Position numbers and translations under genes: made by a program
DNA from: Bacillota bacterium
Lineage (GTDB): Bacteria > Bacillota_I > Bacilli_A > RF39 > UBA660
Assembly (NCBI GenBank): GCA_022771715.1
Contig: JALELF010000054.1
Span: forward strand, 1 to 39,949
DNA: 39,949 nucleotides
Direction: 5' to 3'
The notes under the pieces: model-generated
The model's database searches: none
What the model saw: the letters and a program-made list of their open reading frames with translations, nothing else
What the model was told of the DNA's origin: nothing
Shown: one piece after another, positions 1-39,949 of the stretch
Layout: each line of letters begins with the position of its first letter
Position numbering within the stretch: the stretch's first letter is position 1

Positions 1-54
1 TTCATTTTTGAACTCTAATGAATATGAAACAAATTTTTGTCCTTTTGAAGCCAT
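1..54 (-). CDS. Transposase OrfA-like N-terminus (partial): MASKGQKFVSYSLEFKNE...
   Basis: ORF open to left edge; SD GGAGGTG upstream; N-terminus resembles the HTH start of IS3 OrfA proteins. Confidence 0.5.
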   Translation of the reverse strand, partial: MASKGQKFVSYSLEFKNE

Positions 55-141
55 AAAAAATACACCTCCTTTCGGAAGTGTATTATATCACTTTCTTTAA
101 ACTGCTTTTTTAATTGTGTCTACTCTAATGGGTGCAGTTCA
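1..141 (-). mobile_element. Partial IS3-family-like insertion sequence end (terminal inverted repeat + transposase start), truncated by window edge
   Basis: Minus strand reads TGAACTGCACCCATTAGAGTAGACAC (116-141), resembling IS3/IS150-group terminal repeats, followed by SD and ATG of an ORF at 54. The other end is outside the window. Confidence 0.6.
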
Positions 142-160
142 CCATTAAGTTTGCTTTTTT

Positions 161-1945
161 TTATAATCCGCCACCACTTCCGAAAGAATCTAATTCTCTT
201 TCAGTAAGAACAACTCTTATTCTCATACGTCTACTTCCGCATACAAATAAAGCGTCTCCTTGATTATATTTTTTAATATTTTCTTTTTCGTTTTCATTTA
301 AATCTATAAGTAGTGACAAATCTTCAACAGCTTGTTTTTTTAGTCCCATTACTAAATAATAAGATGCATTATCAAATATTGCTTTACCTTGTGTTATTAC
401 TGCTCTATCACAGAAGTCACTAGGTTGCTGAGTGATAATAATAGTACCTGTATTATACTTTCTTGCACGTCTTTGAATTTGTGCTAAGAAGTCAGCACCT
501 AAAGTATTTTGATCACTTAATAATATATGGGCTTCATCTACCATTAATATAGTATTAACTCTTTTATCTAGAGTTAGTCCCCAAGCATATTTCAATATAT
601 TAAAGAATAAAGCATTTTTTACATTCGTATCAGCATTCATTAATTCTTTTATGTTAAATACTATAAAATCACTATTTGTCTTTATCGTTGTATGACCATC
701 GAAATAATATTTAAGTTCTTTAACAATTGGTCTAACTTTTAATTCAAGTCTTTCCAAAATATCTTTTTCATGTGTTCTATCTGGCATTGATAATAGCTTA
801 CCTTTAATTGTTGCATATACATCCTTAAATGTAGGAATATCATCTTTACCAAATCTTGTTAAATCACTATTAAAATCTATACCAAATCTACGATAAGTAT
901 CTTGTGCAATTTCGCTGAACATTGTAAGAACATCCTCTTCAATACTAGGATCATAATATTTCATAAAAGCTTTTAAGTTTTGAAGTGTTCTTGTAAGTAC
1001 AGTATAACCAAGTCCAGATTTTAAATCTTCTTCATCAACGTCAAGTGTAATATCAAGTGGATTTACCATACCATATTCTCCACCTTTACCAAGATCAATG
1101 AAATCTCCTCCATATAATCTTGTCATTTCTGAAAGTTCTCCTTCTGGATCTATTACGACAATTTGATGACCATTTCTAAAATTAGCACGTAAAAGTAATT
1201 TTGCAGCAGTTGATTTACCACTACCAGATGTACCTAAAATAATCATATTTGCATTATTTCTGTTATGCTCTTTTCTTATTTGATATAAGAATTGATTAAA
1301 TAGGATAACACCTCCAGAAAAATCTACGCCAAGAAGAGTTGATAAGCCTGGGTCTTTTATACTGTCAAATATAAATGGATACATTGCCGCAATTGTAGGC
1401 GATGGTATTGGTGTACCTATTCTATCTTCTACATCTTGTTTAGGATATATAGGTAGAATTGATTTAAATACCTGTTCTTGTTGAAATCTTAATGAAACTG
1501 CACGCATTTCCATTGATTCAATATAATTTTTAACTTGAACTTTTTTTATAGCCAAAGCTTCTTCTGAATCAGCAGAAACTACTACATGCATTTGAAAATC
1601 ATAGATTGCTGATTGTGTAGCCGCTAATTGTTGAATAAAATATTCAAGTGACTCATAATCTTGTCTAATTCTTTCTTGAATTGTTTTATCATTTTCATCT
1701 TGATATCGTTGTTTTAAATCTGCAATTTCTTTATTTAGCATTTTACTAATTACACTAAATGGTACTGGTATATGTTTAATTACAATTTTAATTCCTGGAA
1801 TACTGGTTAAATCAGCAAGAAAACCAGGTGATATAAATTTAGGATAACTAATTACTGACATTACTGTAGTATACTTATCACCTATAATAATATCTGCTGG
1901 TCTAAATTGTAAACCTTTAGGAGCTATTTCTGATTTTAAAGACAT
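161..1945 (-). CDS. VirB4/TraE-like T4SS ATPase, ATPase-domain part
   Basis: Walker A LGTSGSGKST, Walker B ILMVDEAHILL, FLAQIQRRARKYNTGTIIITQQPSDF typical of VirB4-type ATPases; 594 aa. Confidence 0.88.
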   Translation of the reverse strand: MSLKSEIAPKGLQFRPADIIIGDKYTTVMSVISYPKFISPGFLADLTSIPGIKIVIKHIPVPFSVISKMLNKEIADLKQRYQDENDKTIQERIRQDYESLEYFIQQLAATQSAIYDFQMHVVVSADSEEALAIKKVQVKNYIESMEMRAVSLRFQQEQVFKSILPIYPKQDVEDRIGTPIPSPTIAAMYPFIFDSIKDPGLSTLLGVDFSGGVILFNQFLYQIRKEHNRNNANMIILGTSGSGKSTAAKLLLRANFRNGHQIVVIDPEGELSEMTRLYGGDFIDLGKGGEYGMVNPLDITLDVDEEDLKSGLGYTVLTRTLQNLKAFMKYYDPSIEEDVLTMFSEIAQDTYRRFGIDFNSDLTRFGKDDIPTFKDVYATIKGKLLSMPDRTHEKDILERLELKVRPIVKELKYYFDGHTTIKTNSDFIVFNIKELMNADTNVKNALFFNILKYAWGLTLDKRVNTILMVDEAHILLSDQNTLGADFLAQIQRRARKYNTGTIIITQQPSDFCDRAVITQGKAIFDNASYYLVMGLKKQAVEDLSLLIDLNENEKENIKKYNQGDALFVCGSRRMRIRVVLTERELDSFGSGGGL

Positions 1946-2502
1946 TATTTAACACCTACCGTTCCAAATGTAGTTTGTACACCACCATTTAAGAAATTAT
2001 CCAAAATTATTCTTAAATCTTCATTACTTGTTTGAGTGGTTGTTAATCCAGCATTAGCAAAATGTGTTATTAAATTACGAATTCTTTTATTAATTTCATC
2101 AGTATTTTTTTCTTTAAATAACAAATAATATTCTGTATCAACTATATCATTATTTATAAAGTAATCACACTTATTTAAATCCTCTAATATTATTTTTCTT
2201 CTAGCCGGATTTTGTTCTTTATTAAATTGCATTTGTAATTCTGATATATAAACTTGTATATCTACAGGTCTATCAGCAACCACTAGCCAAAATTCATAAT
2301 TAATTGTATTATAAACAATTTTTAAATTATCGATTATAGCATTTTGTGTATATGGATCTGTTATAAATATGTTTCTTGGTTGTATTTTAATACCTGTTAC
2401 TTTAAAATCATTATCTAAAACAATCATACCATTTATTATATTTCTTACTGGTACATTATCTTCAGTAAATTTACTTTGATTTATTTTTTGTGCCATTTGC
2501 AC
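1945..2502 (-). CDS. VirB4/TraC N-terminal-domain-like protein (separately encoded)
   Basis: 185 aa ORF directly upstream of the VirB4 ATPase, TAATG stop/start overlap; resembles the region normally N-terminal in VirB4-like proteins. Confidence 0.55.
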   Translation of the reverse strand: MQMAQKINQSKFTEDNVPVRNIINGMIVLDNDFKVTGIKIQPRNIFITDPYTQNAIIDNLKIVYNTINYEFWLVVADRPVDIQVYISELQMQFNKEQNPARRKIILEDLNKCDYFINNDIVDTEYYLLFKEKNTDEINKRIRNLITHFANAGLTTTQTSNEDLRIILDNFLNGGVQTTFGTVGVK

Positions 2503-2788
2503 ACCAACCTTTCCATATAAACTTTTGTCTTGTTGTATAGAATTGATAAATTAATACTAAAACTGTTAATGTATTGTGATAGTTAGCTACAGGGAAAACT
2601 AATAAAGCAGTTGTCAATAATGGTAGTAATTTTATAACTACTATTGGTATTGAACTTGATTTAATTATTATTAGCATTAATACTGTAGCTAATGCACCAC
2701 AACCAAATATTATCAAATCTATTGGTCTAAATATACCAAATATTAACATTGATTTTTTTGAATTGGCTGGTATTAAAAATTGATTCAT
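2471..2788 (-). CDS. PrgI/TcpE-like small T4SS membrane protein
   Basis: 105 aa, two hydrophobic segments, IPANSKKSMLIFGIFRPIDLIIFG start and KFIWKGW C-terminal motif; immediately upstream of VirB4 genes. Confidence 0.7.
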   Translation of the reverse strand: MNQFLIPANSKKSMLIFGIFRPIDLIIFGCGALATVLMLIIIKSSSIPIVVIKLLPLLTTALLVFPVANYHNTLTVLVLIYQFYTTRQKFIWKGWCANGTKNKSK

Positions 2789-2808
2789 TTAGTATCACAC
2801 CCTTTTTA

Positions 2809-5049
2809 TTAGAAACCTCTATGATCATCATCAATTATATTTTGATTATTGTGATTAGAAGGTTGACTATTATTATTTGTATTGATTGGTCTATTAACTT
2901 GTCCACTTGCTTGTGAGTTTCCAGAAGATATTGGTCTACCACTACTATCAACTATACCACTAGGTCTAGTTTGTTGATTATTAGATGGTTGTGGAGCTCC
3001 ATTACCCTGCATATTTGTAAAACCTTCACGAATAGCTGCTGTAATAGAATCTTGTAATTGTTGATTTCTGTTTGTATTAGAAACACCAGTTTGATCAAAT
3101 TCTGGCAACACGATTGTTCCGTTTTCTTTTCCTTCTTCTTTTGCTTTTCTTTTAATTTCTTCAACGGTAGTAACATAACTAGAAACGTTAGATTGAACTT
3201 TATGTCTATCTTCTGCTGCACTAAATGCTGCATATCTTTCAGCATCAGCTTTATGTTGAATTTTGATTTTATCAAAGTCTGCCTTTGATTTATCATAATC
3301 AGCTGCAGCTTTTGCAGATGCAATTCTTGCTTTATTTACAGCTTCAGCACCATTATATGTTTTATTACCCTCTCTATATTGAACTTCTTCTCCAGATTCA
3401 TAACGCATTTTCATTTTTTCATATTCGCCAGCAATTGTATCTCTTCTTTCCTTGGCCTTATCCATTGTTTCTACTTTAGCACCAAAGTCTTTAGAACTAT
3501 ATATGTCATATTTCTTTTTATCATCAACTGCTCCATTTGTCAATGTCCTTTGATATAATCTTTCTCCCTCTTTATATTCTTCTCTTGTTTTCTTATAGTC
3601 CTTACTTCTAAAGTTTTCTTGATATGCTTTATGCATATTTCCACCTAATTTATCAGTACCTTTTAAACCAGCGGAAGTAATCTTTTCTTTAGCAGATGAA
3701 CCAAGGGCATGCCAACGAGCACCTATTCTCTCACCAGTTTCACCCATTCCTTCTTTAAATCCTGTACCAAATTTTTCACCTTTAATAGCGCTACCTGTTC
3801 CTTTAAACAATGATTTAGCAGTTCCCCAAGCAGCTCTACCAGCTATCATACCTGCACCTCCAAGTGCAGTTGCACCTGCTGTAGCAAGTCCACCAACTAA
3901 TGGAACAGAACCTAATTTTTTGAATGCATTAAATGTCATTTTACCAGCACCCTTAATGCCTAATATATCTTCAAGTAGTTTAGGGAATTCTTTAGCAAAT
4001 AACAATATTCCAAGCATAACAAACACTGTAACCATAGAGAACTGATTAGTTCCACCAGTTACAAATGAGAAAATACCACCATCTGTATTAATAGTAATAA
4101 TTGCACTTAGTGCAAATGTTATTACCAAAACTCTAATAAATAAACTAGCCCACGTTGAAACACATTCTTTTCCCCAGTTAGCTAAAGTGTTGTTTTTTTG
4201 TTGAGGCGATAGTGACAAAATAATTGGGATAGGTGCAATGATTTGTAAAAAGCTTAATTTAACTGACCTTACTGCCAAATCTAAACAAAAGCCAATCATA
4301 ATCCAAGCTAAAAAGCCTCCAACTACTGTAGATATTGGATAATTATAATCAAACAAATAGAAAGCATCTGCTTTATAAAAATCTCCACCACTATTAGAAG
4401 TAAAAATACCAGTAGTATTAGCAATTTCAGATTGCATAATTGTTTTTAAATCATAATTAGCCAAAGCAGCTTTATATGCTGTACCGGGATTATGATTAGT
4501 TGTATCTTCCTTATTAAGTGCTGCTTCACATGCAGCAGAAATTGACACACCTTCATATGTTCTACATTCTTCTAAATAAGATGTAGGTTTAAAAAATGTT
4601 AAAAAAGCGTAAGTTGAAATAGCATTATTTTTATTGGCATCATCAGTTTGACTAGATGTATCACCAAGTAAAACTTTATCAATAACATGATTTTGAAATA
4701 TAATTTTTTGTAAATAATAAGCTTCATTAAAAATAGTAGGTACACTAACTAATAGTGCCATAGTTATTACAATTTTTTTAATAAGAGCCGCTCCACCCTT
4801 TTGCTTATCAGTAAAAGAGTCAGGATTTATAATATAATTTATAAAGGAAAAGCCAAGCTTAAAAAACATGATTATACTAACTAAAACATAAATTCTACTA
4901 GCAAAGCTTTCAATTTGTGTTTGAGTAAAAATGGAAGCTTCTGATAACATAGAAAAAAGCCAGTAAGCTTGATCAACTAGCCAATACACACCAGTATCAA
5001 TAAGTAAAAATAAATTTCTAAATACACTTGTAACTGAGCCTGTACTCAT
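2809..5049 (-). CDS. VirB6/TrbL-like polytopic membrane protein with long hydrophilic C-terminal tail
   Basis: 746 aa, multiple N-terminal TM segments followed by a Gly/Ala segment and a charged, then Asn/Gln/Ser-rich tail; position in T4SS-like operon. Confidence 0.7.
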   Translation of the reverse strand: MSTGSVTSVFRNLFLLIDTGVYWLVDQAYWLFSMLSEASIFTQTQIESFASRIYVLVSIIMFFKLGFSFINYIINPDSFTDKQKGGAALIKKIVITMALLVSVPTIFNEAYYLQKIIFQNHVIDKVLLGDTSSQTDDANKNNAISTYAFLTFFKPTSYLEECRTYEGVSISAACEAALNKEDTTNHNPGTAYKAALANYDLKTIMQSEIANTTGIFTSNSGGDFYKADAFYLFDYNYPISTVVGGFLAWIMIGFCLDLAVRSVKLSFLQIIAPIPIILSLSPQQKNNTLANWGKECVSTWASLFIRVLVITFALSAIITINTDGGIFSFVTGGTNQFSMVTVFVMLGILLFAKEFPKLLEDILGIKGAGKMTFNAFKKLGSVPLVGGLATAGATALGGAGMIAGRAAWGTAKSLFKGTGSAIKGEKFGTGFKEGMGETGERIGARWHALGSSAKEKITSAGLKGTDKLGGNMHKAYQENFRSKDYKKTREEYKEGERLYQRTLTNGAVDDKKKYDIYSSKDFGAKVETMDKAKERRDTIAGEYEKMKMRYESGEEVQYREGNKTYNGAEAVNKARIASAKAAADYDKSKADFDKIKIQHKADAERYAAFSAAEDRHKVQSNVSSYVTTVEEIKRKAKEEGKENGTIVLPEFDQTGVSNTNRNQQLQDSITAAIREGFTNMQGNGAPQPSNNQQTRPSGIVDSSGRPISSGNSQASGQVNRPINTNNNSQPSNHNNQNIIDDDHRGF

Positions 5050-5065
5050 ATTACACCACCTTTTT

Positions 5066-5863
5066 CTAATTCAAAAGTTGATCTATACAACTCATTACTT
5101 CAGAACCACCTGAAACAATATTAATAATCATTTCCACAATAACAAAGCTTAATAAAACTATAACTGCTGCTGCAAATCTTTTTAAACAATGCTTTTGTGT
5201 TTTCTTTATAGTACTCTCGTCAGAAGTAGCTGCTGCTTTTGCCATGTCAATAGTAGCAAAAACAACCAAAGTAAGTGGAGCACCAATTTTTAATATTTCA
5301 TAAGCATACTTTAACAATTTAAAAGCAGGAACATCGCTTGGACATCCACCATTTAAAGCTGTAGTGTATGTCAGTTTAGATGGATTAGCATTACCGAATT
5401 TATACGCTAACAATTCATCAAGGCCTCCAACATCAGCTTCTCTTAATTCTTTTTTTAAATGATATGTTCCTAATCCAAAAGCACAATTTGAACAAGTTCC
5501 TTCCTCAATATAAACTTTATCACCACATTCACAAAGTTGTTGTGGACACTTTGTAATTAAATAATTAGGATCTGATAAGGCATCATGCGTTGAATTAACA
5601 CCCGTAGGTGCATTAGCACCAGCACCATTATAAACAAATTTACTTTCTTCTAGCTTATTATCAAATATAAAAGGTAAAAATCCTTCATCACCAGCTCTAT
5701 ACATATCAAATTTAACTTTTGAACCAACTACGTGCAAAGCTCCTTGAATGGCATTATCTGCCCACTTGTCATAAACACATACTTTATAATTAGCTGCACT
5801 AACATCATTCATAAAAGCAAAACACAATATTAATGTACTAAACATATATATAAGTTTTTTCAT
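5066..5863 (-). CDS. Exported protein: Cys-rich ectodomain + C-terminal two-TM VirB2/TrbC-like domain
   Basis: Start at ATG 5863 (GAGTGATTATATGAAAAAACTT; SD present) rather than 5911. Signal peptide; CPQQLCECGDKVYIEEGTCSNC; C-terminus aligns by eye with the 126-aa protein at 8209-8589. Confidence 0.6.
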   Translation of the reverse strand: MKKLIYMFSTLILCFAFMNDVSAANYKVCVYDKWADNAIQGALHVVGSKVKFDMYRAGDEGFLPFIFDNKLEESKFVYNGAGANAPTGVNSTHDALSDPNYLITKCPQQLCECGDKVYIEEGTCSNCAFGLGTYHLKKELREADVGGLDELLAYKFGNANPSKLTYTTALNGGCPSDVPAFKLLKYAYEILKIGAPLTLVVFATIDMAKAAATSDESTIKKTQKHCLKRFAAAVIVLLSFVIVEMIINIVSGGSEVMSCIDQLLN

Positions 5864-5902
5864 ATAATCACTCATCTCTAAATAGAATAATTTACTATAA
5901 AT

Positions 5903-5932
5903 ATAATACACTATATTTGTCTATAAAGTCAA
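5903..5932 (-). promoter_or_regulatory. Sigma-A-type promoter for T4SS-like operon
   Basis: TTGACT (5927-5932) - 18 nt - TATTAT (5903-5908). Confidence 0.6.
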
Positions 5933-5950
5933 TTATAGATATATAGTTAT

Positions 5951-5980
5951 GACAAAAAAAGTGTCTATTCAAACACTTTA
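5951..5980 (-). terminator. Rho-independent terminator after SPFH gene
   Basis: AAAGTGT..ACACTTT stem followed by a T-run on the minus strand. Confidence 0.7.
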
Positions 5981-6856
5981 TCTTGTTTTAGCTTTATCAT
6001 CTATTGGATTAACTGGAAAAGTAAAACCATTATTTCCACTATTTCTAATTACAGTTTGTGTTTTATCAGCGTATCTAGACTCAATATCATAATTAGCAGC
6101 TTCTTGTGGAGTCAAGTTAGATTTTTGAATTTCTCTTAAAGAATTAGCTTTAGCAACACCCTCATGAGTGGCAATTTCTTCATATAACTGAGAAACTTTT
6201 AATTTGCTTTGTGCTTCTAATTCTCTTCTTTCATTTTCGTTCTTAGTTTCTAATAATCTTCTTTCATTTTCAGCTCTTTGAGCTTCTCTTTGTCTGCTAG
6301 CTTCTTCATACTCTTTTGGTGGAATTATATCAGTTAATCTAATCTCATTTATTCTTATACCATATTTTTGTTCAAATTCTTCTAAATCTTTTTTTAATAC
6401 TTCTGCAGCACCCTTAGCATTTATATCAAAGTTTTTCTTTGACAATGTTACATAATCTCTTTCTTTTATATAATTCTTTAATCCTTGCAATAAAAGTGCA
6501 TCAAAGATTTTCCCAACATTATCGGAAGAATAAACATATTTTATAGGATCTACTATAGTAGAAGTCCAACTGAAAAAGCATCCAACATCAAATCCTTCTT
6601 TTGAACTTGCCTTTAAAGGTTCAGCAAAACTTCCAGGAGTAGCTACATTTGAAGCATTAACTACAGCTTTTACTACATAGAAAGGTTTAAAAGATGTTCC
6701 CATTTTTATTATAACAGGTTTACGTGAAATAACATTTTCCGCAACTAAAACTTTAGAATTTTGAACATTATAAATAGAGCCTAAAAAACATCTATATCTG
6801 CCATCAACTTTTTTACTTTTTTTTACATTTTCATTTTTTTCTTTATTTTCTGCCAT
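5978..6856 (-). CDS. SPFH/Band-7 (prohibitin-like) domain protein without obvious TM segment
   Basis: 292 aa; FGIRINEIRLTDIIPPKE-like segment (KYGIRINEIRLTDIIPP) followed by charged coiled coil typical of SPFH proteins; no hydrophobic N-terminal helix. Confidence 0.6.
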   Translation of the reverse strand: MAENKEKNENVKKSKKVDGRYRCFLGSIYNVQNSKVLVAENVISRKPVIIKMGTSFKPFYVVKAVVNASNVATPGSFAEPLKASSKEGFDVGCFFSWTSTIVDPIKYVYSSDNVGKIFDALLLQGLKNYIKERDYVTLSKKNFDINAKGAAEVLKKDLEEFEQKYGIRINEIRLTDIIPPKEYEEASRQREAQRAENERRLLETKNENERRELEAQSKLKVSQLYEEIATHEGVAKANSLREIQKSNLTPQEAANYDIESRYADKTQTVIRNSGNNGFTFPVNPIDDKAKTR

Positions 6857-6880
6857 ATTTGTCCCTCTTTCATTTCAAGT

Positions 6881-6909
6881 ACTCTAACATATTTACATCA
6901 AAAAGTCAA
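6881..6909 (-). promoter_or_regulatory. Putative promoter of SPFH gene
   Basis: TTGACT (6904-6909) - 17 nt - TAGAGT (6881-6886). Confidence 0.45.
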
Positions 6910-7044
6910 TTAATACAACTATATTATAACATAATTTATATAGTATAGTAAATCACTAATAACAAGTAAATGTAAACCAGTGTAAAACAATCACATAATT
7001 TTTGACAATTCTATCATTATTTAAACACAAATACAAACTATAAT

Positions 7045-7216
7045 GTATTTGAAAAGAGGAAATTTACAACATACAAAACTCTCTTAAATAAAATATAAAT
7101 TTGTAAATTTATTACAATACACTCACTATTAATGCTTACTGTTAACAAGCAATATAAAATACCCAAAACTTTTAAGTGTTTTCTCTTTTCAAAGTTGTCA
7201 AAAACAACTTTTTTTA
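7045..7216 (+). ncRNA. Candidate structured small RNA with intrinsic terminator (family unknown)
   Basis: TATAAT at 7039-7044; 11-bp closing stem TTTGAAAAGAG (7048-7058)/CTCTTTTCAAA (7183-7193); 10-bp stem AAATTTACAA (7060-7069)/TTGTAAATTT (7101-7110); then AAGTTGT-CAAAA-ACAACTT + T-run (7192-7215). Confidence 0.45.
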
Positions 7217-7221
7217 TTTAT

Positions 7222-7243
7222 AAAAAAAGAAGCATAAGCTTCT
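7222..7243 (-). terminator. Terminator of pilin-fmt operon
   Basis: AGAAGC-TTAT-GCTTCT followed by T-run on minus strand. Confidence 0.75.
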
Positions 7244-8204
7244 AATCTAATACTCTGCCAATAAATTCTTCTTTATTAACTCCATTTAAGAATTCCTTAG
7301 CGCTCATTTTATTTTTACCTTCTAGTTGAACTTCAGTAAAAACAATTTCACCATTTGAAACCTTAACTCCAAATCCATTGTCATATATATTAGTTATTTG
7401 TCCATCAAACATAGCAGGAAAATAATTATCAGTTACATAACTATTCCATACTTTTAATATTTTTCCTTCATATAGACAGTAGGCTCCTGGCCAAGAATTT
7501 AAACCTCTTATTTGATTATGAATATCTCTTTTTGTTTTAGAGAAATCTATTCTTTCATCTTCTCTTTTAATTGTAAAAGCAAAAGTTACTTCATCTCTAT
7601 TTTGCTTTGTTCTACTATTTGTTCCATTAATAATAGATGGTAATGTTTCTATCAATAATTTAGCTCCTAATACGCTTAATTTGTCATGTAAACTACTTGC
7701 AGTATCAGTATCAAGAATAGGAGTTTCTACTTGTGAAATAATATCACCATCATCCATTTTTTCATTCATATACATAATAGTGATACCAGTTTTACTGTGC
7801 CCATCCATAATAGCTCTATGAATAGGGGCTCCACCTCTTAATTTAGGAAGTAATGAAGCATGGACATTTATACAACCAAGTCTTGGAATATCCAATATTT
7901 CTTTAGGTACAATTTGTCCATAAGCACATGTTACAATCAAATCAGGATTAATATGCTTTACTTCTTCAACAACATCTTTAATTTTTTCTGGTTGTAATGT
8001 TAGTATAACACGTTTGTCAGCTTCTACTTTAACTGGAGGATGTACCATTTCTTGTTTCCTACCAACCATTCTATCAGGTTGAGTAATTACACATGAAACT
8101 TTATAATTATCATCTAAAGCCTTCAAAACAGGTACAGCAAAATCTGGTGTACCCATAAATATAATTTTCAATTTTTTTTCTGGATTTAATTTTTCTAAAT
8201 TCAT
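7242..8204 (-). CDS. fmt: Methionyl-tRNA formyltransferase
   Basis: IIFMGTPDFAVPVLKAL, INVHASLLPKLRGGAPIHRAIMDG, LNSWPGAYC signatures. Confidence 0.97.
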   Translation of the reverse strand: MNLEKLNPEKKLKIIFMGTPDFAVPVLKALDDNYKVSCVITQPDRMVGRKQEMVHPPVKVEADKRVILTLQPEKIKDVVEEVKHINPDLIVTCAYGQIVPKEILDIPRLGCINVHASLLPKLRGGAPIHRAIMDGHSKTGITIMYMNEKMDDGDIISQVETPILDTDTASSLHDKLSVLGAKLLIETLPSIINGTNSRTKQNRDEVTFAFTIKREDERIDFSKTKRDIHNQIRGLNSWPGAYCLYEGKILKVWNSYVTDNYFPAMFDGQITNIYDNGFGVKVSNGEIVFTEVQLEGKNKMSAKEFLNGVNKEEFIGRVLD

Positions 8205-8208
8205 ATAT

Positions 8209-8589
8209 CTAGACCCCTTCTACACAATCAGGTATATTTACATCTGAAACAGGCGCAACTATATCGATTATCCATCCTACAAAAACAGATGTTAAAAGCA
8301 ATAAAACTACTGCAATTAATCTTTTTACAGTTCTACTAAAAGCATTTTTTAAATCATCATCTTTAGAACCGCCTATAACTTGAATAAAATCTACCGCTGT
8401 TAAAACTATAGCTAGTCCAACACCAGCAAACTCCACAAATTTAAATGCGTTCTTAAGCCAAGTGTTTAATTCACTACCAACTGCATCACAACCATCTAGT
8501 ACTTGAAATAAATTCAAATCAAATGCTTTAGTACTCACTGGTATAAACAAAGTTAATAATATAAGTAACATAATAAATTTCTTTTTCAT
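8209..8589 (-). CDS. VirB2/TrbC-like pilin-type small exported protein
   Basis: 126 aa; signal peptide, two TM helices separated by a basic loop (GGSKDDDLKNAFSRTVKRLIAVVLLLL); homologous by eye to C-terminus of the 5066-5863 product. Confidence 0.65.
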   Translation of the reverse strand: MKKKFIMLLILLTLFIPVSTKAFDLNLFQVLDGCDAVGSELNTWLKNAFKFVEFAGVGLAIVLTAVDFIQVIGGSKDDDLKNAFSRTVKRLIAVVLLLLTSVFVGWIIDIVAPVSDVNIPDCVEGV

Positions 8590-8607
8590 ATAATCACCAC
8601 TAACTAA

Positions 8608-8636
8608 ATAATATCATAAATGATAAGTATTTTCAA
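8608..8636 (-). promoter_or_regulatory. Promoter of pilin-fmt operon
   Basis: TTGAAA (8631-8636) - 17 nt - TATTAT (8608-8613). Confidence 0.6.
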
Positions 8637-8637
8637 G

Positions 8638-9630
8638 TTAAATCCATACACCAAAAGATATTGCTGCCATACTTAAAATTAAACCACAAGTCCAAAACAA
8701 TTTAACAATATCTGTTTCATGCCAGCCTAACTTTTCAAAATGATGATGAAGTGGCGCCATTAAAAATACTTTTTTATGGAAATAAATTATTGATATTTGT
8801 TGAATAATCGCAACTAACGTTTCAACTATAAAAACACCCATTATTACTATAAATGTAATTTCATGACTAGTTATTATAGCTACACTAGCAAGAGTCGCTC
8901 CTAAAGATAAAGAACCAACATCACCCATAAACACTTTGGCTGGATATGTATTGAACATCAAAAAGCCTATTAAAGCACCAACTAAGATAAAACAAAATAC
9001 AGCAATATCACCACTACCTTGTATCCCAGTAGAGCCCCAACTAATTATACCTAAAGCCAAAAAGGCAATCGCCGATAAACCACCAGCTAGTCCATCTAAA
9101 CCATCTGTTAAATTAACCGCATTAGAACTTGCTACTAATACAAAAAGTAAAAATACTCCATAAAACCATCCCATATCAATATTAATACCCAATGTATAAA
9201 TAGTTAAATGTGGATCATTTCCACTTTTAATGTATATATAGAAAAATACTAAAGCAATTAATAATTGTCCAAACAGTTTTTGAATTTCTGTTAATCCTTC
9301 ATTATCATGCCTTTTTATTATTAAATAGTCATCAATAAAACCTAATAAAGCATAAAAAACAAAGACAAACAAAACAATGAGAAGATTATTTGAAAATTCT
9401 ATTTTGTTCATAAAAAGCAAGATAATTGCAGTAACTATAGTAGGAATTATAAATATAAATCCTCCCATTGTTGGAATACCTTCTTTTTTCTTATGTCTTT
9501 CTTCTAGAAAAACACTAACCGTTTGTCTTATATTCACTCTTTTTAAAAATTTGATAAAAAAATAGCCAAACGTTACACTTGTTATAAAACCAATCAATAA
9601 AGCTAAGGCTGATTTTGCTAATATTAACAC
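8638..9630 (-). CDS. mraY: Phospho-N-acetylmuramoyl-pentapeptide transferase
   Basis: GIPTMGG, NLTDGLDGLAGG, FMGDVGSLSLG, APLHHHFE motifs. GTG start at 9630 with GGAG SD preferred over the longer ORF start at 9672. Confidence 0.95.
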   Translation of the reverse strand: MLILAKSALALLIGFITSVTFGYFFIKFLKRVNIRQTVSVFLEERHKKKEGIPTMGGFIFIIPTIVTAIILLFMNKIEFSNNLLIVLFVFVFYALLGFIDDYLIIKRHDNEGLTEIQKLFGQLLIALVFFYIYIKSGNDPHLTIYTLGINIDMGWFYGVFLLFVLVASSNAVNLTDGLDGLAGGLSAIAFLALGIISWGSTGIQGSGDIAVFCFILVGALIGFLMFNTYPAKVFMGDVGSLSLGATLASVAIITSHEITFIVIMGVFIVETLVAIIQQISIIYFHKKVFLMAPLHHHFEKLGWHETDIVKLFWTCGLILSMAAISFGVWI

Positions 9631-9634
9631 ATTA

Positions 9635-10966
9635 TCATCTCCTAATATATTTAAGAACCGTATTTTTATCACTAAAATATTTTCTTTTATTTTTAATTAT
9701 TTGGTACTCTTCATGTCCTTTACCAAGCAATAATAGTATATCATTTTCATTTAACATTTGTATACCTTTTTTTATTGCTTTCTTACGATTTTTAATAACT
9801 TTATAATTGTCTTTACATACATTTGTTAGCATGTCTTTAATTATGTCATCTGGTTTTTCAAAACGTGGATTATCATTTGTAAATATAACATAATCAGACA
9901 TTTCCGTAGAAATTTTACCCATTACTTCTCTTTTGGATTTATCTCTATTACCACCACAACCTATAATTGTATATATTTTATTGGGATTTGTTTTTCTAAC
10001 ATTAGTTATTATTTTTAAAACAGCATCTGGTGTATGAGCATAATCAATAATGATTAAGTTATTTTTATATTCTATTTTTTCTACTCTACCAACTGGTGGA
10101 TTTAATTCTTTTATTATATCTTTATTATATAGTTTTAGTTGTTTTAAAATAATTATACACGCTGTTAAATTATATATATTGTATTTTCCTATTAATTTAG
10201 TTTCTATTAATTCGTCATTTAAATTAAAAATAGTTTTATCTATGAATAATTCATAATTATCTATTTTATAATCACTTTCTTCAAATCCATAAGTTAAACT
10301 ATTTTCATCTAAAAAGTAACTATAATATTCATCATCAATATTAATAATTGATAAACCATTAGGTTTTAATTTTTTAAATAACAATTGTTTTGCTAATGCA
10401 TAATTTCTCATTGTTTTATGATAATCTAAATGTTCTTTTGTAAGATTAGTAAATATAGCATAATCAAAATATATTGTATCTAATATATTCATGGATAATG
10501 CTTGACTACTAACTTCAATTACTACATACTCATATCCTTTATCTTTACACTCTATAAGCATCTTATAGATATCTAATATATCAGGAGTAGTATTATTTAA
10601 ATCTTTTATCTTCTTGTCTAAATAAAAGCCTATAGTGCCAATATAAGCACATTTCTTACCAACTTTATTTAACGCTTGATATATTAAATAACAAGTAGTA
10701 GTTTTACCATTAGTACCAGTTACTCCAATTAGTTTTAAATCAGATATATATTTATAATAACACCTTTCTAAACATTCTTTTAAACATTCTTTAGTATTTT
10801 CTACTATTACCGTTTCTACAGAATATGAGCCATGTTCCGCTATTACTTTAATAGCACCATTTTTGATAGCTTCATTTATATAATCATGACCATCATGAGT
10901 ATTACCTTTTATAGCAAAGAAAGTATCTCCTTTTTTTACTTCTTTAGAATTAACTTGTAATTTCAT
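9635..10966 (-). CDS. murE: UDP-N-acetylmuramyl-tripeptide synthetase (MurE-like Mur ligase)
   Basis: GVTGTNGKTTTCYLI, IDYAHTPDAVLK, GCGGNRDKSKR; start at ATG 10966 with SD GGTGAT. Confidence 0.93.
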   Translation of the reverse strand: MKLQVNSKEVKKGDTFFAIKGNTHDGHDYINEAIKNGAIKVIAEHGSYSVETVIVENTKECLKECLERCYYKYISDLKLIGVTGTNGKTTTCYLIYQALNKVGKKCAYIGTIGFYLDKKIKDLNNTTPDILDIYKMLIECKDKGYEYVVIEVSSQALSMNILDTIYFDYAIFTNLTKEHLDYHKTMRNYALAKQLLFKKLKPNGLSIINIDDEYYSYFLDENSLTYGFEESDYKIDNYELFIDKTIFNLNDELIETKLIGKYNIYNLTACIIILKQLKLYNKDIIKELNPPVGRVEKIEYKNNLIIIDYAHTPDAVLKIITNVRKTNPNKIYTIIGCGGNRDKSKREVMGKISTEMSDYVIFTNDNPRFEKPDDIIKDMLTNVCKDNYKVIKNRKKAIKKGIQMLNENDILLLLGKGHEEYQIIKNKRKYFSDKNTVLKYIRR

Positions 10967-10980
10967 AATATCACCAATAT

Positions 10981-11009
10981 ATATTATGCTTTTAAAAATC
11001 AATTGTTAA
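10981..11009 (-). promoter_or_regulatory. Putative murE promoter
   Basis: TTAACA (11004-11009) - 17 nt - TAATAT (10981-10986). Confidence 0.45.
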
Positions 11010-11032
11010 AAATTTGTAGTATAAATTATTAT

Positions 11033-11059
11033 ATAAAAAAAGATGCTTATTTTGCATCT
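11033..11059 (-). terminator. Terminator of S10-spc-alpha operon
   Basis: AGATGC..GCATCT hairpin + T-run overlapping the rplQ stop. Confidence 0.75.
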
Positions 11060-11400
11060 CCCTCTACTAATTCTAATATACAAACTAATGCATCATCACC
11101 ACGACGTTCATTAAGTTTTAGAATTCTTGTATAGCCACCATTTCTAGTAGCATATCTCTTAGCTAAATCATCAAATACTTTTTTAACAGCATCATTATCA
11201 TTATGTAAGAATGCTAATGCTTTTCTTCTTGCTACTAATGATCCATCTTTACCATAAGAAATCATTTTATCAACACATTTACGAACTTCTTTAGCTCTTG
11301 TTTCAGTTGTGTCAATTCTTTCATTCATGATTAAATCTTTAGTAAGATTAGCAAGCATACTTCTTCTGTGTTTATTAGTACGTCCTAATTTTCTATACAT
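11047..11400 (-). CDS. rplQ: 50S ribosomal protein L17
   Basis: [24 protein letters not shown]. Confidence 0.97.
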
Positions 11401-11414
11401 AATATTCCTCCTAA

Positions 11415-12368
11415 CTAATCTTCATCACGGAATTTAAGACCCATTTCTTTAATTTTATCGATTACTTCTTTTAAAGACTTTTTACCTAAATTACGTATTT
11501 TCATCATTTCTAATTCTGTTTTTTCTGTTAAATCTCCTAATGTATTAACATTAGCTCTTTTTAAACAATTATATGCTCTTACAGAGAAGTCTAAGTCATC
11601 AATTGGTGTTTCTAACTTTTTAAGTTTAGAATCTTCTTGTTTAGCATTCATAACACCTGTCATATCTGCTATTTCAGATAAATTAGTTATTATATTAAAA
11701 TGTTCTATTAAGATTTTTGCTCCAAGTGCCATTGCTTCTTCAGGTCTAATTGAACCATTTGTATAAACATTCATGATTAATTTATCATAATTAGCATCGT
11801 GTCCAACACGGGCACTTTCTACTTCATAACTAATTCTGTCAATTGGTGAATAAAGAGCATCAATTGGAATATAACCAAGTTTTTTATTTTCAATATATTT
11901 TTTATTTTCGTTTGAAGGAACATAACCACGACCATTAGCAACAATTAATTCCATATCAAGTTTACCACCTTTAGCTAAAGTAGCAATAACTTGGTCTTTA
12001 TTAACTATTTCTACATCTGCATCAGTTTCAATATCTCCTGCAGTTACTACTCTTTCCTCATTTACACATAAATGAAGTACTTTCTCTTCATTAGTATGAT
12101 TTTTAACAACAATACTTTTTAAATTTAATACAATTGAAGTTACATCTTCTACTACACCTTCTATAGTTTGAAATTCATGCATAACGCCTTCAATTTTAAC
12201 AGCAACTATAGCACTACCTGGCATTGAAGATAACATTACTCTTCTAAGAGCATTACCTATTGTAGTTCCAAATCCTCTTTCTAATGGTTCTAATTCAAAC
12301 TTTCCATAATTATCTTTTTCATAATATTCTGTAATTTTATACATTGGTTTTTCAAAGTTTAGCATCAT
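11415..12368 (-). CDS. rpoA: RNA polymerase alpha subunit
   Basis: [21 protein letters not shown]; alpha-[29 protein letters not shown]. Confidence 0.98.
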
Positions 12369-12386
12369 TTTTTCGCTCCTTTCAAA

Positions 12387-12770
12387 TTAGCCACGTGGAC
12401 GTTTTGGTGGACGACATCCATTATGTGGAATTGGTGTTACATCAGAAATTGATGTAATTTCCAAACCTGGTGTTTGTAAAGAACGAATTGCAGTTTCACG
12501 TCCAGAACCTAATCCTTTAACATATACTTCTACTTTTTTCATTCCCATATCAACTGCAGCTTTAGCAGCAGCTTCTGCAGCCATACCTGCTGCAAATGGA
12601 GTTGATTTTTTACTTCCTTTAAATCCTAATGTTCCAGCTGAAGCCCAACTTATTGCATTACCATCTTTATCACTAATAGTTACAATAGTGTTATTGAATG
12701 TTGAATGAATAAATGCTTTACCTTCTGGTACATTCTTTTTAACCTTACGTTTTCTTGCTTTGTAAGCCAT
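12387..12770 (-). CDS. rpsK: 30S ribosomal protein S11
   Basis: [43 protein letters not shown]. Confidence 0.98.
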
Positions 12771-12791
12771 TTTATAACCTCCTTTTAACGA

Positions 12792-13157
12792 TTATTTCTT
12801 TTTATTAGCTACTACTTTACCTTTACCCTTACGAGTACGAGCATTTCTATTTGTTCTTTGTCCTCTTACAGGTAAACCTTTTTTATGACGAATTCCTTGA
12901 TATGAATTAATTTCCATTTTAGTTTTAATATTCATATTTACTTCACGTCTTAAATCACCTTCAGTAGGATATTTATCCATAGCAGTTCTAATAGCTGATA
13001 CTTCTTCATTTGTTAAATCTTTTGCTCTTTTATTAGGATCAACTTTAGCTTCTTCTAGAATTTTATTTGATAAACTTCTTCCTATACCATAAATATAAGT
13101 TAATGCGATTTCAACTCTTTTTTCATTTGGTATATCTACACCTTTTATACGTGCCAT
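12792..13157 (-). CDS. rpsM: 30S ribosomal protein S13
   Basis: [44 protein letters not shown]. Confidence 0.98.
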
Positions 13158-13172
13158 AAAACACCTCCTATA

Positions 13173-13286
13173 TTATCCCTGTTTTTGTTTATGTTTTGGA
13201 TTTTCACAAATTACTTGTACTTTTCCTTTTCTTTTAATAATTTTACATTTGTCACATATTGGTTTGACTGATGGTCTTACCTTCAT
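13173..13286 (-). CDS. rpmJ: 50S ribosomal protein L36 (Zn-type)
   Basis: Not in ORF track; translated by hand: [37 protein letters not shown]. Confidence 0.96.
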
Positions 13287-13297
13287 TATAATCCCTC

Positions 13298-13513
13298 CTA
13301 TTTTCTATAGGTAACTCGCCCACGTGTTAAATCGTATGGTGATAATTCAACAACTACTGTATCACCTTCCAAAATGCGAATCTTATTCATTCGGATTTTG
13401 CCAGAAACGTAGGCCGTCACAGTGTGTTTATTTTCGAGTTCGACTTTAAGCTCTCCTGTAGTAAGTACTTTAAGTACCTTACCAGTTACTTCTATTACAT
13501 CTCCCTTTCCCAT
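13298..13513 (-). CDS. infA: Translation initiation factor IF-1
   Basis: [13 protein letters not shown]...[35 protein letters not shown]-like. Confidence 0.96.
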
Positions 13514-13517
13514 TTAA

Positions 13518-14264
13518 TCACCTCTCTGTCAATATTTGATAGCCATCACTAGTTACAACAACCGTGTGCTCAAAATGAGCTGATGGCGAAGAGTCCATGG
13601 TTACAATTGTCCAATCATCATCTAAGATTGCTACATCAGCACTTCCTAAATTAAGCATTGGTTCAACTGCAATAACCATTCCCTTTTTTAATACTGGTCC
13701 TGTTCCTTTACGTCCATAATTTGGAACATCAGGATCTTCATGAACATCAGTTCCGACACCATGTCCAACTAATTCCTTTACTACCCCAAGGTTATATTTC
13801 TTAGCAACACTTTCAACATTATATCCAATGTCACCAATTCTTGCACCTTCTTTGATAGCACTTAATCCCGCAAACAATGACTCTTCCGTATGTTTAAGTA
13901 AATCTTCTAATTCTTTAGAAATTTTACCTACTGGATAAGTCCAAGCAGAATCACCATGATAACCCATATAACAAGCACCAATATCAATTGATATGATGTC
14001 TCCTTCTTTTAGCTTTCTATTTGATGGTATACCATGTACTACTTCATCATTAATAGATGTGCAAATACTACCAGGATATCCATCATATCCTTTAAAAGAA
14101 GGAGAAGCACCATTCTTTATGATAAAATCATTAGCCAATTTATCTAATTCTTTAGTAGTAATACCAGGTTTAATATATTTTTTCAAATAATTATGTGTAT
14201 CTCCTACTATTTTACCAGCTTTTTTCATAAGTTCGATTTCTCGATCTGATTTAATTTTTATCAT
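13518..14264 (-). CDS. map: Methionine aminopeptidase type I
   Basis: ICTSINDEVVHGIPSNRKLKEGDIISIDIGACYMGYHGDSAWT; GHGVGTDVHEDPDVPNYG. Confidence 0.96.
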   Translation of the reverse strand: MIKIKSDREIELMKKAGKIVGDTHNYLKKYIKPGITTKELDKLANDFIIKNGASPSFKGYDGYPGSICTSINDEVVHGIPSNRKLKEGDIISIDIGACYMGYHGDSAWTYPVGKISKELEDLLKHTEESLFAGLSAIKEGARIGDIGYNVESVAKKYNLGVVKELVGHGVGTDVHEDPDVPNYGRKGTGPVLKKGMVIAVEPMLNLGSADVAILDDDWTIVTMDSSPSAHFEHTVVVTSDGYQILTER

Positions 14265-14902
14265 ATATTCATCTCTTTTAAAATTTTTTCGATACTATTA
14301 AATGTATCTTCTTTTGATTCACATGATTTTACAATATAAAGTACTTTCTTTTCATCGTAATAATCTAATACATCTTTAACATTATTTAAATATATATTAA
14401 ATCTTGTTTTAAATGATTCAGCATTATCATCACTTCTACTAGAAAGTTCTATATTGCAATTATCACATAAATTTTCGTTTTTAGGAGCCATTTCTTCAGA
14501 ATAAATGTTATATATTTTCCCACATTTATCACATGTAAGTCTTCCTAAAACTCTTTTTAAAGCTACATCTTCTTCAACTTCTATATTAATAACTATATAA
14601 TTATTAAAGAAAGATTCTAAGATTTTTGCTTGATTTAAAGTTCTTGGGAAACCATCTAATACAACAGGTTTATCTTTAATTTCTCCTAATTTTTGTTCTA
14701 ATAATAATGAAGTTGTTTTATCATCAATTAGAATACCTTTAGATATTTTTTCATGAATATCTCTATTAAACTCTGTACTGTCATCTAAGTCTCTAAAAAG
14801 TTGTCCCATAGATATATGAACGTAGCCAAATTTTTCTACTAACAATTCACATTGAGTTCCTTTTCCAGCAGCTGGTGCCCCATACAAAATTATATTTTTC
14901 AA
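14261..14902 (-). CDS. adk: Adenylate kinase (Zn-binding lid)
   Basis: GAPAAGKGTQCELL; LDGFPRT; CDKC..CDNC lid. Confidence 0.95.
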   Translation of the reverse strand: MKNIILYGAPAAGKGTQCELLVEKFGYVHISMGQLFRDLDDSTEFNRDIHEKISKGILIDDKTTSLLLEQKLGEIKDKPVVLDGFPRTLNQAKILESFFNNYIVINIEVEEDVALKRVLGRLTCDKCGKIYNIYSEEMAPKNENLCDNCNIELSSRSDDNAESFKTRFNIYLNNVKDVLDYYDEKKVLYIVKSCESKEDTFNSIEKILKEMNI

Positions 14903-16164
14903 TGTCTTCTACCCTTTCTATAACTTCTACTTAATAGTGTACTTTCGATTTGTTTATAAACCTCTAAAGCAACACCTACTACGATTAAAAGCCCTGTACC
15001 TCCAATTGATACACTCGTTGGTAATTTTGAAAACATCCCAAATAAAATTGGTAACACAGCAATAAGACTTAAGAAGAATGTACCAACGACAGTAATTCTT
15101 TTTAGAACAATTGTTACATAATTAGCAGTTTCATTTCCTGGTCTAATTCCTGGAATATATCCACCACTTTTTTCCAAATTATCAGCCATTTCTTTTGGAT
15201 CAATTTGTATAAATGTATAAACATATGCGAATACAAATATCATAATAACATATAGTATTAAACCAGTAGGTGAAGTATAATTAATCCATTTATTATAAAA
15301 TAATGTAACTGCTTCATTTTTGAATGCAGATACTATTAAACCTATAACAGAAAATAATACAGATACTAAAATAACTGGCATTACTCCTGATGAGTTTAAT
15401 CTAAATGGAATATAATTTTGTCTTCCTAATGTACTAGTTGATTTATTAGCATATTGTATTGGTATTCTTCTTTCTGCTGATTCAATGTATATTACGCCTA
15501 AAATAATACCAACATATACTAGAACAAATAAAGCAAATGATAAAATACCTAAGAATGTAGTTTGTACAGTTTCTGTTATTACTAAAGCTTCATATGCTTT
15601 AACAAACATAATAGGTAAGTTAGATAGTATACCAGCCATGATTATAATTGATATACCATTTCCTATTCCTTTTGCAGTAATTTGATCTCCAAGCCATAAT
15701 AGGAAAGCTGTCCCTGCAGTAAGTACTACTGCATATTCCATGCATGCAAATACATTAGTGTTTCCTACAAATGTGAATGAGAATACAAATCCTTGAACAA
15801 ATGCTAAGAAAATACCTAACACTCTAGTAATTTGATTAATTTTTGCTCTACCTGTATGTCCCTCTTTAGCTAAATCCGATAAATAAGGAACAATTTTTTC
15901 TAATATTTGAACAATAATTGATGCATTGATGTAAGGAGTAACACCTAAAGAAAATATTGAAAATCTCTCTAAGGCTCCTCCACCCATTACATTTAATAAT
16001 TCTAATATGCCAAGTCCATTAATACCAAGATTATCTTTATTAATTCCTGGAACAACTATAGCTGCTCCTAATCTAAATACAAATAAAATGGCTAATGTAA
16101 ACAATATTCTTTTTTGAATATCTCTATTTTTATGATTAAATATTTGCTTAATAGTTGCAAACAT
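14899..16164 (-). CDS. secY: Preprotein translocase subunit SecY
   Basis: LFRLGAAIVVPGI; PYINASIIVQILE; NKSTSTLGRQNYIPFRLNSSGVMPVI. Confidence 0.97.
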   Translation of the reverse strand: MFATIKQIFNHKNRDIQKRILFTLAILFVFRLGAAIVVPGINKDNLGINGLGILELLNVMGGGALERFSIFSLGVTPYINASIIVQILEKIVPYLSDLAKEGHTGRAKINQITRVLGIFLAFVQGFVFSFTFVGNTNVFACMEYAVVLTAGTAFLLWLGDQITAKGIGNGISIIIMAGILSNLPIMFVKAYEALVITETVQTTFLGILSFALFVLVYVGIILGVIYIESAERRIPIQYANKSTSTLGRQNYIPFRLNSSGVMPVILVSVLFSVIGLIVSAFKNEAVTLFYNKWINYTSPTGLILYVIMIFVFAYVYTFIQIDPKEMADNLEKSGGYIPGIRPGNETANYVTIVLKRITVVGTFFLSLIAVLPILFGMFSKLPTSVSIGGTGLLIVVGVALEVYKQIESTLLSRSYRKGRRH

Positions 16165-16165
16165 T

Positions 16166-16609
16166 TTATATCACCTCGGCTTTTCCACCAAGCTTTTCTA
16201 TTTGTTTTTGTGCTACTTCTGAAAACTTATGCGCTTTTACTATTACTTTCTTTTCTAAAGTTCCATTTCCTAATACTTTAATTCCATCTAATTGTTTTTT
16301 TACAAGTCCCATTTCTTTTAATAATTCTGGTGTTATAACAGCACCATCTTCAAACTTATTTAAATCACTTAAAGTAATTGTAGCATAACGAGTTTTAAAT
16401 AAAGCATTTGAGAAACCTCTCTTAGGAAGTCTTCTATAAAGTGGTAATTGTCCACCTTCAAATCCTGGTCTTACTCCCCCGCCACTTCTAGCATTTTGTC
16501 CTTTGTGACCTTTGCCACTTGTTTTTCCAAGTCCACTACCAATACCACGTCCAACTCTTTTACGAGTTTTAGTAGCACCGTATGGAGCATAAATAGAATT
16601 TAATTTCAT
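16166..16609 (-). CDS. rplO: 50S ribosomal protein L15
   Basis: [38 protein letters not shown]. Confidence 0.97.
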
Positions 16610-17112
16610 TATAAAATTTCCTCTACTTTCTTACCACGTAACATAGCTATTTCTTCTACTGTTTTTTGTGATTTTAAAGCATTTAAAGTAGCATATGCCA
16701 TATTAATTTTTGTGTTTGAACCAAGTGATTTAGATAAAATATCTTTTACTCCAGCAAGTTCTAATACACTTCTTACTGGACCTCCAGCTTTAACTCCAGT
16801 ACCTTTTGATGCGGGTTTTAGCATAACTTTGCTAGCTCCTTGTACACCAATAGCTTCATGTGGGATTGTACCATCAACAATTGATACATTTACTACATTT
16901 TTAGTAGCAGCTTGTACGGCTTTTTTAATAGCATCTGGTACTTCATTAGATTTACCAGTACCAATACCTATTTTACCTTTTCTATCTCCTACGGCAACTG
17001 TAGCTGAGAAACGGAAATGACGACCACCTTTTGTTACTTTTGTAACTCTACCAATATTAATTATTTCTTCTTCATATAGTTTTGGGCGTGGTTCTCTTTT
17101 TCTTTTTTCCAT
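16609..17112 (-). CDS. rpsE: 30S ribosomal protein S5
   Basis: [26 protein letters not shown]. Confidence 0.97.
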
Positions 17113-17123
17113 TGTTACCCTCC

Positions 17124-17486
17124 TTAGAATTCTAATCCATTTGAACGTGCTGCTTCTGCAAGCGCTTCTACACGTCCGTGATATAGGTATCCACCTCTAT
17201 CGAATACAACTTTTGTTATATTTGCTTTTTTAGCTCTTTTAGCGATTAATTCACCAACTTTAGTAGCAGCTTCTATATTTCCACCATTTTCTAGTATCAA
17301 TTCTTTATCGATTGAAGAAGCACTAACTAAAGTTACACCATTTTCATCATCAATGATTTGAGCAAATATATTAGCGTTTGATCTAAACACATTTAATCTT
17401 GGCATTTGTTTAGTTCCTTGAACATTCTCTCTTACACGAGCATGTCTTGCCACACGCTTATCATTACGAGATACTTTGTTTATCAT
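17124..17486 (-). CDS. rplR: 50S ribosomal protein L18
   Basis: [46 protein letters not shown]. Confidence 0.97.
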
Positions 17487-17509
17487 AAGTATTACTCTCC
17501 TTTACTTAA

Positions 17510-18043
17510 TTATTTAGATGCTTTCTTTCCTTCTTTACGAATGATGTGTTCATCTTTGTAACGAATTCCTTTACCCTTATAAGGTTCTGGTTTTCTTATT
17601 TTTCTTACATTAGCTGCAAATTCTCCAACTAAACATTTATCAGTACCTTTTACAGTAAGTTCTGTATTACTTGGAACTTCTAAAGTGATACCATCTATAA
17701 TATCAACTTCTACTGGATGTGAATAACCAGCTGTTACAACTAATTTATTTCCCTTAAGTGCAAAACGATATCCAACACCTACTGCTTCAAGTTTTTTTTC
17801 AAAACCTTCAGTAACACCGTCAATCATATTTTTGATATTAGCATTAGCTGTTCCATGAAACATTTTAGCATTTTCGTTTGCTCTATCTAGACTTAACTTA
17901 TTACCATCAACATTAACTGTAATGTCTTTGTGGATTTCAGTAGAAAGTTCACCTTTAGGACCTTTTACAGAAACATTATTACCATTTACAGTTACTGTAA
18001 CATTTTCTGGTATTGTTAAAACTCTTTTCCCAATACGACTCAT
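17510..18043 (-). CDS. rplF: 50S ribosomal protein L6
   Basis: MSRIGKRVLTIPENVTV; RKPEPYKGKGIRYKDE. Confidence 0.97.
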   Translation of the reverse strand: MSRIGKRVLTIPENVTVTVNGNNVSVKGPKGELSTEIHKDITVNVDGNKLSLDRANENAKMFHGTANANIKNMIDGVTEGFEKKLEAVGVGYRFALKGNKLVVTAGYSHPVEVDIIDGITLEVPSNTELTVKGTDKCLVGEFAANVRKIRKPEPYKGKGIRYKDEHIIRKEGKKASK

Positions 18044-18062
18044 GAGTATTCCTCCTTACTTT

Positions 18063-18458
18063 CTACCAAATGTAAGCTAATACTTCGCCACCTAATGATT
18101 CTTTTCTTGCATTCTTATCAGTCATTAATCCTTTTGAAGTTGATACGATAGCAATACCTAAACCATTTAATACTTTTGGCATTTCACTAGCTTTTGCATA
18201 AACACGTAATCCTGGTTTAGAAATTCTTTTTAAACCACTAATAACGCGTTCTTTGTTTTGTCCATATTTAAGTGATAAAACAATAATATTTTGAACACTA
18301 TTTTCTTTGATTTTATAGTCAGCTATAAAACCTTCTTCTTTTAAAATTCTTGCTATTTCTTGTTTTAAGTTAGATGCAGGTACTTCTACTTCTTTATAAC
18401 GCATAGCATTAGCGTTACGAATACGAGTTAACATATCTGCAATTGGATCTGTTACCAT
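18063..18458 (-). CDS. rpsH: 30S ribosomal protein S8
   Basis: [47 protein letters not shown]. Confidence 0.97.
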
Positions 18459-18485
18459 ATAATCCCTCCTTCTTATTTGTCAACA

Positions 18486-18671
18486 TTACCAGCTTGATTT
18501 AGTAACACCTGGTATTTGTCCTTTATAAGCTAATTCTCTAAAACAAATACGGCAAATTCCATATTTTTTAAGTACAGCATGAGGTCTACCACATTTTTGG
18601 CAACGAGTATATTCACGTACTTTAAATTTTGCTTTTTTATTAGCTTTATTTATCATGCTTTTTTTAGCCAT
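18486..18671 (-). CDS. rpsN: 30S ribosomal protein S14 type Z
   Basis: 61 aa, [32 protein letters not shown]. Confidence 0.97.
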
Positions 18672-18685
18672 AGTTTCCTCCTAAT

Positions 18686-19225
18686 TTATTTCTTAAATGG
18701 CATACCAAAGCCTTTTAAGAGGTCATAAGCTTCTTCATTAGTTTTTGCTGTTGTAACAAAAACTATATCCATACCACGTACTTTTACAACATCATCATAT
18801 TCTATTTCAGAAAAGATTAATTGTTCAGTAAGGCCTAAAGTATAATTTCCTCTTCCATCAAAAGCTTTATTAGATACACCTCTAAAATCTCTAACACGAG
18901 GTAATGTAATACTAATTAATTTGTCTAAAAAGTTATACATATTTTCCCCACGTAGTGTTACTTTGCATCCTATAGCTTGACCTTCTCTAACTTTGAATCC
19001 AGCGATTGCTTTTTTAGCTTTTGTAGCAACTGGTTTTTGTCCTGATATTTTTTCAAGATCATTCATTGCTGCTTCTAATAGCTTACTATTTGATGTAGCA
19101 TCTCCTACACCAATATTAATAACAATCTTCTCTAATTTAGGAACAGCCATAGTACTTTTGTAACCATATTTTTCTTTTAAATCTTTAACGATTTCGTTAT
19201 TATATACTTCTCTTAAGCGGTTCAT
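18686..19225 (-). CDS. rplE: 50S ribosomal protein L5
   Basis: [45 protein letters not shown]. Confidence 0.97.
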
Positions 19226-19242
19226 AAATGTCCTCCTTCCGA

Positions 19243-19551
19243 CTAATTAATATTCTCATTAGATTTTTTTGTAATTCTTATTTTTTTTCCTTTTTTATCT
19301 GTAGTATGTCCGATTCTAGTTCTTTTTTTAGTCTTAGGATCAACAATCATAACATTAGATGCATGAATAGGAGCTTCTACTTCTGTAATACTTCCAGGAT
19401 TTTGTCCATTTGGTTTTACAGTTTTTTTAACAATATTAACGCCTTCTACTACTACTCTATTTTCATCTTTTAAAGTCTTGATTATTTTTCCTTCTTTACC
19501 TTTATCTTTACCGGCAATAACTACTACTTTATCTCCAGTTTTGAAGTTCAT
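19243..19551 (-). CDS. rplX: 50S ribosomal protein L24
   Basis: [34 protein letters not shown]. Confidence 0.96.
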
Positions 19552-19573
19552 CTTAACTCTCCTTTACAAGCAA

Positions 19574-19939
19574 TTATAACACTTCTTTTGCAAGTGAAAC
19601 AATTTTCATATACTTGTCACGTAATTCACGTGCCACAGGTCCAAAGATACGAGTTCCAACAGGGCTTTTATCATCTTTAATAATAACGCAAGCATTATCA
19701 TCAAATTTAATATAAGATCCATCTTCTCTTCTTAGACCAAATTTGCTTCTAACAACAACAGCTTTAACTACTTTTCCTTTTTTTACTGTTCCGTTAGGAG
19801 TTGCTTTTTTTATAGTTCCAACAACTACATCACCAATATTTCCTGTTTTAACTTTACTTCCACCAAGAACACGAATAACTAATAATTCTTTAGCTCCAGA
19901 GTTGTCGGCAACTTTTAAACAGCTTTCTTGTTGAATCAT
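19574..19939 (-). CDS. rplN: 50S ribosomal protein L14
   Basis: [28 protein letters not shown]. Confidence 0.97.
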
Positions 19940-19958
19940 ATATTAAACCTCCTTATAG

Positions 19959-20219
19959 TTATAAAATAACTGCTTTCTCTACTATTTCAACTAAACGATA
20001 ACGTTTTCTCTTAGATAGTGGTCTTGTTTCAACAATACGTACTTTATCACCGTTTTTTGCTTCATTTTTTTCATCATGAGCAGCATATTTTTTAGAATAT
20101 TTAACTCTTTTACCATATAGCGGATCTTTTTTATAAGTTTCTACTAAAACAGTAATAGTTTTATCACATTTGTCACTTACTACAGTACCTAGTAATTCAT
20201 GAGTTCTTTTCTTTTCCAT
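19959..20219 (-). CDS. rpsQ: 30S ribosomal protein S17
   Basis: [51 protein letters not shown]. Confidence 0.96.
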
Positions 20220-20230
20220 AAATCCTCCTC

Positions 20231-20428
20231 TTAATTACCTTTAAGTTCTCTTTCACGTAGAATAGTTTTCATACGCGCAACTAACTTTCTTAATTCTCTA
20301 ATTCTTGATGGTTTTTCAAGATTTCCTGTAGCTTGACTTAAACGTAAATTAAATAATTCTTCTTTATATTCTTCAATCTTCTTTGTGATTTCTTCCGTAG
20401 TTAATTCTCTTATTTCATTATTTTTCAT
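20231..20428 (-). CDS. rpmC: 50S ribosomal protein L29
   Basis: [44 protein letters not shown]; start ATG 20428 preferred (SD GGTGAAG). Confidence 0.95.
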
Positions 20429-20849
20429 TAACTTCACCACTTTCTTTAGTTACAAATTTGCATTTGATAGGAAGTTTATGCATAGCAAGTCTTAAAGCTT
20501 CTCTTGCAGTAGCTTCATCTACACCAGCTATTTCAAACATAATTTTTCCTTTCTTAACAACTGCAACCCATACTTCTGGTTGACCTTTACCTTTACCCAT
20601 ACGAGTTTCTAGAGGTATTTTAGTTAGTGAAAGATGAGGGAATATATTAATCCATACCTTTCCACCACGTTTCATAAAACGTGTCATAGCAACTCTGGCT
20701 GCTTCGATTTGTTGTTGTGTTACCCAAGCACCTTCCATTGCCATTAAACCATAATCACCAAATGTAAGTTTTGTATTTCCTTTTGCATTACCTTCATATG
20801 GTAATCTATGAGGTCTACGATATTTAGTTCTTTTTGGAATTACTGCCAT
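20418..20849 (-). CDS. rplP: 50S ribosomal protein L16
   Basis: [40 protein letters not shown]. Confidence 0.97.
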
Positions 20850-21501
20850 CGTTTTTACCTCCTTTTTTCTTATCAGGAAGTATTTCTCCTTTATAAATCC
20901 ATACTTTTACACCAATCTTACCATAAGTAGTATTAGCTTCTTTATGAGCATAATCAACGTCAGCTCTTAATGTATGTAGAGGAATATTTCCTTCTGTATA
21001 ACCTTCAGTTCTAGCCATTTCAGCTCCACCTAAACGTCCTGAAACAGAAGTTTTAATACCTTTAGCTCCAGCTTTCATAGTGTTTCTAATAGCTTTCTTT
21101 TGAGCAATTCTGAATGATACACGATTTTCTATTTGATGTGCGATTGATTCAGCAACTAAACTAGCATCGATTTCTGGATTTTTGATTTCCATAATTGAAA
21201 TTTGAATTTCTTCTCCAACTAATTTAGATAATTCTTTTTTAATCTTTTCAATCTCATCGCCGCCATGACCAATTACAACTCCTGGTTTAGCAGTGTTGAT
21301 AATTATATTTGTCTTTTTAGAGTTTCTCTCAATAAGAATACTTGAAACTGCGGCGTCTTTTAATTTATTGTTTAAATATTTACGGATTTTAACATCATTG
21401 TTTAAATATTTAGCGAAATCTTTATTAGATGCATACCAATTAGATTCCCAAGTCTTGTTAATACCCATTCTAAGTCCGACTGGACTAACTTTTTGACCCA
21501 C
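20824..21501 (-). CDS. rpsC: 30S ribosomal protein S3
   Basis: [26 protein letters not shown] start at 21501 after AAAGGAGG SD. Confidence 0.96.
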
Positions 21502-21514
21502 GAGTTTTCCTCCT

Positions 21515-21853
21515 TTACTTATTTGTGTCACTAACTACTATAGTTATATGACTTGTTCTTTTTTTGATTGGATCCACATGTCCACGTGAACCAAATCTCA
21601 TTCTTTTCATTGTTTTTCCTTCACCAACATAAGCTTCTTTAACAACTAAAGTTTCTTTATTTAAACCTAAATTGTTTTCAGCATTGGCAGTAGCTGAGAT
21701 TAACACTTTTCTTGTTAATCTAGCAGCTTCTTTATTTATATTACTTAGGATGCGATCAGCTTCTACTACACTTTTGCCACGGATTAAATCCACAACTAAA
21801 CGACACTTTCTTGGAGCAATTCTCACACCCTTTGCGATTGCTTTTGCTTCCAT
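21515..21853 (-). CDS. rplV: 50S ribosomal protein L22
   Basis: [45 protein letters not shown]. Confidence 0.96.
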
Positions 21854-21872
21854 TTTGTTCTCCTTCTAGGTC

Positions 21873-22145
21873 CTATTTTTTATCTTTATTTTCGCCATGT
21901 CCACCAAATTTACGTGTTGGTACGAATTCACCCAATTTATGTCCAACCATATCTTCTGTTACATAAACAGGAATAAATTCTTTACCATTATGAACAGCAA
22001 ATGTGTGTCCAATAAATTCAGGATAAATTGTTGAACGGCGAGACCAAGTTTTAATTACTTCTTTTTTGCCTGATTCAGTTACTGCTTCTACTTTTTTCAT
22101 TAAGTAAGCATCAACGAATGGTTGTTTCTTAAGACTTCTAGCCAT
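21873..22145 (-). CDS. rpsS: 30S ribosomal protein S19
   Basis: [44 protein letters not shown]. Confidence 0.97.
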
Positions 22146-22161
22146 TTAAATCATCCTTTCC

Positions 22162-22992
22162 TTATTTTTTACGACGACGAACAATTAACTTATCTGAAGC
22201 TTTCTTGTTTTTACGTGTCTTATATCCAAGGGCTGGTTTACCCCAAGGAGTAACTGGACCTTTACGACCAATAGGTGCTCTACCTTCACCACCACCATGT
22301 GGGTGATCATTAGGGTTCATAACAGAACCTCTTACTGTAGGTTTAATACCCATATGTCTTGTACGACCAGCTTTACCAATATTTACTAGTTCATGGTCAG
22401 CGTTTCCAACTTCACCAACTGTAGCTCTACATGTAGATAAAACTTTTCTAACTTCTCCACTTGTTAAACGTAATAATGTATATTTACCTTCTGTACCAAG
22501 AATTTGAACACTAGAACCAGCTGTTCTAGCCATTTGGCCACCTTTTCCAGCAGTAAGTTCAACATTATGTACCATTGTACCTTCAGGAATGTTTCCTAGT
22601 GGAAGTGAGTTACCAATTTTGATATCTGCGTTTTCTCCACTTTCAACTTTATCTCCAACTTTTAATCCTTTTGGTGCGATTATATATCTTTTTTCACCAT
22701 CTGCATAATTAATTAAAGCAATATTTGCTGTTCTATTTGGATCGTATTCAATAGTTGCTACAGTACCAATAATACCATCTTTATTTCTTTTGAAATCAAT
22801 AATACGATATTTTCTCTTAGCTCCACCACCACGATGTCTTACTGTAATTTTACCTTGATTGTTACGACCACTTTTTTTATTTAAAGTAGTTACTAATGAT
22901 TTTTCAGGTTTATCTGTAGTAATTTCTGTATTTACTAAAGTAGTCATTCCACGACGACCATTAGTCACTGGTTTATAACTTTTTATAGCCAC
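22162..22992 (-). CDS. rplB: 50S ribosomal protein L2
   Basis: [64 protein letters not shown]. Confidence 0.98.
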
Positions 22993-23004
22993 TTTTAAAC
23001 CTCC

Positions 23005-23283
23005 TTAGTTAAGTTCAATTGAACTTCCTTCTTTTAATTTAACAATTGCCTTTTTTACTTTGTTTGTTTTTCCAACGTATTTTCCTACTCTTTTCTTTCT
23101 AGGTTTTACGTTAATTGTATTTACACTTTCAACTTTTACATTGAATATTTTTTCAACAGCTTGCTTTATTTGTACTTTATTAGCTTTAGGATCAACGCTA
23201 AATGTTATAACATTTCCTTCTGCTAATGTAGAACTTTTTTCTGTAATAATTGGTGCTTTTATAATATCTCTATAATTACTCAT
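23005..23283 (-). CDS. rplW: 50S ribosomal protein L23
   Basis: [39 protein letters not shown]. Confidence 0.96.
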
Positions 23284-23906
23284 TAAACAAGCACCTCCTC
23301 AATTAATTTAACGGCTTTTTCTGTAATAATCATTTGTTCTGCAGCAATTACATCATAAGTGTTAACTTCATTTGCTTCAAGTAAAATAACATTATTTAAG
23401 TTACGAGTAGCTAAAACCATGTTTTCATCTAATTCATCAACAACGATTAATACATTTTTAGTAATTCCTAATTTGTCTAAAACTTCTTTTGCAGTTTTTG
23501 TTTTTCCATCTTTTAATGTAAAGTTATCTACAACAATTAATTTACTTTCAATTGCTTTATAAGATAAAGCAGATTTTAAAGCCAATCTTCTTTCTTTACG
23601 ATTCATTTTCTTATCAAAGTTTCTTGGATGTGGTCCAAATACAATTCCACCTTTAATCCAATGTGGTGCTCTTGTACTTCCTTGTCTAGCACGACCAGTT
23701 CCTTTTTGTCTCCAAGGCTTTCTTCCACCACCACTAACTTCACTACGTGTTTTAGTATCTGATGTACCTTGTCTACTATTATTTCTAGCTAGTACTAATG
23801 CATCATATATAACAGCATCATTTGGTTCAATACTCCAAACTGTTTCGCTTAATTTTGCATCGCTAACTTTTTCGCCTTTGATATTTAGTACGTTAATTTT
23901 TTCCAT
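23283..23906 (-). CDS. rplD: 50S ribosomal protein L4
   Basis: [42 protein letters not shown]. Confidence 0.97.
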
Positions 23907-23908
23907 AC

Positions 23909-24643
23909 TTATACCTCCTGCTCGTTATTTTCTTCAGTTTCTTTAGTTTCTTCTAAAGTTTCTGTAATTTCTATTTCAGGTTTATAACTGTTTAATTCTT
24001 CTGTTTCTCTAACTGTTTCTGGATTTTTAACAGCACTTCTAATTAATACTAAACCTTCTTTTGGTCCTGGAACATTTCCTTTTACTAAAATTACATTATT
24101 TTCTAAATCAACTGATACTATCTCTAAGTTTTGAATAGTTACAGTTAAAGTTCCCATATGTCCTGGTAATTTTTTACCCTTGAATACACGCATTGGACGC
24201 ATTGTACCCATTGAACCTGGTTTCCTATGGTAATGTGAACCGTGTCCCATTGGTCCTCTATTTTGGTTATGTCTTTTAATAACGCCTTGGAACCCTTTAC
24301 CTTTAGTAGTTCCTGTTACATCAACAACTTCTCCTTCAGTGAAAACTTTAACACTAATTTCTTCACCTAAAGTATAGTCACTAACATTTACACCTTTAAT
24401 TTCTCTAAAGAAGCGCTTAGGTGTTGTATTTGCTTTTTTGGTATGTCCAATATTTGCTTTTGTCGCTAATTTTTCTCTCTTTGTTTCAAAACCTAATTGA
24501 ATTGCATCATAACCATCATTTTCAGTTGTTTTAATTTGTGTTACCACATTTGGTTCAACTTCTACAACAGTTACAGGAATTAATTTACCAGATTTTGTAA
24601 ATACTTGAGTCATTCCTTTTTTACGACCTAAGATTCCTTTCAT
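23909..24643 (-). CDS. rplC: 50S ribosomal protein L3 with acidic C-terminal extension
   Basis: [51 protein letters not shown]. Confidence 0.97.
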
Positions 24644-24652
24644 GTTTCCCTC

Positions 24653-24961
24653 CTACATTTTTATTTGAATATCTACACCACTTGGGATTTCTAGATGAGT
24701 TAAAGCATCTATAGTTTCCTTACTTGGATTTTCGATATCAATTAGTCTTTTGTGTGTTCTCTTTTCAAATTGTTCACGTGAATCTTTATATTTGTGAACA
24801 GCTCTTAAAATAGTGATTTTTTCAACTTCAGTTGGTAGTGGTACTGGTCCAACTACAACTCCACCAGTTCTCTTAACTGTTTCAACAATTTTTGCACATG
24901 CATTATCTAATGTTCTGTGTTCAAACGCTTTCAATCTGATACGAACTTTTGTCTTTGACAT
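24653..24961 (-). CDS. rpsJ: 30S ribosomal protein S10
   Basis: [38 protein letters not shown]. Confidence 0.98.
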
Positions 24962-25088
24962 ATTGTATCCTCCCTTCGCCTATATCTAAGTATAGACTCG
25001 CTCCGTGTAAAAACCCGATATATGAAGTCATATCATAACAACTTAACCCCGTGTATCGGCAACCTCACACATCAATGCGTGCCACACA
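24962..25088 (-). promoter_or_regulatory. Candidate S10-operon leader RNA
   Basis: ~125-nt untranslated leader between a strong promoter and rpsJ; CCGATA/TATCGG stem and ACACGGAGCGAGTC ... AGGCGAAGGGAGG segments, which look like leaders I recall upstream of rpsJ in other Firmicutes. Confidence 0.45.
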
Positions 25089-25094
25089 TTCAAA

Positions 25095-25123
25095 ATTATA
25101 CCTTATTATTGCTTTAAATGCAA
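25095..25123 (-). promoter_or_regulatory. Promoter of S10 operon
   Basis: TTGCAT (25118-25123) - 17 nt - TATAAT (25095-25100). Confidence 0.65.
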
Positions 25124-25164
25124 CAGTTTTTTGCATTTTTTTAGAAAAATTTTATTTTAATATT

Positions 25165-25784
25165 TTAAAGGATTTTTTCATACGGAATAGTTACATGATA
25201 ATCTCCATAATAATATGGCGCTATTTGATATCTTTCAAAATAAATTACTAAACCATCTTTTGTAAATAAAAAATTTTTAAAATTATTTTCTATTGGCTTA
25301 GTACCTTCTTTTAATATTTCAAGTATTTCAACTCTTTTAAACAATTTGTTTCTCGATAATATATTATAAGTTTCTTTAGACAAAATATCTAATATTTTAT
25401 TAATGTCGATATTGTTATTATTTCATTATTTTCTGTATCGTAATTAATTGTAAAAAGTTCATGAATAGGATGAGCTCCTCCTATGAAACTTTCAGTAAAA
25501 ATTGCATACGATATATAATATTTATAGTTTTCCACAATATATTTTCCAGATAAATAATAGTCAGTTCTAGTTATATCATCTAATTGATTCTCAAAATCAT
25601 TTATTTTAGAGTCAATATATTTATTAATTTCAGTATTTAATTTTTTATAATCAGTTGAGGGATAAACTAAATCTATTTTATTTTCTCTTTTCTTTTTTTC
25701 TAAACTGTCTTGTTTAATACTTTTATGATTCAAAAATATAAAAGCAAATATTACAAGCAATAAAAAAAATACATATTTTTTCAT
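25165..25784 (-). pseudogene. Frameshifted DUF3298/RsiV-C-terminal-like membrane-anchored protein
   Basis: ORF 25389-25784 (signal anchor, FIGGAHPIHELFTINYD) and ORF 25165-25383 (FTKDGLVIYFERYQIAPYYYGDYHVTIPYEKI) match consecutive parts of DUF3298-type proteins but lie in different frames. Confidence 0.65.
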
Positions 25785-25828
25785 GATTAATCACCACTTA
25801 ATTATATGTATTTAGGTTTATATTACTA

Positions 25829-25854
25829 TAATAAAACTACGCATATAGCGTAGT
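25829..25854 (-). terminator. Terminator downstream of tRNA-Trp
   Basis: ACTACGC-TATAT-GCGTAGT followed by TTTATT on minus strand. Confidence 0.55.
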
Positions 25855-25886
25855 ATTTTAAATCTCTAACGAGAGTACAATCTAAA

Positions 25887-25960
25887 TGGCAGGAGCGGAG
25901 AGAATCGAACTCCCAACAGTGGTTTTGGAGACCATTATTATACCATTTAACTACGCTCCT
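25887..25960 (-). tRNA. tRNA-Trp (anticodon CCA)
   Basis: AGGAGCGTAGTTAAATGGTATAATAATGGTCTCCAAAACCACTGTTGGGAGTTCGATTCTCTCCGCTCCTGCCA folds as cloverleaf; CTCCAAA anticodon loop; encoded CCA. Confidence 0.95.
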
Positions 25961-26019
25961 ATGCACGGACTAATTAAGTATAACATAATTAAGTCCATTT
26001 TTCAACCTTTTAATTAAAA

Positions 26020-26235
26020 CTATTTTGTGAAAGGTATAAAAGCCATAAAACGAGCTTTTTTTACTTCATTAGCTATGTCTCTTTGATGTTTTGCGCAAGT
26101 ACCTGTCATTCTTCTAGGTAATATTTTTTTATTATCATTATTTATGTATTTTTTAATTATATCATCTTTATAATCTACTGGTTTACCAGCGCACATTTGA
26201 CATACTTTTTTCTTTTTACGGTAAAATTCTGCCAT
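26020..26235 (-). CDS. rpsR: 30S ribosomal protein S18
   Basis: [40 protein letters not shown]. Confidence 0.96.
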
Positions 26236-26243
26236 ATATCCTC

Positions 26244-26711
26244 CTATTCTAAGAAATTATCATCAATTGTAACTTCTTCACCAAAATCAGCAAAAGGATT
26301 AGTTGCAACATCTACATTATTGCTAGGTCCACCTTGATAATCGTAAGGACTTGGACTAGGTTCAAAATTGCTTTCTTGTCTTGCTTGACTTTGTGCTTTC
26401 GTATCTAAAAATTCTACACTATCAGCAACTACTTCGACAGTATATCTTTTATTACCATCTTTATCATCATAACTACCTGTTTGTATTCTTCCTTCAATAG
26501 AAACACGACTACCTTTATCTAAATAATTACAAATATTCTCAGCTTGTTTTCTCCAAACAATTATATTAATAAAGTCTGCTTCTCTTTGTCCTTGGTTATT
26601 AGTAAAATTACGACTTACCGCTACTGAAAATCTAGAATAAGGTAAATTAGAACCTGTATATCTAAGTTCAGGTTTACCTGTTAATCTTCCAATTAGTACA
26701 ACTCTATTCAT
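26244..26711 (-). CDS. ssb: Single-stranded DNA-binding protein
   Basis: [66 protein letters not shown]. Confidence 0.96.
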
Positions 26712-26723
26712 ATTAATTCTCCA

Positions 26724-27014
26724 TTATTTTTCTAATTTAGTTATTAAATGACGGATTATATCATTACTGATACGAGCTAAACGATCAAATTCTTTAACAG
26801 CTTTATCATCATTAGTTTCAACTTCAAATAAATGATAGTAACCACTCTTGAAATCTTTAATTTCATAAGCTAATTCTCTTTGACCCATTTCTTTGTTTTC
26901 TTTGATAGTAGCACCATTACTAGTTAAAATGTTTTCGAAGTTTGCTACAACTTTTTTTAAATCTTCTTCACTTAGTGTTGGCTTAACTATAAATAAAATT
27001 TCATAATTTTTCAT
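26724..27014 (-). CDS. rpsF: 30S ribosomal protein S6
   Basis: MKNYEILFIVKPTLSEED; MGQRELAYEIKDFKSGYYHLFE. Confidence 0.95.
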   Translation of the reverse strand: MKNYEILFIVKPTLSEEDLKKVVANFENILTSNGATIKENKEMGQRELAYEIKDFKSGYYHLFEVETNDDKAVKEFDRLARISNDIIRHLITKLEK

Positions 27015-27077
27015 TATAACACCTCCTTATGGTCTTTCGGCTTTTACTTAAAAGCAAGGAGTAAATTTCTTACTCGC
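27015..27077 (-). promoter_or_regulatory. Candidate S6:S18-binding leader RNA of rpsF operon
   Basis: GAGTAA..TTACTC stem, GCTTTT-AAGT-AAAAGC hairpin followed by CCGAAAGACC and SD; position as in described rpsF leaders. Confidence 0.45.
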
Positions 27078-27082
27078 TTAAG

Positions 27083-27111
27083 ATTATAGCAAAATAATTT
27101 AATTATGTAAA
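27083..27111 (-). promoter_or_regulatory. Promoter of rpsF-ssb-rpsR
   Basis: TTTACA (27106-27111) - 17 nt - TATAAT (27083-27088). Confidence 0.65.
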
Positions 27112-27127
27112 GTTTTTTATAACAAAA

Positions 27128-28234
27128 TTATACATTAAATCTGAATGTACAAATATCTCCATCTTGCATTAAATAGTTTTTACCTTCTAAACGCATCTTC
27201 CCAGCTTCTCTTACTAGCTTTTCATTTCCACAACTTTTTAAATCAGCATAACTCATTACTTCTGCTTTAATAAAGCCTCTTTCAAAGTCAGTATGAATAA
27301 TACCTGCACACTCTGGCGCCTTCATACCTTTTTTAAAAGTCCAAGCTCTTACTTCATCTTTACCAACTGTAAAAAATGTTTCCAAACCTAGTAAATTATA
27401 AGTTTCTTTAATTAATTTGTCTAAGCCACTTTCACTAACACCTAAATCATTTAAAAATTCAATTTTATCTTCATCATTTAATTCACTTAATTCAGATTCT
27501 ATTTTAGCACATACAGTAATAACTGTATTATTTTCAAGTTTAGCTAATTCTCTTAAATTATTTACATGAATATTATTAATACCATCATCTATTAAATCAT
27601 CTTCAGAAATATTGGCCATATAAATAATAGGTTTTAAAGTAAGCAAATTAAATGATTTAATTAACTTTAATTCTTCTTCACTTAATTCTACGCTTCTTGC
27701 TGGCTTATTTTGAATTAAAGCATTCTTTATTTTAGACAATATTTCAAATTCAATCTTTGTTTCTTTATCTTTTGATAATTCAGCCTTTTTACCAATACGA
27801 TTAAGCCTATTTTCTATTATTTCTAAATCAGCTAATATTAATTCAACATTAATAATTTCTACATCTCTTATAGGATCAACTGTTCCTTCTACGTGAATAA
27901 CATTACTGTCTTCAAAACATCTCACTACTTCTACTATTGCATCAACTTCTCTAATGTATGATAGAAATTTGTTACCTAACCCTTCACCATTAGATGCTCC
28001 TTTTACTAACCCAGCTATATCAGTAAATTCATAAGCAGTAGGTATTAATCTTTCAGGAACATATAAACTTTCTAAAAATTCCAATCTTTTATCGGGAACT
28101 ATTACTGTTCCTACATTAGGATCAATTGTCGCAAATGGATAATTAGCCGCTAATATATTATTTTTAGTTATAGCATTAAACAAAGTTGACTTTCCTACAT
28201 TAGGAAGTCCAACAATACCTGCAGTTAAAGCCAT
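27128..28234 (-). CDS. ychF: Redox-regulated ATPase/GTPase YchF
   Basis: [33 protein letters not shown]-terminal TGS-like [33 protein letters not shown]; start ATG 28234. Confidence 0.96.
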
Positions 28235-28279
28235 AAAATCACTTCTTTCTCGGTATTTATTATAACACATAATTTTTTA

Positions 28280-28312
28280 AAAACAAAAAGAATTAGTAAT
28301 TAAACTAATTCT
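28280..28312 (-). terminator. Terminator after AbgT-like gene
   Basis: AGAATTAGT..ACTAATTCT hairpin followed by TTTTGTTTTT. Confidence 0.75.
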
Positions 28313-29813
28313 ATAAAGATATATAAGTACCTATTCCTAGTGGAAGCCCTATTAAAAACCAACCAATTAATAACAATAAAAGAACTCCACCAATCATTAA
28401 AGCAATTGGATATACTAATTTCAATATATCTCTTAATTGTAAATCTTTATCACTTCTATATTTACCAATTAAGCCAACTAACAATATGTAATAAGGAAAT
28501 AAAGGTGTTATAGATTTTCCAACACCATCAGCAACTCCAAATAAAAATTGTGTATAATTAGGTGTTATATTAGAACGCATAAACAAAGGAATTATAATAG
28601 GTGAAATTAAAACCCATTTATCAACACTAGAAGATACTAATAAAGTCATAAAGACTATTAAAATAAATGAAATCAAGATTAATAAAATTCCAGATATTTG
28701 TAAACCACTCATAAAGTCAACTAATATAGTAACAAGAACATTACCTACATTAGTCCATTCAATCAATCCTATTAATTGTGAGGCAAAAAACATTAATACA
28801 AATATATATCCAGTATTTTCAAAGCTAACACAAAGACCATCACTATAATCTTTTAAGCTTGTAATATTTTTAGATACCTTTCCATAAACATAACTACAAA
28901 TCATTACAATAATCAAAATTATATAAGGTAAGCCATTACCAAAAGGGGAATTAGCTCCAAATAGTTTAGCCATATATCTAACTTCGTTATTATCAAGTAA
29001 TACTCCCAAATATGGAACATTAGGCATTATCATAAGAGCTAAAACAACTAAACAAAATAAGAATGTAATAAAAGTATATTGCATAGCTTCTTTACTAGTA
29101 TTTAAATCATCTTCTATAACTTCTGGATTGCTAAATTTAATCGCAATTCTATTTTCAACAAAATAAGTAGTAATCATAATAAGAATAATGGATAAAAATA
29201 CTTTAATATAAATATTAGAAAATATTGCGAAAACATAATTTTTATCAACATCAACACGAGCAGATAATTCACTCATTGTTCCCAAATAATAATCACTATA
29301 ATTAGTAAATAAACCAACGCCATAACCTAAAGTTAAAGCCATAAATACAGTAATAAGTCCAACAATTGGATTCTTACCTATTTTTTTATAAATACATGCG
29401 ACTAAAGGCATTAAAAACGCAAATGAATAGTCACCAATTAGAATAGAAAGCATACTTATTATCATTACAAACATTGTAAGATATTTAAATTTTAGGCGTT
29501 TAAGTTTGTTTGTAAAAGCATTAAGAAGTCCACTTTTAGAAGCAATACTTAAACCAATTAAAGAAAGTACAAAATAAATAAATGGTTTAAAATTAAGTAC
29601 ATTATTAATTGCATCATTAAAGAAATATTTAACACCTTCTTTAGAAAAAATATTATTGGTTGTTATTAAATATGTTTCTAATGAATTATTATTTGTTATA
29701 ATTGTTTGCTGTCCTTCTAAACCCAATATTGACAAAAAAGAAGTAACAATCATTATAAAAAGCATTGTTATAAAAATTATAGTAATACTCCCTAATCTAT
29801 CTTTCTTTCGCAT
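28311..29813 (-). CDS. AbgT-family transporter (p-aminobenzoyl-glutamate transporter-like)
   Basis: 500 aa polytopic; GDYSFAFLMPLVACIYKKIGKNPIVGLITVFMAL and SPIIIPLFMRSNITPNYTQFLFGVADGVGKSITPLFPYYILLVGL fit AbgT. Confidence 0.75.
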   Translation of the reverse strand: MRKKDRLGSITIIFITMLFIMIVTSFLSILGLEGQQTIITNNNSLETYLITTNNIFSKEGVKYFFNDAINNVLNFKPFIYFVLSLIGLSIASKSGLLNAFTNKLKRLKFKYLTMFVMIISMLSILIGDYSFAFLMPLVACIYKKIGKNPIVGLITVFMALTLGYGVGLFTNYSDYYLGTMSELSARVDVDKNYVFAIFSNIYIKVFLSIILIMITTYFVENRIAIKFSNPEVIEDDLNTSKEAMQYTFITFLFCLVVLALMIMPNVPYLGVLLDNNEVRYMAKLFGANSPFGNGLPYIILIIVMICSYVYGKVSKNITSLKDYSDGLCVSFENTGYIFVLMFFASQLIGLIEWTNVGNVLVTILVDFMSGLQISGILLILISFILIVFMTLLVSSSVDKWVLISPIIIPLFMRSNITPNYTQFLFGVADGVGKSITPLFPYYILLVGLIGKYRSDKDLQLRDILKLVYPIALMIGGVLLLLLIGWFLIGLPLGIGTYISL

Positions 29814-29822
29814 TCAATCCAC

Positions 29823-30002
29823 CTACTTTATTTTCTTTAGTTTTTTATTAAAATCAATTCTCGATAGCATAACACTATGACCACATTTTAAACACTTAAT
29901 TTTAATATCCATACCAAGTCTAGTTATTTCCCATTCGTTACCACCACAAGGATGAGTTTTTTTCATAATAGCAATATCTCCTACTTTATAATTATTTTGC
30001 AT
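29823..30002 (-). CDS. DUF951 small protein
   Basis: Not in ORF track; hand translation MQNNYKVGDIAIMKKTHPCGGNEWEITRLGMDIKIKCLKCGHSVMLSRIDFNKKLKKIK. Confidence 0.9.
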   Translation of the reverse strand: MQNNYKVGDIAIMKKTHPCGGNEWEITRLGMDIKIKCLKCGHSVMLSRIDFNKKLKKIK

Positions 30003-30783
30003 TATGAATCACCACCTGTGGATAAGGAATTTCTATATTATTTTTATCTAATACTTTTTTCAATTCTTTTTTTAATATTCTTTCTACATCATATTGTTCA
30101 GTTGGCTTAGTATGAGCAATAATTCTAAATGTTATAGATGAATCATTTAAACTTTGTACACCAAGGCATTCAACATCACCAATAACATTATCAATACTGC
30201 TTAATCTTAAACAAGCATTTTTAAATACTTTTTCAACTGAATCTAAATCACTTTCATATGAAACATCAATATCAACAACAGCCAAAGAGTTTGCCATAGT
30301 ATGATTTATTACTTCAGTAATCATTCTGTTTGATAAAATTTTAACTTCACCATTAGCGGCTTTAATTCTAGTCGATTTCATACTTAAATATATAACTTCA
30401 CCTTTAAACCCATTAATAGTTACAACGTCCCCTATACAATATTGATTTTCAAATATAATAGTCATACCAGCAATAAAGTCTTTAAGAAAATCTTGTAAAG
30501 CTAAACCTATTACTAATCCAACTACCCCTAAAGAAGTAATTAGTGATTTTGTATCAATACCATATATATCTAAAATCATTAACATAGCTATAAGTATAAT
30601 AAACACTTTAACTACATTATTTATTAAACCCTTAATAGTATTTTGCTTTTTAGAACCTATTCTTTTTATTTTATGACTAAATAACTTATTTATTATTTTT
30701 TTAGAAATAAGCCATAATAGTACTCCAACTAATATAATTATTATTGGCGCCACTACTTCTTTAACTAACAAATGTTTTAACAT
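29992..30783 (-). CDS. Small-conductance mechanosensitive channel (MscS family)
   Basis: SLGVVGLVIGLALQDFLKDFIAGMTIIFENQYCIGDVV. Confidence 0.92.
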   Translation of the reverse strand: MLKHLLVKEVVAPIIIILVGVLLWLISKKIINKLFSHKIKRIGSKKQNTIKGLINNVVKVFIILIAMLMILDIYGIDTKSLITSLGVVGLVIGLALQDFLKDFIAGMTIIFENQYCIGDVVTINGFKGEVIYLSMKSTRIKAANGEVKILSNRMITEVINHTMANSLAVVDIDVSYESDLDSVEKVFKNACLRLSSIDNVIGDVECLGVQSLNDSSITFRIIAHTKPTEQYDVERILKKELKKVLDKNNIEIPYPQVVIHNAK

Positions 30784-30784
30784 T

Positions 30785-31678
30785 CTAATCTTCCTTTATG
30801 TTCATTACTTCCAAGATTCTATTTAAATCTGCTGTATTAGTATAAGATATTTCTATTTTATGATCTTTTACTTTAACTTTAGAATCTAATTTTTCACTTA
30901 ATAAATCCTCTACATATTTAATATCTTTATCTACTTCTCTTTTTTTTCTTTCGATTTTTATTTTTCTTTCAAAATCAGCACCTTCTGCTAATTTTTCCAC
31001 TTCCCTAACTGGTAAATTATTTGTAACTATTTTATCTGCTAATTCCTTTATTTTTTCATCATCTTCTAACTTACTTAAAACACGAGCATGTCCCATAGTT
31101 ATTTTGTTTTCTTCTAGTAAGTCTTTTACATTATCAGGAAGTCTTAATAATCCTATTATATTAGTAATATGACTTCTACTTTTTCCTACTTTTTTTGCTA
31201 ACTCTTCTTGTGTTAAATGTAATTTATCAAGCATACTTTTATAAGCTGTAGCTTCTTCTATTACATTTAAATTTTCTCTCTGTAAATTTTCTAGTAAAGC
31301 AATTTCCATCATTTGTTCATCAGTAAATGGTCTAATGATAGCTGGTATTTTAGTTAAGCCAGCTTTTTTACTTGCTCTTACTCTTCTTTCACCAGCAATT
31401 ATTTCATAACCTTTAATACTTCTTTTAATAATTATTGGTTGAAACACACCATGTTCTTTAATTGATTCACTTAATTCAGTTAATGCTTCTTCATTAAAAA
31501 CCTTTCTTGGTTGATATGGATTTGGTCTTAACTCATTTAAATTTACTTCTATTACTTCTTCATTAGTAGCTGTTTCATATATTTGTTTTTCGATTGTTTG
31601 TAAGTCTAAATTATCGCTATTAAATAATTGCTCTAAGCCTCTACCTAAAGCTCTTTTTTTAGTTTCCATTTCTATCAA
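30785..31678 (-). CDS. parB: Chromosome-partitioning protein ParB/Spo0J
   Basis: ALGRGLEQLF; LRPNPYQPRKVF; GYEIIAGERRVRASKKAGL; VGKSRSHITNIIGLLRLP. Confidence 0.95.
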   Translation of the reverse strand: MIEMETKKRALGRGLEQLFNSDNLDLQTIEKQIYETATNEEVIEVNLNELRPNPYQPRKVFNEEALTELSESIKEHGVFQPIIIKRSIKGYEIIAGERRVRASKKAGLTKIPAIIRPFTDEQMMEIALLENLQRENLNVIEEATAYKSMLDKLHLTQEELAKKVGKSRSHITNIIGLLRLPDNVKDLLEENKITMGHARVLSKLEDDEKIKELADKIVTNNLPVREVEKLAEGADFERKIKIERKKREVDKDIKYVEDLLSEKLDSKVKVKDHKIEISYTNTADLNRILEVMNIKED

Positions 31679-32444
31679 TCACTTCCTTTGCTAAATTTAT
31701 ATAAGCCTCAGTACCTCTACTATTTGGATCGTAATATAGTATAGGTTTACCGTGGCTTGGTGCTTCACTAAGTCTTACTAATCTTGGAATTATTGTATCG
31801 TATACTCTTTCTTTAAAATAGCTTTTTATCTCTTCTACTACTTCTAAGCCTAAATTAGTTCTGTTATCTAACATAGTAAGTAAAACACCTTCTATATCTA
31901 AATTAGGATTTAGATTTTTCTGTGCCATCATTATTGTATTAAGTAATTGCATTATTCCTTCTAGAGCAAAGAATTCACATTGTACAGGTATCATAACAGA
32001 ATCTGATGCGGTTAATGCATTTGTAGTTAAAAGTCCTAAAGATGGTGGACAATCTATTATTATGTAATCAAACACTGATTTAACTAAATCTAAATGTTTT
32101 TTTAATTGACCATTTTTAGAAAATCCTTCTACTACTCTACTTCTTTCCATCAATTCAATATCAGCACCCGCCAAACGAATTGTTGCTGGAAGTACATACA
32201 AATTTTTGTATTTTGTTTTAACTATTACATCTTTAATCTCCGCTTCATCTATTAATAAATCATGAATACAATGTTTTACACCAATTTTATCAACGCCTGT
32301 ACCAGTAGTAGTATTTCCTTGCGGATCTAAATCAACTAATAATACTTTTTTCTTTAAAGCTCCTAATGACGCAGCCAAATTTATACTAGTAGTTGTTTTA
32401 CCAACTCCACCTTTTTGATTTACTAACGCTATTATTCTTCCCAT
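31659..32444 (-). CDS. parA: Chromosome-partitioning ATPase ParA/Soj
   Basis: IIALVNQKGGVGKTTTSINLAASLG; start ATG 32444 (SD GGTGAT) preferred over 32489. Confidence 0.95.
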   Translation of the reverse strand: MGRIIALVNQKGGVGKTTTSINLAASLGALKKKVLLVDLDPQGNTTTGTGVDKIGVKHCIHDLLIDEAEIKDVIVKTKYKNLYVLPATIRLAGADIELMERSRVVEGFSKNGQLKKHLDLVKSVFDYIIIDCPPSLGLLTTNALTASDSVMIPVQCEFFALEGIMQLLNTIMMAQKNLNPNLDIEGVLLTMLDNRTNLGLEVVEEIKSYFKERVYDTIIPRLVRLSEAPSHGKPILYYDPNSRGTEAYINLAKEVIDRNGN

Positions 32445-32530
32445 GTTATCACCATTCTCTGCTTTTGCTTTCACATAATATTTTATCATATATTTAGAAT
32501 TTAATCTACTTTTTTTGACATATATTATAA

Positions 32531-32557
32531 ATGAAAAAGATGAGGTTACTCATCTTT
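32531..32557 (-). terminator. Terminator of the 892-aa exported protein gene
   Basis: AAAGATGAG-TAAC-CTCATCTTT + T-run; stop codon inside hairpin. Confidence 0.75.
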
Positions 32558-35228
32558 CATAATTATCTAATTTATCACAATTATTCCAATCATCAGACAT
32601 AGCACAACTTGCGCTTACATCTTTAGATACAATAGCACTACTAATTCTTTCGGCAAGAGTATCTAAATTACTTGGCATATTATCAATAGAAAGACTATCT
32701 CCTCTTAAAAACTTACTCTTACATTCAGTTCCTTCTTTTCCTTTTTCACCATTACAGTATAAATAGAAGTCATCATAATTTGTTTGAGCATTATATTTTC
32801 TTATTTCTTTTATTGAAGCGGAATTAAGAGTAATTGTATACATTGGATCTTTCTTATATACACTATCTCCACTAGTATTTCTATTATTTAATATATACTT
32901 TTGAACATTTTCATTAGTATTTTTACAATCAGTCGTTTTATCCGAATTAATTATACACCAGTTTGAACCTGTATTTCTACCATTACCATCTATTGAAGGG
33001 AATGGACTAGTTAATGATATAGGTCTATATACTATTCTTACACTACCTAAATCGTACTCATCTTCTTTACATCCTTTACTTGGACAATAAGGAGAACCTT
33101 CTTTTACTTCATAATAACAATCATGTAATAATTGATTTTGACCTTCTGTACTTACCAAATCATTATCAGTTAATGAATGATTATAATTTCTAATTGCTGA
33201 TTGATATGCATTATATAAATAGTTTTTATAACCAATAGTTGTTATTTTAATATTTAATCCTTCATACTCTCCACCTGGTGTACTATAGTGTACTGGATAA
33301 TTAGCATGTCCAATATCTATAAATCTATTATATTTCTTATAGTCACCTACTGGCTCGGTTGATATTGATTCTCCACTTGGTAGTTTTACCCATCTATATG
33401 TATTATGATTTAATTCATACTCATAAGTTGCAACAAACACCTTATTATAAGCATAATTCCAATAATCTTTATAAGCTGTAAAGTTTTTAACTGCACAAAC
33501 AGGAGTTAAAATACCCAATTGACAAACAAATAAAGGTATTCCATCATAGCCAATTTTATAAGTACCTGAACCAAAACTATAATTTAAATTAATAGAATCA
33601 GAAATATTAGCTCTTTTAGGAATAATATTACTACTTCCTTTTTGTTCATTAACACGATTAAGTGTCTGTGTATAATTATATGGTGATTTAATATCATTAG
33701 TTCTATTATATTCTAAAGACAAATCAGAATCTAAATAATAATCAAATTTATCTATTTGAGTTTTACAACCTTTTAAAGTTTCAAGTAAATTCATTAATTT
33801 ATTTAATTTATTTTGAAGTTCTTTAGTATTTGTTTTATAACACTTGTTATTTGCCATATAATAGCCTGATGGACAAGTTGTACTTGAAACAGAAGTTTTA
33901 CCAAGATACTTTACATACTCAGGTATTTCAGAAGTAGATAATTCTGAGCCACCTTTTGTACATTTTCTTGTATAATGTTGCCATTCACATGGGGCACTAT
34001 CTTCTTTTTTACTAGAAATCTTACAAGGCGTATTGCCACAGTTTCTATTACAAGTATTAATTTTATCATAAGTCTTATTAGTGGCCTCGCATTTATATGA
34101 TTTAATAGTTTTAGTTGAACAACTAATTTTTTCATATTTACCAGTTACACCATCATTCTGACTAATTGGTTCATTCATATCATTAGTTGTTGTTGTAAAA
34201 TCTTTCTCCCAATGACAACAAATCTTCTCATATTCATATTGATATAGTTTCCTTACTTCATCACCATCTTCAACTCTAGGCGACCAATCAGTAGCAAAAT
34301 ACTCATTTAAATTCCAAGCATCACTTGCGCCAAATCCAGGAATATCATCATCAGAGAAATCTTGAACCATTTGACTAGTAATTACTCCAAATTTATTAGC
34401 GTATGATCCAGTTATATTTTGTTTGGTTGAAAAATAATAAACATATTTAGTATTCATTGCTGTTCCATCATTTTGATTAGGTTGAAACGCAGAATAATCT
34501 GCCCCTATTGTGTCAGCATCATATAATAAGTTTCCATCAATAGAAACACCCTTTTCTTTAAAGCGGTTAATATCACTCGCTCCAATATTAATAACCTTAG
34601 GGTTAGGCGTTCTATCAGAAAGTTTAAGTCCTGATTCATCATCACATTGCGCTCCTATACCACCCTTATATATAACAGATGTAACAATTGTTTTTACTTC
34701 TTCTTCTACATCTTTAAGAGCTTTCTTATAGTCAGCAATCCACTGATCTAAATCAACCTTAGTAGTACAAGATTTAATACCACTAAGCTTAACAGTTAAT
34801 CCATTTATTATATTATTATCATTATTTTTACCAATAGTCCAAGTAAAATTTCCTCCAGAATTAGCTACAGGAGCATATCCAGGAAATTCATAAGTATTTT
34901 TTTCCACACAATAAACAGGACAATACTTATTGTTCTCAAAAGTTGGTTTTATTTTGCTAATAATACTGTTAATATAATCTTTCATATCACTATCTGATAT
35001 ATTATTAAAATAGTCTTCAACACTTGAAAAATCAAAACCATCTTCAGTAATAATATTATCATACATTTCAAAAGATACATCATCTTTTACAATAATTTTT
35101 ACAGGACACTTTGATTCTTTAGTATCAGCGTCATTAGTTTTCTCTTCTGTAACATTAGCACCTAAAACAGTACGAGCGTTAAACAAAAAAAGAAACATAA
35201 AAAATATAATCATCTTATTTTTTTTCAA
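32550..35228 (-). CDS. Large Cys-rich exported protein of unknown function
   Basis: 892 aa; TTG start, signal peptide KKNKMIIFFMFLFLFNARTVLGA; about 28 Cys by eye; no C-terminal TM or sorting signal seen. Confidence 0.8.
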   Translation of the reverse strand: MKKNKMIIFFMFLFLFNARTVLGANVTEEKTNDADTKESKCPVKIIVKDDVSFEMYDNIITEDGFDFSSVEDYFNNISDSDMKDYINSIISKIKPTFENNKYCPVYCVEKNTYEFPGYAPVANSGGNFTWTIGKNNDNNIINGLTVKLSGIKSCTTKVDLDQWIADYKKALKDVEEEVKTIVTSVIYKGGIGAQCDDESGLKLSDRTPNPKVINIGASDINRFKEKGVSIDGNLLYDADTIGADYSAFQPNQNDGTAMNTKYVYYFSTKQNITGSYANKFGVITSQMVQDFSDDDIPGFGASDAWNLNEYFATDWSPRVEDGDEVRKLYQYEYEKICCHWEKDFTTTTNDMNEPISQNDGVTGKYEKISCSTKTIKSYKCEATNKTYDKINTCNRNCGNTPCKISSKKEDSAPCEWQHYTRKCTKGGSELSTSEIPEYVKYLGKTSVSSTTCPSGYYMANNKCYKTNTKELQNKLNKLMNLLETLKGCKTQIDKFDYYLDSDLSLEYNRTNDIKSPYNYTQTLNRVNEQKGSSNIIPKRANISDSINLNYSFGSGTYKIGYDGIPLFVCQLGILTPVCAVKNFTAYKDYWNYAYNKVFVATYEYELNHNTYRWVKLPSGESISTEPVGDYKKYNRFIDIGHANYPVHYSTPGGEYEGLNIKITTIGYKNYLYNAYQSAIRNYNHSLTDNDLVSTEGQNQLLHDCYYEVKEGSPYCPSKGCKEDEYDLGSVRIVYRPISLTSPFPSIDGNGRNTGSNWCIINSDKTTDCKNTNENVQKYILNNRNTSGDSVYKKDPMYTITLNSASIKEIRKYNAQTNYDDFYLYCNGEKGKEGTECKSKFLRGDSLSIDNMPSNLDTLAERISSAIVSKDVSASCAMSDDWNNCDKLDNYER

Positions 35229-35313
35229 TCATATCACCTATCTTTAAATAATAATCATTATTAGTATAGCATAGTTTTAATAAAATTTAAAAACTTTTTG
35301 TTCATTTTACGTA

Positions 35314-35340
35314 AAGAAAAAACCGCTTATTGCAGTTTTA
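35314..35340 (-). terminator. Terminator after lipoprotein gene
   Basis: AAAACTGC-AATAA-GCGGTTTT + T-run. Confidence 0.7.
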
Positions 35341-36123
35341 TCTAACAAAAGTTGGTTTTACTAATTTTTTTTGATAATCAGCACTCATCTTTAATTCTAC
35401 AGTATTATCCTTATCACAAATTGCTTTTTCTTCTTCTGTAACAGTTACAGCATATGGATATAATAAGTTAACATAATGAGATGAGTTAATTCTTTCTCCT
35501 ACTTCATCAAATTCATAAGTGAAAATTCCTCTACCATTTTCTACTTCAATTGTTCTTAAAGAAACATAACTATCTTTAGCAGCAAAATTAGCATTTTCTA
35601 AAGGAATAATATTATCAACAACTCTAAATAATCCTAATTGTTTTAATTCTTCACATTTTTCTTTAGATAAGAAACAAACAAATTGAGTTTTATAATATGT
35701 ATCATCAATAGTTTTTTCTTCAGAATAAATTGGTATTAATAAAGAACCTTTCTTTGAAAGATATAAATGAGCATGATCTTCTTTTATATCACAAACTTCA
35801 TCACTACTGTATTTAACAGGAACAGTTTCATTAGACCATTCATAGTCATCGATAAATGAAGCTTCAGAAGCAAAAACTTTCTTATTGCCATTTTCATCTT
35901 CATAAACATGAGCATGTAATCCTGTCTCTTTACAACCATACATCATAAATTCTTCTTCAAAATATTCATAATCATTTTCATGACCTGTATATTCTATAAC
36001 AGTTGGAGTTACATATTCTACATCACTCTTTTCTGCCTTAACAAGTGCTGGTTTACATCCAGCTAGAGTAAGTGCTAAAAGCCCTGCAAATACCCTATTT
36101 TTTAAATTTTTTTTCTTTTCCAT
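35338..36123 (-). CDS. Putative lipoprotein of unknown function
   Basis: 261 aa; FAGLLALTLAGCKPA lipobox. Confidence 0.75.
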   Translation of the reverse strand: MEKKKNLKNRVFAGLLALTLAGCKPALVKAEKSDVEYVTPTVIEYTGHENDYEYFEEEFMMYGCKETGLHAHVYEDENGNKKVFASEASFIDDYEWSNETVPVKYSSDEVCDIKEDHAHLYLSKKGSLLIPIYSEEKTIDDTYYKTQFVCFLSKEKCEELKQLGLFRVVDNIIPLENANFAAKDSYVSLRTIEVENGRGIFTYEFDEVGERINSSHYVNLLYPYAVTVTEEEKAICDKDNTVELKMSADYQKKLVKPTFVR

Positions 36124-36156
36124 AAATCCTCCCTTTTATTTATATGTAAATAAAAA

Positions 36157-36198
36157 GCAGCAAAAACTAGACAGCATAAAGCTACCATTTTTTACTGC
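36157..36198 (-). terminator. Terminator/attenuator-like hairpin (copy A) upstream of lipoprotein gene
   Basis: GCAGTAAAAA..TTTTTGCTGC 10-bp stem (one G-U) enclosing GGTAGC/GCTGTC, followed by T5. Confidence 0.55.
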
Positions 36199-36202
36199 AA
36201 AC

Positions 36203-36289
36203 TTATTTATTTTCATCACAATAGAAAACCCTATTTATCACTAAATAGTTATATAGACTATGATAATTTTTTAAACAAAGTATTTCCAT
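36203..36289 (-). CDS. Putative leader peptide uORF A (28 aa) MEILCLKNYHSLYNYLVINRVFYCDENK
   Basis: SD AGGGG 7 nt before ATG; stop 4 nt before hairpin A. Confidence 0.4.
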   Translation of the reverse strand: MEILCLKNYHSLYNYLVINRVFYCDENK

Positions 36290-36321
36290 ATAAAATCCCC
36301 TTCACATATAAATTGCCATCT

Positions 36322-36350
36322 ATAATAATACAATTTTTTTATTTTGTCAA
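36322..36350 (-). promoter_or_regulatory. Promoter of lipoprotein transcription unit
   Basis: TTGACA (36345-36350) - 17 nt - TATTAT (36322-36327). Confidence 0.65.
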
Positions 36351-36351
36351 A

Positions 36352-37089
36352 TTAATTATAATTTTTAAATGATTCTAGTATTTTTTTAATATTTTCTTCA
36401 TTAAATGGTTTATTTAAAACATCAACTATATTATATCTAAATGCCTTATCAATTGTCTCCTTAGTATCATCACCTGTAATAACCGCAACTGGTATTTTAT
36501 AATTATTTTCTTTCAAATAATTTAAAACATCAAAACCATTAAAATTAGGCATAAATAAATCAAGCATTATTCCATATATATTAGGATTTTTTTTAATTAT
36601 TTCGACAGCCTTATTACCATCTTCAGCATTTAATATAGCAAATTCATTACTAATTGCTTTACCTATTAAATTTCTAATAAGCATTGAATCATCAACAATA
36701 AGTATTTTTTCTTTTTTAGAATCATCAGACGAACTATTTAAATACTGTTTAGCTATTTCAATATACTTTTTAGTTTCTTTTTCTAATTTATCATAATTGC
36801 TAAAAACAAAAGAAAAATCATTGTTTTTACCTGCCATTTCATTCTCATATGCTATATCAACTAAACTAGTAAAACCTAAATATCTAGCATCACTTTTAAT
36901 AGAATGAGCATACACCGCATAACTATTCATATCAGAACTTTCCTTACTTTTTAATAATTCGTTTAATTTTTCTGATATAGAATTTAAAAAATCAATCAAA
37001 GTTTCTTCATATGATTTCATATCACCAAACAATTCCAAACTTTTATCTAAATCAACATTATTATCTTTTAATATACTTATGTCTTTCAT
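36352..37089 (-). CDS. Hpt domain + response-regulator receiver (REC) protein, no output domain
   Basis: Hpt motif YAVYAHSIKSDARYLGF; REC ILIVDDSMLIRNLI, GIMLDLFMPNFNGFDVL, VITGDD, NKPF. Confidence 0.85.
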   Translation of the reverse strand: MKDISILKDNNVDLDKSLELFGDMKSYEETLIDFLNSISEKLNELLKSKESSDMNSYAVYAHSIKSDARYLGFTSLVDIAYENEMAGKNNDFSFVFSNYDKLEKETKKYIEIAKQYLNSSSDDSKKEKILIVDDSMLIRNLIGKAISNEFAILNAEDGNKAVEIIKKNPNIYGIMLDLFMPNFNGFDVLNYLKENNYKIPVAVITGDDTKETIDKAFRYNIVDVLNKPFNEENIKKILESFKNYN

Positions 37090-37111
37090 AATAAATCCCT
37101 CTCTTTAATAC

Positions 37112-37160
37112 AAAAAAACAGCAAAATTAGACGGCAAAGCACCTATCAAATTTTACTGTT
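37112..37160 (-). terminator. Terminator/attenuator-like hairpin (copy B) upstream of Hpt-REC gene
   Basis: AACAGTAAAAT..ATTTTGCTGTT 11-bp stem (one G-U, pairs only in minus-strand RNA) followed by T-run. Confidence 0.6.
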
Positions 37161-37244
37161 TTATGATTTAAGGGCACAAAAACCTAAGTTTAATGAAAAA
37201 CTTAAATATTCAAATATATATTTTGAATAATATCTTCGTGCCAT
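37161..37244 (-). CDS. Putative leader peptide uORF B (27 aa) MARRYYSKYIFEYLSFSLNLGFCALKS
   Basis: SD AAGGTGAT before ATG; TAA stop directly abuts hairpin B. Confidence 0.45.
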   Translation of the reverse strand: MARRYYSKYIFEYLSFSLNLGFCALKS

Positions 37245-37263
37245 ATAATCACCTTACATATCA

Positions 37264-37292
37264 ATCATAAAATATTTATATTATTTTGTCAA
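37264..37292 (-). promoter_or_regulatory. Promoter of Hpt-REC transcription unit
   Basis: TTGACA (37287-37292) - 17 nt - TATGAT (37264-37269). Confidence 0.65.
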
Positions 37293-37319
37293 TAATCAAT
37301 TTTTAAATTTAACAATTGC

Positions 37320-39449
37320 TTAACACTTATTTAAATAAGAATTTATAATATTAATTACATTATTTATTTCATCAATTAAATATTTATAATTATTTTTAAC
37401 AAAAGCTTTATTATCATAATTATCTACTAAATCTTTAGTTATTTTATGTAACTTAGTAAAACCCAAATATCCACAATCACTATTTATTTTTTGTAGAGAG
37501 TTTAAATAATTATCTTTACTTTTAATAACATCAAATTCTTTAACTAATAAATCATTAAAATCAATTAAAGAAGCATTATAAGTAGCAATATCACCAAACA
37601 TTTCTAAATCTACTTTAATACCATTATCTTTTAAAACATTATTTTTTCTAACATATTTAGATAAAACACTTTTTAACTTATCTCGTTCAATTGGTTTAGT
37701 TAAATAATCACTAAAACCAACTTCTAAATATCTGTCACACTTTCCTTCTATCGCATCAGCAGTAAGCGCTACTACTGGTGTAGTAACTGTTTCTCTTAAC
37801 TTTTTCAAAGTTTCAACTCCACCCATTTTAGGCATCATTATATCCATAAAAATAACATCGTATTTATTATTCTTAACTTTATCTAAACATTCGAACCCAC
37901 TCATTACACTATCTATATTAATGTTATAAGCTTTAAATATTTTATCAGCTACCTTAATATTAAGTAAGTTATCATCAACAACTAATACTTTTAATGAACT
38001 AAAATCAGTCACTTCTTCTTTCTTTTCTTCCTTAACAAAAACACTATTTCTTATTTTTTGATTTAAATATACTGTAAAATTAGAACCTTTGCCATACTCA
38101 CTTTGAACAGTTATTTTTCCACCCATTAATTCAACTAATCTTTTAGTAATCGCAAGTCCTAATCCTGTTCCTTCCAAAGTAGTATTTTTATCCTCATCTA
38201 ATCTTTGAAATTTTGTAAACAGTTTATCGATGTTTTCTTTTTTTATTCCTCTTCCCGTATCTTTAACAGATATTATTAAATTAGAATCATCACCTTTATT
38301 AACACAATTAACACTAAATTCAATTGAACCTTCCTCTGTATATTTTATGGCATTAGTAAGTAAATTAGTTACTATTTGTCTTAATTTACCACTATCTCCA
38401 TATAATGTTTCTGGTAAATCAACTGCAAATTGTGTTTTAAATTCAATATTCTTTTCTCCTAATCTTACTTTTGCCAATTTAGTAAGAACATCTAATACTT
38501 CACTAATATGATATTCACTATTAACAATTTCCATTTTATTCGCTTCTATTTTAGAAATATCTAATATACCATTTACTATTTCAAGTAAGGTATGACTAGC
38601 CAAAACAATATTATTAGCGTTTTCTTTAGCTTCTTCCAATGATTTAGCATCATTAATACATTCGCTAAAACCAACTATTGCATTTAATGGTGTTCTTATT
38701 TCATGAGACATGCTTGATAAAAAATCCGTCTTAGCATGATTTGCTTTTTCTGCCTGATCCTTAGCAAGCTCTAATTGATTTATTAATTTCATATCTGGAT
38801 TTTCGATTGTAAAAAACATAACTAAGTTATCAATTGTTAAACCAATTGAAATACAAATAATAAATGGGTTTCTTGAAAAAAGAAGTGCGATTGAAATAGC
38901 TGTTATAAGAATCATAAATACTGGAAAATGTTTTTTAGTTATATTTTTTATGTTCATTAAGACTATTAACAAAGCAAACATAATATAAGATACACAAGCA
39001 ATAATTGAAATATTAACTGCGTCTCCTTGAGCAGTTTGTCTTAAACTATCAAGCAAAACAATATTAATATCAGCTTTTAAAACAATTAAATAAACAAATA
39101 TATCAATAATTATTACTAGCCATGTCATTATTTTTAAATTTTTATTAAAGTTTTTCCTTTTTTCATATGTAATAATATATATATACAAAAATAAAGAAGA
39201 AGACCAAATAATTAAGAATAAATAATCAAGTTTATTTAATATGATTACTAACAACTCATTATAATTGGTATAGACATTAAAAAACAAGGAACTAACTAAA
39301 AGGCTATCAAAAAATATCGAAATAAGCATAATAGAATATAGTTTATTTTCTAACAAATTAACACGTTCTTTAGAAAAATATACAATTAATATTATTAAAG
39401 ATAATACTAACGCAATTACTGGCATATACAAATTTGGCATAAACAACAC
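37320..39449 (-). CDS. Membrane hybrid histidine kinase (multi-TM sensor, HisKA, HATPase, REC, degenerate Hpt-like C-terminus)
   Basis: FLSSMSHEIRTPLNAIVGFSE; GTGLGLAITKRLVELMGGKITVQSEYGKGSNF; VLVVDDNLLNIKV, VIFMDIMMPKMGG; N-terminal ~7 hydrophobic segments. Confidence 0.93.
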   Translation of the reverse strand: MLFMPNLYMPVIALVLSLIILIVYFSKERVNLLENKLYSIMLISIFFDSLLVSSLFFNVYTNYNELLVIILNKLDYLFLIIWSSSLFLYIYIITYEKRKNFNKNLKIMTWLVIIIDIFVYLIVLKADINIVLLDSLRQTAQGDAVNISIIACVSYIMFALLIVLMNIKNITKKHFPVFMILITAISIALLFSRNPFIICISIGLTIDNLVMFFTIENPDMKLINQLELAKDQAEKANHAKTDFLSSMSHEIRTPLNAIVGFSECINDAKSLEEAKENANNIVLASHTLLEIVNGILDISKIEANKMEIVNSEYHISEVLDVLTKLAKVRLGEKNIEFKTQFAVDLPETLYGDSGKLRQIVTNLLTNAIKYTEEGSIEFSVNCVNKGDDSNLIISVKDTGRGIKKENIDKLFTKFQRLDEDKNTTLEGTGLGLAITKRLVELMGGKITVQSEYGKGSNFTVYLNQKIRNSVFVKEEKKEEVTDFSSLKVLVVDDNLLNIKVADKIFKAYNINIDSVMSGFECLDKVKNNKYDVIFMDIMMPKMGGVETLKKLRETVTTPVVALTADAIEGKCDRYLEVGFSDYLTKPIERDKLKSVLSKYVRKNNVLKDNGIKVDLEMFGDIATYNASLIDFNDLLVKEFDVIKSKDNYLNSLQKINSDCGYLGFTKLHKITKDLVDNYDNKAFVKNNYKYLIDEINNVINIINSYLNKC

Positions 39450-39472
39450 TTCCTATACTAAAAAAATTATAT

Positions 39473-39509
39473 AATAAAAAAAAGAAGAAAACAATATCTA
39501 TTTCTTCTT
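39473..39509 (-). terminator. Terminator after right-edge gene
   Basis: AAGAAGAAA..TTTCTTCTT stem with T-run. Confidence 0.6.
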
Positions 39510-39949
39510 ATAGGTCTTATTTTCTAACCAAGGCATTACTTCTATTTCATCTTTAATTAAAGAATCCTTATAAACAGTAGTAGATTCTGGTTCTAAATAG
39601 AAATACTTTGTAGCTGTAATAGTATCATTAATATAATCATCCCAAGCTTCATACATGTTTTTACCATTTTTCATATATGAATAATCAGGATATTTTTCAA
39701 ACATATCATATTTTTCTAAAGCCATAACATCCCTTACTTTAGATACCATAACTTCTTTTCTTATCATACTAATTCTAGAAATTATTTTAGATACTTCTTT
39801 TATAGTTAACTTTATATCATCAGGTATATCTTTATATAATATAATATCTTGCAAGCCTAAAAATATATTATGAGCGTTTTGTTCTATTTCGTCAATATTT
39901 AAATTATTACTAATAATTATTTGTTTTAATTCTAATAAGCTATTTTTTA
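39498..39949 (-). CDS. Hypothetical protein, N-terminus truncated by window edge
   Basis: Frame stays open upstream of the TTG at 39854 to the edge (...NSLLELKQIIISNNLNIDEIEQNAHNIFLGLQDIILYKDIPDD...), so the listed start is probably not the true start. Confidence 0.6.
   Translation of the reverse strand, partial: KNSLLELKQIIISNNLNIDEIEQNAHNIFLGLQDIILYKDIPDDIKLTIKEVSKIISRISMIRKEVMVSKVRDVMALEKYDMFEKYPDYSYMKNGKNMYEAWDDYINDTITATKYFYLEPESTTVYKDSLIKDEIEVMPWLENKTYKKK

Follow-up and report, generated by a model that had tools for sequence, protein, structure and literature searches.

Small RNAs restricted to a species are common in Firmicutes, and species-specific trans-acting ones have been catalogued in S. 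aureus (PMC5826253). Here we describe a candidate that may belong with them, found in a 39,949-nt stretch of DNA (the window) that constitutes one of the 95 contigs of a draft genome (1.07 Mb, 92% complete) from an uncultured, low-GC member of the class Bacilli. Among named relatives, it is closest by Fmt to Bacilli assembled from metagenomes, UBA660 among them. The window has a GC content of 28.5%, a figure that applies to the window and not to the whole genome, and carries all of its genes on the minus strand. As noted in a preliminary description of this DNA, a gap of 385 nt separates fmt from a Band_7/SPFH gene (Table 1). The best reading of this gap, partly supported by its sequence, is a structured plus-strand RNA that ends at a terminator. 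With moderate confidence, we take it to be a single-copy, lineage-specific small-RNA gene of ~165 nt, probably specifying a stable regulator.

Table 1. Features in and around the gap between fmt and the SPFH gene
Feature	Position in the window	Strand	Remarks
Band_7/SPFH gene	5978-6856	minus	Pfam assignment
Gap	6857-7241		385 nt, 78% AT; bounded by fmt and the Band_7/SPFH gene
Outer stem, 5' arm	6999-7010	plus	pairs with 7193-7204, directly outside the closing stem
Small hairpin	7028-7051	plus	8 bp; between outer and closing stems, with a 4-nt overlap with the closing stem
TATAAT, possible -10 box	7039-7044	plus	from sequence; start expected near 7051
Closing stem, 5' arm	7048-7063	plus	16 bp with 7178-7193; stacking -20.5 kcal/mol
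Proposed small RNA, short form	7051-7217	plus	~165 nt; fold z ~ -3.2; no convincing ORF; no Rfam match
Inner 10-bp stem	7060-7069/7101-7110	plus	exact; ~35% of ensemble
5-bp hairpin TGCTT/AAGCA	7133-7137/7147-7151	plus	pair probability 0.76-0.96
Hairpin AAAAC/GTTTT	7165-7169/7178-7182	plus	from sequence
Closing stem, 3' arm	7178-7193	plus	directly before the terminator
Intrinsic terminator	7191-7217	plus	AAAGTTGT-CAAAA-ACAACTTT + T-run
fmt terminator	7218-7243	minus	6-bp stem 7243-7228 + T-run; converges on the terminator of the RNA
fmt	7242-8204	minus	

Closing stem, terminator and promoter

The preliminary description had reported a perfect 11-bp long-range stem and a terminator with a plus-strand T-run, and both were found. 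The stem is in fact longer than stated, since G-U pairs extend the perfect part (7048-7058/7183-7193) to 16 bp. When the gap was shuffled 200 times, a stem that matched its stacking energy arose once; two other sites in the 40-kb window, with arms within 250 nt, match it as well, and an equally good stem abutting the terminator appeared in 3 of 5,000 shuffles. Long-range stems at 13999-14105, inside a methionine-aminopeptidase-like gene, and at 69-186 are both stronger than this closing stem.

The terminator hairpin (7191-7211) has an 8-bp stem with two GC pairs, followed by TTTTTTT, and was skipped by the terminator tool because its rule demands three GC pairs. It resembles other terminators of the contig and is the strongest of the three plus-strand terminator-like hairpins that our scan detected in the window, with no plus-strand gene upstream of it. 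An identical 21-nt hairpin occurs in the same genome at the 3' end of another ORF (contig C50, 452-1054, minus strand), with its T-run pointing in the direction of that ORF. A second plus-strand terminator-like hairpin of the window, at 25117-25137 (AATGCAACAGTTTTTTGCATTTTTTT), lies near an S10-Clostridia leader matched at 24976-25083 on the minus strand. On the minus strand of the gap, a promoter-like site of the SPFH gene and the terminator of fmt together leave positions 6953-7217 unexplained.

The whole fold of the candidate RNA (z ~ -3.2) was matched by 0-1 shuffles, and the minus-strand fold was much weaker (z -1.3 and -1.7); nevertheless, as good a z occurs in ~3% of the 167-nt windows on the contig. 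The interior within the closing stem shows no structure beyond that of shuffles (z -0.5), and the four-branch fold proposed earlier has -23.2 kcal/mol, as compared with a minimum of -24.2. Its 10-bp inner stem is exact in sequence, but competes with the closing stem and is no better than chance. The sequences of the TGCTT/AAGCA and AAAAC/GTTTT hairpins are present, but the inner stems taken together are unsupported.

The TATAAT box of the same description is also present, but as a signal it does no better than chance: the motif occurs once per strand in this 78% AT gap, which by our own rough estimate is close to the chance expectation. The -35 box, already described as weak, is very weak, because at a spacing of 16-18 nt there is no hexamer resembling TTGACA, and the sole true TTGACA (7002-7007) lies 31 nt upstream of the -10. 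Judged by these motifs, the promoter of the candidate RNA appears weak and unconvincing.

It is conceivable that the pairing arose by chance in an AT-rich spacer, and that a real terminator simply ends plus-strand transcription that is stray or that diverges from the promoter region of SPFH. The proportion of contig windows that fold equally well, the shuffle-like interior, the ordinariness of a TATAAT at this AT content and the lack of conservation described below all agree with this explanation, whereas the rarity among shuffles of a stem directly beside the terminator does not, a rarity to which a second, collinear stem adds. We consider an origin by chance possible, although rather unlikely.

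An outer stem that overlaps the terminator

That second stem, missed previously, is an outer stem of 11-12 bp (6999-7010/7193-7204), so that the 27 nt of the right arm, 7178-7204, run without a break and are complementary to two segments on the left that lie 37 nt apart. An outer match this good, collinear with the closing stem and abutting it, was obtained in 5 of 20,000 shuffles, in a test devised after the match had been seen. The fold of 6995-7219 (z -3.0) contains the outer stem and loses the terminator hairpin. Because the outer stem takes the 5' arm of the terminator, both structures are mutually exclusive, and the outer stem would be relevant only to a transcript starting upstream of 6999, where no good promoter was seen in the sequence.

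The locus could thus contain a conformational switch. In a transcript from upstream of 6999, the outer stem would stack on the closing stem and occupy the 5' arm of the terminator, and the polymerase would read into fmt in antisense; with the outer stem absent, the terminator would form. The complementarity of the right arm to two left segments and its rare collinear outer part are in agreement with a switch, as are the fold that discards the terminator hairpin and the overlap of an alternative stem with the terminator, which is characteristic of antiterminator leaders. However, no good promoter is seen upstream of 6999, the supporting test was post hoc, there are no homologues, and no plus-strand gene exists downstream to be controlled. 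An antiterminator switch is possible, then, but improbable, and less likely than a small RNA.

Known RNA families and coding potential

Scans of the gap with Rfam 15, at the gathering threshold and at E ≤ 10, returned nothing relevant and only sub-threshold matches, such as one to eukaryotic U7 (19.7 versus 34 bits), and no family fits the gap. In agreement with the preliminary description, which could not match the locus to 6S, tmRNA, SRP or RNase P RNA and saw no ORF that explains it, there was no match in the gap to 6S RNA (RF00013, at E ≤ 10) or to SRP RNA, RNase P RNA and tmRNA (RF00169, RF00011 and RF00023, respectively), and no convincing ORF. The last three RNAs are each found above cut-off elsewhere in the genome, which also has a 6S candidate (contig C43, 2858-2972; 31.5 bits, below cut-off); the same ThiF-family gene lies downstream of this candidate and of the 6S RNA in a genus mate. 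A divergent housekeeping RNA in the gap is therefore ruled out, as all four have been placed elsewhere, 6S by a syntenic candidate below cut-off. A small ORF is likewise ruled out, the sole notable plus-strand frame (37 aa, 7132-7245) being of low complexity and crossing both terminators.

Conservation and gene order at the locus

Blastn comparisons with 60 relatives yielded AT-rich noise and terminators, and no homologue of the candidate. A single-sequence covariance model produced one weak partial match (E 0.29) among 291 family genomes, such models being insensitive; a search of syntenic loci with filters off gave only noise, and phage and plasmid records contained no match to the candidate. 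A 17-mer of the 5' arm matched 10 viral contigs, the similarity ending there. Apart from the terminator hairpin, the candidate has no second copy in its own genome.

The genes that bound the gap are of limited help as anchors. The SPFH gene, which heads an operon, has no relative in the genome_contigs collection and no ortholog at E ≤ 1e-10 among 386 family genomes, and is as orphan as the candidate RNA. The neighbours of fmt vary among relatives; of the 21 named loci that are nearest, most have the next gene no more than 60 nt after fmt. The only genus mate compared, whose Fmt is 68% identical, lacks both the gap and the SPFH gene; there, fmt has priA on one side, which it follows, and on the other a recD-like helicase gene, which it faces, and a different contig carries the secretion operon. 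The absence of gap and SPFH gene from the genus mate, the rearranged neighbours and the lack of homologues indicate that the gap is a lineage-specific junction. Judging from gene order, a rearrangement of fmt and a secretion-system operon took place at this site.

In the window, fmt adjoins a T4SS-pilin-like gene and mraY (7242-9672), in a rearranged region. The secretion cluster (161-5911 and 8209-8589; also L144, L145 and L146) recurs across this Bacilli family and contains T4SS-like parts (VirB4-like ATPase, VirB6-like and T4SS pilin-like) and Tad-like parts (CpaF/TadB/TadC-like, judged by eye). The VirB4-like protein is encoded in two ORFs (594 and 185-194 aa) in both genus members. These T4SS/Tad-like neighbour genes are family-wide, but they are located elsewhere in the genus mate.

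A breakpoint of this kind could also harbour a DNA-level inverted repeat or the remnant of a small mobile element, rather than an RNA gene, spanning ~206 bp (6999-7204) and with 37 bp interrupting its terminal repeat on the left. The broken synteny would suit such a remnant, and the long interrupted inverted repeat is consistent with terminal repeats. Conversely, no target-site duplication was seen at the ends, phages and plasmids have no match, the right end coincides with a working-type terminator, and the element is single-copy, the terminator hairpin aside; having no second copy in the genome, a mobile-element repeat was rejected, and we consider this explanation as a whole quite improbable.

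Discussion

The small-RNA reading is favoured by several observations: the stem abutting the terminator, the whole fold with its weaker minus-strand counterpart, a proper plus-strand terminator without an upstream plus-strand gene, the recurrence of its hairpin at the 3' end of another ORF, the stretch that the minus-strand signals of fmt and SPFH do not explain, and the frequency of species-restricted small RNAs in Firmicutes. The locus also combines an intrinsic terminator with the lack of a convincing ORF, as a small-RNA gene should. Counting against it, there is no homologue and hence no covariation or sign of selection, the promoter is weak, the interior resembles shuffles, and other windows of the contig fold equally well. 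Additionally, no antisense target among the window genes was better than those of shuffled RNAs (best -22.7 kcal/mol, versus a shuffled-RNA mean of -24.3), which also counts against it.

If the gap indeed encodes a small RNA, transcription would start near 7051 and end at ~7217, converging with fmt. The first 13-16 bases would pair with those just before the terminator, and this end-to-end stem would, together with the terminator, protect the ends of the molecule, while an A/U/C-rich and largely single-stranded interior would be presented for base pairing with mRNAs. By analogy with the species-specific small RNAs of Firmicutes (PMC5826253), the RNA, if expressed, would act by base pairing. 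A free-standing RNA with two states, in which outer stem and terminator alternate and upstream starts lead to readthrough into fmt antisense and internal starts to the small RNA, seems very improbable to us.

Should the candidate be transcribed, one lineage of reduced-genome Bacilli would have a small RNA of its own, in a group for which our limited literature search found no small-RNA study. It would also point to sites of rearrangement as places where RNAs of this kind can originate; a single unconserved candidate settles no open question.

Among known systems, terminator/antiterminator leaders, such as riboswitch-type expression platforms, share with the candidate an outer stem that uses terminator bases in a mutually exclusive manner, but the candidate has neither a plus-strand gene downstream nor a conserved ligand-binding core. 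6S RNA (RF00013) shares a stem that closes the molecule end to end, with a terminator after it, as well as the large A/U-rich interior and a similar length; nevertheless, the candidate does not match the 6S model, and the genome has a 6S candidate of its own. With the species-specific trans-acting small RNAs of Firmicutes (PMC5826253), the candidate, a prediction from sequence, shares an intergenic transcription unit of its own, in this case predicted, together with an intrinsic terminator, the lack of a convincing ORF and a narrow distribution. It is thus reasonable, but unproven, to consider it an orphan sRNA of a known, ordinary kind.
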